This document shows, piece after piece, positions 1 to 64,000 of a DNA stretch of 64,000 nt. Both the position numbers and the translations under genes were made by a program. The stretch comes from Candidatus Hydrogenedentota bacterium (GTDB lineage: Bacteria > Hydrogenedentota > Hydrogenedentia > Hydrogenedentales > JAEUWI01): NCBI GenBank assembly GCA_016182605.1, contig JACPGE010000122.1, positions 1-64,000 on the forward strand, written 5' to 3'. The stretch's first letter is position 1; every line of letters begins with the position of its first letter. The notes under the pieces were generated by a model, which was given only the letters and a program-made list of their open reading frames with translations, was not told the origin of the DNA and made no database searches.

Positions 1-47
1 CTTTTCGACTCGAAAAGGAAAAATCATGACCAAAACGGAGGGGCAAG

Positions 48-134
48 ATGAAATCGAAAAAACGAAACGTGTCACCTAATATATTGCTCAGCAATGACTT
101 GGGGCAGAACGAGAAAAACTCAACCGGACACTAG
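48..134 (+). CDS. possible 28-residue ORF, unknown
   Basis: A short frame beginning ATG AAA TCG is preceded by GGAGG about six bases upstream, which is a good ribosome binding site. It encodes a lysine- and asparagine-rich peptide with no recognisable motif and stops just before the convergent hydroxylase gene. The surrounding bases are less GC-rich than the rest of the window. It could be a real small protein, the leader of something lost, or chance. Only the RBS and the intact frame support it. Confidence 0.2.
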   Translation: MKSKKRNVSPNILLSNDLGQNEKNSTGH

Positions 135-143
135 TGATGCGGG

Positions 144-992
144 CTATGCATTGTGAGAATCCTGCGGCTGTGATGGCCCGCGCTCGTGTGGACGGCGCAT
201 GAAGGGCCGCAGGAGCATGCCACGGACGGTACGCCATTGCCGTTCTTCGTGGACTTCGTCGAGGCCGAGCAGGATCTGGGCGGGGTCGCCGCGGAGCCGA
301 AAGGAGCCGAAGAGGCGGTCCCAGAGCGAAAGCACGCTGCCGAAGTTGGAGTCGGTTTCCGGCTGCCACCGGGAATGGTGGACCCAGTGCATCCAGGGGG
401 TGACGATGAGGGCGCGGGCAAGGGCGTCGAGGCGGCGGGGCACCCGCACGTTGCTGTGGTGGAAGAGGATGACGGGCAGCAGCACGGCCTCATACACCAA
501 TATCTGGGGCATGGTGATGCCGAGGAGCGGGAGGACGGCGAGCCGGGCCAGCGAAGAAAGCACGATTTCGCCGGTGTGGAAGCGGACGGCGGAGGAGGCG
601 TCCATTTCGCGGTCGGCGTGGTGGACGGCGTGAAAGCGCCAGAGGAAGGACACGCGGTGGTTGAGCCGGTGCCAGGCGTACATCCACGCGTCCAAGAGGA
701 GGAAGGCCACGGGCCAGGCGGCCCACGGCGGCAGTTGGGTCCACCGGACGAGGCCGAAGCCGTTGGCGCGCGCCCATTCGGTGGTGTACAGCAGCGCGCC
801 GGCAAAGAGCAGGCTTCCCAGCGCGGCGTTGATGAGGCCCAGCGCGAGATTGGCCGCGTTGTGGCTGAGGCGCCGCTGCCGCGCATGAACCAGGGGGATG
901 GCCGATTCCAGAAACCACAGAAACACCAGCATACCCGCGGCCACGGCGGGTTTGGCGCTGGCGAGCCAGGCGAGGGTGTCTGATGTATTCAT
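144..992 (-). CDS. sterol desaturase / fatty acid hydroxylase family protein
   Basis: Integral-membrane di-iron oxygenase of the sterol desaturase/fatty acid hydroxylase superfamily, 282 residues, a usual length. Four histidine clusters that bind the two irons are visible: HRLNH (108-112), HAVHH (121-125), FHHSN (177-181) and HWVHH (202-206). They sit between hydrophobic helices at about 13-32, 50-70, 90-107 and 155-180. The C-terminal tail is arginine-rich and polar. Members oxidise a C-H bond of a membrane lipid with O2; the substrate cannot be told from sequence. The gene stands alone on the minus strand. The family call is secure and the reaction is unknown. Confidence 0.88.
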   Translation of the reverse strand: MNTSDTLAWLASAKPAVAAGMLVFLWFLESAIPLVHARQRRLSHNAANLALGLINAALGSLLFAGALLYTTEWARANGFGLVRWTQLPPWAAWPVAFLLLDAWMYAWHRLNHRVSFLWRFHAVHHADREMDASSAVRFHTGEIVLSSLARLAVLPLLGITMPQILVYEAVLLPVILFHHSNVRVPRRLDALARALIVTPWMHWVHHSRWQPETDSNFGSVLSLWDRLFGSFRLRGDPAQILLGLDEVHEERQWRTVRGMLLRPFMRRPHERGPSQPQDSHNA

Positions 993-1267
993 GAAGCAGG
1001 CGCTTTCCGAACGGGGTTTGGCCGCAGTGGCGGATTGCGATTCGGTGGCTGAGAGAGACCATGCGCGCCAGACTGCGTTTGAACAAGTATATACGCTTCA
1101 TGACCGCCCCCGCGATCTGGGCTACAACGCTCGAATGGATGACAGCCCCTTGGTTCATGCAATCGGCCTCGTTTATCCACCTCAACGATACCCCACCTGG
1201 AAACTGGCGCGATTGCATCTGTGTTCCGCGGGACAGCCACTCATTCGTTGAATATTCGCCGGCACGC

Positions 1268-1314
1268 AGGGGGCTGTCATCTTTGTGAGTTCCACGAGCA
1301 AAGTGGCTGTCCCC
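1268..1314 (+). repeat. GGGGGCTGTC...GGCTGTCCCC dispersed repeat, copy 1
   Basis: A 47-base element running from AGGGGGCTGTCAT to AGTGGCTGTCCCC. The reverse complement of 40383-40429 matches it over all 47 bases with four differences, all transitions. A further short GGGACAGCCACT lies at about 1233. The element fills most of the roughly 370-base gap between the hydroxylase and the NmrA-like gene; I see no gene there. Confidence 0.75.
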
Positions 1315-1360
1315 GGCTCCGTGCAAATGCATTTCGCCGATCCAGGGTTGAATGCCACAC

Positions 1361-2296
1361 TCAATTGCTGCGATACGCGGCGTTGCGGTCAATGCGCCGG
1401 GCGAGTTCGCTGGTGTAGCGGCGGCCGAGGGCGTTCGCGTGCGCTTCAACCCAGGGGCTGAGGCGGGTGGCGCCGGTGGGCGGGGTGTCGACGTAAAGGA
1501 GCCCGGCCATGAGCCCGTCGATTTCGTCGCGGGTGATGATGACATCGCCGACGAGCTTGCCCGCGAAGGCACAGAATATGTGGCCCACGGCAGGCGGCAG
1601 GGCAACGATGGGGCGCTGTTTACCTATGCGCTTTCCGATGGCTTCGACGAGTTCGCGGTAGGTGAAGGTTTCGGGCCCGATGGCGTTTACGACTTCGTTG
1701 CCGGATTGTTTGCCGCCCTCGACAGCGAGTTGGGCGAGGTCGTCCACGTAGATGGGCTGCATGCGGTAATCGCCACCGGCGAAGAGTCCGAAGACGGGAA
1801 AACGACGCAGGGCCCAGGCGATGTTGTTGATGAGGATGTCTTCCTTGCCGAAGAGGACCGTGGGCCGGAGTATGGTGTGGGGGACGCCGGACTCTTGGAG
1901 GGCCTTTTCCAGGACGGCCTTTCCGTGGAAGTATTCGAGGGGCGAATCGAGGGTGGGGTTCGTGATGCTGACGTGCACGATACGCTGGACGCCCGCTGCG
2001 GCGGCGCATCGGAAGAGGATTTGCGTGTTGCGGACGGCGTCTGCGTGGGTGAAGCGCCTGTGGTTAAAGCGCACCCAGTACGTGTTGTAGAGGACATCCA
2101 CGCCGCGGAGGGATGCCGTCAGTTTCTCTGGTGCGTCGAAATGGAAAGGATGTGCGGGGACCTTGCCTTCGAAGGGGTTCTCGCGGTGGAGGGAGTTGGT
2201 GAGGGTGATGACGTTTTGGCCTTCCGCGAGCAAGCGGGAGGCGATGTACTTTCCCGAGTAGCCAAAAGCGCCCGTGACGGCGTGTGTGCCAGCCAT
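1361..2296 (-). CDS. NmrA-like / atypical SDR NAD(P)-binding protein
   Basis: Rossmann-fold protein of the atypical short-chain dehydrogenase group (NmrA/complex I NDUFA9-like). The N-terminus has the dinucleotide loop GAFGYSGKYIA, followed by a VYxxxxK-less core, which is typical of the non-catalytic atypical members. The chosen ATG gives 311 residues and has AAGGAG eight bases upstream. An in-frame ATG ten codons earlier lacks such a site. IVHVSITNPT and ILRPTVLFGKEDIL match the central strands of the family. Related proteins bind NAD(P) and act as redox sensors, assembly factors or sugar-nucleotide epimerases. No neighbour suggests a pathway, so the role is open. Confidence 0.8.
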   Translation of the reverse strand: MAGTHAVTGAFGYSGKYIASRLLAEGQNVITLTNSLHRENPFEGKVPAHPFHFDAPEKLTASLRGVDVLYNTYWVRFNHRRFTHADAVRNTQILFRCAAAAGVQRIVHVSITNPTLDSPLEYFHGKAVLEKALQESGVPHTILRPTVLFGKEDILINNIAWALRRFPVFGLFAGGDYRMQPIYVDDLAQLAVEGGKQSGNEVVNAIGPETFTYRELVEAIGKRIGKQRPIVALPPAVGHIFCAFAGKLVGDVIITRDEIDGLMAGLLYVDTPPTGATRLSPWVEAHANALGRRYTSELARRIDRNAAYRSN

Positions 2297-2520
2297 GGAA
2301 TCCACTCCTTCAAGATGGGGCAGCAAGTCGCGGCGGTCCGGCCGTTTGCCTTAATGCGACCTATTTGCATATAGGATAGAACAGGAGGCTCGGAAGTTCA
2401 AGGCGGCTCGGAGGAAACGGCAGGCCAGCCGGGCTCCATCGTCCCAGGCGCGCATTGCGCAGTGGACGCTTGCGCCAGTACAATGAGGGAAATCAAAGCA
2501 CCCGCGATGGAGTACGTTTC

Positions 2521-2871
2521 ATGAGTTCCCAGGAACCGCACCAATTCCCGCCCGCCCGGCGTCAAAAAGAACCGTATCCGCGGATGATCATTGTGTGCAT
2601 CGTCATCTCGTTGACCCTGTCTTTCGTGATGGCTTTTGTCTTGATGGGGGACTTCATTGAGCGCAACCAGGGGGGCTATCTGACCCCCGCCCTGGAATCT
2701 CCACCCGTACCCAAGATTCCGGACAACTGGACGCTGCCGGAAGATGCCGCCCCCACAGCGACCTTCAAGGAATCGATGCAGGCCGGTGAGACGCCGCAAC
2801 CCGCTCCCGCCGACCCCTTGGTGGATCCCGCCACTGGCGTGCCGGTACCCGACGTGCCACCGAGCCCCTGA
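2521..2871 (+). CDS. small single-pass membrane protein, unknown
   Basis: 116 residues. The N-terminus is charged (RRQKEPYPR), followed by one clear hydrophobic helix at about 26-45 (MIIVCIVISLTLSFVMAFVL), then a proline- and acid-rich tail of about 65 residues likely outside the membrane. I chose the ATG followed by SSQEPHQ because GGAG lies about a dozen bases upstream; an earlier in-frame ATG adds 22 unlikely residues. I do not recognise a family. It could be an anchored periplasmic protein. It lies on the same strand as the kinase operon but is separated from it by that operon's promoter. Confidence 0.5.
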   Translation: MSSQEPHQFPPARRQKEPYPRMIIVCIVISLTLSFVMAFVLMGDFIERNQGGYLTPALESPPVPKIPDNWTLPEDAAPTATFKESMQAGETPQPAPADPLVDPATGVPVPDVPPSP

Positions 2872-2963
2872 TCCGATTCCCCACGCTACGCCCCCCCCCA
2901 CGCCTTCCGATCACCCTTTTTTGCGTTTGTTTCTAAACTGCGAAATTTGAAAATTGTATTTTG

Positions 2964-2992
2964 TTGACAATAGTGCGATTAACTGCTAGAGT
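2964..2992 (+). promoter_or_regulatory. sigma70-type promoter for the kinase pair
   Basis: TTGACA (2964-2969) and TAGAGT (2987-2992) are separated by 17 bases in an AT-rich patch, with the first kinase start about 50 bases downstream. The -35 is a perfect consensus. It is the only strong promoter seen before the two kinase genes. Confidence 0.6.
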
Positions 2993-3041
2993 GTAGCTGA
3001 TCTACTATATGCTGTAAAAGTGTACTTGAGGATTTCCACCC

Positions 3042-5309
3042 ATGGTAGCTACTCCGGCAGGGCAGGCCTCCCTTATGGGGAAGGTCCTTGGACCCTACCA
3101 GATCGAGACCCTCATCGGGAGGGGCGCCATGGGAAGTGTGTATCTTGCCAAAGATACCGACCTGGGGCGCAAAGTCGCCCTGAAGGTGCTGCTGGGCAGT
3201 CTGGCCCGGAACCCCGATCAGATCGCGCGCTTCCAGCAGGAGGCGCGTTCGGCGGCCCCCTTGCAGCATCCCAACATCGTGGCGATTTACGATACCGGCA
3301 TTCGTCAGGGGGTGCCGTTTATTGCGATGGAGTATGTGGAGGGGGAGCCTCTGGATCGCTTCTTGCGCCGGAATGGATGCATCGACTGGCGCAACGCGCT
3401 GCACATTGCGCGGCAGGTGGCGAAAGCGCTGGATTGCGCGCACCAGGCGGGGATCGTGCACCGCGACGTGAAGCCGGCGAACATATTGATCGACAAGAAC
3501 GGGCACGTGCGTCTGACGGATTTCGGCATTGCGAAGGCCTACGAGAATCAGACGGGGCACACGGATCACGGGCAGTTGCTCGGCACGCCGAAGTACATGT
3601 CGCCCGAGCAGTGCCAGGAAGGCGCGAAGATCTCCCCCGCGAGCGATCTGTATTCGCTTGGGGTGACGCTCTTTGAAATGATCTCGGGGAAGCTGCCTTT
3701 CGAGGCCTCCTCGAATGTGGCCTTGATCAAGCGCATCACCAACGACGAGGCGCCGCGCCTGAACAAGGTGATGCGGGGCATCCCGGATGACGTGGCGCGG
3801 GTGACGGCGCATCTGATGGAACGCAATGCTTCGGCCCGGCCCGAGTCGGCGAGCGTGGTGGTCCTGGCGTTTTCGCGGCTCCTGCAGGAAAACGGGGGGA
3901 AGTCGGCATTGCCGGAGGCGCTTGATGCGTTCATTCGCGAGATGGCCGAGCCGCGCCCGCTGGGGAATGCGGCCACGCCCCTGCCGGCGAAGCGGCGCAC
4001 CCACCATGGACAGAAGCACCAGCGCGCCTACCACTATGCGCCTATCAGCGGCATGGCGCGAACAGCCGCCGCTATCTTGATCGTGTGCGCCGCGGCGGGC
4101 GGCGCGTATTGGCAACACCTGAAACCCCTCGGCCCGCAACCCGCGGCGCCCGTGCTGGAGCCGGTAGAGTTCAGCAGCCTCGAAGGGGGCGCGATTCAAG
4201 TGCCCCTGCCGCATGAGCAGTGGCGTGTGAATTCCATCCATTGGATCGGCGCGCGCAATGCCGTGGTGGTATCGGTCGCGGGCCGCGATGGCGGCATGCT
4301 GCACGGCACCCAGGGCCTGCTGGCGATTGATCTGGACACGCGCCGCGTGATCAGCCTTCAGGCGCCTGCCGGGCCCATGATCATGGCGGACTACGCACAG
4401 TATCAGCCCATGTCCGCGAGCTTGGGACTCCTCCCGCCGCTACCCGCGAAGACGCCGCTCTACGAGAGCATCGTGTGTCCCGTGTTCGATCGGGGCGGAC
4501 GCCGCGAGGGCGGCTCGATCCGGCTGGTGCCGCAGGCCTGGAATGAGGCGGTTCCGCGCGCGCAGGTGCTCCTCGAATGCGGCATTGACGCGTGGGATCC
4601 GAAGCTGCTCAATCCGTGGGCGAAACTGGGGCCGGGCGCGGCTGCGATACATCCCGAGGGCAACGCGCTGCTGGCGCTGCTCCGGGAAGACGGAAGCAAT
4701 TCGAGTCTCTTGCAGGAGTTCGGCGTGGGCGGCTGGCGCGCCACGGTGCGGAACACGTGGCGCTTTCCCGGCGAAAGCATCGCGCCTCAGAGCGTCCAGT
4801 ACACTCCCGATGGCACGCATGCGTTGTTCATGAAGATCCTGCGCAATGGCGACACCGAGCTGTGTGCCGTAAACACGCAATCGGGTGCGGAAGCGCCGCG
4901 GCCCGTTCATTCGGGGCCGCTCGATCCCGCCTATGCCGTGCACCCTTCCGGGGACCACGTTGCCGTGATGAACCGCAAGCAGCGCCAGGCAACGATTCAG
5001 TTTGCCGGCCTGGAATCCACCATGATCGCAGGTGGCGCCGTAGAGGGCGACTTCGGTCCGGAAGCGTGGCATCCTTCCGGCGATTATCTGGTCGCCCGCA
5101 TGGTGGATACGGAAACGGGACTGGACCAGCTCTACTCCGTGGGCATGGGGGGCACGGAGGCCCCGGAGCGCCTGACGCATTTCGAGACCGGTGTGCTGTG
5201 GCATGCGTCGGTCTCGCGCGATGGCGCGTGGGCGGCGACGGCGGTGGAAACGCGCTCGGGCGCGGCGGTGGTGTTCAGCCCGCTCCAGGCCGTTGGGCCA
5301 CGATCATAA
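3042..5309 (+). CDS. membrane-anchored Ser/Thr protein kinase with beta-propeller, copy 1
   Basis: Hanks-type kinase, 755 residues. The kinase domain (about 18-285) has the glycine loop GRGAMG (26-31), ATP-binding K48, catalytic HRDVKPAN (140-147), DFG (160-162) and the activation segment GTPKYMSPEQ. All catalytic residues are present. A basic linker (KRRTHHGQKHQR) precedes one transmembrane helix at about 340-357. The remaining ~390 residues are extracytoplasmic and show repeated units such as WHPSGDYLVARMV and YTPDGTHALF, typical of a TolB/PD40-like beta-propeller. The layout suggests a receptor that senses a periplasmic ligand and phosphorylates cytoplasmic Ser/Thr. It is followed after 48 bases by a paralogue, so the two are probably one transcript. 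Confidence 0.9.
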   Translation: MVATPAGQASLMGKVLGPYQIETLIGRGAMGSVYLAKDTDLGRKVALKVLLGSLARNPDQIARFQQEARSAAPLQHPNIVAIYDTGIRQGVPFIAMEYVEGEPLDRFLRRNGCIDWRNALHIARQVAKALDCAHQAGIVHRDVKPANILIDKNGHVRLTDFGIAKAYENQTGHTDHGQLLGTPKYMSPEQCQEGAKISPASDLYSLGVTLFEMISGKLPFEASSNVALIKRITNDEAPRLNKVMRGIPDDVARVTAHLMERNASARPESASVVVLAFSRLLQENGGKSALPEALDAFIREMAEPRPLGNAATPLPAKRRTHHGQKHQRAYHYAPISGMARTAAAILIVCAAAGGAYWQHLKPLGPQPAAPVLEPVEFSSLEGGAIQVPLPHEQWRVNSIHWIGARNAVVVSVAGRDGGMLHGTQGLLAIDLDTRRVISLQAPAGPMIMADYAQYQPMSASLGLLPPLPAKTPLYESIVCPVFDRGGRREGGSIRLVPQAWNEAVPRAQVLLECGIDAWDPKLLNPWAKLGPGAAAIHPEGNALLALLREDGSNSSLLQEFGVGGWRATVRNTWRFPGESIAPQSVQYTPDGTHALFMKILRNGDTELCAVNTQSGAEAPRPVHSGPLDPAYAVHPSGDHVAVMNRKQRQATIQFAGLESTMIAGGAVEGDFGPEAWHPSGDYLVARMVDTETGLDQLYSVGMGGTEAPERLTHFETGVLWHASVSRDGAWAATAVETRSGAAVVFSPLQAVGPRS

Positions 5310-5357
5310 CCGGCAAGCGCAAGCAGGGAAGCGCAACTTCAGGAGCTTTGAATTCAG

Positions 5358-7508
5358 ATGACCGCATCCCCGAACACGGCCCCGCAAACCTATATGCTGG
5401 GGAACTTTGAGATCATCGAATCGGTGGGCATCGGGGGGATGGGGATCGTGTACCGTGCGCAAGACACGGCGTTGAACCGATCGATCGCGCTCAAGATCCT
5501 GCGCGAGGATTTGCGCGCGAACGCGAGCATCGTGGCCCGCTTCCAGCGCGAGGCGGAGGCCTTTGCCACGCTCAACCATCCCAACATCGTGCGCATTTAC
5601 TCGGTGGGGAAGGTCGGGAATATCCCGTACCTGGCGATGGAGTTCATCACAGGCAAGCCCTTGAGCGAGATCCTCCAGGATCGCGGCCCGCTGCCTTGGC
5701 AAGAGGCCCTCATGATCGGGCGTCAGGTGGCGGAGGCCCTCTCCTGTGCGCACGCCTCGGGGATCATCCATCGCGACATCAAGCCGGCCAATATTATTGT
5801 GATGCGGGACGGGACGGCCAAGGTGACCGACTTTGGCATCGCGAAGGTGCTCAATTCCACGGAAGAACTGACGGTGGACGGCGCACGCCTGGGGACGCCC
5901 CAATACATGTGTCCGGAGCGCTGTCAGAATCTGAAGGTGACGCCGTCGAGCGACATTTACTCTTTGGGCGTGGTCCTGTTTCAGTTGATCAGCGGACGCC
6001 TTCCCTTTGAAGCCACCAGCTCGGTGGACCTGATCCGCCGCATCACCAGTGAGGCGCCCACGCGCTTGCGCCAGTTGGCGCCGAATGCGCCCGAGCCGGT
6101 GGAGCGCCTGCTCGCGTGCATGATGGAACGGGACTCCCGGGGCCGTCCGCAGAATGCGGGCGAGGTGAGCCGTCTGATCCAGCACGTCTTGGATGGCGGC
6201 ACCCTGGAGAACGATTCCGAGAAGCTCGCCCAGATGCTGGAGAGCTACCGGAAGTCGATCCCCACACCCGCGCCAGAGACTCGGGCACGCGAAACTTCGC
6301 GGGTGGTCCGCCTCCGCAGTGGATTCGCGGAATTCTGGTTCGGTCTGGCTCCGCTGGTGCGCATACTTATTGCCGCGGCGATCGTACTTGCCCTCTTCGG
6401 AGGGCTGGTATGGGGTGGCGTCCGCTTCATGCGCTCCGACGTGCTGCTGCCCACCCCGGCAAGCGCGGCCGCGAATGCGCGGGCCTGGCACGATGCCGCA
6501 CCCGTGGCGCGTTTTTACGATGAGACCGCGGATATTTATCTCGCGCAAATCAATCTTCCCGGATTCCGCGTCACTCAGATGGCGGAATTGAAGGGCGCCT
6601 CGGGCATATTGCTGCAACTGGATGGCGATGCGGCTTCGGCGCGATCGCAACAGCGGGCCGTGCTGGTGCTGAATCCGGAGATGCAAACGGCGTCGGTCGC
6701 CATTGCGCCGGTCGTGGCGTCGGGTGCCGCGGACTTCCGCCTGCTGGGCGCCTCCGGGAGCTTCAACGGCACGCCCGGTTATTTCATCAGCATGCCCGGC
6801 ACGACCGAGTTCTACGCGCTCGGCAACGATGCGCCGCCCGTGCAGGTGGCGGATGTGGCCGCGGCGTCGATGGCGCTCCAGACGCAGGGCGAGCGCCTGC
6901 TGCTGGCCTATACCGCGGGCGACGAGGCGCAATGGGTGCTTGCGGAGACCGCACTGAACGCATTCTACAAGAAGACCCTCCTCACGGCTTCCGGGCCGGA
7001 GATCTCCAGTCCGGCGTACAGCGCGAGTGGCCGGCACATCGCGTATCTGCGGCGCACAGGACCGGACACCCATCAACTTTATGTCATTGACACCGAAGCC
7101 CCGAAACAGGATGGCGCGGCGCTTCAGGAAGGGCGTATCAGTCTGCCGGCCAGGCCATTCAGCCCGGATGGGCAGCGCCTGCTGCTGAGCAGCAAGAACG
7201 AAACGGGCGAATCGCACATGCAGATACCGGCGGTCTCCGGAGCGGAGAGCGCGCAAATCCTGCCGGACGTTGTGGCGGCGGCGTGGCACCCGGTTCATGG
7301 GTACCTGCTCGCGGTCAAGCCGGATCGCGGGAAGCGCAACCAGCTTTACGCGATTGACCCAGCCAGCCCGGGCGCCGCAACGCAGTTGACGTATCTCAGC
7401 GCCGGCATCCAACCCTTGGTGCTTGTGACGGGCGAGGGCGCGCAGGCGATTGCCGCCCTGGCGGACGGGCCAAGCATCGCGGTGGTGCGCTTGCCCGAAA
7501 AGCCCTAA
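5358..7508 (+). CDS. membrane-anchored Ser/Thr protein kinase with beta-propeller, copy 2
   Basis: 716-residue paralogue of the preceding gene with the same layout. The kinase domain (about 15-280) has ESVGIGGMG (21-29), K46, HRDIKPAN (138-145), DFG (158-160) and GTPQYMCPERC. One transmembrane helix at about 332-354 precedes a propeller-like exterior (YSASGRHIAYLRR, FSPDGQRLLLSS). The glycine loop has an Ile where copy 1 has Arg. AGGAG lies about twelve bases before the ATG. Tandem duplication followed by divergence is the simplest origin. The different outer domains suggest the pair sense different ligands or form heteromers; this is inference. Confidence 0.9.
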   Translation: MTASPNTAPQTYMLGNFEIIESVGIGGMGIVYRAQDTALNRSIALKILREDLRANASIVARFQREAEAFATLNHPNIVRIYSVGKVGNIPYLAMEFITGKPLSEILQDRGPLPWQEALMIGRQVAEALSCAHASGIIHRDIKPANIIVMRDGTAKVTDFGIAKVLNSTEELTVDGARLGTPQYMCPERCQNLKVTPSSDIYSLGVVLFQLISGRLPFEATSSVDLIRRITSEAPTRLRQLAPNAPEPVERLLACMMERDSRGRPQNAGEVSRLIQHVLDGGTLENDSEKLAQMLESYRKSIPTPAPETRARETSRVVRLRSGFAEFWFGLAPLVRILIAAAIVLALFGGLVWGGVRFMRSDVLLPTPASAAANARAWHDAAPVARFYDETADIYLAQINLPGFRVTQMAELKGASGILLQLDGDAASARSQQRAVLVLNPEMQTASVAIAPVVASGAADFRLLGASGSFNGTPGYFISMPGTTEFYALGNDAPPVQVADVAAASMALQTQGERLLLAYTAGDEAQWVLAETALNAFYKKTLLTASGPEISSPAYSASGRHIAYLRRTGPDTHQLYVIDTEAPKQDGAALQEGRISLPARPFSPDGQRLLLSSKNETGESHMQIPAVSGAESAQILPDVVAAAWHPVHGYLLAVKPDRGKRNQLYAIDPASPGAATQLTYLSAGIQPLVLVTGEGAQAIAALADGPSIAVVRLPEKP

Positions 7509-7522
7509 AGCCGCAACCGGGA

Positions 7523-8932
7523 CTATGGCGCGGGCGCAGCGGGCTGTTTCTTCTGAACGGTGATCTGCACCTTGTGGCCCGCCATGTATTGCCGCAGGAT
7601 GTCCGCCGCCATGCCGTGCTTCCTCCGCTCCGCGTAGTCGACGGGCAGCAGGCCCTGACCATCCTTTACGTTGGGGTCGGCCCCGCGATCCAGGAGATAC
7701 ACCAGCAGCCGGGCATCGCCATCCGTGGCGGCATAATGAAGAGGCTGCGCGTCTTTGTAGCCGGGATCGTTAATCGGAATGCCCGCGTCGAGCAGGGCCG
7801 CCACGGCCTCCCGGTGGCCCTGCCGTGCCGCAAGATGGACAGCGCCGATACCCATCGCATCGCGGGTTTTCAGATCGGCGCCCGCCTTCATGAGGGCCTG
7901 GATGGATCGCACATCGCCCGCAAAGGCTGCGGCCAGCAGGGGCGTCGTCCCCCCGCCACTGACGGCATTTACATCGGCGCCGCGCGCAATGAGGTGCTCC
8001 ACAATATCGCCGTGTCCGCCGGTGGCCGCCAAGTGCAAGGCGGAACCCATTTCGATATTGAGGGCGAGCGGGTCCACGCCCTGCGACTCCAGGAATTCCA
8101 CCATATCCAGATGGCCACCGAGCGCCGCTTTGTGCAACAAGGTGTTCCGGTCGGTGCTGGTGACAGTATAGGGCACGCCACGCGCATGCAGTTGCTCCAG
8201 CCCATCCCGGTTGCCGAATTCGGCAGCGTAGTGCGCGGGTGTGTATCCGTTGGCATCGCCCGCGAGGGGGTCACAGCCGCGCTCCAGCAGTTCGCCCAGA
8301 AACTCGTTCAAGAGCATTCCCGCGGCCAGGTGCAGGCAGCCCCCGCCCACACCGGGAATGCGGCAAGGGTCCGCCCCAGCGCTGATGAGCCGGTGTACCA
8401 TGTCGAGATGCTTCTCCGCCAGCGCGAGGTGGAGCGGGGTAATGCCGCGTTGCACCGCCGCGCCCTCCACGGAGGCCCCCCGGGCAAGCAGGGCCTCCAC
8501 CATCGGCATGTCATTCGCCCGCGCGGCCAGATGCAGGGCGGTCAGGCCTTCGAGGGACTGCGCATCGATCTTCGCGCCTTTGTCGAGCAGGTACATGCTC
8601 AACTCCGGGTGTTTCTGCTGCACGGCGAGATGGAGGGGCGCCCAACCGTTCTTGTCGGCGGCATTGATGTCGCAGCCGAGATCGAGAAGCAACTGCACAT
8701 TGGCGAGCTTGTTTCCGCGCACGGCATGGTGCAGCCAGGTTGCGCCATTCTCCGATACGGCCTTGAGGTCGGCGCCCTCGTCCAGCGCCTTCAGGATGGC
8801 TTCCGGTGTGCCTTCCGCGAGGATGCGCGGCAATCCATCGGCGCTCATGTCGGTGTCTGCCTGTGCGGCAAGCGACACCAAGCACGTAAAGACAAACCAA
8901 GCAACGGCAACCGTGAGTACGCACCGGTTCAT
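7523..8932 (-). CDS. secreted ankyrin-repeat protein
   Basis: 469 residues from the chosen ATG, which starts a signal peptide (MNRCVLTVAVAWFVFTCLVSLAAQA). About twelve ankyrin repeats follow; many have the consensus GxTPLHLA and the LLxxGADxN turn (NGWAPLHLAVQ, EGLTALHLAAR, GTTPLLAAAF). The C-terminus is a basic, proline-rich tail. Ankyrin stacks bind other proteins, here presumably in the periplasm or outside. The start overlaps the stop of the upstream aminoacyl transferase gene in an ATGA, so translation is coupled, with GGAG about eight bases before the ATG. No enzymatic domain is visible. Confidence 0.85.
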   Translation of the reverse strand: MNRCVLTVAVAWFVFTCLVSLAAQADTDMSADGLPRILAEGTPEAILKALDEGADLKAVSENGATWLHHAVRGNKLANVQLLLDLGCDINAADKNGWAPLHLAVQQKHPELSMYLLDKGAKIDAQSLEGLTALHLAARANDMPMVEALLARGASVEGAAVQRGITPLHLALAEKHLDMVHRLISAGADPCRIPGVGGGCLHLAAGMLLNEFLGELLERGCDPLAGDANGYTPAHYAAEFGNRDGLEQLHARGVPYTVTSTDRNTLLHKAALGGHLDMVEFLESQGVDPLALNIEMGSALHLAATGGHGDIVEHLIARGADVNAVSGGGTTPLLAAAFAGDVRSIQALMKAGADLKTRDAMGIGAVHLAARQGHREAVAALLDAGIPINDPGYKDAQPLHYAATDGDARLLVYLLDRGADPNVKDGQGLLPVDYAERRKHGMAADILRQYMAGHKVQITVQKKQPAAPAP

Positions 8933-9726
8933 TGTTCCCGCTCCACCCGGCGCCATTCTTTCGCGCCGGGCTGTTTGATTTCGCACGGCCGGAAACGGGC
9001 CTTGTAATTCATCTGACGGCAGGCCGCGATGTAGTAACCGAGATAGTAGTACTTCAGGCCCCATTCACGCGCCAGCTCGATCTCGCACAGGGCGGAAAAG
9101 GTGCCCGGGCTCAGGCGCGCCCACGCAGGATCGAAGTAGAAGTAGACCGACGAGAGCGCATCCTCCATGCAATCGACGACACCAACGCCGGCAAGTGCGC
9201 CCTCTTTCCAGAGCTGCACTTCGAAGGTTTCCACCCCGGCACACGAACGCACGAGGAATTCCTCGTACTGGGATTCGCCAATCTCTTCGCGCTGGGTGTT
9301 GTGCTGCCAGGCCAGGTATTTGCTATACAACGCGCTCTTCCCGGGGGATGCCTGGGCGGGTTCCACGGCGCAGGTGAAGTGCTGCGTGCCGCGCCGCCAC
9401 ACCCGGCGCTGGCCGCGCGATTGCTGAAAGGTGGCGATCGGCACGCGGAGCACTTCGCAGGCGCTGCATTGGGCGCACACAGGACGGTAGAGATACACTC
9501 CGTTCCGGCGATACCCCTGGTCCAGCAATTCCCGGTAAGAAGGTCCCGCCACCTCACCGGATATGAAGTGGAGGCACGCTTTCTCCTCGGGCAGATAGGG
9601 GCAGGCCTCGGTGACGTCGCCCAGGCTCGCCAGCACTTCTATCTGTTGCGTGCCCATGGCCTGCCACTGCCCCGTGGCCGGGTCATAGACCTTCATGACG
9701 CGCATGCCCCACGCACACGGCAGCAC
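8929..9726 (-). CDS. bpt: aspartate/glutamate leucyltransferase (Bpt/ATE family)
   Basis: Transfers an aminoacyl group (Leu in bacterial Bpt, Arg in eukaryotic ATE1) from tRNA to the N-terminus of proteins, marking them for ClpS/ClpAP turnover. Conserved parts visible are CPYLPEEKA near the N-terminus, the cysteine patch RPVCAQCSAC, SVYFYFDP, GTFSALCEIE and the C-terminal YYYLGYYIAACRQMNYKARFRP block (given here split by family). Length 265 is slightly long: internal ATGs at codons 8, 11 and 24 are equally possible and codon 24 best fits the usual start. It is the first gene of a two-gene unit with the ankyrin protein. Confidence 0.88.
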   Translation of the reverse strand: MLPCAWGMRVMKVYDPATGQWQAMGTQQIEVLASLGDVTEACPYLPEEKACLHFISGEVAGPSYRELLDQGYRRNGVYLYRPVCAQCSACEVLRVPIATFQQSRGQRRVWRRGTQHFTCAVEPAQASPGKSALYSKYLAWQHNTQREEIGESQYEEFLVRSCAGVETFEVQLWKEGALAGVGVVDCMEDALSSVYFYFDPAWARLSPGTFSALCEIELAREWGLKYYYLGYYIAACRQMNYKARFRPCEIKQPGAKEWRRVEREQ

Positions 9727-9903
9727 ACGCCGCGGGCGGCAGTATGGGGGCGATATTTGAGTCCCTGCGGCACGCGCGGGTTTCCTTCAGGTTTATTTCT
9801 TGATGGCCTCCCGGCAAGGCAGGCCCATTCCGGCATCCATATTGTACACGGCCCCGGAGCGCGGCGCATGCCGGGACGCTTCCGCAGCGGCGCCGGGAAA
9901 GGC

Positions 9904-9934
9904 CATCGCCCCGAAGCCGTGCTTCGGGGCGATG
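9904..9934 (-). terminator. perfect 14-bp hairpin after acyl-CoA ligase
   Basis: CATCGCCCCGAAGC, loop CGT, and its exact complement form a 14-bp stem 20 bases beyond the stop of the minus-strand acyl-CoA ligase. The following bases on that strand carry only three T residues, so termination may be weak or factor-aided. Confidence 0.6.
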
Positions 9935-9956
9935 GAATGGGAGAAGTTGGAATGGT

Positions 9957-11477
9957 TCAGGCTTTGAGTTCGCGCTTGAGGATCTTGCCGGTGGGGCCTT
10001 TCGGGAGTTCGGGCAGGACCTCCACTTCCTTGGGCCACTTGTACTTGGCCATCCGATCATGGAGATACTCCGTAATTTCTTCCACCGAAATGACGTCGCC
10101 CTCGCGGGCGGAAATGAAAACCTTCACTTCTTCGCCGCGGATCTCGTCCTTGATGCCCACGACGGCGGCTTCGAGGACCTTGGGGTGCTGGTAGAGCACT
10201 TCTTCGATTTCCCGGGGATAGATGTTCATGCCGCCACGGATGATCAGGTCCTTCTTGCGATCGACGATGTAGTAGAATCCATCCACATCGCGCCGGCCCA
10301 GGTCGCCGGAATGAAACCAGCCATTGATAATGGCCTCGCGGGTGGCTTCGGGGCGGTTGTAATAGCCCTTCATGATGTTGTGGCCGCGAATGACGACTTC
10401 GCCGACCTCGCCGTCTTCGGCGAAAGTGCCGTCTTCGCGCATGATGCGCACGTCGACGCCCCAGATGGGCTTGCCGATACTGCCGATGTGCAGTTCATCG
10501 TCTTCGCGGCTGAAGGTGGCGGTGGGGCTGGTTTCGGAGAGGCCGTAGCCTTCGAGGATGGTGATGCCATAGCGCTCGCTGAAGCGCTTGTGCACGTCTT
10601 CGGGAAGCGCGGCCCCACCCGACACCGCATAGGTGATGGAACTGAAGTCATATTGCTGCCAATCGGACTCGTTCAGAATGAAGAAATACATGGTGGGCAC
10701 AAGCGCGATAAGTTTCACTTTGTCGCGGGCAATGACTTCCATGGCTTTCTTCGTGTCGAAACGGGGCAGCAGGGTCATGGTGCCGCCGGAAAGCACGCTC
10801 GAATTCATGAGGCAGGTCTGCCCGAAGGAGTGGAAGAGCGGCAGGGTGACCAGCGCCACATCGCCGGGATTCGGCTTGGTAATTTCCTTCGCGGAGATAT
10901 AGGCGTTGAAAAAAAGATTGAAGTGGGTCAGTTCCGCGCCCTTGGGCGCGCCCGTCGTGCCGGAGGTGTAGAGAATGACGGCGGTGTCGTCCGGCATCGT
11001 CTGCACGGTGTCGAATGCCGTGTCGGCGGCGGCCATGAGGTGCATGAAGTTCTCGCCGACCTTGGGGACGTCGAGGTCATCCGGGGTGCTCACCACGATG
11101 AAGTGCTGGCAGGTTTCGATGGTGTTGAAGGCGCGGGAGGCCTCCTTCTCGAACATCTTGAAGGCAAAAAAGGCCACCGCTTCGCTGTCCGCGATATAAT
11201 GCTCGATTTCGTGCTGGGTGAAGAGCGCATTTACCGGCACGACGGTGGCGCCGGTGTGGAGGATGCCGTAGTAGATGATCGGGAAATGGGGCGTGTTGGG
11301 GAGCATCATGGCAACCTTATCGCCCTTCCCGATACCCTTATTTTTGAGGATATTGGCCACGCGGTGCGCGGCGGAGGCCACCTCGGCGTAGGTCAAACTG
11401 ACGCTGTCCAATTTGACCGCGGTGATGTCCGGATGGTTCCCGGCGGTGACATCCAAGAAGTGCGCAAGATTCAACAT
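9957..11477 (-). CDS. long-chain fatty acid-CoA ligase (AMP-binding)
   Basis: ANL-superfamily adenylating enzyme of 506 residues, a typical length. It activates a carboxylic acid with ATP and joins it to CoA. The P-loop motif YTSGTTGAPKGAELTH is at about 170-185, the A5-like motif GYGLSETSPT at about 318-327, HSGDLGRRD at about 390, DRKKDLIIRGG near 405, and the catalytic lysine motif PTGKILKREL is at the C-terminus. GGGAG lies nine bases before the ATG. With the downstream-oriented enoyl-CoA hydratase and SDR on the same strand it forms a probable fatty-acid or hydroxy-acid oxidation group. Chain-length specificity is unknown. Confidence 0.92.
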   Translation of the reverse strand: MLNLAHFLDVTAGNHPDITAVKLDSVSLTYAEVASAAHRVANILKNKGIGKGDKVAMMLPNTPHFPIIYYGILHTGATVVPVNALFTQHEIEHYIADSEAVAFFAFKMFEKEASRAFNTIETCQHFIVVSTPDDLDVPKVGENFMHLMAAADTAFDTVQTMPDDTAVILYTSGTTGAPKGAELTHFNLFFNAYISAKEITKPNPGDVALVTLPLFHSFGQTCLMNSSVLSGGTMTLLPRFDTKKAMEVIARDKVKLIALVPTMYFFILNESDWQQYDFSSITYAVSGGAALPEDVHKRFSERYGITILEGYGLSETSPTATFSREDDELHIGSIGKPIWGVDVRIMREDGTFAEDGEVGEVVIRGHNIMKGYYNRPEATREAIINGWFHSGDLGRRDVDGFYYIVDRKKDLIIRGGMNIYPREIEEVLYQHPKVLEAAVVGIKDEIRGEEVKVFISAREGDVISVEEITEYLHDRMAKYKWPKEVEVLPELPKGPTGKILKRELKA

Positions 11478-11659
11478 AGCCCGATTCTCCCAAAAAAATA
11501 ATTCCAGATCCAGATAAGGAACGACTCAAAGGCGCACCGCCACCCATGACGGCCAACCCCCACCTGCTCACTTCGTGAAATGGCAGGATAATGAGGTTAA
11601 TGTTCCGAACGGCATAAGTCAAGAAGCACCCTAATCGCGATAGGCCCGGAAAATGCCGC

Positions 11660-12463
11660 TCAGCGCGCCTTGAAGGATGGAGGGCGCTTTTCCATGAAGG
11701 CCATGAAGGCCTCCTGGCAATCGCCGGAGGTGATGAGCTGGCTTTGCGCCCAGCGCTCCAGGGCCATCTGCGTGTGCCGGTCGAGCCCGTCCCCCTGATC
11801 CACCAGCAGCTTCGCCGCGCCCACGGCCAGCGGGGCGTTCCGGGCGATGTCTGCGGCGAGCTTCTCCGCCGTTGCCATCAGTTCATCGAGCGGGGCCACG
11901 CGGTTGAGCAGGCCCCACTGGAGGGCCTCGTCCGCTTCGAGACTGCGCGCCGTCATGAGGAGATCCTTCGCGCGGCTGGGGCCCACGGCGCGGCAGAGGC
12001 GGGTGGTCCCTCCCACATCCGCGACGAGCCCCATGCGGGACTCGGGGATGCTCATCTTTAGATCGGAGGCGCCAACGCGCAGGTCGCAGGCGAGGGCGAG
12101 TTCCAGGCCGAGGCCGATGACCTGGCCCTGGAGCACACCGATGACCGGAAGCTCAGTGGCTTCGAGCACGTTGAGACATTCCTGCAAACGTCCGGCACCG
12201 CGGCGGAGGAGGCGTGCGGCACTGAGACCGTCGGCGACCTGGCTGAAACCGGCCAGGGCCATAATGTCTATGCCCGCAGAGAAGATGGGGCCTTCCGCTG
12301 TGAGCAGAATGGCGCGCACATCCGCGAGTTCATCGGCCTTCAGGGCTGCCGCGGCGATGTCCTCCATCATGTCGATGGTCAGCGCGTTCCGCTTGTCCGC
12401 GCGCGCGAGCGTGATGTAAAAGATGGGGCCTTCTTGCCGGCTGTGAATGAACGACTCGCCCAT
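11660..12463 (-). CDS. enoyl-CoA hydratase/isomerase family protein
   Basis: Crotonase-fold protein of 267 residues. The oxyanion-hole strands ADKRNALT and FSAGIDIMAL, plus QGQVIGLGLELALACDLRVG and the helix that follows, are intact. The usual catalytic glutamates of hydratases fall near the GLGLEL and SIPESRMGLVADVGG segments; the latter contains E but also D, so hydratase versus isomerase (dienoyl-CoA isomerase-like) cannot be settled. AAAGGAA lies about twelve bases before the start. It sits 24 bases downstream of the SDR gene (same strand) and 182 bases upstream of the acyl-CoA ligase, which supports a shared role in acyl-CoA metabolism. Confidence 0.9.
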   Translation of the reverse strand: MGESFIHSRQEGPIFYITLARADKRNALTIDMMEDIAAAALKADELADVRAILLTAEGPIFSAGIDIMALAGFSQVADGLSAARLLRRGAGRLQECLNVLEATELPVIGVLQGQVIGLGLELALACDLRVGASDLKMSIPESRMGLVADVGGTTRLCRAVGPSRAKDLLMTARSLEADEALQWGLLNRVAPLDELMATAEKLAADIARNAPLAVGAAKLLVDQGDGLDRHTQMALERWAQSQLITSGDCQEAFMAFMEKRPPSFKAR

Positions 12464-12487
12464 GGGGCCTGTTCCTTTCCTTGATGC

Positions 12488-13303
12488 TCAGGAACGCGCA
12501 GCGCTCATGAGTTCCGAATTGAGTGCCATCGGCTCGCTGTCCGGGCGGCACTTGTACTGGTCGAAATCCGTGTAGCCGACGGAACGGAGGAACTCGGAAT
12601 CGATCACTGCCTTGCCGTTGGAGAGTTCCGGGTGTTGAAGAATTTCGAAGGTGGCGTCGGCCAGGATCTCGGCGGTGCGCCAGATGCTGGGATCGCCCAT
12701 GCCATAGTTGATGGTGGCGGCGCTTTCAATCACGGTTTCCGGCCAGAGCGCCGTGGCGCAAATGTTGTAGTCCTTCATTTCCTCCGCCAGGCCCAGGCAG
12801 ATCATGGTCATGCCAAACTTGCTGATCATATAGGCGATATGGCCGGGGATCACGCTGATATCGATCGGCGGCGACATGTTGATGACGTGGCCGCTCTTCT
12901 GGGTCTTCATGGTGGGAAGAAAAGCCTCCGTGACGGCGTAGGCGCCGCGCGCGTTCACGTCCATCACGAGGTCGAAACGGTTCATGGGCGTCTCGTCCAT
13001 ATTGCGCCACCAGAGCGCGCCGGCATTGTTGATCACGGCGTCGATGCGGCCGAACTTCTCCAAGGTGGCGTCCGCGGCGGCCTGGACGCTCTCCAGATCG
13101 CGCACATTGCAGGCCACGGGAAGGACGGTGCCGCCACACGCGCGCACCTCTTCCGCGGCGGTGTAGATGGTGCCGGGGAGTTTCGGGTGGGGATCGGTGG
13201 TCTTCGCCGCGATGACGATGTCCCAGCCCGCACGGGCAAGCCGTTTTGCGCAGGACAACCCAATGCCGCGCGAAGCGCCCGTGATGAATGCTACCTTAGC
13301 CAT
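12488..13303 (-). CDS. short-chain dehydrogenase, HSDL2-like
   Basis: Classical SDR, 271 residues. The start chosen is MAKVAFITGASRGIG, which has AAGGAG seven bases upstream. Visible are TGASRGIG (cofactor loop), NNAGALWW, the catalytic serine region MSPPIDIS, and YMISK (Y and K of the catalytic triad). The stretch from SPPIDIS to CLGLAEEMKD matches the HSDL2-like branch (hydroxysteroid dehydrogenase-like), which is linked to fatty-acid metabolism. It is first of the three-gene minus-strand group with the crotonase and acyl-CoA ligase. Likely reaction: NAD(P)-dependent oxidoreduction of a hydroxyacyl or ketone; substrate unknown. Confidence 0.9.
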   Translation of the reverse strand: MAKVAFITGASRGIGLSCAKRLARAGWDIVIAAKTTDPHPKLPGTIYTAAEEVRACGGTVLPVACNVRDLESVQAAADATLEKFGRIDAVINNAGALWWRNMDETPMNRFDLVMDVNARGAYAVTEAFLPTMKTQKSGHVINMSPPIDISVIPGHIAYMISKFGMTMICLGLAEEMKDYNICATALWPETVIESAATINYGMGDPSIWRTAEILADATFEILQHPELSNGKAVIDSEFLRSVGYTDFDQYKCRPDSEPMALNSELMSAARS

Positions 13304-13450
13304 AATCTTCTCCTTGGTCTGCCCGATACGGTGAATTTGCCGCTGAGGGGCAACAGCATAGCGCGAAAGGGGGGAAATAACAAATCTGCGCTTTTCTGGA
13401 TTTGGGGCGGACGGCGGAGCGCTCGAAAGGCGAAACATGAAGTAGCGTTC

Positions 13451-13478
13451 CAGGGTTCGAATCCCTGCCTCTCCGCCA
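13451..13478 (+). pseudogene. tRNA 3' fragment (T arm + acceptor + CCA)
   Basis: CAGGGTTCGAATCCCTG is a perfect T arm (5-bp stem, TTCGAAT loop). It is followed by CCTCTCC, a discriminator G and encoded CCA, as at the end of a Ser or Leu tRNA. The matching 5' acceptor strand (GGAGAGG), D arm and anticodon arm are not found in the preceding 100 bases, so the tRNA is not intact. tRNA 3' ends are common attachment sites, so this may be the scar left by an integrated element. Confidence 0.7.
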
Positions 13479-13553
13479 CGATTCGGGTCGAAAAGCAGCC
13501 CCGGCAGCACGCCACCGGGGCTGTAGGAACATTTTCAACGTTCAAGAATGGCG

Positions 13554-13685
13554 TCAGGGCTTCCGGCGCAGGCGACTGAGCGTCAACAACGCGCCACCGG
13601 CAAATGCCATAAGAAGCAGGTCGCCCAGAAACTTATCCAGGGATCGCTGCACGTAGGACTTCGCGGCGCCCGTGCCGGAGGTCAA
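13554..13685 (-). CDS. possible small protein or 3' remnant with membrane anchor
   Basis: A minus-strand frame open upstream without an ATG. From a TTG it gives 43 residues: SGTGAAKSY, then a hydrophobic stretch GDLLLMAFAGGALLTL and a basic end SRLRRKP. A terminal helix followed by Arg/Lys resembles a sorting or tail-anchor signal. It may be the surviving 3' end of a gene lost when this repeat-rich region was rearranged. No RBS is convincing. Confidence 0.22.
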   Translation of the reverse strand: MTSGTGAAKSYVQRSLDKFLGDLLLMAFAGGALLTLSRLRRKP

Positions 13686-13879
13686 GACTGCATTCCCGGG
13701 GCCATGGCTGCATGTGGCAAGCCGGCATGCTAATCGCCAATCACGACGCTCGTCGAGCGACGTGCTACTTCAGAAGCACCGATGCTTGTTGCTCCGGAAG
13801 TGATGATGCTTGCTTTAACGACGTCCGCTCCCAAGTAGCCCTTCGCTCGACGAACGCAGGGATTGTCCGGTAGCGTTAC

Positions 13880-14082
13880 GGGGACAGCCCCGCGCCGGTG
13901 CACGACGGTGCTGCGAAATCAGGGAGGTGCACACCCGGCGAGGACAGCCCCCTCGAAAAGTGCGCCCTCTCGAACGCGTTGTCACCTCGAACGCAATGAG
14001 AAACACCCAAGGGGGCTGTCCCCGCCGGCGTCACAGACTCCAACCCCGCAGCGCCAGCCCGAACCGGCGAGGGGCTGTCCCC
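13880..14082. repeat. cluster of GGGGACAGCCCC / GGGGCTGTCCCC palindromic repeats
   Basis: Four short copies occur in 200 bases: GGGGACAGCCCC at 13880-13891, AGGACAGCCCCCT near 13941, GGGGGCTGTCCCC at about 14011-14023, and GGGGCTGTCCCC at 14071-14082. The first two face the last two, so the cluster can fold into a large hairpin. The same core occurs at 1268-1314 and 40383-40429. Together with the tRNA fragment this fills 13.3-14.15 kb, where I see no convincing gene. Confidence 0.7.
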
Positions 14083-14150
14083 GGTAAGCACACCGAACGA
14101 TTCATCGCTGCAATCCTGACGCAATTGCTATCTCGAACGTAGCTCCGCCC

Positions 14151-14831
14151 CTACCCTTGCACGAAATCCTTTCCATCGAAGCGGTAGCCGTCCTCGGTGA
14201 ACCCGGTGAAGTCTTCGACGCGGGTGATTTTGTTTTCGAGGAGGAAGCGGACGAATTTGCCCTTGATGGCTTTGCCGAAGTGGCCGGCGGATTTTTTGCC
14301 GCCGGCGAGTTTGAAGTCGACGGTGATGCGGTGCGGGTAGTCGAGGGCGCGGGCGCTGGCCTGGGGCAGGAGGTCGAGGACGGGCTGGCCCTGGGCGAAT
14401 TCGTGGAGGCGCCGGGTATTGATGGGGCGCCAGAGTTTGGCGAGCTGGGGCGTCATGCCGAGCTTGTACCAGGGGATCTGCGCGGAGGCGGGGATGAGAC
14501 CGAATAGGGCGCTGACGATGAGGAGGCGTTTGCGGGCGTGGGCCGGGGTGGTGAGGGTGTCGAAGGCGATGTGGTCGTAGACGACGCCGCTGTAGCGCTG
14601 GATGGCGGGGAGCACGGGGGCGTCGAAGAGGGCGAGGTTGCGTTGATGGATTTCCAGGGCCTTTTCGGGCGAGCTGACCTTGTAGAGTGCGGGAAGCGCC
14701 TTTCGGGGCTGGCGCTTGAGCCAGCGTAAAACGGCGGTGGCGTTTGGGAGGAGTGCGGGTTCGGCATCGCGGAAGGAGGATTTGCCGGGGATTTCGGATT
14801 TGCCTTCGCTGGGCGGGAGGAGAATGAGCAT
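14151..14831 (-). CDS. yaaA: YaaA / DUF328 family peroxide-stress protein
   Basis: 226 residues from the ATG of MLILLPPSEGKSE, the signature start of the YaaA family; an ATG eight codons earlier lacks the family's pattern. Other family blocks visible are RYSGVVYDHIAF, PIPWYKLGM-like AQIPWYKLGM, LWRPIN and a C-terminal GYRFDGKDF. In E. coli YaaA lowers damage from peroxide by reducing free intracellular iron and binds DNA. GAGG lies close before the ATG. The gene is single and has repeat-rich DNA on both sides. Confidence 0.9.
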   Translation of the reverse strand: MLILLPPSEGKSEIPGKSSFRDAEPALLPNATAVLRWLKRQPRKALPALYKVSSPEKALEIHQRNLALFDAPVLPAIQRYSGVVYDHIAFDTLTTPAHARKRLLIVSALFGLIPASAQIPWYKLGMTPQLAKLWRPINTRRLHEFAQGQPVLDLLPQASARALDYPHRITVDFKLAGGKKSAGHFGKAIKGKFVRFLLENKITRVEDFTGFTEDGYRFDGKDFVQG

Positions 14832-14843
14832 GGGTACCTCGCG

Positions 14844-15174
14844 GATAGCCCGCATATTTCACCACTTCAAAGCTTTCTGGCAACGAGTTCATCGTGGAAC
14901 GTGGTGAAATATGCTCAGCGTGACGATGGTGCTGGCGTTCACCGGGCAGGCTAAATCACGGGCTGTCTGTTATTTCCGGATCCAAGGTTTGGGCAACAAC
15001 AAGTGTGGGTGAGCGTTATGGCTCCGTCGGCTGGAGCCCGTGATTTATCCGGGATAGCCCGCATATTTCACCACTTCAAAGCTTTCTGGCAACGAGCATC
15101 TCTTGGAACGTGGTGAACTATGCTCAGCGTGACGGTGATGCTGGCGTTCACCAGGCAAGCTAAATCACGGGCTA
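14844..15174. repeat. composite palindromic (MITE-like) element: two direct 122-bp repeats around an inverted 113-bp element
   Basis: Direct repeats begin at 14844 and 15053 (209-base period). Each holds CATATTTCACCAC and GTGGTGAA(A/C)TATG as inverted arms around CTTTCTGGCAACGAG, then GCTCAGCGTGACG...GGCGTTCACC and end in TAAATCACGGGC. Between them, 14940-15052, lies a third copy in reverse orientation of the element found at 29802-29915 and 57644-57757, recognisable by CTAAATCACGGGCTGTCTG and CCCGTGATTTATCCGGG ends with a diverged interior. The second direct repeat runs into the stop codon of the lipid kinase gene. Confidence 0.8.
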
Positions 15175-16056
15175 TAACTCGGGGATGCCGGTGATAATCT
15201 GGATGGCGCGCGCTTCAATGGCGAAGCGGGCCGGGAGTTCTCCGGCGGGATCGCCATCGATCTGGAGGGGGACCCGCGCATCGATTTCGGGTGTGAGTTC
15301 CACGGTGTGCCCCTGGACATGGGTCACCCAGGGCAGCCGGATGAAGAGGGGGGTATAGACCACGAGCAGGGTCAGCGCGATGCGCCAGAGGGAGAGCCGC
15401 GTGAAACAGCAGACGTCGAAAAGGCCGTCGTCGATCTTTGCTGCCGGGGTGGCCGGGAAGACGCCTGCGGAGTAGCGGCAGATCCCCACGATGGTATAAG
15501 GCGAGGCTTCGCAGAGCAGGACACCGTCCACGACAACGCGGGTTGTGGGCCAGTGCCGGTTGAAGACAACGCGCACGGCCGGCATCACCCACATGCGCAG
15601 CGTCGATTTCCTGCCGTGGCGGGTTTGCTGGGTGATCTCGGTGATGGCTGCGTCCAGCCCGGCGCCCGCGCCGAGCAGGAACAGGCGATCTTCGCAGCGG
15701 CCCACATCCATGAAGCGCGCCTGGCGTTGCATGATGAGGCCGGCGAGCTGTTCCGGGTGGCGCGGGAGGCGCAGTTCTCGGGCGACGACATTGGCGGTCC
15801 CCATGGGCAGGGGCGCGAGAAACCCCGTGAAGCGATCGAGACCGTTCAGCACTTCGTTCAGGGTGCCGTCTCCGCCCACGACGGCGATGGCGTCTGCCTG
15901 GGCCTGGCGGGCGAATTCGTGCGCGTCTCCGGCCTTTGCGGTGGTGCGGAGTTCAACGGTGGCGCCGTGCTGTTCCAGGGCGTGTTTCAGGCGGTCTGCC
16001 TGTGCCCGGCCCTGGCCGCCGCCGGAGACGGGGTTGGCTATGATAATGACGTGCAT
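15172..16056 (-). CDS. diacylglycerol kinase-family lipid kinase
   Basis: 294 residues, the usual size of the YegS/DgkB family. Motifs in order: ANPVSGGGQGR (N-terminal strand), GGDGTLNEVLNGL (about 60-72, nucleotide binding), PMGTANVVAR (about 84-93), then the C-terminal beta domain with DDGLFDVCCF and QIDGDPAGELP. It phosphorylates the hydroxyl of a lipid (diacylglycerol, ceramide or phosphatidylglycerol) with ATP on the inner face of the membrane. The stop codon lies at the edge of the upstream repeat, so the repeat may have set or altered the C-terminus. Confidence 0.92.
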   Translation of the reverse strand: MHVIIIANPVSGGGQGRAQADRLKHALEQHGATVELRTTAKAGDAHEFARQAQADAIAVVGGDGTLNEVLNGLDRFTGFLAPLPMGTANVVARELRLPRHPEQLAGLIMQRQARFMDVGRCEDRLFLLGAGAGLDAAITEITQQTRHGRKSTLRMWVMPAVRVVFNRHWPTTRVVVDGVLLCEASPYTIVGICRYSAGVFPATPAAKIDDGLFDVCCFTRLSLWRIALTLLVVYTPLFIRLPWVTHVQGHTVELTPEIDARVPLQIDGDPAGELPARFAIEARAIQIITGIPEL

Positions 16057-16127
16057 GAGAGTGGCCGCTCATGGTTGTGTGCGGGGGAAGGAGGTGCGGG
16101 TGTCTCGTGGCTTCCGGTCGTTGGGGG

Positions 16128-17192
16128 TTAATCCAGGATTTCGAAGACGCGGCGGGGTGGCGCGATTTCGGCGCCCATGGGGGTTTCGTAGAGGGTGGGT
16201 TTGTAGACGATGTTGACGGGGCCTTCGTTCTTCTTTTGATACCAGTCGGCGAGCAGTTCGAGGCCTTCGGCGGCGGATTCGCGCACGGGGAGCCAGATGT
16301 GCGCGCAGGCTTCTGTCAGCACGACGGCGTTGCTGGTGTAGGTCCACACGACGACTTCGAAATCTTTGCCGGGGACGCGGCCAGCGCGGCGGGCGCCTTC
16401 GCGCAGGCTGCTGGCGTCTTCGGTGGCGCTGCAATCGACCAGGGCGGTGGCGTTGGTGGAGACGAGGAGGCGGTGGACAATGCTGGCGATGTTGGAGCCG
16501 CCGAAGGTGACGGACTGCATGAGGCGCTCATCCGGCTCGATGCCGGCCTCCTCCAACGCATGGAGGTATCCGCGCTCGCGCTCCAGACCCGGCTGATAGC
16601 CGGACATGGCGCGGAGGATGGCGATGCGACGGTGTCCCCGGTTGATAAGGTGGCGGGTGCTGATGTAGGCGCCCTCTTCATAGTCGACGGTGGCGCAACT
16701 GCATTCGGGGAAGCCGTCGAGCCGGCCCAGGGCGAGATAGGGGATGCCGGACTTGTGAATGCGGACGACCGTATCGTCATTGAGCGCGAGGGGCCCGGCC
16801 AGCACACAGACGGTATAGAGATTTTCCCAGATGCTCCTGGCGTAGTCCCCGTTTGCGGTGGCATAGGGATTGATGTCGAAACAGATGCGTTCGCCCTGCT
16901 GGCCGAAGACCCGGTACAACTCGGCGAAGAGCCATACGAAGAGATCCTGGCTCAGGGGGACTTCGTCCACGGGGGCGGGCAGGGTCACGCCGACGCAGCC
17001 GACCTGCTGGCCGCGGAGTGCCCGGGCGCCCATGTGAGGGTGGTAATCGACCTTCTTGATGATCTCCTGGATACGTGCGCGGGTCTCCCCCCCCACGCCC
17101 TTCTTGTCGTTGAGGACGCGGCTCACGGTATTGGCGGAGACGCCGGCGATTCGCGCGATATCGTAGATAGTGGGCTTACTGTAGTCCGACAT
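16128..17192 (-). CDS. LacI-family transcriptional regulator
   Basis: 354 residues from the ATG of MSDYSKPTIYDIARIAG; an upstream in-frame ATG would add 67 residues with no family match. The N-terminal helix-turn-helix reads TIYDIARIAGVSANTVSRVL and is followed by a hinge and a periplasmic-binding-protein-like sensor with LGRLDGFPECSCATVDYEEGAY and HRRIAIL. LacI regulators bind sugars or nucleosides and repress nearby genes. It is divergent from the DUF1559 array and shares a 451-base intergenic region with it, so it may control that array or itself. The ligand is unknown. Confidence 0.92.
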   Translation of the reverse strand: MSDYSKPTIYDIARIAGVSANTVSRVLNDKKGVGGETRARIQEIIKKVDYHPHMGARALRGQQVGCVGVTLPAPVDEVPLSQDLFVWLFAELYRVFGQQGERICFDINPYATANGDYARSIWENLYTVCVLAGPLALNDDTVVRIHKSGIPYLALGRLDGFPECSCATVDYEEGAYISTRHLINRGHRRIAILRAMSGYQPGLERERGYLHALEEAGIEPDERLMQSVTFGGSNIASIVHRLLVSTNATALVDCSATEDASSLREGARRAGRVPGKDFEVVVWTYTSNAVVLTEACAHIWLPVRESAAEGLELLADWYQKKNEGPVNIVYKPTLYETPMGAEIAPPRRVFEILD

Positions 17193-17317
17193 GAAAATGA
17201 ACACCTTATTTCGAAATGACGCCCGTAGTGCACCCCTGCGAGAACGGGACAATAGCCTTGCCGCGCCCGCGGGCGCAAGTGCGTCGAGAAGAGCGCCTTG
17301 TCTTTTCCGGGCCTGAA

Positions 17318-17341
17318 TTATCGATACCGCAATCGCGATAA
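17318..17341. promoter_or_regulatory. candidate LacI-type operator
   Basis: The inverted repeat TTATCG...CGATAA (12-base centre, including TATCGATA and ATCGCGAT) lies 126 bases before the LacI gene start. A second palindrome, ATTTCGAAAT, is at about 17209-17218 and a related CTTCGAAATA is near 17419. LacI members often use palindromes centred on CG. Only symmetry and position support this. Confidence 0.35.
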
Positions 17342-17471
17342 AGGTTGCACTACGTTGCGTCCGGGCGACGCCGTGGCAAAGTGAGTATACCATAAGCAGC
17401 TCAATATCAATAAGTTAGCTTCGAAATAAAGAAAAATGACAAATTCACGACTGGGAGAATCAAGATGAAAC

Positions 17472-17500
17472 TTGACCTTTTTTAATCCATGTGTTATCCT
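17472..17500 (+). promoter_or_regulatory. promoter of first DUF1559 gene
   Basis: TTGACC (17472-17477), a 17-base spacer and TATCCT (17495-17500) preceded by a TG (extended -10). It is about 140 bases before the ATG. The other three array genes also have a TGNTANNNT-like box upstream. Confidence 0.55.
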
Positions 17501-17643
17501 AAATCAGGTGAACGATAACTCTATCGCTACATTGGGCTGACTTGGCGCGGGATCGCGGGGCGTCTCCCCCGGCGGAACATAACGCATGCGGGTTATCGGG
17601 TTGCACCAGGGTTACGCATTTATAAACCACAACGGAGGTCATC

Positions 17644-18627
17644 ATGAACAAGAAAGGTTTCACCCTGATAGAGCTGCTGGTCGTCATTGCGATCATCGGT
17701 ATCTTGGCGGCAATCCTGCTGCCGGCACTTGCGCGGGCCCGCGAAGCGGCGCGCCGGGCGAGCTGCCAGAACAACCTGAAGCAAATCGGGTTGGTATTCA
17801 AAATGTATGCGAATGAAGCAAAAGGCGAGAAGCTGCCGCGCATGGCCAACCTCACCGATGACAACAACGACGGCGTCTGCGACGATCCGGACGCCCGAGG
17901 TTTCTTCATCGCGGGTCCGACGGTGTACCCCGAGTACCTGAGCGATCCCAACGTGCTGGTTTGCCCGTCGGACGCGGAAGGTCAGGAAGCGCTGGAATCC
18001 GGCTGGCACCAGCAGGAAAATCCGGATTTGCCGTTTGAACCCTGCAAGTTCGACAACGAGTCGTACAACTACTTCGGCTGGTTGATCAACGTGCAAGATA
18101 TCCTTCAGGGCGCGAGCCCCGATGCGTTGAATCACGCGAGCCTCGCCGCTGTTGAAAAGGGCGACGTTCCCGGGCTGATTTCTGCGATGACCTCGCAGGG
18201 CTTGCTGGCGGACGTGATCGCGGCGCTGTTCATTGCGCGTGCGGCGGTGGAAGACGAACTGACGGCAGTGGCGCCCATCAGTGCGGCCTCTCCCGAAGCG
18301 TTTGTCGATTCCGACATCGACGTGGATTCGCTGGTCGGCACCTTTGGTCCGCTGGTGGGTGTCACCCCGAGTGGCATCGAGATGACCATGCTGCGTCTTC
18401 GGGAAGGCATCGAGCGCTTCCTGATCACGGACATCAACAATCCGGCGGGCAGCGCGGAAGCGCAGAGCACGATCGCGGTGATGAATGACCGTGTGGCCAC
18501 GGAAATCGCCAATTTCAGCCACATTCCTGGTGGCGCCAATGTGCTCTACATGGACGGCCACGTATCGTTCATCCGCTTCCCGGGCGAATACCCCGTTTGC
18601 CGCGTGTTCGCGCACCTGGATGCCTGA
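17644..18627 (+). CDS. DUF1559 prepilin-type protein, array copy 1
   Basis: 327 residues. The N-terminus is a type IV prepilin / type II pseudopilin signal: MNKKG, cleaved before [20 protein letters not shown], then the DUF1559-associated [19 protein letters not shown] helix. The mature domain is soluble with conserved cysteines (CDDPD, VCPSD, FEPCKFD) and the DUF1559 end [16 protein letters not shown] lies six bases before the ATG. Such proteins are numerous in PVC bacteria and are thought to be exported by a type II/IV-pilus-like machine; their function is unknown. It has its own promoter and terminator. Confidence 0.9.
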
Positions 18628-18660
18628 TAGCGCCCTGCGCTTGAGAACAGTTTAGTCTGG

Positions 18661-18702
18661 CCGGCGGTTCCCCTCGGGGAGCCGTCGGCTTTTTTGTTTT
18701 TT
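18661..18702 (+). terminator. intrinsic terminator after DUF1559 copy 1
   Basis: A 13-bp stem (two G-U pairs) of CCGGCGGTTCCCC and GGGGAGCCGTCGG with loop TCG is followed by CTTTTTTGTTTTTT. Stem sequence is shared with the terminators of copies 2 and 3. Confidence 0.9.
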
Positions 18703-18766
18703 GAGAACCGGTTTGGGGCGCCCAGTTGCAGCCAAACTTAGTTCCAATACCCGGTAGGGTTTGTGA

Positions 18767-18772
18767 TAGACT
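18767..18772 (+). promoter_or_regulatory. -10 box before DUF1559 copy 2
   Basis: TGTGATAGACT holds an extended -10 (TAGACT). The -35 region is weak. It lies about 110 bases before the copy 2 start and after the copy 1 terminator. Confidence 0.35.
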
Positions 18773-18879
18773 GGGATTGTACTCATGTTTTTTGATGTGC
18801 GATTTTTTGGGAGAGCAGAAGTTTAGGGCGGTTGCATACGATGAAGTTGCACTGCCCAGACAAGGAAAGGACTCATTTC

Positions 18880-19824
18880 ATGAAACGTTCCGGATTTACC
18901 CTCATCGAGCTGCTGGTCGTGATAGCGATCATCGGCATCCTGGCGGCGATATTGCTACCGGCACTTGCGCGCGCCCGGGAAGCGGCCCGGCGGGCAAGCT
19001 GCCAGAACAATCTGAAACAGATTGGGTTGGTGTTCAAGATGTATGCCAACGAGTCCAAGGGCGAAAAGTGGCCCCGGATGGCGACGGTGACGGAAGACGA
19101 CAACGACGGCATCTGCGACGATCCCAGCGGCCAGGGCTTCTTCTTTGCAGGAGACACCGTGTACCCCGAATACCTGAGCGACGCGGCGGTCATGATCTGC
19201 CCGTCGGATGCGGAAGGTCAGGAAGCGCTGGAAAGCGGCTGGCATAACAGCGGCGACCCGGATCTGCCCTACTTGCCGTGCAAATTCGACAATGAGTCGT
19301 ACACATACCTTGGCTGGATGGTCAATGTGCAAGACATCTTGCAGGGACAGAGCCCGACGGTACTGAACGACACCGCATTCAGCACGGTTACGGATGTCGC
19401 CGGGTTGATTACCACATCCTTAAATTTGGGCTTGTCCGTCAATCCCGTTGCGGCGCTCTTTGGGGCGCGTACGGCGGTGGAAGACGAGAACACGGCCCAG
19501 TATGCCGCTTCTCCGGAAGCCTTTGTGGATGCGGACCTGAATGTGGACGATTTTGCCATACTGCCGAGCCCGACGCCGATGAAGATGTACCGCCTGCGGG
19601 AAGGGATAGAACGCTTCCTGATCACGGACATCAACAATCCGGCGGGCAGCACGGAAGCCCAGAGCACCATCCCGGTGCTGAACGACCGTACGGCGGTCGC
19701 GATCGAGAACTTCAGCCACATTCCCGGCGGGGCCAATGTGCTCTATATGGACGGACACGTGGCCTTCATCCGCTTCCCGGGCGACTACCCCGTTTGCCGG
19801 GTATTCTCGCTCTTGGACGCGTAA
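18880..19824 (+). CDS. DUF1559 prepilin-type protein, array copy 2
   Basis: 314 residues from [24 protein letters not shown] lies just upstream. A longer frame with an ATG 16 codons earlier would put extra residues before the prepilin cleavage site and is rejected. The first 60 residues are almost the same as copy 1; the middle differs ([13 protein letters not shown], a variable 160-230 segment) and the end converges again on [17 protein letters not shown] and [19 protein letters not shown]. This pattern of fixed ends and variable middle fits selection or recombination acting on the exposed domain. Confidence 0.9.
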
Positions 19825-19857
19825 GCCCGTCCCGGCGGCAACGGCAGCTTGAATTGG

Positions 19858-19889
19858 CCGGCGGCTCCCCACGGGGAGCCGCCGGTTTC
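19858..19889 (+). terminator. intrinsic terminator after DUF1559 copy 2
   Basis: CCGGCGGCTCCCC and GGGGAGCCGCCGG form a 13-bp stem around a two-base centre, followed by TTTCTATTT. Another hairpin (GGCGTAGCCGC...GCGGCTACGCC) follows at about 19901-19930. Confidence 0.8.
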
Positions 19890-19971
19890 TATTTGGGTGG
19901 GGCGTAGCCGCAACCTGCGGCGGCTACGCCGGGTTTTCAAACAAGTTTCTCCCATTTTGCGTCATCCATGC

Positions 19972-19977
19972 TACAAT
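19972..19977 (+). promoter_or_regulatory. -10 box before DUF1559 copy 3
   Basis: TGCTACAAT is an extended -10 (TACAAT, five of six consensus). No good -35 is seen at 16-18 bases. It lies about 105 bases before the copy 3 start. Confidence 0.45.
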
Positions 19978-20083
19978 TTTGACCGTGATCCCGGTTACTG
20001 TGCACATTATCATTTTTTTGGCGAGTGTATTTGGGCTTGGGTGGCTACAATGCAGTACTGCCCTACAACGAAAGGACTTATCC

Positions 20084-21061
20084 ATGAAACGATCTGGTTT
20101 TACCCTCATCGAGCTGTTGGTCGTGATCGCGATCATCGGCATCCTGGCGGCGATTCTGCTGCCGGCACTTGCACGGGCGCGTGAAGCGGCGCGGCGCGCG
20201 AGCTGCCAGAACAACCTGAAGCAAATGGGGTTGGTGTTCAAGATGTATGCCAACGAGTCGAAAGGCGAGAAGTTGCCGCGCTGGAACACGGTGGATGACA
20301 ACGACGATGACGGCGAGTGCGACGATCCGAAGGATGGGAGCGATTTCTTCTTCGCGGGCGCGACGGTGTATCCCGAGTATCTGAGTGACGCGAATGTTCT
20401 GGTGTGTCCTTCGGATGCAGAAGGGCAGGAAGCGCTCGACACGGAGTGGCGCCAGCAGGGCAATCCGGATCTGCCGATAGAACCGTGCCGTTTTGAAAAT
20501 GAGTCGTACAACTACACCGGCTGGCTCTTGAATGTAAGCGATATGCTTCAAGGTCTGGGTGCGGACGCCTTGAACGACCCGAGCTTCTCCACGGTACCGC
20601 CGGGCGATACGGCTGCCTATATTGCCAACATCGTTTCGCTGGGTCTTGCCCCGGACTTGCCGCTGACCCTGTTTGCGGTGGGTTATATTGTGGAGAATGA
20701 AAGCCACATCGTATTTGGCTATCCGTCCTCGGAGGCGTTCACGGACAGTGATCTTGATGTGGAGCAGATTGTGACGCTGCTTGGCGGGCTGGTGGGAATT
20801 ACGCCGACGGGTCCGATGACCATGCTGCGATTGCGGGAAGGGATTGAACGGTTCTTGATCACGGACATCAACAATCCTGCGGGCAGCGCGGAGGCGCAGA
20901 GCACGATCCCGGTGATGAACGATCGGGTGGCGACGGCGATCGAGAACTTCAACCATATTCCGGGCGGATCGAATGTGTTGTACATGGACGGCCACGTGTC
21001 CTTTGTGAAGTTCCCGGGTGAGTACCCGATTTGCCGTATGTTTGCGCACTTGGATGCGTGA
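20084..21061 (+). CDS. DUF1559 prepilin-type protein, array copy 3
   Basis: 325 residues from [14 protein letters not shown] with AAAGGA seven bases upstream. Prepilin signal, DUF1559 body and end ([19 protein letters not shown], then ending FAHLDA) are as in copy 1. The central segment (residues about 160-240) is again divergent. The variable part contains [11 protein letters not shown] where copies 1 and 2 have VEDELTAV and VEDENTAQ. Copies 1 and 3 share the same C-terminus while copy 2 ends FSLLDA. Confidence 0.9.
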
Positions 21062-21101
21062 TGACGCCGGTGGGAATTCGGGCGGGACGCCCGGGCTCCT
21101 T

Positions 21102-21128
21102 TGTGTGTTCGCGCACCTGGATGCGTGA
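21102..21128 (+). pseudogene. orphan 3' end of a lost DUF1559 copy
   Basis: About 40 bases after copy 3 stops, GTGTTCGCGCACCTGGATGC plus a stop codon appears again. This matches the last codons of copy 1 (VFAHLDA-stop) exactly over 20 bases, and copy 3's own end less well. It lies before the shared terminator. It looks like the leftover of another array member deleted by recombination. Confidence 0.7.
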
Positions 21129-21160
21129 TTGGGTTTGAGGGTACAATAGACTTCGAATTG

Positions 21161-21201
21161 ACCGGCGGTTTCCTTCGTGAAACCGCCGGTTCACATTTTT
21201 T
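21161..21201 (+). terminator. intrinsic terminator after DUF1559 copy 3
   Basis: ACCGGCGGTTTC, loop CTTCGT, GAAACCGCCGGT form a perfect 12-bp stem, followed by TCACATTTTTT. Confidence 0.85.
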
Positions 21202-21243
21202 GGACTTGGATGCCGCCGGCATGGTGAAAACTTTGAAAAGCCA

Positions 21244-21273
21244 TTGCCCGGGTCCGGCCGGTCCTGCTACACT
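21244..21273 (+). promoter_or_regulatory. promoter of DUF1559 copy 4
   Basis: TTGCCC (21244-21249), 18-base spacer, TACACT (21268-21273) with a TG just before it. About 80 bases before the copy 4 start. Confidence 0.45.
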
Positions 21274-21353
21274 TTATTGGGGAGATTTCGCGGGTGTGGG
21301 GAGCTTTGTCCTTTGTGGGATGGAACCGCGAAACGCGGGAAAGGGCTATCTTT

Positions 21354-22259
21354 ATGAAACGGCCTGGATTTACCTTAATCGAGTTGCTGGTCGTCATTGC
21401 AATCATTGGTATTCTGGCGGCTATCCTGCTTCCTGCGCTTGCGCGCGCGAGAGAGGCGGCACGGCGCGCAAGCTGCGCGAACAATCTGAAGCAGTGGGGT
21501 CTGGTGCTGAAGATGTATTCGAATGAATCGAAAGGGGGGAAACTGCCGCCGTGCGGCACGAATGGGGCCTGCCCGCCGGATGCGGGTGCGGGCGGCTGGG
21601 TGGCCTTTCCCGCGGGCGAGACCATTTATCCGGAGTACCTCACGGACATGAACATTTATTTTTGTCCGTCGGATCCGGGTGGCGATGCGGACCGGTATAT
21701 AGCGTGTCCGGACGGGGCCTATTGCGTGGGAGATGCGCTGGAGCCCCGGTGTTTTGAGGACCACAGCTACCTCTATCACGGCTGGGCGCATGAAAACGAC
21801 AACGTGTATGTGACGCGCTATGTGGCGTTGCTCACGAGTGTGGATGACTTTCCCGAATCGCAGGTGGTGGCTGACGGCGATTTTGACGTGTCGGACACGC
21901 TGGTACTGATTCAGAGTCTGATCGATGCCCTGGGCCCTGGGCTCGGCGTGCCGGTAGGTACGATAACGGCGCAGGGCAATGGCGGCGGCGCCACGATTTA
22001 CCGTCTTCGGGAAGGGATCGAACGCTTCCTGATTACGGACATCAACAATCCGGCGGCCTCTGCCCAGGCGCAGAGCACCATTCCCATCATGCGCGATCAG
22101 ACGAATGTGGACGGCGACACCGGCGCCCCGGACGATTTCTTCCATGTGCCCGGCGGGGCGAACGTGCTTTACCTCGATGGACACGTGCGCTTCTTGCGTT
22201 ATCCTTCGGAGTATCCGGTGGATCCGATTGGCACCATTATGGGGCGCGCCATAGACTGA
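21354..22259 (+). CDS. DUF1559 prepilin-type protein, array copy 4
   Basis: 301 residues from [14 protein letters not shown], the most divergent array member. The prepilin signal and [19 protein letters not shown] helix are intact, but the linker ([15 protein letters not shown]) and the cysteine-rich segment ([21 protein letters not shown], here split) differ. It keeps [17 protein letters not shown] and [15 protein letters not shown] and ends MGRAID instead of FAHLDA. AAAGGG lies about nine bases upstream. Same presumed export route as the other three; function unknown. Confidence 0.9.
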
Positions 22260-22277
22260 TACTGCTGTTGCTTGCCG

Positions 22278-22319
22278 CAGGCGCTGAGGAGACCGGGGTT
22301 TCCTCAGCGCCTGTTTTTT
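22278..22319 (+). terminator. intrinsic terminator ending the DUF1559 array
   Basis: CAGGCGCTGAGGA, loop GACCGGGGTT, and its exact 13-base complement are followed by TTTTTT. Confidence 0.92.
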
Positions 22320-22494
22320 GTCTCCCTGCATGCACGGGGCGCCCCCTCCCCCACTCTGGATAGCGGGACTGTGGCGGTGGGTGGGTCTGGGAGGACTGGC
22401 GGGGGCCGCGAGACGCGCCGGGCAGTTCGCGATGCAATTTTGGGGCGCTTTGTTGTAGTATCAGCGCGCGTGCGCGTGCACCGGGAGCATCGGA

Positions 22495-25341
22495 TTGAAA
22501 CTGCTGGGCAAGTTCATACTGGCCTTCTTGCTATGTGGCCTGGCCCCCCTGTTTCTGGGCACGGTCTTCAGCCACACGACGATGCGCCGTGCGCTTGCGG
22601 ACCAGTCGTTGCGGTCGCGTCAGGCGCTGGAAGACAAGGTGAAGGATCAGTTGACGGCGCTGTTGCAGGCCAAGCGGAATCAGCTCGATCATTATGTGAA
22701 CGATCTGCGCAATCAGGTGCTGCTGATGGCGGAGAGCCCGGTGCTGACGGATCTGCTGCGCGCGCGGGCCTTTGACACCTATGCGGCGGACAACGGAGCG
22801 ACGGAGCCGGATATAGCGCGGTACCGGGAGGAGTTGAAGGCGTACCACCGGGAGCACTTTGAGGCGCCCTATCGCGCGGCCACGGGGGAAGAAGCGCCGG
22901 TGCGGACGGACGCGATTGTGGACGGCCTTTCCGCCAACGGGGTGGTGCTGCAGCGCGCCTATCTGATGAACAATCCCCACCCGCCGGCTGAGCGCATACT
23001 CTTCATGGAATCGGGGCTCGGCGCGCGCTACGATGCCATGCATTTTCAGACACACAGCTTCTGGCGGCGCGCGATCGAGCAGTTGGGCTTCTACAACGTG
23101 TATTTGATCGAAGGCCAGTCCGGGAGCATCGTGTATTCGGCGCGGAAAGGGATAGACACGGGTTCCTCCCTGCTGGACGGCCCCTTGAGCGAATCGAATC
23201 TGGGGAAGGCCTTTGCGGCGGCGATGAAGACCCAGGATGGCCTGGTCTTCACCGATACGGCGCCCTATCTGCCTGCGTATGGCGAGAGCACGTGTTTCAT
23301 TTCGGCGCCGGTGCCCGATGCGTTGGGGGGACGCGCCGGCGTTATCGTTTTTCAACTCGACTTTAGCACCATCAACAGCATTATGGCGGGCCGGGCGGGC
23401 CTGGGGTCGACGGGGGAAATGCTGCTGGTCGGCCCGGACTATCATCCCCGGAGCGCGTCGTTGCGGGATCAGACGCGGGCTGCGCGGGAGGCCTCGCTTC
23501 CCGGGATTTCGATGAGCACGCGCATCGATATTGAGCCGGTGCGCGCCGCCTTCGAACTGGGGCAGGATGGCTGCAAGACCTTTGTGGACTGGCGCGGCAA
23601 CGAGGCGCTCATCGCGTTTGGCCCGGTGGCGTTTTTCGATGCGACGTGGGCGCTGCTTGCGAAGATAGACTCTTCCGAGGCCTATGCGGCGATGGACAAG
23701 ATGGACGCCGTGTCCGCCGCGTCGGTCGAGCGCCTGCTCTTTCTGACCGACATTATCGCGGTGGTGGCGATTATCGTGCTTTGTATCGTGGCGGACGCCC
23801 TTGCGAAGCCGATCATCCGTCCGCTGAAATCCACGGTGGCCATATTGAAGAACATGGCCGAGGGCGAGGGCGTGCTGAATGAACGCCTTCATGTGAACAG
23901 CCGCGATGAGGTGGCGGAGCTTGCGCACTGGTTCAATTCGTTCATGGACAAGATCCAGGTGTTGTACGAGTCGCTTGAACTGGAGGTGGAGGAGCGGCAG
24001 CGGGCGCAGGCAGCGGTGGAACAGCGGGAGAAATATTTCAAGGCATTGATCGAGAATGCGCCGGACATTATTGCGATTATTCAAGGGGCCGAGGCGCACA
24101 TCCGCTTTCTTTCGCCCTCGTTTGCGCGGACCTTCGGTTATGACGGCGCTTCGCTGCTTCACCAGTCGCTGCTTTCGCATGTGCATGCCGACGATGCGGC
24201 GCGCCTGCAGCGCAAATTGAAGGAGGGGAGCGACCATCCCGGCCAGCCGGTGTTCATGGAGTTCCGCTACCAGCACCAGGACGGGCGCTGGCTCGATCTG
24301 GAGGTGACAGGGACCCATCATGACAGCGGCACGGAGTTCACGGGGATGGTGCTCAACATGCGCGAGATCACGCGGCGCAAAGAGGCGGACATGATCCTGC
24401 GCGAATACAGCCAGACGCTGGAGCGGGACGTGGCGGAGCGGACGATGGAATTGCAGCGTAACCGGGACGAACTGAAGACGACGCTGGACGAGTTGAAGAG
24501 CACGCAGGACCAGCTTATATTGAACGAGAAGATGGCGTCGCTGGGCGCGCTGACTGCGGGGATCGCGCACGAGATCAAGAATCCGCTGAATTTTGTGAAC
24601 AACTTTGCGGACATTTCGCAGGAGTTGATCGACGAGTTGCTGGAAGAACTGGCGCCGATGCGGGAGAACTTCGATTCCAAGGCTTACGAGAACATCACGG
24701 CGCTGCTTGCCGACATCCGGCAGAATGCGGGGAAGATTGTGGAGCATGGCAACCGCGCGGACAGCATCGTTCGGAACATGCTCCTGCATTCGCGGGGCAA
24801 GTCCAACGAGTTTCAGCCGACGGATGTGAACGCGCTTCTGGACGAGTATGTGCACCTAACGTACCACGGGATGCGCGCCAAGGATGCTTCCTTCAACATC
24901 GAGTTTGACCTGCACTACGACGAATCGATCGGGCTAATCCCGGTGATACCGCAGGATCTGTCCCGGGTATTTCTGAACATCCTGAACAATGCCTGCTATG
25001 CGTCGCACAAGCGCACGCAGCAGGAGCGCAACGGCCACCGGCCCCTGCTGACGGTGCGGACCCAGAACCACCGGGAGCACATCGAAATCCGCATCCGGGA
25101 CAATGGCACGGGCATTCCCGGGGAGATCCAGGAGCGGGTTTTCAATCCGTTTTTCACGACGAAACCGGCGGGCGAAGGCACGGGGCTGGGGCTGAGCATC
25201 AGTCATGATATTGTGGTGCAGGAGCACCACGGCGAACTCCGGGTGGAATCGAAAGAGGGCGAGTACACGGAGTTCACGATACTTCTACCCAGGAACGCGC
25301 AATCCTTCGCGCGGCCCACAACAAGTCTGCCGGCTCCCTGA
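22495..25341 (+). CDS. membrane sensor histidine kinase with PAS domain
   Basis: 948 residues from a TTG start; GGGAG lies seven bases upstream and no in-frame ATG precedes it. Transmembrane helices at about 5-24 and 418-440 enclose a ~390-residue periplasmic sensor, probably Cache-like. A HAMP segment (IIRPLKSTVAIL) follows, then coiled coil, PAS (KYFKALIENAPDIIAIIQ), a second coiled coil, and HisKA with GIAHEIKNPLNF (phospho-His near residue 692). The HATPase domain has NILNNA (N box), IRDNGTGIP (G1) and GEGTGLGLSI (G2). All catalytic elements are present. The next two genes encode receivers, so they are likely targets. Confidence 0.93.
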   Translation: MKLLGKFILAFLLCGLAPLFLGTVFSHTTMRRALADQSLRSRQALEDKVKDQLTALLQAKRNQLDHYVNDLRNQVLLMAESPVLTDLLRARAFDTYAADNGATEPDIARYREELKAYHREHFEAPYRAATGEEAPVRTDAIVDGLSANGVVLQRAYLMNNPHPPAERILFMESGLGARYDAMHFQTHSFWRRAIEQLGFYNVYLIEGQSGSIVYSARKGIDTGSSLLDGPLSESNLGKAFAAAMKTQDGLVFTDTAPYLPAYGESTCFISAPVPDALGGRAGVIVFQLDFSTINSIMAGRAGLGSTGEMLLVGPDYHPRSASLRDQTRAAREASLPGISMSTRIDIEPVRAAFELGQDGCKTFVDWRGNEALIAFGPVAFFDATWALLAKIDSSEAYAAMDKMDAVSAASVERLLFLTDIIAVVAIIVLCIVADALAKPIIRPLKSTVAILKNMAEGEGVLNERLHVNSRDEVAELAHWFNSFMDKIQVLYESLELEVEERQRAQAAVEQREKYFKALIENAPDIIAIIQGAEAHIRFLSPSFARTFGYDGASLLHQSLLSHVHADDAARLQRKLKEGSDHPGQPVFMEFRYQHQDGRWLDLEVTGTHHDSGTEFTGMVLNMREITRRKEADMILREYSQTLERDVAERTMELQRNRDELKTTLDELKSTQDQLILNEKMASLGALTAGIAHEIKNPLNFVNNFADISQELIDELLEELAPMRENFDSKAYENITALLADIRQNAGKIVEHGNRADSIVRNMLLHSRGKSNEFQPTDVNALLDEYVHLTYHGMRAKDASFNIEFDLHYDESIGLIPVIPQDLSRVFLNILNNACYASHKRTQQERNGHRPLLTVRTQNHREHIEIRIRDNGTGIPGEIQERVFNPFFTTKPAGEGTGLGLSISHDIVVQEHHGELRVESKEGEYTEFTILLPRNAQSFARPTTSLPAP

Positions 25342-25365
25342 GCCCGCAGAGCACGGCAGGTACGC

Positions 25366-25749
25366 ATGAAGATCATGGTTGTGGACGACGAGCCGGATAT
25401 CCAGTTGCTATTTGAGCAGCGTTTCCGGAAGGAGATCCGCGAGGGCCTCTTTCAGTTTCATTTTGCCTTCGACGGCCAGGCGGCGCTCGCTTTTCTGGAG
25501 GACACGCAGAACACGGATCTGGTGTTGATCCTTTCCGACATCAATATGCCTGGGATGAGCGGACTGGAACTGCTGCGGGAGATCCGGGTGAAGCGGCCCG
25601 GCCTTCAGGTGTTCATGATTACGGCGTATACGGATGCGGAAAAGGAGGCGGCGGCGGCGGCCTATGGGGCCAACGCCTTTATCAGCAAGCCCATCGATTT
25701 TACTGAACTGAAGCAACGCATGCTGAACGCGTGCGGCACCGCGGAGTGA
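25366..25749 (+). CDS. CheY-like single-domain response regulator
   Basis: 127 residues, receiver domain only. The acidic pair is in VVDDEPD, the phospho-acceptor aspartate is in LSDINMPGMSG (about residue 58), the switch threonine in MITAYTD, and the conserved lysine in SKPIDF. No output domain, so it must act by protein contact or as a phosphate shuttle. It lies 24 bases after the histidine kinase and 12 bases before the receiver-phosphatase, in one apparent operon. Confidence 0.93.
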   Translation: MKIMVVDDEPDIQLLFEQRFRKEIREGLFQFHFAFDGQAALAFLEDTQNTDLVLILSDINMPGMSGLELLREIRVKRPGLQVFMITAYTDAEKEAAAAAYGANAFISKPIDFTELKQRMLNACGTAE

Positions 25750-25761
25750 TAGACATACGCC

Positions 25762-26928
25762 ATGGCCGTTGAAATACTGGTGGTGGACGACGAACCCGAT
25801 CTGCAAACGCTGATACGCCAGCGCTTCCGGAGACAGATCCGCGCGCAGGAATATCTCTTTTACTTCGCGGGGAATGGCGAGGAGGCGCTGGACACGCTTC
25901 GGGCAAACGAGAACATCGAAGTGATCCTGACGGACATCAACATGCCGAAGATGGACGGGCTCACGCTCTTGGGCGAGCTTGCAAGCTGGAACACGATTAT
26001 CAAGTCGGTGGTGATCTCGGCGTACGGCGACATGAACAACATCCGCACGGCGATGAACCGGGGCGCCTTCGATTTCATCACGAAGCCGATCGATTTCCGC
26101 GATCTGGAGATTACGCTCGAAAAGACGCTGCACGAGCTTTACACGCTGAAAGAAGGCGAGAAGGCGAAGGTGCGGCTGCTTCACATGGATCGCGAACTGG
26201 AGGTGGCCACGCGCATCCAGGCGTCGATTCTGCCGAAGATCTTCCCCCCCTTCCCGCACCGCACCGAGTTTGACATTTACGCGCTGATGCGTCCGGCGCG
26301 CGAGGTTGGCGGCGACTTCTACGATTTCTTTTTTGTGGACGACACGCACCTTGGTCTGGTGATTGGCGATGTGGCGGGCAAGGGCGTGCCCGCGGCCATT
26401 CTGATGGCGGTTTCGCGCACACTCCTCAAGGCGACCGCGCTCACCGGGGTGAGTCCGGGCGAGTGCGTGAGCCACACCAACAAGTTTCTTTGCAGCGACA
26501 ACGAATCGGGGCTCTTCGTGACCCTGTTCTACGCGATACTCGACACGATCTCGGGCGAGGTGGCCTACTGCAACGCGGGGCACAATCCGCCGTGTCTCAT
26601 TCGTGCGGCGGGGAACTGCGCATTGCTGGAAAATCAGGGTGGGCTGGTGCTCGGCATTCTGGACGATGCCCACTATGAGACCACCCGCATCCAGATGGCT
26701 TCGGGGGACCTGCTCTTTCTCTACACGGATGGGGTTACCGAGGCGATGGACTCGGAAAGCAAATGCTTCACGGATGACCGCTTGAGACAGTGCCTTGAAC
26801 TGGCCGGGAACCACACGGCGCAAAGCCTGACCGAGACCTTGCTGGCCGATATCCTTCATCATGCCAACGGCCATCCCCAGCACGACGATATCACGACGCT
26901 GGCGCTGCGCTATTTGAAGGGGGATTGA
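25762..26928 (+). CDS. response regulator with SpoIIE/RsbU-type PP2C phosphatase
   Basis: 388 residues. The receiver (1-125) has VVDDEPD, LTDINMPKMDG, VISAYGD and TKPIDF. It is followed by a coiled-coil linker and a PPM/SpoIIE phosphatase domain with metal-site motifs REVGGDFYDFF, GDVAGKGVPAA, CNAGHNPP, LYTDGVTEA and HDDITTLALR at the end. Such proteins dephosphorylate an anti-sigma antagonist (RsbV-like) when their receiver is phosphorylated. No anti-sigma or antagonist gene lies in the window. With the kinase and CheY-like protein it forms a phosphorelay from an external signal to partner switching. Confidence 0.93.
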   Translation: MAVEILVVDDEPDLQTLIRQRFRRQIRAQEYLFYFAGNGEEALDTLRANENIEVILTDINMPKMDGLTLLGELASWNTIIKSVVISAYGDMNNIRTAMNRGAFDFITKPIDFRDLEITLEKTLHELYTLKEGEKAKVRLLHMDRELEVATRIQASILPKIFPPFPHRTEFDIYALMRPAREVGGDFYDFFFVDDTHLGLVIGDVAGKGVPAAILMAVSRTLLKATALTGVSPGECVSHTNKFLCSDNESGLFVTLFYAILDTISGEVAYCNAGHNPPCLIRAAGNCALLENQGGLVLGILDDAHYETTRIQMASGDLLFLYTDGVTEAMDSESKCFTDDRLRQCLELAGNHTAQSLTETLLADILHHANGHPQHDDITTLALRYLKGD

Positions 26929-26951
26929 CAGGGACGCTCACCTTTGCGGCT

Positions 26952-27644
26952 TCAGTCACCCGCGAGAAAGAACGCCAGCTTCCACACGCCCGCGAAATTC
27001 CTTAGTCCCAAGCGGAAGTCCAGCGGGCTGCGCAAAAACTTGCCCCACACGTAGCCGGTTTCGCCGGATGAAAGACCCACCTTGCGCCAGGGATGCGTCT
27101 CGTCTCCGATGGTCGACTCGGGTTGCTCGCCTTCCGGCGATTCTTCCATGCGCACGATCTCGTAACTCGCCTGCCTGATCACGCCGGCGGTGGTGTCCGG
27201 GCTGCGCCGAATGTTCACCTTCGCGCCAGAGACGATCGCAAACTCATAGCCATCGAATTCATCCGGCCACAGTGCGAAGAAGTAGGGAAAGATGTAGTAG
27301 TCTCCTTCCGTTGCGCCTTCGAATGCGAGCACCTGATCCAGGGCCTTCCACAATGGCGAATCGAGCGGATTTTGATCGAGCGCCCAGGCTTTCCGAAAGT
27401 CTTCGAGTCCGCCCGCACCGCCGAAGTCCACCTTCACCTCGGGATGGACGATCTTGAGCAAGCTTTCCATATCGCGGCTCTTCACGGCGGACTTGAGTGC
27501 TTCGATGGCGCTTTGCAGGGCAGGGTCCTTGATGGCGGCCGCCGGCGGAGGGAGCGTTTTCATGGGAAAGGGTCCGGCGGCGGCAGTTAGAACATCCGCC
27601 AGAGCGTGGGACAGGCAAAGCAGAAGCATCAAGGGTATTTTCAT
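26952..27644 (-). CDS. secreted SH3-domain protein, unknown
   Basis: 230 residues. An N-terminal signal peptide (LMLLLCLSHALADVLTAAAG) precedes a helical region and a C-terminal bacterial SH3-like segment (GAKVNIRRSPDTTAGV, WRKVGLSSGETGYVWGKFL). SH3b domains often bind peptidoglycan or peptides; no enzyme domain is visible. The start of a second gene at 29911-30018 encodes the same TAAAGPFPMKTLPPP after its signal peptide, so there were two copies. It is convergent with the receiver-phosphatase. Confidence 0.7.
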   Translation of the reverse strand: MKIPLMLLLCLSHALADVLTAAAGPFPMKTLPPPAAAIKDPALQSAIEALKSAVKSRDMESLLKIVHPEVKVDFGGAGGLEDFRKAWALDQNPLDSPLWKALDQVLAFEGATEGDYYIFPYFFALWPDEFDGYEFAIVSGAKVNIRRSPDTTAGVIRQASYEIVRMEESPEGEQPESTIGDETHPWRKVGLSSGETGYVWGKFLRSPLDFRLGLRNFAGVWKLAFFLAGD

Positions 27645-27921
27645 GGCAATCTCCGTGCAGGATCTTATCGAGCGCGGAGCACGGGTTCAACGTTCCGCCC
27701 CCTCCAGAGCAACTTTCCCTATAGGGGCAGGGAAACTTCTATCCCGAAAACAAGACCTACGAGAGGCTTGATGAGCTGCCGGCCCATGGAGTCACTACCA
27801 TGCGGCATCCTGTCTCTACCCAACGGGCGATCGAAGCAGCACATGGGTCCGATTGATTGGGAGGGGATCGACGTTACCTATTCGTCTTCCGTCGGGAGAC
27901 GCTCTTTGGAGACGTCTCCGT

Positions 27922-28494
27922 CTATTGGTTTGCCTGAATGATCAGGGCAATCAAGGGCGGGACAAAACCCGCGGCGATGAGCCATTTGCCCCGCCCCTGG
28001 ATTCCGTACTTGCCCTTAAGCACGAACAATCCTGTCAGGTTGACCACGATAAGCATGGCGGCGAAGACATCGGAGACCCACTTCCAGCCTTTCAGGCTGT
28101 TTCGGTGCAAGACATTGGTTTGGTAGAAAAGCGGACGCCTGGTGATCCGTTCGTAGTTGGCTTCCCCGCGGGCCAGATACACGTGCAGGGAGGCATTCTC
28201 GTAATATATTTTTACCTGGTCCGCCGTCGGGAAGCCGTACATTTTGAATTGGTGCTCGCCCACCAGCTTTCCGAATGTGTTTATCACGTCGTCGCCTACA
28301 TCCGCTTGCGCGTACGTTTGGTCCAGCGTTATGGTTTCCTTGTGCAGGATGAAATCGGGATTCCAGTGATCGATATGGTTAAGCGCCATGCCAGAAAGAC
28401 AGTAGGCAACTACAAGGGACGAGAAAAAGTACCCCAGATCCCGGTGCGTGGCATTGTTCAATCTTCGCAGCCGTTTTTTTGTCCGAGCAGACAT
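27922..28494 (-). CDS. PepSY-associated TM helix protein
   Basis: 190 residues. The first helix segment HRDLGYFFSSLVVAYCLSG with downstream MALNHIDHWNPDF, and the second TM at about 140-160 (VFAAMLIVVNLTGLFVLKG), are typical of the PepSY_TM-like family. A third helix ends the protein. The charged loop between holds tyrosines and no catalytic motif. Members are linked to iron or haem uptake and to ferric reductases. It lies six bases downstream of the chelatase gene on the same strand, which supports a shared metal or tetrapyrrole function. No haem ligand pattern can be assigned with certainty. Confidence 0.8.
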   Translation of the reverse strand: MSARTKKRLRRLNNATHRDLGYFFSSLVVAYCLSGMALNHIDHWNPDFILHKETITLDQTYAQADVGDDVINTFGKLVGEHQFKMYGFPTADQVKIYYENASLHVYLARGEANYERITRRPLFYQTNVLHRNSLKGWKWVSDVFAAMLIVVNLTGLFVLKGKYGIQGRGKWLIAAGFVPPLIALIIQANQ

Positions 28495-28500
28495 CGTGGG

Positions 28501-29466
28501 TTATACGCTCCCCGCCAGAATCCGTTTCACGCGATCGAGGGCCGTCTTCGTTACCCAGTGTTCGATTCCCGGGTCGGGCAGAATAGCATCCGGCCGGTAG
28601 AGTACAGCCTCCCTGTTGTTTTCGACTTTCTCGATTCCACCACCGATAATCTTGATCTGGAAGTTTTCATCATGGGCCACCAGTACCGGAACCACCACGG
28701 CTACCTCCTTTGTCTCAAGGACGCGCTTTACCGCCGCGGTCGTTTCGCCGGGATTGTATCCCGCAATGTGACCACACCAACCATAGGTGTACTCGTCTAT
28801 GCCAACGTTCTTTTTCACGAATTCCGCGACCTTGCCGAAAAGCTGGCCCCATTCCTCTTCGTAGGTTTCGTCGCCGTATCCGATTAAGACAAGCCCTTCT
28901 TTTTCCGGATTCTTGGAAAGGCTTTTAACGCGCCGCAAAACATTCTTCTGCAAGGCGTCCGTGAAATCGAGCAGAGGCGTGAGGTGTGTTTTCGCGCTCG
29001 GCGTGTAGCGCTCTATGTGTTCCAGCTTCAGCATTTCCATCGAATTCGGGTCTTCTTTCTGCCCGATGATCGTTGGAATGTCCTCGAACGAGTGGGGGCT
29101 GACCGTGAGGAATATCGGAACGATGACGACGTCCGTGTAGGCTTCCTGGTCAAATTCCTTTAACCGGGTCGCAATGGAGGGCTCGGTATACTCCATAAAT
29201 GCCGTTTTGATACCCTGGACTTCGCCCGATTTCAAGATATCCCCGGCGACATTCTTCTCCAGTTGGAGGAGCTGATTGCGCCATGTCTCCGAGCGCGACC
29301 CGTGGTTCACCAACAGGACCCCGGCCTTGCGGGAAACGGCTTGTTCGCCAGCGGATGCCTCCCGCACACCCGCGCTCCACACGAACAGCGATGCCAGAAG
29401 CAAGAGAAGCACGGATGCCGCGCGGCGGAATTGCTGGACGCGCGGCGTTGTTCTGAAAGTGCACAT
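28501..29466 (-). CDS. exported CbiK/CbiX-type sirohydrochlorin chelatase
   Basis: 321 residues from the ATG preceded by GGAAGG; an ATG six codons earlier has no Shine-Dalgarno. A hydrophobic segment ([18 protein letters not shown]) ending near ASA is a signal peptide or anchor. The mature part is a chelatase fold with [30 protein letters not shown] and [13 protein letters not shown], where the histidines bind the metal. Cytoplasmic family members insert Co or Fe into sirohydrochlorin; exported ones, as in Desulfovibrio CbiKP, are known and are thought to act in haem or metal handling. The neighbouring PepSY protein agrees with this. Confidence 0.82.
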
Positions 29467-29648
29467 GAGTCTGAAACCTTCCATTTGTTGGTGGCGTGGA
29501 ACCGGCGAATACTACCGCTTGGCATGATGCCACGCAGTGGCCGGTGACAACGCTGAACAGCAGTCCCGGGCGGTCTCGTTGATGGCGGCACAGGATTCTC
29601 TTCAGCGTGTCATGCGGCAAATCCAAATGTTTGTATTGCTTAACAGAT

Positions 29649-29677
29649 AGCATACAGCATAATCGGAAGCAATTCAA
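29649..29677 (-). promoter_or_regulatory. promoter of the chelatase-PepSY unit
   Basis: On the minus strand TTGAAT (29677-29672) and TATGCT (29654-29649) lie 17 bases apart. The leader to the ATG would be about 175 bases and contains the inverted repeat CGCTGAA/TTCAGCG. Confidence 0.5.
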
Positions 29678-29801
29678 GACAATCTTATGTTAAAAATAAG
29701 GGCGGGGCGCGCCGGATTCGTCGCGGCCGGGCAGGACTCAAGGCTTGGTCCATAGCGCAAGATTCAATGTCCATTCCGCCGTGCTTCGTTCGTCGTCTTA
29801 G

Positions 29802-29915
29802 CCCGGATAAATCACGGGCGCCACGCGTTTGTTCCGTAAGTCCTTCTTGGACCCACAATTGCCACAACATGCGCGGCGGTATCGCCAGACAGCCCGTGAT
29901 TTAGCCTGCCCGGTG
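29802..29915 (+). mobile_element. 114-bp MITE-like element, copy with TAAATCACGGGC ends
   Basis: It starts CCCGGATAAATCACGGGC and ends GCCCGTGATTTAGCC plus TGCCCGGTG, giving 12-base inverted ends. The interior includes TTTGTTCCGTAA and CACAATTGCCACAACATG. The copy at 57644-57757 has the same length and matches most positions; an inverted, more diverged copy is at 14940-15052. It carries no gene, so any movement would need a transposase elsewhere. It cuts the truncated gene just upstream (29911-30018). Confidence 0.75.
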
Positions 29916-30018
29916 GGGGGAGCGTTTTCATGGGAAAGGGTCCGGCCGCTGTGGCCCATGCGTTTCCCGCAGAGCAGAGCAAGAAAAGCAGAAAGAGGAA
30001 AACTTTATACATGTGCAT
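29911..30018 (-). pseudogene. 5' fragment of a secreted-protein gene cut by the MITE-like element
   Basis: The fragment encodes a signal peptide (YKVFLFLLFLLCSAGNAWA) and then TAAAGPFPMKTLPPP, the same join as in the SH3 protein at 26952-27644. The two genes share about 29 identical bases around GGGAGCGTTTTCATGGG. At PPP the reading frame passes into the element and the rest of the paralogue is missing on the other side. GGAG precedes the second ATG (30012), so it may still be translated into a fused short peptide. Confidence 0.75.
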
Positions 30019-30278
30019 CTCCGGGCAAAAGTGCGTACGGCAGGCGCTGCAGTTTTAAAAGCGCATGTCAACGCGTAGCCCGGAGCACGGAAACCCCATG
30101 GATTCCACGTGACGGGCATCGGCATTCTTTGCTAAATTACGAGAAAAGGCGTATTCTATATCATACGCAATCCCACCTTCTGTGACCGGTATCGCTGGAT
30201 ATACCACGCATCCACAGTCACTGGCTCGCCACGCGTGCTTTGAAGGCAAGACGCAACCCCAGGAGGAGCGTCGAGTCC

Positions 30279-33200
30279 ATGCATTCCAGGTACGGTTCAT
30301 TCGCACGCACGATGGTACGCCTCAAACACTGGCGCCCCAATTTCCGCCGGTACACGGGCGCCGCCCAAACGCCGGAGGAGCAACCGCTCCGCGCCGGTCT
30401 CTTCAGTGTGCACCAATTGGAGCAGCATGCGGCGGCGGTCGCGGGGATGCACCAGCTTGCCGGGTCGCCCGGCCCGGACAAGCTTATTGCGCGGCTTATG
30501 GAGAACGAGCGGATCCTGCTTCGCACGTACGACTTGCTCGCCCTCGCGGTAGAGCAGGACTACCAGATCACGCCGGCGGCCGAGTGGCTGCTCGACAATT
30601 TTTACGTGATCGAAGAGCAGGTCCTGATGGCGCGCCGTCACTTGCCCCGATCTTACAGCCAGGCGTTGCCGCAGTTGCTCCGGGGGCCTGCGGAAGGCAT
30701 GCCCCGGGTCTATGGCATTGCCATGGAGCTAATTTCCCATGTGGACGGCGGCGTGGACACGGTCAACCTGGATGCGTTCGTTGCATCTTACCAAGCGCAC
30801 ACACCGCTGTTGCTGGGCGAGCTTTGGGCGATCCCGATCATGCTGCGGCTGGGGCTGCTGGAGAATCTGCGGCGGGTGGCGGTACACCTGGCGACGGCCC
30901 TGAACGATCGGGACGATGCCACGCGCTGGGCGGAGAGGATGGTGCAGGTTGTGGAGGAGAATCCGAGTGATCTGGTGCTGGTGCTGGCGGATATGGCGCG
31001 GGCGAATCCCCCGTTGACGAGCACGTTTGTGGCAGAACTGATGCGGCATCTGCATGGCCAGAGCCCTCATTTTGCATTTGCCCACAGTTGGCTGGAGCAC
31101 CGCATAGCGGAGCAAGGCCTGACGAGCCTGCAGCTCATCCAGATGGAAAGCCACGCGCAGGCGGCGGATCAGATATCGATTGGCAACAGCATCACGAGCC
31201 TGCGATATCTTAGCGCGACCGATTGGCGGGACTTTGTCGAGAAGCATAGCGTGGTCGAGCAGATCCTGTGGCGCGAACCGGCAGGCATCTATGCGGACAT
31301 GAGTTTTGCGACGCGCAACAGCTACCGGAGCGTGATTGAATCGATAGCGCGGCACGGCGACCTGTCCGAAGCCGCGGTGGCCCGGCAGGCGATACGCCTC
31401 ACGGTGGCAGCGGCTTCCACGCAACCTGAAAGCCGCGAAGCCCATGTAGGGTATTACCTGGTGGACAAGGGCCGCGAAGAACTGGAGCGTATTTCGCGGG
31501 TTCGCAGCACACCGGTATTGTTCGCGCGCAAAATGATCAACCAACATCCAATGTACTTCTATGCCGCGGCCATTCTGGCCATTACGATGTGTATTTCAGG
31601 CGGTCTGCTGACCTGGGCGCAGCGTGGCGGGGTGCCGCCGTGGATGGTATTGCTGCTCACGGCGCCGGTGCTGATGTGCGCCCTTCATGTGTCCATCGGC
31701 GCCGTAAACTGGCTGAGCACGACGCTGATCGCGCCACGGCCGCTGCCCCGCATGGACTTTCGCAACGGCATTCCGCGGGAGCACCGGACGATGGTGGTGG
31801 TTCCGACGATGCTTGGCGACGCACAAACGGTTCGCGATTTGCTGGATCGGTTGGAAATACATTATGCCGCGAACCGTGATCCCCATCTGCATTTTGCACT
31901 GCTGACCGATCTGCGGGATGCGCCGCAGGAAGTCATGCCGGAGGATGAAGCGCAGATTCAGCAGGTCCGTGAAGGGATAGAGTCACTCAACCGGAAGTAC
32001 CTCCATGATCGCGCGGACATTTTCTTTCTGTTTCACCGTCCCCGCCGTTGGAACGCTGTCGACGGCGTGTGGATGGGGCATGAGCGCAAGCGCGGCAAGC
32101 TGGAAGACTTCAATGGCCTGTTGCGGGGCGAATCCACGGACGCCTTCTCCGAAACTGTGGGGGAGTTGAGCCTGCTTCCGCAGATCAAGTATGTGATTAC
32201 GCTGGACACCGACACCCAGCTTCCGCGGGATGCTGCGCGGGATCTGACCGGGGCCATGGCGCATCCCCTCAACCGTCCGGTGCTGGATGCGACAGGCCGG
32301 CGGGTGGTAGAAGGGCACGGGATTTTACAGCCGCGCGTGGCGACGAATCTGCCGACGGCATCCCGCTCCTGGTTTGTACGGCTCTTTGCCTCAGACACGG
32401 GCCTCGATCCGTATACGCGCGTGGTCTCCGATGTATATCAGGATCTCTTTGGCGAGGGGTCATTCATTGGCAAGGGGATCTACGATGTCGACGCCTTTCG
32501 CGAGACGTGCATGCATTTCCCCGGCAACACCATTCTCAGCCACGATTTGCTCGAAGGGGTGCATGCGCGTTCCGGTCTGTTGACCGATGTGGAACTCTAT
32601 GAAGACCACCCTTCCCGGTACTCGGTGGACGCGAGCCGGCGTCACCGCTGGGTCCGCGGAGACTGGCAGATCGCCGGGTGGCTACTGCCACGGGTACCCG
32701 GGCGGGACGGAACCCGGCGCAGCAATCCGCTTTCGTCACTTTCATGGTGGAAGATCTGCGACAACCTCCGGCGCAGCCTGGTGCCGCCGGCCATGGTTTC
32801 TCTTCTGTTGTTTGCGTGGCTGTTGCCCTGGGGGCCGTTGGCTGCCGGGGTGACGATTTTTGTCCTGCTCGTGGTGGCCGCGATTCCGCTCTTGTCGGTG
32901 ACGGCGGAGGTTGGCCGCAAGCCGCCCGATCTGACGTGGGGCCTGCACCTGCGCGCATTCGGACCCGCGTTGGCGCGCCGCCTCGGGCAGTTTCTGTTTA
33001 CGCTGACCTTTCTGCCGCACGAGGCCTATCTCAATCTGGACGCGATCGTCCGGACGCTTGCCCGAATGGGCTGGACGCGCCGCAAGCTGCTTGAATGGAC
33101 CACATCGAGCGATGCGGAACGCAAGATGGGCAACGACTTCAAGAGCTACGCCCGATCCATGCGCGTTGCGCCCCTGCTGGCCGCGGCGGGCATGGGCGTC

Positions 33201-36200
33201 ATCGCGATAGCGCAGCCCACGAATCTGTTGCCCGGTGCGCCGCTGCTTGGGCTGTGGCTGATCTCCCCCATTGCCGCGTGGTACCTGAGCCGGACGATAG
33301 TATCGCCACCGCCGCACCTGAGCGCGGAGCAGCATCTTTTTTTGAAGAAACTCGCGCGCAAGACCTGGCGCTATTTCGAGGTTTTTGTGACGGAAGACGA
33401 GAATTGGCTGCCGCCCGACAACTTCCAGGAGCGGCCTGCTCCGAAGGTGGCCTCCCGAACGAGCCCAACCAATATTGGTGTGGCGCTCCTGTCGAACTTG
33501 TCCGCGTATGATTTCGGATACGGATCCGCGGCCCAGTTGTTGAAGCGCAGCGAGGACACGCTGGCGAGCCTGGGCAGGCTGGAGCGCCATCGCGGCCACT
33601 TTTACAACTGGTACAACACGCAGACTCTGGAGCCCCTGTTGCCCCTCTACGTATCCACGGTGGATAGCGGGAATCTCGCGCTGCATCTGATCATATTGCA
33701 GCGTGGCCTCTTGAATCTGATCGACGAGAGGGTAATTCCGGAGCGGCTGTTTGAGGGCCTGCAAGATACGGCCCGCGTGCTCTCGGATGCTGCAAGCGCC
33801 GCGATCGCCTCGCCCAGTCTTGGACAGCTTACGCCCCAGTTGATCGCGATTTTTGAGAAGTCCGATGCGCTGGCGGCCCTGCTGGATGATGCGCCGCGGC
33901 AGGCCCGTGCGGTGGCGCGCCTGCTGGAGCGGGTCACAGCGTGCGCCGAGGAGCTGGCATCGATCGATTGCAGAGAGAACGAGAGCAGTTGGTGGTCACA
34001 CGCGCTGCAACGGGGCGCGGCCAGTCACGGGCACGATCTCGCCCACCTCGCCCCGTGGGCCATGCTGCCCGCGCCCCCGGAGCGCATCTGGAACAGCGAA
34101 TCGCCCGGCATTCAAGCGCGGCTCGACGAACTGCGGGATCTGCTGGAGCAACTTGACGCGGTGCCCTCGCTTCGCGGGCTTGCCGGGCTTGAAGAACGGC
34201 TGTTGCGGGCGATTGACGCTGCACTTGGGGCGCCGGGAGCAGCGCCTTCAACGGTACCCAGGGAGCACGCTGCGTGGCTTGCCGATCTGCGCACGGCGGT
34301 GGTGATCGCTGCCAGGCACGCGGGACAGCGCATTCTCGATCTGGAGGCCGCTGCGAAGCATTGTGAAGATTTTGCCACCATGGATTTCGCGTTTCTCTGC
34401 GAAGAAGATCGCGACTTGATGTCCATTGGATACAACATCAGCGACAACCGCCTTGACAGCGGATGCTATGATCTGCTCGCTTCTGAGGCCCGGGTTGCGA
34501 GCTATCTTGCGATTGCGCAGGGACAGGTGGGACAGGAGCATTGGTTCGCGCTGAGGCGCATGCTGACGACTTCCACAGGCTTGCCCGCGCTGCTGAGCTG
34601 GAACGGATCCATGTTCGAGTATTTGATGCCGCTGCTTGTGATGCCGACGTATGAAAACACACTTCTGGACAAGACCTACCGGGCCGTGGTGCAGCGGCAG
34701 ATCGATTACGGCAAACAGCTCGGCCTGCCCTGGGGCATTTCCGAGTCGGGGTACAACACGCAGGATGTCCACCTCAACTATCAGTACCGTGGCTTTGGCG
34801 TGCCTGGCCTGGGGCTGAAACGGGGTTTGGTGGAAGATCGTGTTGTAGCTCCCTACGCGACGATGCTGGCGCTGATGGTGGCGCCGGAGGCGGCCTGCCG
34901 TAATCTGGAGCGCCTGTCTACGGAGGGCCGGGAAGGGGCTTATGGTCTCTATGAGGCGATTGATTACACGCCATCGCGTCAGCCGCGCAACGCCGACGGG
35001 GTCACAATCTGGTCGTACATGGCGCATCACCAGGGGATGAGTCTGCTTTCATTGGCGTATCTCTTGCACGGCAAGCCGATGCAAAGGCGCTTCGAATCCG
35101 ACCCCACGTTGCGGGCGACCGAACTGTTGCTTCAAGAGCGCATACCACGGCGAACCGCGCCCATATTCCCCCATGCGATTGAGGTCGGCGCATCGCGCGT
35201 GGCGCAGGGTGCGGCGGACGAGCCGATGCGTATCCTTACGGACCCCAGTGTGGGCGCACCGGAGGTGCATCTTTTGTCGAACGGCCGCTACCACGTGATG
35301 GTGTCGAGCGCGGGTGGCGGCTACAGCAAGTGGCACGATCTTGCGGTCACGCGGTGGCGCGAAGACCCGACCCGGGACCATTGGGGGGCCTTCTGTTACT
35401 TGCGCGATCTGGATACGGGGCGATTCTGGTCGGTGGGATACCAGCCAACGCTCAAGTTATCGGAGCCTTATGAGGCGGTCTTTGTGCAGGCAAAGGCCGA
35501 GTTCCGCCGGCGGGACGACCGCATCGAGCTGCATACGGAGATCAGCGTCTCTCCGGAGGACGACATTGAGCTGCGGCGGACCACGATCACCAACCGCTCC
35601 GATCGTCCGCGCAGCATCGAGGTGACCAGTTACGCGGAGGTCGTGCTCGCTCCTGCTGGACAAGACCTCACGCATCCGTCATTCAGCAACCTGTTTGTGC
35701 AGACTGAGCTGTTACGCAATCAGGATGCGATCCTTTGCACGCGGCGCCCGCGATCGGCTACGGAAAAACCGCCGTGGCTGGCCCATCTGATGAACGTTCA
35801 AGGAGATGTCACGGGCAAGATTTCCTTTGAGACCAGCCGCCAGAATTTCATTGGCCGGGGCCGGAGCCTGGATCACCCGGCAGCGATGGACGGGTATGGG
35901 CGCCTCTCGGATACGGAAGGGTCTGTGCTTGATCCGGTGGTGGCGATACGGCGCACAATCCGGCTGCAGCCGCACGAAACCGCACGGGTGGACATCGTCA
36001 CCGGTGTCGCCGACACCCGGGATGCAGTGGCCGGGCTTGCGGAGAAGTACCACGATCCGAGGCTTTCCGATCGCGTTTTCGAACTGGCCTGGACGCACAG
36101 TCAGGTCGAACTCCGGCACATCAATGCGACGGAGACCGACGCGCAACTCTATTTGCGCCTGGCCGGGGCGCTGATCTATGCGAGCGCGCTGCGCCGCGCG

Positions 36201-39086
36201 GGCGCGGAGATCTTGTCGCGGAACCGCAGTGCTCAAAGCGGGTTGTGGGGCCACGGTATTTCGGGCGATCTGCCGATCGTGCTCATCCGCATCCGCGACC
36301 ATGACAAGCTCGATCTGGTTCGCCAGGTCTTTCAGGCGCATGCCTATTGGCGATTGAAGGGTCTGATCGTGGATCTCGTCATCTGGAATGAAGACGAATC
36401 GGTCTATCGCCAGGATCTCTTCGACACCATCATGGACCTTATCGCGGCGAGCCCGGAGGCGGGCTTCGTGGACAAGCCGGGGGGCGTCTACCTGCGGCGC
36501 GGGGAACACATACCGGAAGTGGATCGGGTCCTGTTGCAGGCGGCGGCCCGGATCGTGCTGGCGGACGATGCGGGGACCCTGCGCGAACAGGTGGAGCTGC
36601 GCCGCCGGCCGGAAGCGGCCGTTCCGCCGCTCAAACCCGTGCGGCGCCTCACCGAGCCCCTCGCGGCCCGGGAGAGCCCCAAACCGGACCTGGCGCACTT
36701 TAATGGACTCGGGGGCTTCACGCACGATGGCAAGGAGTACATTACGCATCTGCGTCCCGGCCTGAACACACCGGCGCCGTGGGTCAATGTGATTGCGAAC
36801 CCGCACTTTGGCACGCTGGTATCGGAGAGCGGCAGCGTGTACACGTGGTCGGAGAACTGTCACGAGTTTCGCATCACACCCTGGAGCAACGATCCCGTCA
36901 GCAATGTGAGCGGCGAAGCCGTGTACCTCCGGGATGAGGAGACCGGACGCGTCTGGTCGCCCACGCCGCAGCCTGCGCGCGGTTCCAAGACCTATTCCGC
37001 GCGCCATGGCTTCGGGTACAGCGTGTTCGAGTATGAAGACGATGGGCTGGCAAGCGTGATGACGGTGTATGTATCGCTCAACGATCCGGTGAAGTTTGTC
37101 CGGCTCCGTGTGGCGAACCGATCGGGGCGTCCGCGCAAGTTAAGCGCGACGGCCTATTGGGAACTCGTGCTGGGCGAGTTGCGTTGCCGGACGCTCATGC
37201 ATGTGGTGACTCGGCTGGATGCGCAGACCGGCGCGATTTTTGCGCACAACGCGTACAGCACGGAGTTTGGCGGGCGTGTCGCGTTTTTCGATACGAGCGA
37301 GTTGATGCATACCGTCACGGGAGATCGCAGTGAGTTCCTTGGCCGGAATGGAATGAGCGCCGATCCGGCCGCGCTGCGCCGAACCCGGCTCTCGGGGCGC
37401 ACTGGGGCCGGCTTCGATCCTTGCGCGGCGATTCAGACGCCGTTTCAGTTGCAGGACGGAGAGGAGAAGGAAGTCGTCTTTGTGATGGGTGCGGCGCAGT
37501 CGGAGGAGGAGGCCCAAGTCATCGTTCAGCGGACGCACGGCGTGGCGCAGGCACAACAGGCGCTAGAGGAGGTCTGGCGGTACTGGGGGCATACGCTGGG
37601 GGCGCTTTTCGTGGAGACGCCCGACACGGCCTTGAACTTCCTGGTGAATGGCTGGCTCCCCTACCAGACGATAGCGTGCCGCCTCTGGGGACGCACGGGA
37701 TTTTATCAGTCGGGGGGCGCATTCGGCTTCCGGGATCAGTTGCAGGACAGCATGGCGCTGGTGCATGCCGCGCCGGATCTTGTCCGGCAGCACCTGTTGC
37801 GCGCGACGGCGCGTCAGTTCCTGGAAGGCGATGTGCAGCATTGGTGGCACGCGCATTCGGGCCGCGGCGTGCGCACGCACTTCTCAGACGATTACCTGTG
37901 GCTGCCCTATACCGTGTGCCGCTACGTGCATGCCACGGGCGACACCGGGGTGCTCGACGAGAAGGTTCCCTACCTCGACGCCCGTACTGTGCGTCCCGAG
38001 GAAGAAGGGTATTACGATCTACCCCTGATTTCGGGCGAGATGGGCACTGTTTACGAACATTGCGAGCGCGCCATCAAGAACGGACTGCGCTTTGGGGATC
38101 ATGGGCTGCCACTCATGGGCTGCGGCGATTGGAACGATGGCATGAATCTCGTGGGCAAGGATGGAAAGGGCGAGAGCGTCTGGCTCGCGTTTTTCCTGTA
38201 TGACGTGTTGACACGCTTTGCAGACCTCGCGCGGCAACACGGTGAGACGGCCTTTGCCGGAACGTGCGAGACCGAGGCCAAGGAACTGCGCCTGCGCATC
38301 GACGCCGGGGCTTGGGATGGAGAGTGGTACCGCCGCGCCTATTTTGACGATGGCGGGCCGCTGGGATCGGCGGAGAATGTGGAGTGTCAGATCGATTCGA
38401 TTGCGCAGAGCTGGTCGGTCCTTTCAGGGGCTGGGGAGCCGGGGCGTGCGCGGCAGGCGATGGAGAGCGTGAACCAGCGGCTGGTGCGCCGCAATGCGCG
38501 GCTGGTGCAGCTCTTCGATCCGCCTTTCGACACGTCCGAACTCGATCCGGGCTATATAAAGGGATACACGCCGGGGGTGCGTGAGAACGGCGGTCAATAC
38601 ACGCACGCCGCGATCTGGGTTGCCATGGCGTTTGCCGCGTTGAAGGATCCGATCCGTGCCTGGGAAATGTTCGCCTTGCTCAATCCGGTGAACCATGCGA
38701 ACACACCGGCGAATACCCAGGTTTATCGAGTCGAACCGTATGTCGTCGCAGCGGATGTGTACAGCGCCACGCCCCACACCGGCCGGGGCGGCTGGACGTG
38801 GTACACGGGATCGTCGTCGTGGATGTACCGGCTCATTACAGAGTCGCTGCTCGGTCTGCACCTGGAAACCGGCCGGTTGATCTTCACGCCGTGCCTTCCT
38901 GCCGATTGGCCCTCCTTCAAGGTGCATTACCGGTACCGCGAGACCTGCTATCACATTACGGTGCGCAATGGCGGCGGCGGGAACACGGTGAATCAGGTGC
39001 GTATAGACGGGAGTGTGCACACGGAGATGACGCTGCCGCTGGTCGACGATCACATAGATCACGAAGTGGAGATCATGCTCGACTGA
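30279..39086 (+). CDS. ndvB: cyclic beta-1,2-glucan synthase-like protein (GT84 + GH94)
   Basis: 2935 residues from the ATG after AGGAGG (a TTG 13 codons earlier is possible); known NdvB/Cgs proteins are about 2800-2900. In order: N-terminal helical region, TM helices near 420-490, the GT84 domain with LDTDTQLPRDAA (about 641) and RHRWVRGDWQ (about 787), TM helices near 830-870 and 960-1010, a glucoamylase-like segment to about 1590 (ASRTSPTNIG, YMAHHQGMS), then two GH94-type beta-sandwich modules (about 1660 and 2180) and a GH94 catalytic barrel with MGCGDWNDGMN (about 2612). In rhizobia and Brucella the enzyme makes cyclic glucans from UDP-glucose and trims them by phosphorolysis. No NdvA exporter lies next to it. 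Confidence 0.9.
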   Translation: MHSRYGSFARTMVRLKHWRPNFRRYTGAAQTPEEQPLRAGLFSVHQLEQHAAAVAGMHQLAGSPGPDKLIARLMENERILLRTYDLLALAVEQDYQITPAAEWLLDNFYVIEEQVLMARRHLPRSYSQALPQLLRGPAEGMPRVYGIAMELISHVDGGVDTVNLDAFVASYQAHTPLLLGELWAIPIMLRLGLLENLRRVAVHLATALNDRDDATRWAERMVQVVEENPSDLVLVLADMARANPPLTSTFVAELMRHLHGQSPHFAFAHSWLEHRIAEQGLTSLQLIQMESHAQAADQISIGNSITSLRYLSATDWRDFVEKHSVVEQILWREPAGIYADMSFATRNSYRSVIESIARHGDLSEAAVARQAIRLTVAAASTQPESREAHVGYYLVDKGREELERISRVRSTPVLFARKMINQHPMYFYAAAILAITMCISGGLLTWAQRGGVPPWMVLLLTAPVLMCALHVSIGAVNWLSTTLIAPRPLPRMDFRNGIPREHRTMVVVPTMLGDAQTVRDLLDRLEIHYAANRDPHLHFALLTDLRDAPQEVMPEDEAQIQQVREGIESLNRKYLHDRADIFFLFHRPRRWNAVDGVWMGHERKRGKLEDFNGLLRGESTDAFSETVGELSLLPQIKYVITLDTDTQLPRDAARDLTGAMAHPLNRPVLDATGRRVVEGHGILQPRVATNLPTASRSWFVRLFASDTGLDPYTRVVSDVYQDLFGEGSFIGKGIYDVDAFRETCMHFPGNTILSHDLLEGVHARSGLLTDVELYEDHPSRYSVDASRRHRWVRGDWQIAGWLLPRVPGRDGTRRSNPLSSLSWWKICDNLRRSLVPPAMVSLLLFAWLLPWGPLAAGVTIFVLLVVAAIPLLSVTAEVGRKPPDLTWGLHLRAFGPALARRLGQFLFTLTFLPHEAYLNLDAIVRTLARMGWTRRKLLEWTTSSDAERKMGNDFKSYARSMRVAPLLAAAGMGVIAIAQPTNLLPGAPLLGLWLISPIAAWYLSRTIVSPPPHLSAEQHLFLKKLARKTWRYFEVFVTEDENWLPPDNFQERPAPKVASRTSPTNIGVALLSNLSAYDFGYGSAAQLLKRSEDTLASLGRLERHRGHFYNWYNTQTLEPLLPLYVSTVDSGNLALHLIILQRGLLNLIDERVIPERLFEGLQDTARVLSDAASAAIASPSLGQLTPQLIAIFEKSDALAALLDDAPRQARAVARLLERVTACAEELASIDCRENESSWWSHALQRGAASHGHDLAHLAPWAMLPAPPERIWNSESPGIQARLDELRDLLEQLDAVPSLRGLAGLEERLLRAIDAALGAPGAAPSTVPREHAAWLADLRTAVVIAARHAGQRILDLEAAAKHCEDFATMDFAFLCEEDRDLMSIGYNISDNRLDSGCYDLLASEARVASYLAIAQGQVGQEHWFALRRMLTTSTGLPALLSWNGSMFEYLMPLLVMPTYENTLLDKTYRAVVQRQIDYGKQLGLPWGISESGYNTQDVHLNYQYRGFGVPGLGLKRGLVEDRVVAPYATMLALMVAPEAACRNLERLSTEGREGAYGLYEAIDYTPSRQPRNADGVTIWSYMAHHQGMSLLSLAYLLHGKPMQRRFESDPTLRATELLLQERIPRRTAPIFPHAIEVGASRVAQGAADEPMRILTDPSVGAPEVHLLSNGRYHVMVSSAGGGYSKWHDLAVTRWREDPTRDHWGAFCYLRDLDTGRFWSVGYQPTLKLSEPYEAVFVQAKAEFRRRDDRIELHTEISVSPEDDIELRRTTITNRSDRPRSIEVTSYAEVVLAPAGQDLTHPSFSNLFVQTELLRNQDAILCTRRPRSATEKPPWLAHLMNVQGDVTGKISFETSRQNFIGRGRSLDHPAAMDGYGRLSDTEGSVLDPVVAIRRTIRLQPHETARVDIVTGVADTRDAVAGLAEKYHDPRLSDRVFELAWTHSQVELRHINATETDAQLYLRLAGALIYASALRRAGAEILSRNRSAQSGLWGHGISGDLPIVLIRIRDHDKLDLVRQVFQAHAYWRLKGLIVDLVIWNEDESVYRQDLFDTIMDLIAASPEAGFVDKPGGVYLRRGEHIPEVDRVLLQAAARIVLADDAGTLREQVELRRRPEAAVPPLKPVRRLTEPLAARESPKPDLAHFNGLGGFTHDGKEYITHLRPGLNTPAPWVNVIANPHFGTLVSESGSVYTWSENCHEFRITPWSNDPVSNVSGEAVYLRDEETGRVWSPTPQPARGSKTYSARHGFGYSVFEYEDDGLASVMTVYVSLNDPVKFVRLRVANRSGRPRKLSATAYWELVLGELRCRTLMHVVTRLDAQTGAIFAHNAYSTEFGGRVAFFDTSELMHTVTGDRSEFLGRNGMSADPAALRRTRLSGRTGAGFDPCAAIQTPFQLQDGEEKEVVFVMGAAQSEEEAQVIVQRTHGVAQAQQALEEVWRYWGHTLGALFVETPDTALNFLVNGWLPYQTIACRLWGRTGFYQSGGAFGFRDQLQDSMALVHAAPDLVRQHLLRATARQFLEGDVQHWWHAHSGRGVRTHFSDDYLWLPYTVCRYVHATGDTGVLDEKVPYLDARTVRPEEEGYYDLPLISGEMGTVYEHCERAIKNGLRFGDHGLPLMGCGDWNDGMNLVGKDGKGESVWLAFFLYDVLTRFADLARQHGETAFAGTCETEAKELRLRIDAGAWDGEWYRRAYFDDGGPLGSAENVECQIDSIAQSWSVLSGAGEPGRARQAMESVNQRLVRRNARLVQLFDPPFDTSELDPGYIKGYTPGVRENGGQYTHAAIWVAMAFAALKDPIRAWEMFALLNPVNHANTPANTQVYRVEPYVVAADVYSATPHTGRGGWTWYTGSSSWMYRLITESLLGLHLETGRLIFTPCLPADWPSFKVHYRYRETCYHITVRNGGGGNTVNQVRIDGSVHTEMTLPLVDDHIDHEVEIMLD

Positions 39087-39137
39087 GGCCTGGCTCCCAA
39101 TGGGTGGCCTGACAGAACACCATACGGGGCGTGCGCC

Positions 39138-40094
39138 TCAGCGTTGGGCCGCGGCGTGCACGAGATAGGCTGCGAGTGGTCCGGCCACGTCGCAGCCGGT
39201 CTTCTCCTCGAAGACGGCAAACATGGGCGAGGGATTGCATTCGAGGAGACATACGCGCCCGGCTGCGCCGCGAATGAGATCGACACCGCTGAAGGGCATC
39301 TGGCAGGTGCGCGCGGCGTGCAGGGCAATCTCCCGCTCTTCAGTCGAGAGCGCCGTGGCACGGACCTCGCCCTCGGCCAGCCGGTAATCGATTTCCGTGG
39401 AGGCGATGCTGGCCGCGGCGACGGCTTTGGCATCGACCACGAAGACCCGCAGCGCCAGCCCCGGCACATATTCTTCAAAGAGCACGGGCGCGTTCCGCAA
39501 AAGTTCCAGGCGCTCTGGCGCTTTGTCTTTGGCTTCGAGCAATCGCACTGCCGCGCCGCCTGCCAGTGGCTTGTAGACGACGTCTCCCACTGCATCGAAG
39601 AATGTCCGGGCGCTGTCTGGATCGTTGGTGGCGATCCAGCGTGGCGTGGGCAGTCCGGCACGGCCCAGCACGGACAACTGCCACGGCTTGCGCCCATGGA
39701 TCGCATTCGCTGCGATGGTGTTGACCATGCGGCAGCCGGTGTCTTCCAGATAGAGCAATACCGGCTCCAGGAGGGCGCGTTTTTCTTCGCACTGCGCCAC
39801 GAGTCCCCTCGGGCGGGCGAGGAGTTCGTCGTGAAAGGACGAGCTCAAGGGGCTCGTTTTCAGTCCGCGCACATAGGCTGCCGCGGGAGGCGCATCGAGC
39901 GGTACGGAGAACCGGGGCCCGCGCGCATCGAAGCTCAGGCTTTCTGTTTGGGGGAAACTGGTCGCGTCCCAAACAGCGAACGGCGCGTCCACCGCTGCCA
40001 GGCAGGCGCCGACCCGCTGTATCTGCGGATCGGCGCCGGAGCCCAACAATACGATGGGATTCGGGGACACGGTTAACTGCCGCCCTTGAAGCAT
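39138..40094 (-). CDS. ATP-grasp graspetide ligase (PsnB-like macrocyclase)
   Basis: 318 residues, the size of graspetide ligases such as PsnB and MdnC. N-terminal domain with SFPQTESLSFD; ATP-grasp core with VVYKPLAGG (K175), FEEYVPG (207-213), DYR at 236-238 (the DxR motif that graspetide ligases use to bind the acidic side chain), and a metal-binding end LLECNPSPMF (E285, N287). It would activate Glu carboxylates of the precursor with ATP and join them to Thr hydroxyls. Its ATG lies inside the 3' end of the precursor gene (22-base overlap); a GTG eight codons later, just after the precursor stop, is an alternative. RimK-like or other peptide ligation cannot be excluded from this gene alone; the adjacent peptide decides it. 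Confidence 0.82.
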   Translation of the reverse strand: MLQGRQLTVSPNPIVLLGSGADPQIQRVGACLAAVDAPFAVWDATSFPQTESLSFDARGPRFSVPLDAPPAAAYVRGLKTSPLSSSFHDELLARPRGLVAQCEEKRALLEPVLLYLEDTGCRMVNTIAANAIHGRKPWQLSVLGRAGLPTPRWIATNDPDSARTFFDAVGDVVYKPLAGGAAVRLLEAKDKAPERLELLRNAPVLFEEYVPGLALRVFVVDAKAVAAASIASTEIDYRLAEGEVRATALSTEEREIALHAARTCQMPFSGVDLIRGAAGRVCLLECNPSPMFAVFEEKTGCDVAGPLAAYLVHAAAQR

Positions 40095-40246
40095 TCCTCA
40101 CCGAGCGCCTGGGTGGTGACGTCACCGTTGCCCGATTCTTCCCCGATGACCAGCGTGGTGGCTTCGCCGAGTTTCGCCAGTTGGGGGGCGTGCTCCAGGT
40201 CTTCGATGAAGAGCCGGGGCTTTGTAATGAGACGGGGTTTTTTCAT
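40073..40246 (-). CDS. graspetide precursor peptide, plesiocin-type, two TTxxxxEE motifs
   Basis: 57 residues, AGGAG eight bases before the ATG. The leader begins MKKPRLITKP and contains RLFIEDLE (11-18), the kind of LFIEDL motif that plesiocin-class ligases bind. The core has two repeats fourteen residues apart: TTLVIGEE (30-37) and TTQALGEE (44-51), both exact TTxxxxEE with Gly before EE, joined by SGNGDV and ending CFKGGS. In plesiocin two Thr of each motif form esters with two Glu, making hairpin-like bicycles, so four esters are expected here. A cysteine follows the second motif. It overlaps the ATP-grasp ligase gene. I see no protease, transporter or second precursor next to it. Confidence 0.85.
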   Translation of the reverse strand: MKKPRLITKPRLFIEDLEHAPQLAKLGEATTLVIGEESGNGDVTTQALGEECFKGGS

Positions 40247-40652
40247 GAGTACGGCTCCTATTGCGTCACAGCAAGACGCATCCGCAGACGATACTCGTGA
40301 GGCGGGTGGGTGTTACACGGTGGGACAGGGGCTGGGGAGATGGGGCGGGCGGGGTGTGCGTGATTGAGTCACGCTTGGCGTCGGGGACAGCCACTTCGCT
40401 CGCGGAACTCGCAGAGATGACAGCCCCCTTGGTGTGTGCCATGTTATTTCCGGGAATGGAACAGCCTCATGGGTGGAGGTGAAAGTTCCCGGGTACGGTC
40501 CCTTGCCGTGGGGGAACTGGACGCTGGGGCGTGGATTGTACGGCGGCAAGGTACAGTCCCCTGGGTTGTGCGCGCGGAGGTGCGGGATCGGGTGTGTTTG
40601 CAGTGCTGGGGTGATCGCTATGGAGATCGGTATTGGGCAATGTTATTGGGGA
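40247..40652. other. intergenic region upstream of the graspetide precursor
   Basis: 406 bases. It holds the GGGACAGCC repeat (40383-40429) and an inverted repeat of CGGGTACGGTCCCTTGCCG (about 40491-40509) with CGGCAAGGTACAGTCCCC (about 40543-40561). No gene is convincing. A weak promoter for the precursor could be TATCGT on the minus strand near 40300, with no good -35. Confidence 0.5.
40383..40429 (-). repeat. GGGGACAGCC...GACAGCCCCCT dispersed repeat, copy 2
   Basis: 47 bases, the inverted copy of 1268-1314 with four transition differences (see that entry). It lies about 140 bases upstream of the graspetide precursor start. Confidence 0.75.
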
Positions 40653-42026
40653 TTATTCCAGGCCGTATTTTTTGATTTTGTATTGGAGGGTGGTGCGTTT
40701 GAGTCCGAGGTGATCGGCGGCTTTGGTCTTGTTCCAGCGGAAGCGATCGAGCGCGCCCTGGATCAGGGCACTCTCCAGGCGGTCCTTGCGATCCTGGAGG
40801 CTGTCACCCAGATCAGCCTCTTGATCCTTGTCCATGGTGTTTTCACTGAGGATCAGTTCGGGCGGCAATTCCGCGCGCGTCACGGACTCGCCTTCAGTGA
40901 GCACGACGGCGCGTTCAATGACGTTTTCCAATTCCCGCACATTGCCGGGCCACGCGTAGTTCATCAGAATGCCGATGACGTCGTCGTCGACTTCGAGGAC
41001 TTCCTTCCCCATTTCCAGACTGAACTTGCGCAGGAAGTGATCCACGAGCAGGGGGATATCGTCGCGGCGCTCGCGCAATGCGGGCACATAGAGCGAGAAG
41101 ACATTCAGACGGTAGTAGAAGTCTTCGCGGAAATCCCCCGCTTCGATGGCTTCTTTGAGGTCGCGGTTGGTCGCCGCGATAATCCGCACATCGACAGGGA
41201 TGACTTCGGTGCCGCCGACGCGTTCGATTTCGCTTTCCTGCAACACGCGCAGCAGCTTGACCTGGGTGCCGGGTTCGATCTCGCCCACCTCATCGAGGAA
41301 GAGGGTGCCGCCGTGCGCCCTTTCGAAGCGGCCGAGCTTGCGCTTGTCGGCGCCGGTGAAGGCGCCTTTTTCGTGGCCGAAGAGTTCGCTCTCCAGCACG
41401 GTGGGCGCGAGCGCGGCGCAGTTCACCGCGACGAAGGGGCCGTCGCGCCGCGTGCTGGCTTCATGCATGGCGCGCGCCACCAACTCCTTCCCCACGCCGC
41501 TCGGGCCGGTGATCATGACGGAACTTTTGGTCTTGGCGATTTTTGTGATCAATTTCAATAACTGGCGCGTCGCCTCGCTGGCGCCGACGAAATGCTGGAC
41601 GGACGGGTGGATCCAGGTTTGGATCTGCTGGCCCTCCAGACGGCGGCGGCGCGTTCGCAGGAGCTTCTCCAGACGCCGTTCCATCTCGGCGACCTGGAAG
41701 GGTTTGGTGATGAAGTCTGCGGCACCGAGGCGCATGGCCTCGACGGCGGTTTCGATGGTGCCGAAAGCGGTGATGACAATCACCTCGCAATCGGAGAGGG
41801 TCGCCTTGGCGGCGCGGAGCACGGCCAGGCCATTTTCCCCGGGCAGATTCAGGTCGGTAATGACGGCGGAGAAGCGGTGTTTCTGGATCTGGATGATGGC
41901 CTCTTCGGCCGAATCCGCGGTAACGACCTCCAGCCCCAAGTCCACGAAAGCAGACTCAAGTAAGTGGCGCATGCTGGGTTTGTCGTCGACAACCAGGATG
42001 CGATCTGTTTCGGGCTGAACTTCCAC
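40653..42026 (-). CDS. NtrC-family sigma54-dependent response regulator
   Basis: 457 residues from the GTG that has GAGAG six bases upstream; a GTG 16 codons earlier lacks one. Receiver with VVDDKPS, ITDLNLPGENG (acceptor Asp), VITAFGT and TKPFQVAEM; AAA+ domain with GPSGVGKE (Walker A), GAFTGA (sigma54 contact loop), GTLFLDEVGEIE (Walker B) and a C-terminal Fis-type HTH (WNKTKAADHLGLKRTTLQYKIKK). It activates sigma54 promoters when phosphorylated. No histidine kinase partner is adjacent; the nearest is the sensor at 22.5 kb. Confidence 0.95.
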   Translation of the reverse strand: MEVQPETDRILVVDDKPSMRHLLESAFVDLGLEVVTADSAEEAIIQIQKHRFSAVITDLNLPGENGLAVLRAAKATLSDCEVIVITAFGTIETAVEAMRLGAADFITKPFQVAEMERRLEKLLRTRRRRLEGQQIQTWIHPSVQHFVGASEATRQLLKLITKIAKTKSSVMITGPSGVGKELVARAMHEASTRRDGPFVAVNCAALAPTVLESELFGHEKGAFTGADKRKLGRFERAHGGTLFLDEVGEIEPGTQVKLLRVLQESEIERVGGTEVIPVDVRIIAATNRDLKEAIEAGDFREDFYYRLNVFSLYVPALRERRDDIPLLVDHFLRKFSLEMGKEVLEVDDDVIGILMNYAWPGNVRELENVIERAVVLTEGESVTRAELPPELILSENTMDKDQEADLGDSLQDRKDRLESALIQGALDRFRWNKTKAADHLGLKRTTLQYKIKKYGLE

Positions 42027-42064
42027 AACTATCTCTCTTTGCCGCAAGGGGATAACGCGAAGCA

Positions 42065-42094
42065 ACTGTACCACGGGATCAAAAAACCAATCAA
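42065..42094 (-). promoter_or_regulatory. possible promoter of the NtrC-type regulator
   Basis: TTGATT (42094-42089), 18-base spacer, TACAGT (42070-42065) on the minus strand, about 40 bases before the GTG start. AT-rich context. Confidence 0.35.
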
Positions 42095-42200
42095 GGAATA
42101 ACGGTTTTTTTCATTTTGAAAGCACCACGAAAATACCGAATACAGAACTTTATGCGTTTTGGGTGCAAAACCCGGAAGCGGATGTGGGCCCCGAGTGACG

Positions 42201-42241
42201 TTGCCGGGTGGAAGCGCTCAAGGCCGAGTGCAACCCGGCAA
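42201..42241 (-). terminator. hairpin after the zinc-ribbon gene
   Basis: TTGCCGGGT and ACCCGGCAA pair as 9-bp arms around a 23-base loop, about 80 bases after the stop of the minus-strand zinc-ribbon gene. No T run follows, so termination is uncertain. Confidence 0.35.
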
Positions 42242-42317
42242 TCCCAGGGAGGAGCAGCGCGCAAAGACGCAAGGCCGTTATTCGAAATCTGACGGGTAGT
42301 GCTACGGAGAACACAGA

Positions 42318-42713
42318 TCATTCCTCTTCCTTAAAGAGATCCTCCAGGGACTTGGGCCGCGATTCCGTACTTGCGCCGCCGGAGAAGAGGCTGTCGAGCG
42401 AGTTGGGCGGTCCAGGGGTGGGGTCTGCACCGAGCAAGGCTTCGAGGCTGCTTCGTGCCGCCTGTTGTTGCGCGTCTTCCTGGCCGCCAGGTTTGGTGAT
42501 GCGGAACTCGAATTCGTCGCAGTAGTTCATTCCCCGGCGGTCGCCCACCCATTCGGTGTTGGGGATGTAGCACTGGTTGTGCAGGCTGGGCCGGTGGTGA
42601 CGGCAGTTCAGGCAACAGTGGAGGTAGGCATCGCAGGCCGGGCAGGAATCCTTGGGGGCCGGTTTGGGCTTGCCGGCGTCCCAGGGGGTATGGCAGTTGT
42701 GGCATAAGCGCAT
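42318..42713 (-). CDS. small zinc-ribbon protein, unknown
   Basis: 131 residues. The first 70 hold many metal-binding cysteines: MRLCHNCHTPW, CPACDAYLHCCLNCRHH, NQCYIPNTEWVGDRRG and MNYCDEF. The remainder is a low-complexity acidic tail with two similar segments, NSLDSLFSGG and KSLEDLFKEEE. A zinc-ribbon head with a repeated short linear motif suggests an adaptor or RNA/protein-binding protein. I do not recognise a named family. It precedes the Tat-exported cupin gene on the opposite strand. Confidence 0.65.
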   Translation of the reverse strand: MRLCHNCHTPWDAGKPKPAPKDSCPACDAYLHCCLNCRHHRPSLHNQCYIPNTEWVGDRRGMNYCDEFEFRITKPGGQEDAQQQAARSSLEALLGADPTPGPPNSLDSLFSGGASTESRPKSLEDLFKEEE

Positions 42714-42893
42714 GGTGCATGACTTTCGATGCGGGCACCGCGCGTGGCGATCAAGAAGCTGGACGTTCACGCGGTAAACGTTTAGAATGCCTCTGTAATT
42801 ATAGATAGACAGCCGAGTACGGTTCAATGCCTCCGTGCAAGGCGGGCTGTGCATCCCTCCTGAAAAGATTCTACCCTGAAGGGACACCCTGTC

Positions 42894-43685
42894 ATGAGTG
42901 CAGTCAACGGCGTGCCGCAAGACGAGAAGCGCCCCACGCTGAGCCGGCGCGAATTCACGAGCGGTATGGCGAGTTCGGTGCTGGTCTACGGCCTGCTTGA
43001 AATGCTGTGGAGCCGCGGGCTCTTTGCGGATGCGGTCAAGCCGATCGTCAACCAGTGGTTCCACGAGCTGTACACCACGGGCCAGGATCTTTACGGGCAG
43101 AAGCTCAAGGATACGGAGTTTCAGGCGAAGCTGGAGGAGCTGCTCCGCAGGGCTGACCTTCAGGAACTTGTGAAGTTTGTGGACCTCGACAAGATCGCGA
43201 GCACGGCCAAGCTGCCGCAAACGGGCGCGCTGAGCACCTCCTTCGACCTCGCGCAGGTCGAGGGGCTGCCGGCGGAACTCAACTTTGGCCGGCAGATCTT
43301 CTGCATGGGCAAGAGCCGCGCCGTGGTGCCGCATGGACACGAGAACATGGTGACCGGATTCATCGTGCTCAAGGGCAGCTTTCATGGGCGCCACTATGAT
43401 CGCCTGGAGTCTCATGCCGATCACTACATCATCCGTCCCACGATCGACGATACCTTTGGCGCGGGCGGCGTGTCGACCATATCGGATCACAAGGACAACG
43501 TGCATTGGTTTCAGTGCGATTCCGAAACGGGTTTCATCTTCAACGCGCACTTCATGGATTATGATCCGACAATTTCCGAGCCGTCTGGCCGGCTCTATCT
43601 CGACCCGGATGGGGAGAAGCTGGCGGGGGGCCTGATCAAGGCGCCGAAGATGGATTGGGACTCCTCCCACGCGAAGTATGGTTGA
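42894..43685 (+). CDS. Tat-exported cupin-like protein
   Basis: 263 residues. A twin-arginine signal (LSRREFTSGMASSVLVYG) lies at about 16-33, meaning folded export. The C-terminal half has a cupin-like metal motif: VVPHGHENM, GSFHGRHYD and later SDHKDNVHWF, giving several histidines for iron or another metal. Sequence between is helical. The substrate is unknown. ATG with GGGACACC upstream; strong Shine-Dalgarno absent. The neighbours (zinc-ribbon, Trm112, ferredoxin) do not give a pathway. Confidence 0.65.
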   Translation: MSAVNGVPQDEKRPTLSRREFTSGMASSVLVYGLLEMLWSRGLFADAVKPIVNQWFHELYTTGQDLYGQKLKDTEFQAKLEELLRRADLQELVKFVDLDKIASTAKLPQTGALSTSFDLAQVEGLPAELNFGRQIFCMGKSRAVVPHGHENMVTGFIVLKGSFHGRHYDRLESHADHYIIRPTIDDTFGAGGVSTISDHKDNVHWFQCDSETGFIFNAHFMDYDPTISEPSGRLYLDPDGEKLAGGLIKAPKMDWDSSHAKYG

Positions 43686-43778
43686 GCCCCGGCGGGCATA
43701 GCCCCGCTCCCGAAGCTGGAACTCGCCCGCCCGGAATCGCTACACTACGGCTCCATTCATCTGCAAGAAAGGCCCAGC

Positions 43779-44033
43779 ATGATCGATCAGTCGCTCCTCG
43801 AAATCCTCGTTTGCCCGGAAAACAAGACCCCGCTCACCGTGGCGGACGACGCGATCGTCTCGACGTTGAATCAGCGGATCGAAGCGGGAACTTTGGTTAA
43901 TCGGGGCGGGGACAAGGTAGAGAAGCAAATTGAGGGCGGGTTGATCCGCGAGGATCGTGCGTACCTGTACATCGTTCGAGACGACATACCGATCATGCTG
44001 ATCGACGAAGCGGTGCCGCTGTCGCAGGTTTAG
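43779..44033 (+). CDS. Trm112-family zinc-ribbon protein
   Basis: 84 residues. MIDQSLLEILVCPENKTPL is the Trm112/YcaR-type start, with the first Cys-Pro of the zinc knuckle. The end YIVRDDIPIMLIDEAVPL is the family's C-terminal block. In bacteria these small proteins bind methyltransferases or serve as partners in protein maturation. Only one obvious cysteine is left, so the zinc site may be incomplete, as in many YcaR proteins. It is monocistronic and convergent with the ferredoxin gene. Confidence 0.85.
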   Translation: MIDQSLLEILVCPENKTPLTVADDAIVSTLNQRIEAGTLVNRGGDKVEKQIEGGLIREDRAYLYIVRDDIPIMLIDEAVPLSQV

Positions 44034-44064
44034 TAGGGCAGGTGGTTTAAGTCGGTTATTGTCG

Positions 44065-44328
44065 CTATTTAACGCTTCTTGCGATCTTTTCGGCATCTTT
44101 CGTGGAGACGTCACTATACAAGACGCCCGTGGGGATGCTCAACACGTTAGGGGCTTTCCCGCAACACCCCAGGCAACGCACCTTCTGCACCCGCACGTCG
44201 CGTTGGAGCCCGGCTTCTTTCAGACAAGCCCGGAGTGCGCCGCAGAGTTCCTTGCTGCCGCACTTTTTGCAATCGCTGCCGGTACAGACGAGTAGGGCGC
44301 CGGTTTGTCCGAGGGATTTGGTGCGCAT
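44065..44328 (-). CDS. (2Fe-2S) ferredoxin domain protein
   Basis: 87 residues of the thioredoxin-like [2Fe-2S] ferredoxin fold. The cysteines are in LLVCTGSDCKKCGSKELC and later VRCLGCCGKAPNV. The fold is shared with NuoE and small ferredoxins. The ATG chosen starts RTKSLGQTG; an upstream in-frame ATG adds a poorly conserved leader. It transfers electrons, but the partner is not identifiable here. A perfect 16-base palindrome lies about 80 bases upstream. Confidence 0.8.
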   Translation of the reverse strand: MRTKSLGQTGALLVCTGSDCKKCGSKELCGALRACLKEAGLQRDVRVQKVRCLGCCGKAPNVLSIPTGVLYSDVSTKDAEKIARSVK

Positions 44329-44636
44329 GTGAGGGGAAACTCCAGATGGGTCGTTGGGGGGAACCCTGACCACGCCCTAAACGTGCGCCAGAGTGCCACG
44401 GCATAAGTTTAGCATGCTAAACGATGGTTTGCAAGCATGGATTGCTGGGAGAGGATCGGGCGCATGGCGCAAGTGTCAGGTGCACCGCCAGAGTAGGTCG
44501 TCGCTCAATGAGCGTAGGCATTCTGCGCCGAAGTACCCACCCGCCCGCGCTCCATCGAACTGGCAAAAAGCCTTTCAAACCGCATCCGAGCGCCATCCCG
44601 CACGGAAAATTAGCGCCATTCGTGACTGTTCGTAGG
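44329..44636. other. gap between ferredoxin and low-GC genes
   Basis: 308 bases. Apart from the palindrome at 44407-44422 I see no gene or terminator. The composition becomes less GC-rich from about 44640. Confidence 0.5.
44407..44422. promoter_or_regulatory. perfect palindrome GTTTAGCATGCTAAAC, candidate operator
   Basis: 16-base perfect inverted repeat, centre between 44414 and 44415. It lies 79 bases before the ferredoxin start and 214 bases after the 44637-45599 gene's stop. Such symmetry is typical of a dimeric repressor site; the regulator is not known. Confidence 0.5.
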
Positions 44637-45599
44637 TCACTCAAACTTCCGCCCTGAGTGCACGCGCAAAGCTAAAAATCGCACTGTGTGTATTCTGTCT
44701 GGAAGCTTACCACTGTTCAGAGTCGCCGCTATAATGTTGCGAAGGGTGTTGCCAGAAGCAACCAAGCAATCTGAAGCGCTTGCGGCAGGTTCTGGCTCTC
44801 TCCGGAGGAGGCAGGCGTCGCCATGTGTTAAAAAGACAGTCTTGTACGTGATATCTTCCGAGATAAGGTGCAAGGCCTCTTTCACTACACCGGGACTTTC
44901 GGTGTCGGCATTGATCACAACTAACGGTGCCAGCTCGATTAGAATCGTGATTACCTTCCACCAATCATCGTCATTGCCCGTTCTTAAGCAGTCTAACAAA
45001 AGTTCATCGGAAACGCCCGAAGTTGGGCTGTTGACCAAGTCCAGCAGCGTCACAACCCGAAGCGGACTCACAAGGCGCTTGGTATGCCAATGCATTTCTA
45101 CGCTTTGAGTGTCCGAACTAGAGAGGAAAAGTATAAAAGGAGGTGTGCTAATTCGTACCCAAAGCCACCAACGTATTCCCACTACCATAATAACAAAACC
45201 TATCCAGCGAGGTTCATTCAGAAGCAGACTTGCCATCAATCCGATTGTGGCCACAAAAAGCATAATTGCCTTGGAACTATAGACGATTCGATTTGCCTCT
45301 GATACTCTACACAATGCCGTCATCACATGCCTGTCTGATGCAGAAATACTTTCAAATACTCGCCGAGACTCACTCCATTGAAGTAGCCCGAGACATCCGA
45401 AGAAGCACCCGACAGTACAACATGACCAGAAAACCGCAGTTGGAAGAACCGTTAGTCTCATTTGCAGCAAGACCGTCTCATTTGCACCCAAGGCAGTTAC
45501 TAATTCTTGAGACGTGCGCATTACGCCAACCAGAGAGGGGGCTGCGGCTACGGCGACAAATCCACGAGACGACCATTTCCGACGCTTGAACCAGTTCAT
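44637..45599 (-). CDS. membrane protein of unknown function
   Basis: 320 residues from the ATG of MNWFKRRKW, four bases after the upstream gene's stop; a start 13 codons earlier would overlap it. Hydrophobic helices at about 15-35, 55-75 and 115-145 precede a soluble C-terminal half that contains LLDCLRTGNDDDWWKVITILIELAPLV and is helical. No domain is recognised. Less GC-rich than its neighbours, with more AT-ending codons. The first gene of the pair (45604-46092) is also a membrane protein, so they may act together. Confidence 0.6.
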   Translation of the reverse strand: MNWFKRRKWSSRGFVAVAAAPSLVGVMRTSQELVTALGANETVLLQMRLTVLPTAVFWSCCTVGCFFGCLGLLQWSESRRVFESISASDRHVMTALCRVSEANRIVYSSKAIMLFVATIGLMASLLLNEPRWIGFVIMVVGIRWWLWVRISTPPFILFLSSSDTQSVEMHWHTKRLVSPLRVVTLLDLVNSPTSGVSDELLLDCLRTGNDDDWWKVITILIELAPLVVINADTESPGVVKEALHLISEDITYKTVFLTHGDACLLRREPEPAASASDCLVASGNTLRNIIAATLNSGKLPDRIHTVRFLALRVHSGRKFE

Positions 45600-45603
45600 A
45601 GAT

Positions 45604-46092
45604 TCATTCCGAATATGATATGCGTTTGACCGTTTCATCGAGGCGCCGTAGGATTGCGTCTCTCTGCGCAGGAGAACTTGTGGATCGACATTGCTCCATT
45701 GCTTCTTCGGCTGCCGCTGTTATCGCTTGACACTTGGCTACCGTGAATCCGCTGCCCCGCACAGTCTCGATAGCCCACTCCAGTAATCCTCGACGTGATC
45801 CGTTCGCCCGTTCGCGAATACGTTTGAAAAATCCGCGAGGACCCCTGCCCCTCCTGCCCATGCTTCTGCGCATCCAAAATCCGATTAAGAGACCGACCAG
45901 GATCCACAAGATAGATCCCGTCACTCCTTTGAGTGCATACCCTCCAATAGCGCCAATGATGACAACGAACGAAGATGCGAGTTGTAGGTAGAAAAACAAA
46001 TGGTCGGCGAGACGTTCGCGCGAAGTCAATTTGCGAGGCATATGCGGAATGCCATCAGAGAGGGATCTCAAATCGTAGTCTTTGTTCGGCAT
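45604..46092 (-). CDS. membrane protein of unknown function
   Basis: 162 residues; GGAGAA lies seven bases before the ATG. Two hydrophobic helices at about 35-53 and 58-75 with a basic loop (RRSMGRRGRGPRG) are followed by a helical, charged C-terminus. It is the upstream partner of the 44637-45599 gene. Composition is lower in GC than the flanking genes. I do not recognise a family. Confidence 0.6.
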   Translation of the reverse strand: MPNKDYDLRSLSDGIPHMPRKLTSRERLADHLFFYLQLASSFVVIIGAIGGYALKGVTGSILWILVGLLIGFWMRRSMGRRGRGPRGFFKRIRERANGSRRGLLEWAIETVRGSGFTVAKCQAITAAAEEAMEQCRSTSSPAQRDAILRRLDETVKRISYSE

Positions 46093-46469
46093 ATGAATTC
46101 TCCATTCTTCGGAACATAAGACGTTGACTTTATAGACCTTCGATTTATGGAACGATCAGTCGCCCGGTGGACACTTGATTGGCAAAGACAGTGCATTTAA
46201 AGGACAGTATAATAATCATTCTGGCACTTGCTGGGTGCCTGAATAAAATTTCTGGATTGGTCGAATTTACGTAGCGGTTGTTCCAGAGCACATCCACCAT
46301 GCGAACTAAAGTTGGAACTAAATTGTGGCATGTTGCCATGTGGGAGGCGGCAACAAGCTAACTGCGCCCCCCAATCCGAGAATTTACCGTCTCTATATAA
46401 GCCGCTTCATTAATTTGAAATACAGTCTTTGCTTGAATTCGCAAGACCGTTGCCGCCCGGTGCCTCAGT
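46093..46469. other. low-GC intergenic region
   Basis: 377 bases, AT-richer than the genome average. I see only short unsupported frames and no hairpin or repeat. It marks the edge between the lower-GC islet and the polysaccharide operon. Confidence 0.5.
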
Positions 46470-46913
46470 TCAATCAAGCGATTGGCTGCGGACGATGCGG
46501 CGGATGCGCCAGTAGGTGAATTGTCCGCGGATGCGGCGTGTGGCCCAGCGCAGGAGCGGGCGGATCACCTGGAAGTTGATGGGCCGCTGGCGGCCGTCTA
46601 CGGTGTGGCAGGCTCGCGTGGGTGCGCCGGAGAGTGCCGCGAGGAGTTGCAGGCGGGGGCTGTCGAACATGACGATGAACTCGTCGAGGCGGGCGGCGCG
46701 GAGCTGGCGAAGGGTTTTCAGTGCGGCGGCGGGGCGGGTGCCGGCGGTTCGATGGACTTCGGACACGATTCCTTCGAGGTATTGCGCGGGGAAGGTGTGG
46801 GGCACGAAGGCGATGAGGGTGGCGCCGGGCTGCTTTTGGCGCACCTGTTTCAGGACGCGGAGGAAGTGGGGACCGTGGCTGTAGAAGACGCCGATGCGTG
46901 GGGATGGGTTCAT
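46470..46913 (-). CDS. hypothetical protein at the end of the polysaccharide operon
   Basis: 147 residues. It starts NPSPRIGVFYSHGPHFLRVLKQV, contains LIAFVPHTFPAQYLEGI and VMFDSPRLQLLAAL, and ends in a basic tail. This pattern resembles the N-terminal half of a GT-B-type protein, but is too short and lacks any sugar-nucleotide motif. It could be a truncated glycosyltransferase or a small regulator. It is the last gene of the minus-strand operon, after a 35-base duplicated spacer. Confidence 0.5.
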   Translation of the reverse strand: MNPSPRIGVFYSHGPHFLRVLKQVRQKQPGATLIAFVPHTFPAQYLEGIVSEVHRTAGTRPAAALKTLRQLRAARLDEFIVMFDSPRLQLLAALSGAPTRACHTVDGRQRPINFQVIRPLLRWATRRIRGQFTYWRIRRIVRSQSLD

Positions 46914-46996
46914 CGTGTGGGTTGCTCCAGCTCGATTACTATCGACGCCGTTATCGCGGCACGTGGGGATAGGTTCATCGTGTGGGTTGCTCCAGC
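46897..46996. repeat. tandem 35-base duplication between two operon genes
   Basis: CGTGGGGAT(G/A)GGTTCATCG plus TGTGGGTTGCTCCAGC occurs at 46897-46931 and 46962-46996, one mismatch, offset 65. Each copy holds the last codons of a glycosyltransferase (LEQPTR-stop) overlapping an ATGAACC start. It looks like the scar of a duplicated and lost gene junction. Confidence 0.7.
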
Positions 46997-48207
46997 AGGG
47001 TCAGGTAGTGTTTTTCGATGAGTCTTGGCCAGGTGTATTCCGCGAGCACGCGCTGCCGCCCGGCATTGCCCAAGGCGGCGCAGCGATCCGGCGCGTCGAG
47101 CAAGGCCTCCAGCACTTGCGCAAGGGCGTGAGCGTCACCCGGATCGAAGAGGTGGCCGCATTCGCCTTCGACGACGATGTCTTGCAGGCCGCCCACGCGG
47201 CTGGCGACGACGGGCAGGCGCGCGGCCATGGCCTCCAGGGCGACAATGCCGAAGGGCTCTTCCCAGACGGAGGGCACCACGCAGATGCGGGCCTGGCTGT
47301 AGCGTGCGAGGGTTTCTTCGTGGGTGAGCCAGCCGGTTGCTTCAAACCAGCCGTTGGAGAGGGTTTGGTCGAAGTGGGTGGCCTGAATGAGAAAGTCGTT
47401 GCGGTGCGCGGCGAGTTGTGCCCCGGCCTGCAATAGGACGGAGAGTCCCTTCAGCGGATCTTCCGCACGGCCGGTCATGAGGATACGTTGTGGCGCGGTG
47501 TTGCTTGCGGTCTTCTCTACCTCGGCCACGCGATCCGGATCGACGCCGCTGGGCACAATGCGCACATCGGGATGCCACTGCGCCAGTTCGCGCTGGATGC
47601 GGCTGTTGTAGACGAGGACGGAGGAGACACACGGCAGCGATGCCTTGAAATCGGCGTGGTATGCGGGGCGGTAGGCCTCTGCGGCGAGGTAGTCCTGGGT
47701 CCAGCTTCGAAAGTTCCAGGCGGAGATCGCATGCTGGTGCGCGTCGAAGGCGCAGCGGCGGCACGTGCCGGGGGTCTCCCAGAAGTTGCGTGGACAGGGG
47801 GCGCCGTCGCGGTAGCGGAAGCTGTCGCGGGCGCAGAAGAACTCGTGCGCGTAGTAGCGCGATATGGGACGAAACTCTTTCAGCGCGAGGAGGACGTAGG
47901 GCTTGACCGCGTAGCCATGCTGCACGAAGACTATGCCGGGCCGGGACTTCGCGACGGCATTGTGGATGAGTGCGGTGATGCGTGGGAGCCGGTACTGTGC
48001 CGGGGTGAAGACGAGGGTTTCCACCTCGAAGGGGAGGCTTTGGGGATCGCCGATCAGGCCGCGCTCGGTGGAGCCTTCCACGTGCACGGCGATGAGCTTC
48101 ACTTCGTGCCCTGCCTGCACGAGGCCTTCGGCGACGTGATAGAGATCGACGTCCGCGCCCCCGTTGGGCGGCCAGGAGAAGAGCATGTCGACGAAGACTA
48201 CGCGCAT
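46975..48207 (-). CDS. GT4-type glycosyltransferase
   Basis: 410 residues from MRVVFVDMLFSWPPNGGADVD, a typical GT-B start. The nucleotide-sugar domain has ILMTGRAEDPLKGLSVLL, then CVVPSVWEEPFGIVALEAMA (E-x7-E region) and the end DPGDAHALAQVLEALL. It retains a large insert of cysteines (CRRCAFDAH) near the middle. Likely transfers a sugar to the growing surface polysaccharide. The next upstream gene is a paralogue with the same N-terminus; starts overlap by ten bases. Confidence 0.9.
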   Translation of the reverse strand: MRVVFVDMLFSWPPNGGADVDLYHVAEGLVQAGHEVKLIAVHVEGSTERGLIGDPQSLPFEVETLVFTPAQYRLPRITALIHNAVAKSRPGIVFVQHGYAVKPYVLLALKEFRPISRYYAHEFFCARDSFRYRDGAPCPRNFWETPGTCRRCAFDAHQHAISAWNFRSWTQDYLAAEAYRPAYHADFKASLPCVSSVLVYNSRIQRELAQWHPDVRIVPSGVDPDRVAEVEKTASNTAPQRILMTGRAEDPLKGLSVLLQAGAQLAAHRNDFLIQATHFDQTLSNGWFEATGWLTHEETLARYSQARICVVPSVWEEPFGIVALEAMAARLPVVASRVGGLQDIVVEGECGHLFDPGDAHALAQVLEALLDAPDRCAALGNAGRQRVLAEYTWPRLIEKHYLTLLEQPTR

Positions 48208-49454
48208 GGGGCGCTCCGGTGGGTCAGGACCTGTTCGAAGAAGGGCAGGTAGCCGCTTGTAACGGCCTGTTCCCAGGTGTAGCGGGAGGCGACGCGCGCG
48301 CGGGCCGCATCGCCCATGCGTTGCCGCAAGGGGGCATCGTCCAACAGACGCGACAGCGCCGCTGCGAGGGCGGGTGCATCGCCCGGTGGAAACAGGAATC
48401 CGGTCTCTCCATCGGCCACGATATGTTGCAGCCCGCCCACGGCACTCGCGCAGATGGGGCGTCCCGTGGCCATGGCTTCGAGGGCGACCATGCCGAAGGG
48501 TTCTTGCCATACACTGGGGACTACGCACACATCGGCACGGCGGTAGAGTTCCGCGGTTTCGTTGAAGGAGCACCAGCCCAGGGGGCGGAACCAGCGCGGC
48601 CCCTCCTGTTCCGGGGCGACGGTGGCCCAGATTTCAAAGTCCTGACGCTGCGTGTGCAGAATTGCGCCGGCGGCCATGAGCACGTCGAGCCCTTTCACGG
48701 GGTCCTCTCCCCTGCCGGTCATGAGAACAATGTGCGGCTGCCCCTGCCCCACCGGGGTTTTGGGAGTGTGGGTGAACTGCGTGCAATCGACGCCGCCCGG
48801 GAGCACGGCGACGGGCACGCCCAACGCCTCGAATCCCTCCGCCATGTGATCATTGTACACAATGACACCGCTGAGTTTGGCGTAGGCCGTGCGCAACGCG
48901 TCCAGGTATTCCGCCGAGTAGGCGCGCGTGGCAAGGTACTCATCGATCCAAGCGAGCCGGATGCCCTGGGTGATGTGCGGTTTCAGGCCCTCCACGGCGC
49001 ATTTGCGGCATTCCTGTGGCGTGGTCAAGATGGACTGCGGACAGGGCGCGCCGTCTTTGTAGCGCATGAGCGAGCGGTGACAGAGCCCTTCGTAGGCATA
49101 GAAGCGGCAGATCACGGGGAATGCGGCGAGCGCGTGGATCAAGAGGGGTTTGAGAAAGAAGCTGTCGCCCAACAGCACGATATCGGGACGCGTGGCGGCG
49201 GCCCGCTGTGCGATTTTTTTTACGAGCGCTTCAATGGGTTCCGAGGGAATGCGCTGCGTCAGGATCTCCACGGGGAAGGGCAGGGACTCGGGAGCGCTGA
49301 TCTTGCCGCGCTCCCAGCAGTCGGGGTCGTTCCAGGCGATGAGGTGCACGTCCTGGCCGGCGCGCACGAGTTCCGACGCGACATGGTACACGTCCACGTC
49401 TGCGCCGCCGTGCGGGGGCCAGGAAAAGAGCAGGTCTATGATGGCAATACGCAT
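48198..49454 (-). CDS. GT4-type glycosyltransferase, paralogue
   Basis: 418 residues from MRIAIIDLLFSWPPHGGADVD. The same blocks as the downstream paralogue are visible: HIVLMTGRGEDPVKGLDVL, CVVPSVWQEPFGMVALEAMATG and FPPGDAPALAAALSRLL. It also has CRKCAVEG in the middle. The two genes are a tandem duplication that has diverged, so they may add different sugars or linkages. Overlap of ten bases with the next gene implies translational coupling. Confidence 0.9.
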   Translation of the reverse strand: MRIAIIDLLFSWPPHGGADVDVYHVASELVRAGQDVHLIAWNDPDCWERGKISAPESLPFPVEILTQRIPSEPIEALVKKIAQRAAATRPDIVLLGDSFFLKPLLIHALAAFPVICRFYAYEGLCHRSLMRYKDGAPCPQSILTTPQECRKCAVEGLKPHITQGIRLAWIDEYLATRAYSAEYLDALRTAYAKLSGVIVYNDHMAEGFEALGVPVAVLPGGVDCTQFTHTPKTPVGQGQPHIVLMTGRGEDPVKGLDVLMAAGAILHTQRQDFEIWATVAPEQEGPRWFRPLGWCSFNETAELYRRADVCVVPSVWQEPFGMVALEAMATGRPICASAVGGLQHIVADGETGFLFPPGDAPALAAALSRLLDDAPLRQRMGDAARARVASRYTWEQAVTSGYLPFFEQVLTHRSAPCA

Positions 49455-49507
49455 TCTCGGGCCTGCGCGGTTGGAGCGACGCGGTTCAAGCGGCTGTACC
49501 TGTAATT

Positions 49508-51922
49508 CTACATGTGCTTGGAAGTGCCATACCACTGGCTGCCGCCATGATCGAGATGCAGGAGTTTCATGCCGGGGAGTCGGGACTCGGGCCCGAAGGC
49601 ACGAATGACCTGCTTGCTGAACTCGGTATCCGAGCCTTCGAAGTGGTCCAGCTCCGGGTAGCGGATCTGTTGAATCACGTCCCTGCTCACGGTCTGGCAG
49701 AAGCCTGGCGGAATGCCGCCGGACTCGCGGTGGCGGTAGTCCCCCACTCCGTTCAGGAGTTCATCGAAGGATTCCCAGGGCCGGATCTCGCCCAAGAGTA
49801 TGGCGGCGGTATCCCGGGGAGTCAGGAGGTGCCGGCCCTCCGGTGCGATGAAAGCCGCGTTGGGAACGGCGTCGAGCGCGGCGAAAAACCTCGGGGGCAA
49901 GAGGATGTCGGAATCGAGGAGGGTGATCCGTTCACCCCGGGCGAGGTTCATGGCTTCGTTCAGCATGAATCCCTTGGCGCGCGCGCGGGATGGCGGCATG
50001 GGCACGCGCAGGATCCGGAATTCCGGATGGAGGAGCGCCAGACCGTCGAGGATATCGTCTGTGGCATCGAGACCCGGAACATAGGCCACGAGGATTTCCA
50101 GGTCCTGTTTCGCGATCCCTTGCTGGTGCACGAGGCACTGCAAGACGGCCTGAAGGCGGCGTGCGTAGCGGGTCGAGACGATGATCACGCTGTGGCGCGG
50201 CGTCTGCGCGGGGGCGGTGGGCAGGGCGCCCTCTTCCCAGAGGAGGAGCGCCTGGGTGACGATTTCGCCGTCGATATTCCGGATGCAGATGCGCGGCTGG
50301 CAGCGGCTGGCGAGGCGCGCGGGCGTCATTTCCGCGTTGGCGAATTCCAGGGGATGCACGGGCTCGCCATCGCGCAGCAGCACGAAGCGGCCCTGCGCGT
50401 TGACGTGGAGCGTGAGCTGGTGCTGGGCGGCGGTCATGGGGCAGAGTATGCGCGCGTAGCGGCCGAAGCTGAAACCGATATGGCTGGCGATGCCACCACC
50501 GAAACGAATCGCCATGGTAAAGGGCGGGGTGAGATCCGCGAGCACAGTGCTCTGCAATTCCGCATGGGTGAACGAGTACCAGCGCAGGGCGCCGGGCATG
50601 CGGTGTGTGGGGTGATCCTGAATGCTGTAGGCATCGGCGCCGATTTCGCGGGTGGGCTGTGCCTCCACGGTGATGCGTTTGGCGGCCTGCACCAGCGCGG
50701 GCCCATCGGCAGCGGCGGCGAGGCAGGCGTGATCGGTTCGATCGAGGTAGGGGGGCTGCTGGAGAAGCGCAAACAGCGGATCGTATTCGCGATCGCCGGG
50801 CACGGCATGGCGCGCGAGATCCGGGTAGGACGCGCGCAGGGGGTCGGCGCCGTGATCGCAAACGGATTGCAGGCGGCAGGCAGCGCAATCCGGGCCGAGG
50901 TTCTTTCGCGCCTGATCCTGATGCAGCGCGATCTGCGCGTCCAGTGTGGTGGCCGCTTCCGGCAGGGGGCGCGGCTGGGACCATTGGGAGAAGCGGCGGT
51001 GGCGCGTAAGTTTGTGGAGGAGCCATGCGCCGATCAGGGTGCGTTTTCCGGAAAGGATGTAGCGCAGGAGGAGCTTGTCGATCGGACTGTGGGGGGAATT
51101 CTCCTCGCGCAGTACGGCGTCGAGCACTTTGCCGAACATGACCGGCTTGAGGGCGTAGCGGAGCACGGCATCGCGATAGACGATGGGGTCGTATGCCAGG
51201 GTGTCTGTGCAGGACTGCACGGCGTTCTGGATCGTTTTCCAGAACGGAGGCTCGGCGCAACAGAACGGCAGCTCTGTGAGGCGCACGGGCACGCCCTGCC
51301 GCAGGAGTGCGTCCAGCACCGGCCAGAGGGGGAGCAGATCGGCGTTGAGTCCGGCGCGCGGCGCGCTGGACGGATAGTTTTCGAAGGGATCGTTGAAGCG
51401 GAACGTAACGGCGTTGAAGGTGGCGAGGCATGCGGTGAGCGCGCCGGGGTCAAGTCCGGACGGCAGAGGCAGGGGGAGTTGGAGGCGAATGGGCAGGCCC
51501 AGGTTGCTGGCACGCGCGGCCCACGCTTCCAGATAACGAATATCGATGGTGGACGGGCACAAAACGAGGTCGAGCAGATCGCTTGTGAGATCGGACTCCA
51601 GGTCCGCCACGGGAAGGTCATCCGCTATGCGCAGGCTGAGGGCGATGCCGCGCTGTCCGGATTCATCGAGTAGGGCGGCGACGTGGCAGGGTGCGCCGGA
51701 ACCGATGCGCAGATCCGCTTTGCGCACCTTGTAGCGATCGGCCAGGAGGCGCAGCCATTTTTTGAGATCCGTAAGATCCAGCGCCTGTCCGTGCGCGTTG
51801 TGCGTAAACAGGATTCCCCGGCCCGGGGTCAGGCGCGGCGCGCGGACGGGATCCTGTGGCCCCGTGCTGCCGGCGGCACTCGCGGTGATGGGCGCCGGTA
51901 TGTTTTCGGGCGAGTCTTTCAT
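49508..51922 (-). CDS. GT2 glycosyltransferase fused to a large N-terminal domain
   Basis: 804 residues from the chosen ATG. The last ~240 residues are a GT-A/GT2 domain: HSVIIVSTRYARRLQAVL, FMLNEAMNLARGERITLLDSDILLPP (DSD metal motif) and DHFEGSDTEFSKQV. The first ~550 contain an alpha/beta barrel-like part (LRIADDLPVADLE, IDIRYLEAWA) and a cysteine patch CAACRLQSVCDHG. This resembles a degenerate radical-SAM fold with a SPASM-like end, but no CxxxCxxC cluster is visible, so I do not call it one. The start codon is uncertain. Confidence 0.75.
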   Translation of the reverse strand: MKDSPENIPAPITASAAGSTGPQDPVRAPRLTPGRGILFTHNAHGQALDLTDLKKWLRLLADRYKVRKADLRIGSGAPCHVAALLDESGQRGIALSLRIADDLPVADLESDLTSDLLDLVLCPSTIDIRYLEAWAARASNLGLPIRLQLPLPLPSGLDPGALTACLATFNAVTFRFNDPFENYPSSAPRAGLNADLLPLWPVLDALLRQGVPVRLTELPFCCAEPPFWKTIQNAVQSCTDTLAYDPIVYRDAVLRYALKPVMFGKVLDAVLREENSPHSPIDKLLLRYILSGKRTLIGAWLLHKLTRHRRFSQWSQPRPLPEAATTLDAQIALHQDQARKNLGPDCAACRLQSVCDHGADPLRASYPDLARHAVPGDREYDPLFALLQQPPYLDRTDHACLAAAADGPALVQAAKRITVEAQPTREIGADAYSIQDHPTHRMPGALRWYSFTHAELQSTVLADLTPPFTMAIRFGGGIASHIGFSFGRYARILCPMTAAQHQLTLHVNAQGRFVLLRDGEPVHPLEFANAEMTPARLASRCQPRICIRNIDGEIVTQALLLWEEGALPTAPAQTPRHSVIIVSTRYARRLQAVLQCLVHQQGIAKQDLEILVAYVPGLDATDDILDGLALLHPEFRILRVPMPPSRARAKGFMLNEAMNLARGERITLLDSDILLPPRFFAALDAVPNAAFIAPEGRHLLTPRDTAAILLGEIRPWESFDELLNGVGDYRHRESGGIPPGFCQTVSRDVIQQIRYPELDHFEGSDTEFSKQVIRAFGPESRLPGMKLLHLDHGGSQWYGTSKHM

Positions 51923-52009
51923 GGGCGAGGGGATTGTAACAGTGCCGTTTGCGGGATAGCCAGACCCAAGCAGCCCAAGACCCAAACAGCCCGGGCGCGG
52001 GGGGCTCGA

Positions 52010-53008
52010 TTACGGCTGCTGGCCCGTGATGCGGGCCTGTTTCTCGGCGTTGTAGCGCCGGATGCCCTGCTTCCAGCCATAGAGGAAACTGTAGCGCTCC
52101 ACCAGACGTACGAAGAGCGACTCGAGGGTTTCCTTGAAGCCGAGTTTGAAAACGCGGCTGTGCAGCCAGGCGATGCGGAGGTCATAGAAGGTCGAACGCA
52201 CGCCGGTTACGGAGGGGCGGATGGGGTGAATCGGCCAATAGTTGCCGGGGCTGGGTTCCTTGCCATCGGGGGCGAGCTCGTCCGGGGTGAGCAGACGGTG
52301 CGCGACGAGTGCGCAGCCGTATCCATAGTTGCGCCAGGTGCGGCGGAAGTTTTTGAAGGTGTCGCGGAAGTCGTGGTAGACGACGGCATTTTCCGCGAAG
52401 TCGAAGCGATACCCCTTCTTGAAGAGCATGATGCTTGCGGCGATGTCTTCACCGCCGGGGGTACGGATGTCCTCGGTGAAGCCACCGACGGAGAGCAGGG
52501 CCTCGCGCAGGTAGCAGCAGTTGCAGGTGACCAGGAATGGAATCGGTCCGACGGCAGGCTGGGGGGGTTCGAGGGTTTTCCAGAGCGCGTTGTAGCGAGC
52601 GTAGGGGCTTGAGAGGTGCAGGGCGAGAACGCGTCCGCCGACGCCCACGATGTTCTGCTCGGGGTCTATCTTGGCGACGAGTTCGCGCAACCACTGGGGC
52701 TGCACCACCACATCGGTGTCGGTGAAGACGATGAGCCGGCCGCACGCGGCGTGCAGCCCGGTGTTGCGTGCCTTTCCGGGGCCGGTGTTCACTTCGTGGC
52801 GCAGGTACTTGCCGTGGAATGCGGGATGCGCCGCGATCCAGGCCTGCACGATCTCGCCGGTATTGTCGGGCGAGCAGTCCTCGACCACGATGACTTCCAC
52901 GGCGCCGGTGTAGTCCTGGCGCGTGATGCTGTCGAGCAGGCGATTGAGCAAGAGGGCCTGGTTATAGGCGGGGACAACGATGGAGACGTCAAATTCATTA
53001 CTGCTCAT
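52010..53008 (-). CDS. GT2-family glycosyltransferase
   Basis: 332 residues, complete GT-A domain: VSIVVPAYNQALLLNRLLDS, VVEDCSPDNTGE, NTGPGKARNTGL, FTDTDVVVQPQWL (DxD) and TPGGEDIAASIML. The C-terminal part has hydrophobic and aromatic segments. It probably adds a sugar to the lipid-linked glycan at the cytoplasmic face. Its start overlaps the Wzt stop by eleven bases, so it is coupled to the exporter genes. Confidence 0.92.
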   Translation of the reverse strand: MSSNEFDVSIVVPAYNQALLLNRLLDSITRQDYTGAVEVIVVEDCSPDNTGEIVQAWIAAHPAFHGKYLRHEVNTGPGKARNTGLHAACGRLIVFTDTDVVVQPQWLRELVAKIDPEQNIVGVGGRVLALHLSSPYARYNALWKTLEPPQPAVGPIPFLVTCNCCYLREALLSVGGFTEDIRTPGGEDIAASIMLFKKGYRFDFAENAVVYHDFRDTFKNFRRTWRNYGYGCALVAHRLLTPDELAPDGKEPSPGNYWPIHPIRPSVTGVRSTFYDLRIAWLHSRVFKLGFKETLESLFVRLVERYSFLYGWKQGIRRYNAEKQARITGQQP

Positions 53009-55085
53009 GCGGGGGTTCCACTGTCAGGACGAACTCACCCAAGAGGTGACGCCCGGGGTTAAATTCCAAATGACTTTGTCTGCCTGGAGTGCGGATGAAC
53101 TGGAGCACCCGCGCACTCTGGGTGAATCCCGTGTTGATGACCGTGGGATGAAACTCCAGTTCCTGGGAGAGGAGCTTCAGTCCGATGCGGGGCAGGTCCA
53201 CGCCCCACGCCGCCAAGGTGGCGCCGGGTTTGTAGTCCCGGTTGAGATGTTTCCACTCTTCGAGCCCGGGCACGAATTCGGTAAAGGTTCCTGTTTCGTG
53301 CGGGGTCTCCCAATGATCATAGCCGCCGGCGAGGCCGATGGCAATATTGTACTCATCGGTCTCCAGTGGCTCTAGCGCGATCAGCGTGCATCGGAAATGG
53401 CAGCCATCCGCCTCTTGCCAGAGTTCCCATTCCTGGTGATAGGGAAAGCGCAGCGATTCGCCGAGTGCGCCAATGCCGCGGCCCGTGGCTTGGGGCCGCG
53501 ACCACTTCAGGGTCTGACTCACGTTCCACAGGCCGGCCACCAGCATCTGGGTCTGGAAGTGGATGGATTGCGTGATCGGGGTTTTGCCGGAGAAGATTTG
53601 CACCGCGCCATGTTCCAGGATCAGGTCGTACCCGTTCATCACAATGGTTTGCGATTCGCGGTAGGCCTGCAGGAATGCGTCGAGCGCGGCGCGCGAGTAG
53701 CCGGGCGTGATGGTGAGCGTTCCGATGGCATATTCGCCGGCGGGCAACGGGCTGCCGGTCGAGGGGATACGTTGCACGAGGTGGGCGACGCGGGCGTTCG
53801 ACAAGTAGTTCGTGTTGTCGAGCCGCAATGACACGTTTGCGGGGCAGTCCTGCCAATCCACGTGCACGGGCGGGCAGGCCACATCGTCGCCGGCCAGAAT
53901 GGTGCAGGTCAGACATCCGGTGACGGGGCTGACGACAATCGACCAATCCAGATCGTCCGGCTGAATCACGGGGAACTCGCCCTTTTCCAGGCCGTAGTAC
54001 CAGCGCGTGTAGGAGGCAGGGAGGAAGCAGTTTGCGTATACCGCCTCCACACTCAATTCCTGCGACTGTTTCCAGGACCACCGCGCACAGATGTTCCCGC
54101 CGTCTATCCAGACGGTGCAGTGCAGGGTGACTGGCAGGCGCGACATGGTTCCCACGGCGGTGCAGGAGGTGGGTGTGCGATCCACGATCTGCCAGTCGGC
54201 GGAGGTGGATTCGTGGTAGGTGCCCATGACCAGGATCTGCGTGCAGAGCCCGCCCGCCGTGGTGATTTCTTTCTGGTCCTTGAAGACGGTGATTCGGCCA
54301 TGACTGAAGAGGGCTTCCACGGCGCCACTGGCCATGGTGTGAATGCCGCCTTCGTGTCCCACCTGGCGCAAGTAATAATCGATGGTGGTTTGTGGGGTGC
54401 CGCGCGAGATCATTTTGCCATGATGCAGGAGCACCACGCGATCGCAGAGGGCGTGGACCGTGCCGAGATCGTGCGAAACGAAAACGATGGTTTTGCCCTG
54501 CTCCCGGAGGCTGCCGATCATGGTACGGCATTTGCGCTGGAACTCTTCATCGCCCACGGCGAGCACTTCGTCCACGAGAAAGATGTCGGGATTCACGTGG
54601 ACCGCGACGGAGAACGCGATGCGCACGTACATGCCGCTGCTGTAGGTGTCCACGGTCTGATCGATGAAATCGCCGATACCGGAGAACTCGATGATGCTGT
54701 CGATCACCTTGTCCACCTGGGCGTGGCGCATGCCCAGGATGCCGGCGTTCAGGTAGACGTTTTCGCGCCCGGTCAGCATGGGATGAAAGCCCGCGCCGAG
54801 TTCCAGGAGCGATGCGACGCGTCCGCCGACCCGCACGGTTCCCTCGGAGGGCAGGGTGACACCGGCGAGCAGTTTCAGGAGGGTGCTTTTTCCCGAGCCG
54901 TTGCGCCCGATGAGTCCGACGGATTCACCGGCCTCCACTTCGAGTGTCAATTCGGAGACTGCGGCGAAGGTTTCGTTTTTCTTGCCGAGCAGGCGGCCGA
55001 TGGGGCCGCCGCGTCCGAGAAAGATTTTGCTTTGGCGGTGCAAGGGAAAGAACTTGCTGACGTTATCCACCTCGATGATCGGCAT
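52998..55085 (-). CDS. wzt: Wzt-type polysaccharide ABC transporter ATPase with long C-terminal extension
   Basis: 695 residues from MPIIEVDNVSKFFPL. The ATPase (1-250) has GLIGRNGSGKSTLLKLLAG (Walker A), SSGMYVRIAFSVAVH (signature) and PDIFLVDEVLAVGDEEF (Walker B). Typical Wzt proteins are about 250-430 residues; here ~445 residues follow, rich in beta strands, with cysteines. Classical Wzt C-termini bind the glycan end group, so this may hold two or more such sandwich domains (around 350-500 and 530-690). The permease gene overlaps it by TAATG, and four glycosyltransferase genes follow. Confidence 0.9.
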   Translation of the reverse strand: MPIIEVDNVSKFFPLHRQSKIFLGRGGPIGRLLGKKNETFAAVSELTLEVEAGESVGLIGRNGSGKSTLLKLLAGVTLPSEGTVRVGGRVASLLELGAGFHPMLTGRENVYLNAGILGMRHAQVDKVIDSIIEFSGIGDFIDQTVDTYSSGMYVRIAFSVAVHVNPDIFLVDEVLAVGDEEFQRKCRTMIGSLREQGKTIVFVSHDLGTVHALCDRVVLLHHGKMISRGTPQTTIDYYLRQVGHEGGIHTMASGAVEALFSHGRITVFKDQKEITTAGGLCTQILVMGTYHESTSADWQIVDRTPTSCTAVGTMSRLPVTLHCTVWIDGGNICARWSWKQSQELSVEAVYANCFLPASYTRWYYGLEKGEFPVIQPDDLDWSIVVSPVTGCLTCTILAGDDVACPPVHVDWQDCPANVSLRLDNTNYLSNARVAHLVQRIPSTGSPLPAGEYAIGTLTITPGYSRAALDAFLQAYRESQTIVMNGYDLILEHGAVQIFSGKTPITQSIHFQTQMLVAGLWNVSQTLKWSRPQATGRGIGALGESLRFPYHQEWELWQEADGCHFRCTLIALEPLETDEYNIAIGLAGGYDHWETPHETGTFTEFVPGLEEWKHLNRDYKPGATLAAWGVDLPRIGLKLLSQELEFHPTVINTGFTQSARVLQFIRTPGRQSHLEFNPGRHLLGEFVLTVEPPHEQ

Positions 55086-55951
55086 TAGAGATGATCCGAG
55101 AGCGTGGCCGCCTGTTTGCGAAAGGTGATGACACCGATCAGGAGGGCGCCGCACGCGCAGAGCACGGGCCAGATCAACATGCTCCAGTCCGGGAAGCGGC
55201 TTTCGAAGAGGATCTGCCGGTAGGCCGTAAAGAGTTCGGCGAGGGGATTCATGAGGTAGGCATAGGCCATCCAGGAGGGCATGTTGCCGGATTCCGTGGC
55301 CTGCAACACGGCGGGCAATTCATAGAAGATTGGAGAGGCGTAGAATCCGAAAAGCAGGGCCACGCCGACGATATAGCCCACGTCGCGGTAGATGACATTG
55401 GTGCAGGAGAGGAAGAATCCGAGCCCGATAACGAGGAGCAGTTGTATCCCGAAGATCGCCGGGAGCCAGAGGAGCGCCAGGGAGAGTGCGCCTCCGAAAA
55501 ACAGGTGCAGCGCGACGAGGAGGAGGAATCCAATGCTGCAATTTACGAGGGGATAGCCCATGGCCGCCAGGGGGATGACTTCGCGCGGGAGGCGCGTCTT
55601 GTTGATCAGGTTCTGGTTTTCCAGCATGGAGTGGGTCGCGTTGTTAATGGCCTCCGCGAAGAACTGCCAGAAAATCAGCCCGCACAGGAGGGTAACGGCG
55701 AACTCGCGGTTGTTGCCCACGGAGTCGACGGCGGCTTCCAGGCGGATAACGTACTTGAACACGAAAGTTAGAATGATCATGAGCGCCAGGGGCTGGAAGA
55801 TGGTCCAGAGGAAGCCCAGTGCGGTGTAGCGGTAGCGCGCGCGCAAGTCCTTGCGCACCAGGTCCATAAGCAGCTCCCTGCCACGCACGATCGCGAGGAA
55901 AAAGGGGAGCACATCCCGTTGGCGGGTGCTGTCGTAGAGGGGCGTGTTCAT
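55085..55951 (-). CDS. wzm: Wzm-type polysaccharide ABC permease
   Basis: 288 residues from MNTPLYDSTRQ. ABC-2 type membrane protein with about six helices: ALGFLWTIFQPLALMIILTF near 40-60, then helices at about 90-110, 130-155, 160-185, 195-215 and 245-265. LRARYRYTALG is the cytoplasmic coupling region. It pairs with the overlapping Wzt ATPase to move an undecaprenyl-linked polysaccharide across the inner membrane. It is the first clear gene of the minus-strand operon. Confidence 0.93.
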   Translation of the reverse strand: MNTPLYDSTRQRDVLPFFLAIVRGRELLMDLVRKDLRARYRYTALGFLWTIFQPLALMIILTFVFKYVIRLEAAVDSVGNNREFAVTLLCGLIFWQFFAEAINNATHSMLENQNLINKTRLPREVIPLAAMGYPLVNCSIGFLLLVALHLFFGGALSLALLWLPAIFGIQLLLVIGLGFFLSCTNVIYRDVGYIVGVALLFGFYASPIFYELPAVLQATESGNMPSWMAYAYLMNPLAELFTAYRQILFESRFPDWSMLIWPVLCACGALLIGVITFRKQAATLSDHL

Positions 55952-56016
55952 GGGGCGCCATCGTAACAGCGGGCCCGGAGCCAAGTCAACGCGTGCACGG
56001 CTCTAACTCCCTGTTT

Positions 56017-57423
56017 TCAGGCCGTTTCCCGCGGGGACACGATCTCCCGCAACGCCTGTACGTAGTCCCACGCCACCTGGTCGACTTCCCGCCGTTTCAC
56101 GTGGCCGAAGATGTGGGGCAGGGCCATGGCGACGTCTTCCTGACCCAGCGTTTCAATGAGCGCCTCGGCCAGGGTCTCCGGCGCTTCGGGCCGGAGGAAG
56201 AAGACTTCTTTGCCCCAATCCCACTGTGCGGTGATGATGCGGCGGAGGATGGCGCTGAGGGTAACTTTGGTCATCATTTTCCGGCAGGCGATCAGGCGGA
56301 CCTGGGTGCGTCCGGTGCGGTGCAACTGGACCACGAAGTCGCCGGATGCGATTTCGGGAATGGCCATGCAACTGCGCTGTACGGGATCGTAGGTGCGCAG
56401 CATGCACATGATGATTTGTTGTTTGATGGTCTCTGTCTGCGCGAGGGTGAAGGTGTGGTATTTTTCAATGTTGATGATGAACTGGAGGTTCTTGTCGACA
56501 CCGAGTTCGTCGAATCCATTGAGCCAGCTCGTAAGGTAAGCGTAGACCTCGCGCCCGTGGGCGATGCGTTTGTGGCGATCGGGAAGAAAGATGTTGCCGC
56601 CGCGATAGGGCTCCACGATCTCTTTCGGGTTGCGGGGATGGATGGTCTTGAGATGCTGATGCTCTTCGTAGGCGACCTTGCTGCATTCTTCGCTGTTCTT
56701 TGCGACGACGAAGGCGAAGGTGGCGGTTTTCTTCCGGGCGTTGGCGGCGCGCAATTGGAAGATGAGCTGGAAACGCCCTTCCTGGAAGAGGGTGAAGCGC
56801 ATCGAGGTGATGGGGCCCGGCCCCAGGACTTCACGCAACGACGACTGGATGAAATAGTCCTTCGTGCGGATCAAGTGCTCGGTGGCGCTCGCCAGGGTTT
56901 CCAACTGGTAATAGCGGCGAATTTCGTTGCCCCAATAGTCGTACATGGGCTTGAAGCCGGACCATTCGATCTTGATCGCGTGCTGGGCGCCTTTGAAGCC
57001 TTCTTTGCGGCGTTCGGGTTCCCGCGCGGTTGCCGCGCTGCCCTGGGCCTTGGAGCGCATGCCCTTCCCGCCCGCGGCTGGCCGGCCCGAGGAATGCGTG
57101 ACTGCCGGGGCGCCTTTGGGGGCGCGCTCAGGGCGGCCATCGGGACGGATTATCGGAGCCTTGGGGGTTTGTTCCGCAGCCTCGCCACGGCCCCGCGCAG
57201 TTGAGGAGGCCTTGGAGCCGCGCTTCGATGGCGCATCAGACCGGGGTGTGGCCAATCCTGCCTTTGCCGCGCGCCGAGCGGTTGCGCCGGGGCGCGATCC
57301 CGCAGGGCGTGTGCCGGTGGGGGTGCCTTTCGAGGCGCGTTTGGGCTTGCCATCGGGGCGGCGTTTTGCGGGCGCACCTGCGGCGGTCCGGGGCTTTTGG
57401 CGGGATTTCTTGATGGGGCTCAT
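56017..57423 (-). CDS. conserved-looking protein with long basic disordered N-terminus
   Basis: 468 residues from MSPIKKSRQKPRT. The first ~130 are low-complexity and rich in Lys, Arg, Ala, Pro and Gly, with PDGKPKRASKG and PDGRPERAPKG units, like a nucleic-acid- or RNA-binding tail. The rest (130-468) is a folded domain with WSGFKPMYDYWGNEIRRYY, YAYLTSWLNGFDELG and a C-terminal helical part. I do not recognise it. It lies 65 bases beyond the start of the permease gene on the same strand and could be the first gene of that operon or independent. Confidence 0.6.
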   Translation of the reverse strand: MSPIKKSRQKPRTAAGAPAKRRPDGKPKRASKGTPTGTRPAGSRPGATARRAAKAGLATPRSDAPSKRGSKASSTARGRGEAAEQTPKAPIIRPDGRPERAPKGAPAVTHSSGRPAAGGKGMRSKAQGSAATAREPERRKEGFKGAQHAIKIEWSGFKPMYDYWGNEIRRYYQLETLASATEHLIRTKDYFIQSSLREVLGPGPITSMRFTLFQEGRFQLIFQLRAANARKKTATFAFVVAKNSEECSKVAYEEHQHLKTIHPRNPKEIVEPYRGGNIFLPDRHKRIAHGREVYAYLTSWLNGFDELGVDKNLQFIINIEKYHTFTLAQTETIKQQIIMCMLRTYDPVQRSCMAIPEIASGDFVVQLHRTGRTQVRLIACRKMMTKVTLSAILRRIITAQWDWGKEVFFLRPEAPETLAEALIETLGQEDVAMALPHIFGHVKRREVDQVAWDYVQALREIVSPRETA

Positions 57424-57643
57424 GGGAGAAGTATAGCCTTCGTCGCGGGTGAAAAAAAGAGCCCCTGCAAGAGCGCAGAGGCCGAAACGCGTTTCGTGAA
57501 TTATTGCACAACCGTGTGCGGCAAAGCAACTTACGTGTAAGTACCCAAAAGCCAACCAGGAGCTTCATGGCCGTCGATATGTGCCATCCCATGGATTCGC
57601 TACCACGATTCGAAGGATTCACGGAGAGCGGACGTGATTCTAC

Positions 57644-57784
57644 CCCGGATAAATCACGGGTGCCATGCGTTTGTTCCGTAACTCTTTCTTGCACCCACAA
57701 TTGCCACAACATGCACAGCGGTATCGCCAGACAGCCCGTGATTTAGCCTCCCCGGTGAACGCCAGCACCATCGTCACGCTGAGC
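57644..57784 (+). mobile_element. MITE-like element, second forward copy plus partner segment
   Basis: 57644-57757 is the counterpart of 29802-29915: same ends (CCCGGATAAATCACGGG, CCCGTGATTTAGCC, CCCGGTG), same 114-base length, few differences. It continues into AACGCCAGCACC-ATCGTCACGCTGAGC, which is part of the direct repeat seen at 14844-15174. It ends five bases before the stop codon of the adjacent dehydrogenase gene. Confidence 0.75.
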
Positions 57785-57788
57785 GCGT

Positions 57789-60704
57789 TTAGATTTTGGC
57801 CTTCTGAGACGTTTCGACCAAGTACCCGATCAGGTCGGCAAGCCCCTGTTTTCCCAAAGCATCTGGCCAACCCTCGGGCATCAAGGACTGATCCGTGCAA
57901 GTAAGAGAGGCGATGTTGTCGCGTGTAATAGTGTGTTCTTCGCCTCCCGGACCGTGAACGACGATGTAGTTCTCTTCTTCAGCGGCAATAATCCCTGCAA
58001 CCGTTTGAAAATCATTCGTTTCGATGCTGTAGCTGTAGTAGATAGTAAGCACGTCGGTATTGGGCGACGAAATGCTCTTGAGCAGCTGGTAAGTCCCGGC
58101 ATTGGCCATGTAGTCGAGATCGGGTCCGACCCTGTAGCCCATGCCGTCAAAATAATGGCATTTTGAACAGTTGTTTTCGAAGAGGGCGCGGCCATTGGGG
58201 ACAGATGGCTGGAGTGTGCGGATGTCATTATAGGCGGCTGCAATCCGGTCATTTTCTTGGATCTCCCTTTGGGCGAGCAAACGGCTGGCAGGGTTGCGGA
58301 TAACGCTGTTGGGATGCCGTGCCAAGTCGAGAATACCCCAGCGCACCAATGATTCTATATCCATCGCGCCATTCTCGACAGCCTCAAGCAAGGCTAAAGC
58401 GAGGACTCCATTTCCCAATATCTTGTCCATCGCCTGCCAGCGGACCCTGGGTCCGAGATTGAACCAGGCTCCCAGAATCAATGGCACCATCCGGGGATTG
58501 CCAATCAGCGACAATGATTGAATGGCCATCGTCTGAACCTCAACGGGCTCGCTCTGAACAATCAGTCCGGCAAGCAGCCCTCCCGCATTCTCGAAGGTTT
58601 CGCTCGAGAGCAAGCCGATCGCGCTGAGGCGATCATCCAGCGGCGCCGAGGGATCGGTCGCGGTTGATTGCGCCTCGATCAAGAGCTGCGCCACCACCTC
58701 TGCCGTTGGACCATCCGCCTGTACCAGGCGCTTTAGGGCGCCCCAGCGCCCGGCGGCCACCGCGCCGTCAACAAAGCCGGCCGCGAGCAATTTCCGGATC
58801 TCGCCGGCATCTTCAGGCAGGGAAGACAAGAGATTGGGAGCAAAGGAAGAGTCAAAACCACGGCGTGAAAGCATTGTGAGGCGGGCCAGCGAGTGCAAGA
58901 GGGGGGCATTTTCTGGCGTGGCAAGATATTCCGGGACGGCCACCAGTTCCCGCAGCACGGAGTGGGCCACGTCGCGCGCAGCGCTTGCCAAGACTTTCGA
59001 GAAGCGTGGGTCGGCGCCATCGAGGCGGCACAGGCGAACCACGGGCGCGACGCGCTCTTCGAGCCACACGGAGTTGATATGGCAGGCCGCTTCGTAACGA
59101 ACCCGCACGTCCCGATCGCCAGCCAATGCCGTGACATTCCCCATAAGCCGCGCATCTGTTGCCAGGCGCGGCACAGCCAGCCGCAAGGCATGCGCCCGCA
59201 CGGCCGCCTCCTCATCGGACATGGCCCTGGCCAGAACTTCGTTATCAAGCGCGGAAAGCCCTGCCAGCGCGTGCAATGCGCCGATCCGCCCATACGGCGC
59301 CGTGGACTTGTTCGCCAGCGTCTGGAGGGAGGGAATCAGATTCTTCTCTTGAGACGCATATATCATGCGCGCGGCGGTCTCGCGATGCCACGCGTTCGTG
59401 TGTTCGAGCATATCCACAAGACCCGTGCCAGATACCGAGCCCGGCATTACGCGCTTCTCATGCGCGAAACTCCGTGGCGCCACGCGGTAGATTCGCCCAT
59501 ATCTGTTGCCGGAATTGGAATCGGGGGATTCGGGGGACAGGCCGTAGCGATCCAGGACATACAAGTTTCCGTCTGGCCCCCCTGCGCATTGCACGGGCCG
59601 GAAACCGGTGTCGCTCGAACGGACGAACTCCTTCGTTTGTTCCGGGCGCTGCGAACGTGGCGCCAGCCCGGTGTCATCAAGGGTTCTACGGTGGATCAAG
59701 TTGTTGCGCGAGTCCAAGACATAAAGACAATCCCGGTACTCAATTGGCCATGCATCGCCCTGGTATACGACGAGGCCAGACACGTACAGGCTGTGCTGAG
59801 CAGCGGCGGGAACGCCGCCCGCATCCGGCGATTCGGCAGAACCGATAGGGAAGACGGGTATGCTTGCGCCTTCATCGGCGATGCCCGCATACTCGCCGGC
59901 TGTACCGCCGCGGCCGCCCGGTATGCGCTGAGTTTCCGTGCATAGACCGATTTGGAGCGACCCGTCATCCGGAGAAAAGTACCTGCGGCCCCAGATGTCG
60001 AATGCCATGCCTCGTGAGCCGGGGAAACAATCCGCAGCGATATGGACCGCACGTGGATCTAGAACGAAACCCAATCCGCCCGGATCGACAGGTTTTGCGT
60101 TTGGCGCGCCGGCGATCTTCAAGAGGCCGCCGGCGGCAATGCTTTCTCCATGCAAACGATTGTCCGCCCCCCAGCCAAGCGATACAGGCAGGGCCTGCGA
60201 TTGGGCGGCAAATCCCGTTATGACGGTGCTCACGCGGTCGGCCCGCCCATCGCTATCGGTGTCTCTGCAAAAAAGAAGATTGGGCGTGTCGAGAACATAC
60301 AAGCCTCCGTCCCAACATGCGAGGGCGCAGGGCCGCGCAAGCTTATCCAGGTAAACCCCCGCGGTATCGAAAACACCATCGCCATCGGTGTCTTCCAGTA
60401 GCTTAATCCTGCCATTCCCGTCCGCTGAGTCCGTTGCGATGGAAGGCGTCTCGGCGGCAAATAAGCGCCCGGACTCGTCAAATACCATCGCGATTGGCTG
60501 CTCAATCAATGGCTCCGACGCCACGAGTTCGATTCGGAATGTGGAATCCAACTCGAAGGTGCTTAGTGCCTGCAACGGTGTCAACGGCTGCCAGCGGGGC
60601 TGTTGCGCCACTGCAGATGCCTCCGTCATCTCTGCTCCCGGAGATTGATTCAGTATGAAAAGTACCGCAAGTATACCCACAATTTCAGCGCACAAGCGAT
60701 GCAT
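57789..60704 (-). CDS. PVC-type dehydrogenase with HEAT-like repeats and c-type cytochrome tail
   Basis: 971 residues. A signal peptide (MHRLCAEIVGILAVLFILNQSPGA) is followed by a quinoprotein-like propeller of the Pirellula/Verrucomicrobium type (QPIAMVFDESGRLFAAE, GGPDGNLYVLDRYG), then a HEAT-like alpha region (about 450-800, AYGRIGALHALAGL-type units), and a haem-binding end with NCSKCHYFDGMGYRVGPDLD (C846, C849, H850), as in Pirellula-type cytochrome domains. Substrate unknown, probably a sugar or alcohol oxidised in the periplasm. It is divergent from the cupredoxin operon, so electrons might pass to that group. Confidence 0.88.
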   Translation of the reverse strand: MHRLCAEIVGILAVLFILNQSPGAEMTEASAVAQQPRWQPLTPLQALSTFELDSTFRIELVASEPLIEQPIAMVFDESGRLFAAETPSIATDSADGNGRIKLLEDTDGDGVFDTAGVYLDKLARPCALACWDGGLYVLDTPNLLFCRDTDSDGRADRVSTVITGFAAQSQALPVSLGWGADNRLHGESIAAGGLLKIAGAPNAKPVDPGGLGFVLDPRAVHIAADCFPGSRGMAFDIWGRRYFSPDDGSLQIGLCTETQRIPGGRGGTAGEYAGIADEGASIPVFPIGSAESPDAGGVPAAAQHSLYVSGLVVYQGDAWPIEYRDCLYVLDSRNNLIHRRTLDDTGLAPRSQRPEQTKEFVRSSDTGFRPVQCAGGPDGNLYVLDRYGLSPESPDSNSGNRYGRIYRVAPRSFAHEKRVMPGSVSGTGLVDMLEHTNAWHRETAARMIYASQEKNLIPSLQTLANKSTAPYGRIGALHALAGLSALDNEVLARAMSDEEAAVRAHALRLAVPRLATDARLMGNVTALAGDRDVRVRYEAACHINSVWLEERVAPVVRLCRLDGADPRFSKVLASAARDVAHSVLRELVAVPEYLATPENAPLLHSLARLTMLSRRGFDSSFAPNLLSSLPEDAGEIRKLLAAGFVDGAVAAGRWGALKRLVQADGPTAEVVAQLLIEAQSTATDPSAPLDDRLSAIGLLSSETFENAGGLLAGLIVQSEPVEVQTMAIQSLSLIGNPRMVPLILGAWFNLGPRVRWQAMDKILGNGVLALALLEAVENGAMDIESLVRWGILDLARHPNSVIRNPASRLLAQREIQENDRIAAAYNDIRTLQPSVPNGRALFENNCSKCHYFDGMGYRVGPDLDYMANAGTYQLLKSISSPNTDVLTIYYSYSIETNDFQTVAGIIAAEEENYIVVHGPGGEEHTITRDNIASLTCTDQSLMPEGWPDALGKQGLADLIGYLVETSQKAKI

Positions 60705-60909
60705 CGTGCTCGTTTACCTTTCCTGCTTCCAGTCTTGAGGCCACCAGATGGCCGCTTCGTTTCAGCGCTTCCCTGCCACACGCAAATTCACTCCGCCGTC
60801 AACGCCGCGGCGCAGCCTGGCGAATCTGCAAACACCTCGTGGCTGCGCATCGCCGGCGGGCGTCGCCTCCCTGATCCTGGCAGAAAAATCCATGCTGTCA
60901 GGAAAAGCC

Positions 60910-60938
60910 TTGACAGGCGCCGAAAACCATGATACCAT
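60910..60938 (+). promoter_or_regulatory. strong promoter of the cupredoxin operon
   Basis: TTGACA (60910-60915), 17-base spacer, TACCAT (60933-60938) preceded by TG. The inverted repeat GTGGA/TCCAC follows immediately at about 60941-60958, where the transcript would start, and could be an operator. Confidence 0.65.
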
Positions 60939-60944
60939 TTGTGG

Positions 60945-61082
60945 ATGAAAATGTCCACTATTAACCGCGCCGGTTTCGCTTCGAAGGAGGGCCCCTCCTT
61001 GGGAAGGCGGCCGGCCATGCGGGGTGTTGGGAATGGCCCAGTGCCTCCGGGAGTGGAGTTGGCCAGTGAACAGGAGAGATAA
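60945..61082 (+). CDS. possible leaderless 45-residue upstream ORF
   Basis: ATG AAA ATG TCC starts seven bases after the -10 box, so an mRNA could begin at its first codon. It encodes 45 residues (MKMSTINRAGF...) and stops at TAA, three bases before the cupredoxin ATG and one base before an in-frame TTG. The peptide is unremarkable, rich in Gly, Pro and Arg. Inside it AAGGAGG and CCTCCTT form a hairpin around GCC. A regulatory leader or a chance frame are both possible. Confidence 0.3.
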   Translation: MKMSTINRAGFASKEGPSLGRRPAMRGVGNGPVPPGVELASEQER

Positions 61083-61085
61083 TTG

Positions 61086-61814
61086 ATGTGTAACGTTCAT
61101 TTTCCGGCAATAGCATTGGGTTTGGCGCTCTTGTTTGCCCCGGGCTTCGCGGAAGCGGGCAACATTACAGGCAAGGTGACATTCGAAGGCCCGGCCCCAG
61201 AGATGAAACCCATTGCGCTTTCCGCGGATGCGTCGTGCGTGGCGATGCACACGGATAAGCCGCTATTGAGTGAAGTGCTTGTTCTCGGCGAGGGGCAGTC
61301 CATGGCAAACGTGCTGGTCTCTGTAACGGCAGGCCTTCCGGAGAAAGACTATCCCCTGCCGTCCGAACCCGTGGTATTGACGCAGGAAGGGTGCCGCTAT
61401 GCGCCGCACGTCATAGGCATTCGTGTAGGGCAGACGCTCAGGGTGCTGAATCCAGATGGCCTCCTGCACAACGTGCACAGCGCGCCAAAATCGAACACGC
61501 CGCTAAACAAGGCAATGCCAAAAGACCTGCTCGAGCTGGAGACTGTATTCGACAAGCAGGAAGAGCCGTTTCCCTTCAAGTGCGACATTCACCCATGGAT
61601 GCAGGCTTGGTGCGCCGTATTTGACCATCCTTATTTTTCCGTGACCGGCGCCGATGGCACATTTGCGATAACGGGTCTCGACCCGGGCGACTACGAAATC
61701 ACCGCATGGCACGAACGGCTAGGCAAAAGAACGGCAACAGTCACGGTAGCCGAAGCTACGGATGCGAATGCCGGTTTTGTTTTCTCCAAAACTCCCCCAG
61801 CTTCTCCAAAGTAA
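61086..61814 (+). CDS. periplasmic cupredoxin-like protein
   Basis: 242 residues. Signal peptide (AIALGLALLFAPGFAEAG) is followed by a GxVTFEG beta start and a cupredoxin core with copper ligands HNVHS (H128/H131), KCDIHPWM (C166, H169, M172). A C-terminal carboxypeptidase-regulatory-like beta domain (GTFAITGLDPGDYEITAWH) follows, a common pair in blue-copper proteins of methylamine or nitrogen redox systems. AGGAG lies about ten bases upstream of the ATG. It is followed by the dihaem cytochrome and the molybdenum enzyme, so it is a likely electron carrier. Confidence 0.82.
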   Translation: MCNVHFPAIALGLALLFAPGFAEAGNITGKVTFEGPAPEMKPIALSADASCVAMHTDKPLLSEVLVLGEGQSMANVLVSVTAGLPEKDYPLPSEPVVLTQEGCRYAPHVIGIRVGQTLRVLNPDGLLHNVHSAPKSNTPLNKAMPKDLLELETVFDKQEEPFPFKCDIHPWMQAWCAVFDHPYFSVTGADGTFAITGLDPGDYEITAWHERLGKRTATVTVAEATDANAGFVFSKTPPASPK

Positions 61815-62074
61815 ACGGCTGCAAAGGGATGGGCTGTGAAAACAATCACTGCGGCGTCACAGGCCTGCGCCATGCGTATGCGCCGCCGATTTCCGGGGGC
61901 CGGCCCCGGGGCTAGTGCGCCTGGCATATCGGGCGGCCATGCTGCGCGAAGGCCGTCAGGCGGGTAGAAGCGCGCGCTAAATATGGACTGTTTTATCCAC
62001 TTCTGTCCGGCCCCCTCGTCTCCCGAAGGGGGACACACAGGGCCGGGCAGTCACGATACTGGAGACATCATGCT

Positions 62075-63676
62075 ATGACACGACGATACCGGGCCGCATG
62101 CGCATATGCGCTGGCCTGCGGCATTTTCCTCTGTATTCCCGGCGCTTACCCGGAAGATCTTCTCCCTCCTGCAGCCCCGCCGCCCTCCACGCCTGAACTG
62201 CTGGAGCGCGGGGGGCTGCTCTTTGCCAAAGAATGCGCGGCATGCCATGGCGCGGAAGGCCGGGGCGACGGTCCTGCGGCCTATCTTCTATACCCAAAGC
62301 CACGGAACTTGGTGGATGGCGACTTCCGGATCGTTTCGACATGGGAGCGCCTTCCCACCGATCAGGATCTATTTGCCACGATTTCACGTGGGATGCCTGG
62401 ATCGGCCATGCCACCCACGCCCCAGTTAAGCGCCGAAGACCGGTGGGGGCTTGTCCATTATGTAAAATCGCTTTCGCCGCGCGCGTGGCCGGGCGGCATC
62501 GGCGCGTCTGGCGCGGCGGCGGCGGCGGGAAATCAGGGGCTTATCGCTGTCCCGCCCGTACCCGAACTCACGCAAGAAACGCGGGAACGGGCCGCGAAGT
62601 TATTTGCCGACGGCTGTGCGGCTTGCCACGGGACCACCGGCCGCGGTGACGGCCAGCAGGCGCAGTTTGACTCCGATGGCTTCCCGACGCGTCCACGGGA
62701 TCTTACGAAGGGCATTTACAAAGGCCCGGCAACCCATGAGTCGGTCTACCGGCGAATCGTAGCCGGTATCCCGGGTACGCCTATGCCGATGAGCGACTGG
62801 GCCAGCGGGGAACAGGCTGCTCTCCTCGCGCAGTATGTTCTCGAACTGTCATCGCGGGAGCAGCGCGCGGCTTACGAGCCCCGCCGCGAAACGCTCACAG
62901 CGTTTCGAAGCGATCATATCCCCGGGCATCCTGATTCGCGCGAGTGGCAATCGGCGGCGCCGCTAAGCCTTCGTATTACGCCGCTCTGGTGGCGCGACGA
63001 TTCGGCTGATCGCGTCACGGTGCGGGCCATGCATGATGGCAGCGAGATCGCCATCCAGCTTGTCTGGACCGATGCCACCAATGACCACACGGCCATTCGC
63101 GCGGAAGACTTTCGCGATGCGGCGGCGATCCAGATGTCGCCAAACACGGCGCCGCCATTTATCGGCATGGGCGCGAAGGACAGCCCGGTCAACATCTGGA
63201 TGTGGAAATCGGAGCGCCAGGCAAGCCTGGAAACCGCATTTCAGGACATCGAGACGGTCTATCCGAATATCGGCATAGACTCCTATCCGAACCCGGAGAC
63301 ATCGCCCCTGGAACAGCCGGCGCGCCACGCGCTGACCCTGAAATCGGCGCCGGTCTTCGTTACCGGCTGGGGGGCGCGGAACATAGTCTCCGATCCGACT
63401 TACCGGCTTTCGGCAGAGGACCTCAACGCCCGCGGCTTCGGCACCCTGAGTGCCTGCCCCTTGGAGCACCAGGCCATTGCCGCCATTGGCCGCTATGACA
63501 CCTCCACCTACTCGGTGACGTTTAAGCGCTCCTTGCGGTCCGCAAATGATGACCAGCTTGATCTAAAGCCCGGCGCTACCGTCTCCATCGCATTCGCCGT
63601 ATGGGATGGAAGCAATGGGGACCGCGATGGGAAAAAGAGCGTAACCATTTGGCATGAACTTAAAATCCAACCGTGA
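62075..63676 (+). CDS. dihaem cytochrome c with ethylbenzene-dehydrogenase-type haem domain
   Basis: 533 residues, signal peptide at the start. Two c-type haem motifs CAACHG are at C54-H58 and C181-H185, each with a downstream methionine candidate (PGSAMPP, PGTPMPM). The last ~260 residues (from about 270) are the EB_dh fold that binds haem b in gamma subunits of ethylbenzene dehydrogenase, DMS dehydrogenase and selenate or chlorate reductases: IAIQLVWTDAT, NIWMWKSER, DGSNGDRDGKKSVTIWHELK. A fused cytochrome c and gamma-type subunit would carry electrons between the molybdenum enzyme and the cupredoxin. Confidence 0.9.
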   Translation: MTRRYRAACAYALACGIFLCIPGAYPEDLLPPAAPPPSTPELLERGGLLFAKECAACHGAEGRGDGPAAYLLYPKPRNLVDGDFRIVSTWERLPTDQDLFATISRGMPGSAMPPTPQLSAEDRWGLVHYVKSLSPRAWPGGIGASGAAAAAGNQGLIAVPPVPELTQETRERAAKLFADGCAACHGTTGRGDGQQAQFDSDGFPTRPRDLTKGIYKGPATHESVYRRIVAGIPGTPMPMSDWASGEQAALLAQYVLELSSREQRAAYEPRRETLTAFRSDHIPGHPDSREWQSAAPLSLRITPLWWRDDSADRVTVRAMHDGSEIAIQLVWTDATNDHTAIRAEDFRDAAAIQMSPNTAPPFIGMGAKDSPVNIWMWKSERQASLETAFQDIETVYPNIGIDSYPNPETSPLEQPARHALTLKSAPVFVTGWGARNIVSDPTYRLSAEDLNARGFGTLSACPLEHQAIAAIGRYDTSTYSVTFKRSLRSANDDQLDLKPGATVSIAFAVWDGSNGDRDGKKSVTIWHELKIQP

Positions 63677-63706
63677 CATGGAGCGTGTGTGTCACCGGAG
63701 AGAATA

Positions 63707-64000
63707 ATGAGAGACAACGGATGCGCTAGTGGCATAAACCGCCGGAGTTTCCTGCAGGTGCTTGGCGTGGGAATTGGGGCCGGCCTCGCGGGCCTCCCTC
63801 TGGAGCTTCTGCACGCCGCAGACACGGAAATCAATCCTCTGGCAGGAATCCTCACGCGGGACTGGGAGAAGATTTACCGGGACCAGTACCGCTACGACTC
63901 GATGTTTGACTGGGTTTGCTCGCCGAATGACACGCACGCCTGCCGGGTCCGGGCATACCTGCGCAATGGCGTGGTGACACGGCTTGGATCGACCTACGAC
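63707..64000 (+). CDS. Tat-exported molybdopterin oxidoreductase alpha subunit (partial)
   Basis: 98 codons visible, cut by the window end. GGAG lies seven bases before the ATG. A twin-arginine signal INRRSFLQVLGVG (10-22) is followed by WEKIYRDQYRYDSMFDWVC and CSPNDTHACRVRAYLRNGVV, the N-terminal Fe-S cluster region of the DMSO-reductase family (C71, H77, C79 plus later). The type II clade (Nar/Nxr, Ebd, Pcr, Ser) is the best fit because of the gamma-type partner upstream. Substrate and exact subfamily need the remaining ~800 or more residues, including the Mo ligand. Confidence 0.82.
   Translation, partial: MRDNGCASGINRRSFLQVLGVGIGAGLAGLPLELLHAADTEINPLAGILTRDWEKIYRDQYRYDSMFDWVCSPNDTHACRVRAYLRNGVVTRLGSTYD

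What the first reader, a model, noticed from the sequence alone, without database searches (positions are those of the whole stretch)
39138..40246. Plesiocin-type graspetide (omega-ester RiPP) locus with a two-repeat precursor
A 57-residue gene that is easy to miss carries the LFIEDL leader motif and two exact TTxxxxEE core motifs (TTLVIGEE, TTQALGEE). Its gene overlaps an ATP-grasp ligase of the right size with the DYR motif and the LLECNPSPMF metal site. In plesiocin (Plesiocystis, PsnA2/PsnB) each TTxxxxEE gives two Thr-Glu esters; here two motifs predict four. The Cys after the second motif and the Gly before each EE are unusual details. Finding this class in a PVC/Hydrogenedentota-like genome, beside a glucan synthase, appears not to be well described; I cannot search to confirm that.
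Basis: partly seen in the sequence, partly recalled or inferred. Interest (0 to 1): 0.92.

Follow-up and report, generated by a model that had tools for sequence, protein, structure and literature searches.

The report
Plesiocin-type graspetide genes in Hydrogenedentota
A bacterium of the uncultured phylum Hydrogenedentota carries a tiny two-gene kit, a short peptide plus one cross-linking enzyme, of the same kind as the known protease-inhibiting peptide plesiocin; the kind is known, but its home phylum and the separation of the two genes in some relatives look new.

Summary
A 57-aa ORF (40246..40073, minus strand) with an AGGAG ribosome site carries LFIEDL and two exact TTxxxxEE motifs, the only two in the window's six frames. 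Next to it is a 318-aa ATP-grasp ligase whose closest solved relative is PsnB, the plesiocin macrocyclase (E=1.7e-52; RimK 2.5e-16). The PDB copy of the plesiocin precursor, LFIEDLGKVTGGKGGPYTTLAIGEE, matches the family profile, so this is a plesiocin-type (group 2) graspetide pair.

Among 68 Hydrogenedentota genomes, exactly the same 15 hold ligase and precursor. In 12 the genes are adjacent with unrelated flanks; in three the precursor lies on another contig. Both TT and EE pairs are invariant in 11 aligned precursors; one unlinked precursor has a degenerate first repeat.

Predicted product: two hairpins, four Thr-Glu esters (-72 Da), probably a protease inhibitor. Chemistry and function are untested. 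New member of a known kind; no held paper links graspetides with this phylum.

The parts
40073..40246 (-). graspetide precursor peptide gene, 57 aa, ATG with AGGAG upstream
   Evidence: family profile E=2.1e-25 in own genome, single copy
40196..40213 (-). leader motif LFIEDL (residues 12-17), identical to the one in PsnA2
40136..40159 (-). core repeat 1, TTLVIGEE; predicted nested esters T30-E37 and T31-E36
   Evidence: connectivity inferred from plesiocin (PMC13097080, PMC12291112)
40094..40117 (-). core repeat 2, TTQALGEE; predicted nested esters T44-E51 and T45-E50
   Evidence: connectivity inferred from plesiocin
39138..40094 (-). PsnB-like ATP-grasp graspetide synthetase, 318 aa from ATG (a GTG start at 40070 is equally or more likely)
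39381..39389 (-). DYR (residues 236-238 of the ATG version), invariant in the Hydrogenedentota/Halocatena ligases; DFR in PsnB and RimK
39219..39242 (-). ECNPSPMF metal/ATP site (residues 285-292)

Best explanation
This is a minimal two-gene plesiocin-type (group 2) graspetide cassette in a Hydrogenedentota genome. The LFIEDL leader docks on the ATP-grasp ligase. The ligase uses ATP to phosphorylate the Glu side chains of each TTxxxxEE core, and the Thr hydroxyls attack them. The product has two hairpins, each closed by two nested omega-esters (four esters, -72 Da). By analogy with plesiocin it is a serine protease inhibitor whose target is set by the residues in the hairpin loop (LVIG, QALG). 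Shown here: the gene pair, its homology to PsnB/PsnA2, strict co-occurrence and invariance of the cross-linking residues. Inferred: docking, esterification, connectivity. Least certain: the inhibitor function, leader removal and export.
For: Ligase to PsnB E=1.7e-52, next RimK 2.5e-16; family profile to PsnB E=1.5e-82, next best 5e-23. AlphaFold model (pLDDT 86.8, pTM 0.86): the 15 best PDB matches are all PsnB chains, best TM 0.87 at 36% identity, then AMdnB, PruB, MdnC, RimK. The precursor profile finds only PsnA2 (LFIEDL...TTLAIGEE) in the PDB (E=0.0037). The same 15 of 68 phylum genomes hold ligase and precursor (exact probability 2e-15, genomes taken as independent). Among 386 genomes the precursor profile finds those 15 and three weak hits at E 0.003-0.01. 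T,T,E,E of both repeats invariant in 11 aligned precursors while linkers vary.
Against: No chemistry can be shown here. No transporter or leader protease is conserved beside the pair, whereas group 2 clusters often have an NHLM-type transporter (PMC13097080). In three genomes the genes are on different contigs. One precursor (G024) has a degenerate first repeat, VTEALGEF. The genomes are related, so the co-occurrence probability overstates independence.
Confidence: 0.93

Rival explanations
1. The ligase is a RimK-type glutamate ligase or other general ATP-grasp enzyme and the neighbouring small ORF is a chance reading frame or unrelated peptide.
For: Pfam assigns the RimK domain, the best NCBIfam score is rimK_fam although below its cut-off, and DxR is shared with RimK.
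Against: PsnB beats RimK by about 120 bits for the single protein and 200 bits for the family. The precursor is conserved and co-occurs perfectly with the ligase, also when unlinked.
Confidence: 0.02
2. It is a graspetide, but a variant in which some linkages differ from plesiocin, for example fewer than four esters, or Cys side chains forming disulfides or thioesters.
For: Cys follows EE in 6 of 27 motifs and further Cys occur in linkers; loops vary, e.g. AAKC in two genomes. Some graspetide synthetases can form thioesters (PMC13097080, non-native).
Against: The eight Thr/Glu residues are invariant while the Cys are not.
Confidence: 0.05

Closest known systems
Plesiocin system PsnA2/PsnB (group 2 graspetide, Plesiocystis pacifica; PDB 7DRM-7DRP)
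   Same: LFIEDL leader; TTxxxxEE cores, of which TTLAIGEE is identical to the commonest core in the Hydrogenedentota family; a single PsnB-type ATP-grasp ligase with the same fold.
   Different: Two repeats instead of four; ligase 36% identical in the structural alignment; no transporter seen beside the pair; in three genomes precursor and ligase are unlinked.
Microviridin and related synthetases (MdnB/MdnC, AMdnB, CdnC)
   Same: Graspetide synthetase fold and chemistry.
   Different: About 20% identity in structural alignment; microviridin leaders carry PFFARFL (PMC8939145), not LFIEDL.
RimK ribosomal protein S6 glutamate ligase
   Same: ATP-grasp core, DxR motif, metal-binding Asn.
   Different: Much lower similarity, and it does not come with a core-repeat peptide.

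Membership tests
Group 2 (plesiocin-type) graspetide | Precursor with TTxxxxEE core repeats | tested here: met
   Two exact repeats; invariant T,T,E,E in 11 aligned precursors
Group 2 (plesiocin-type) graspetide | LFIEDL-type leader as in PsnA2 | tested here: met
   LFIEDL identical to PsnA2 14-38 in the PDB
Group 2 (plesiocin-type) graspetide | Single ATP-grasp ligase closest to PsnB rather than to MdnB/C, CdnC or RimK | tested here: met
Group 2 (plesiocin-type) graspetide | Two Thr-Glu omega-esters per repeat, nested (hairpin) | not testable with these tools
   Needs co-expression and mass spectrometry
Group 2 (plesiocin-type) graspetide | NHLM-type transporter often beside the cluster (frequent companion, not a defining requirement; PMC13097080) | tested here: not met
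   No gene other than the pair recurs widely across 15 loci; no transporter domain among the six window genes scanned; the only C39 peptidase domain in the genome is on another contig
Group 2 (plesiocin-type) graspetide | Serine protease inhibition | not testable with these tools
   Needs purified product
RimK-type glutamate ligase | Score above the NCBIfam rimK_fam cut-off and RimK as closest relative | tested here: not met
   98 bits against a cut-off of 143; PsnB closer

The most novel reading that the evidence does not exclude
The Hydrogenedentota graspetides are made by a ligase that finds its precursor in trans from a distant locus in some lineages, with no dedicated protease or exporter. 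The leader-bearing, doubly hairpinned peptide may then be the final product, acting inside the cell as a protease inhibitor and not as an exported natural product.
Probability: 0.2. Interest if true: 0.6.

Novelty: new member of a known kind. Interest (0 to 1): 0.4.

Why it matters
It adds a phylum, largely known from metagenomes, to the range of plesiocin-type graspetides and supplies about 14 distinct natural precursors for one enzyme family. The invariant Thr/Glu residues, variable linkers and variable hairpin loops (LAIG, MAVG, AAKC, QALG) are a natural mutational scan of what the macrocyclase tolerates. The perfect co-occurrence with three unlinked cases shows that searching only next to the ligase, as standard RiPP mining does, can miss precursors. 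A haloarchaeal relative with a single TTMAMGEE core suggests the type crosses domains.

Tried and rejected
RimK/glutathione synthetase identity: rejected. Link with the glucan synthase: rejected, since it is convergent and not recurrent. Control by the neighbouring sigma-54 activator: no -24/-12 match upstream of the precursor, and hits in the window are no more frequent than chance. C39 peptidase as dedicated leader protease: only a weak excess in graspetide genomes (9/15 against 16/53, p=0.07), none adjacent. Programmed frameshift between precursor and ligase was considered because several ligases lack an ATG/GTG/TTG start; an NTGA-type 4-nt overlap with a CTG (or ATA) start is the simpler reading. 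Ligase trees were poorly resolved: they put the Hydrogenedentota ligases with the Halocatena one, but the placement of long branches is unsure and is not used as evidence. phmmer of the window peptide alone found nothing in the PDB; the family profile did. A key subscription paper on graspetide mining was not held.

Full report
WHAT IS THERE. On the minus strand, an ATG at 40246 with AGGAG about 10 nt upstream opens a 57-aa ORF, MKKPRLITKPRLFIEDLEHAPQLAKLGEATTLVIGEESGNGDVTTQALGEECFKGGS. It is followed by a 318-aa ATP-grasp ORF (40094..39138). The motif TT....EE occurs only twice in the six-frame translation of the 64-kb window, both times here, and shuffling the peptide gives two copies in 2.6e-5 of trials. 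The ligase may start at the ATG inside the precursor (22-nt overlap) or at a GTG at 40070, 2 nt after the precursor stop. The GTG start gives a protein N-terminus of the length seen in relatives and PsnB, and the ten extra N-terminal residues of the ATG version are predicted with low confidence.

THE LIGASE. Its closest solved relative is PsnB, the plesiocin macrocyclase, at E=1.7e-52; RimK follows at 2.5e-16. A profile of 16 relatives gives PsnB E=1.5e-82, the next structure 5e-23. The AlphaFold model (pLDDT 86.8, pTM 0.86) matches 15 PsnB chains first (best TM 0.87, 36% identity), then AMdnB, PruB, MdnC, CdnC, RimK. Pfam sees only a RimK-like ATP-grasp domain, and the protein stays below the NCBIfam cut-offs for both rimK_fam and the TIGR04187 peptide maturase.

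THE PRECURSOR. The PDB holds the PsnA2 14-38 peptide, LFIEDLGKVTGGKGGPYTTLAIGEE, and it is the only PDB sequence the family profile finds (E=0.0037). The window's leader motif is identical to it, and the commonest core in the family, TTLAIGEE, is identical to plesiocin's core in that peptide. Gly before EE is therefore the rule (24 of 27 motifs) and not an oddity. Cys after EE occurs in 6 of 27 motifs.

CONSERVATION. Fifteen of 68 genomes of the phylum, the window's own included, hold the ligase (the other 14 are 45-53% identical), and exactly the same fifteen hold the precursor. The probability of this match by chance is 2e-15 if genomes are taken as independent, which they are not fully. In a search of 386 genomes with the precursor profile the other three hits are weak, E 0.003-0.01. 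In 11 aligned precursors the two TT and two EE pairs are invariant, along with L, I, L-E of the leader, while linker length and sequence vary.

ARRANGEMENT. In 12 of 15 genomes the precursor lies directly upstream of the ligase. Flanking genes differ from locus to locus; nothing but the pair recurs widely. In the window the 2,948-aa GH94-type glucan synthase runs the other way and ends 51 bp from the ligase's end, so it is convergent and incidental. In three genomes (G024, G039, G065) the precursor sits well inside another contig, yet the G+C content around the two genes agrees. The two genes therefore appear unlinked there, although draft assemblies leave some doubt. One of these, G024, has a degenerate first repeat (VTEALGEF).

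HOW IT PROBABLY WORKS. By homology, the leader docks on the ligase, Glu carboxylates are phosphorylated and attacked by Thr hydroxyls (general graspetide mechanism, PMC13097080). For plesiocin, two lactones per repeat were seen by MS/MS (PMC9484694), and plesiocin is a potent serine protease inhibitor whose strength rises with the number of cyclised motifs (PMC13097080). The window peptide should thus gain four esters in two hairpins. Function, leader removal and export are inferred or unknown: no protease or transporter recurs beside the pair, and the single C39 peptidase domain of the genome is on another contig.

NOVELTY. The type is known. No paper in the held library mentions graspetides together with Hydrogenedentota, but the 2026 RODEO survey lists 21,584 predicted graspetides, including many from candidate phyla (PMC13097080), and its supplement could not be read here; these loci may be in it. 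What seems new is the Hydrogenedentota set of two-repeat precursors, the unlinked pairs, and a plasmid-borne haloarchaeal relative (Halocatena salina, ligase 42% identical) with an unannotated single-core peptide MTEDVHFIEELEERENATPIGVTTMAMGEEVGDLSLPLI.

Noticed in passing
L047:1501-1665, L048:1501-1653, L049:1501-1686: Precursors on a different contig from the only ligase of the same genome (G065, G039, G024), all away from contig ends; G024's first repeat is degenerate (VTEALGEF).
   Followed up: partly
L052:5807-5923 (Halocatena salina plasmid NZ_CP096022.1): Unannotated haloarchaeal peptide with HFIEELE leader and a single TTMAMGEE core, upstream of a PsnB-like ligase and an M50-like protease gene; end coordinate from the open frame, start inferred from its first in-frame Met before the leader.
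   Followed up: partly
L053:2955-4933 and 5303-6352 (Halorussus salilacus plasmid): Two tandem PsnB-like ATP-grasp genes near an M50 metallopeptidase; no TTxxxxEE peptide seen beside them.
   Followed up: partly
L050:1498-3634: In a different, small phylum (G195, G331) a PsnB-like ligase lies next to a repeat protein with about seven GPIMKxRADxPLPGQ-like units and an oxygenase-like gene; possibly a different graspetide type.
   Followed up: no
L005, L009, L012, L013 (ligase starts): Ligases without ATG/GTG/TTG start near the expected N-terminus; a CTG overlapping the precursor's TGA stop (CTGA), or ATA overlapping TAG in L009, fits translational coupling with a rare start codon.
   Followed up: partly
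L015 and L017 (precursors): First core loop is AAKC in two genomes of one genus instead of LAIG-like, which might change protease specificity.
   Followed up: no
30240-39086: Very large (2,948 aa) GH94/NdvB-type cyclic glucan synthase, convergent with the graspetide pair.
   Followed up: partly
40653-42074: NtrC-type sigma-54 response regulator upstream of the precursor in the same direction, 406 bp away; no sigma-54 promoter match found before the precursor.
   Followed up: partly
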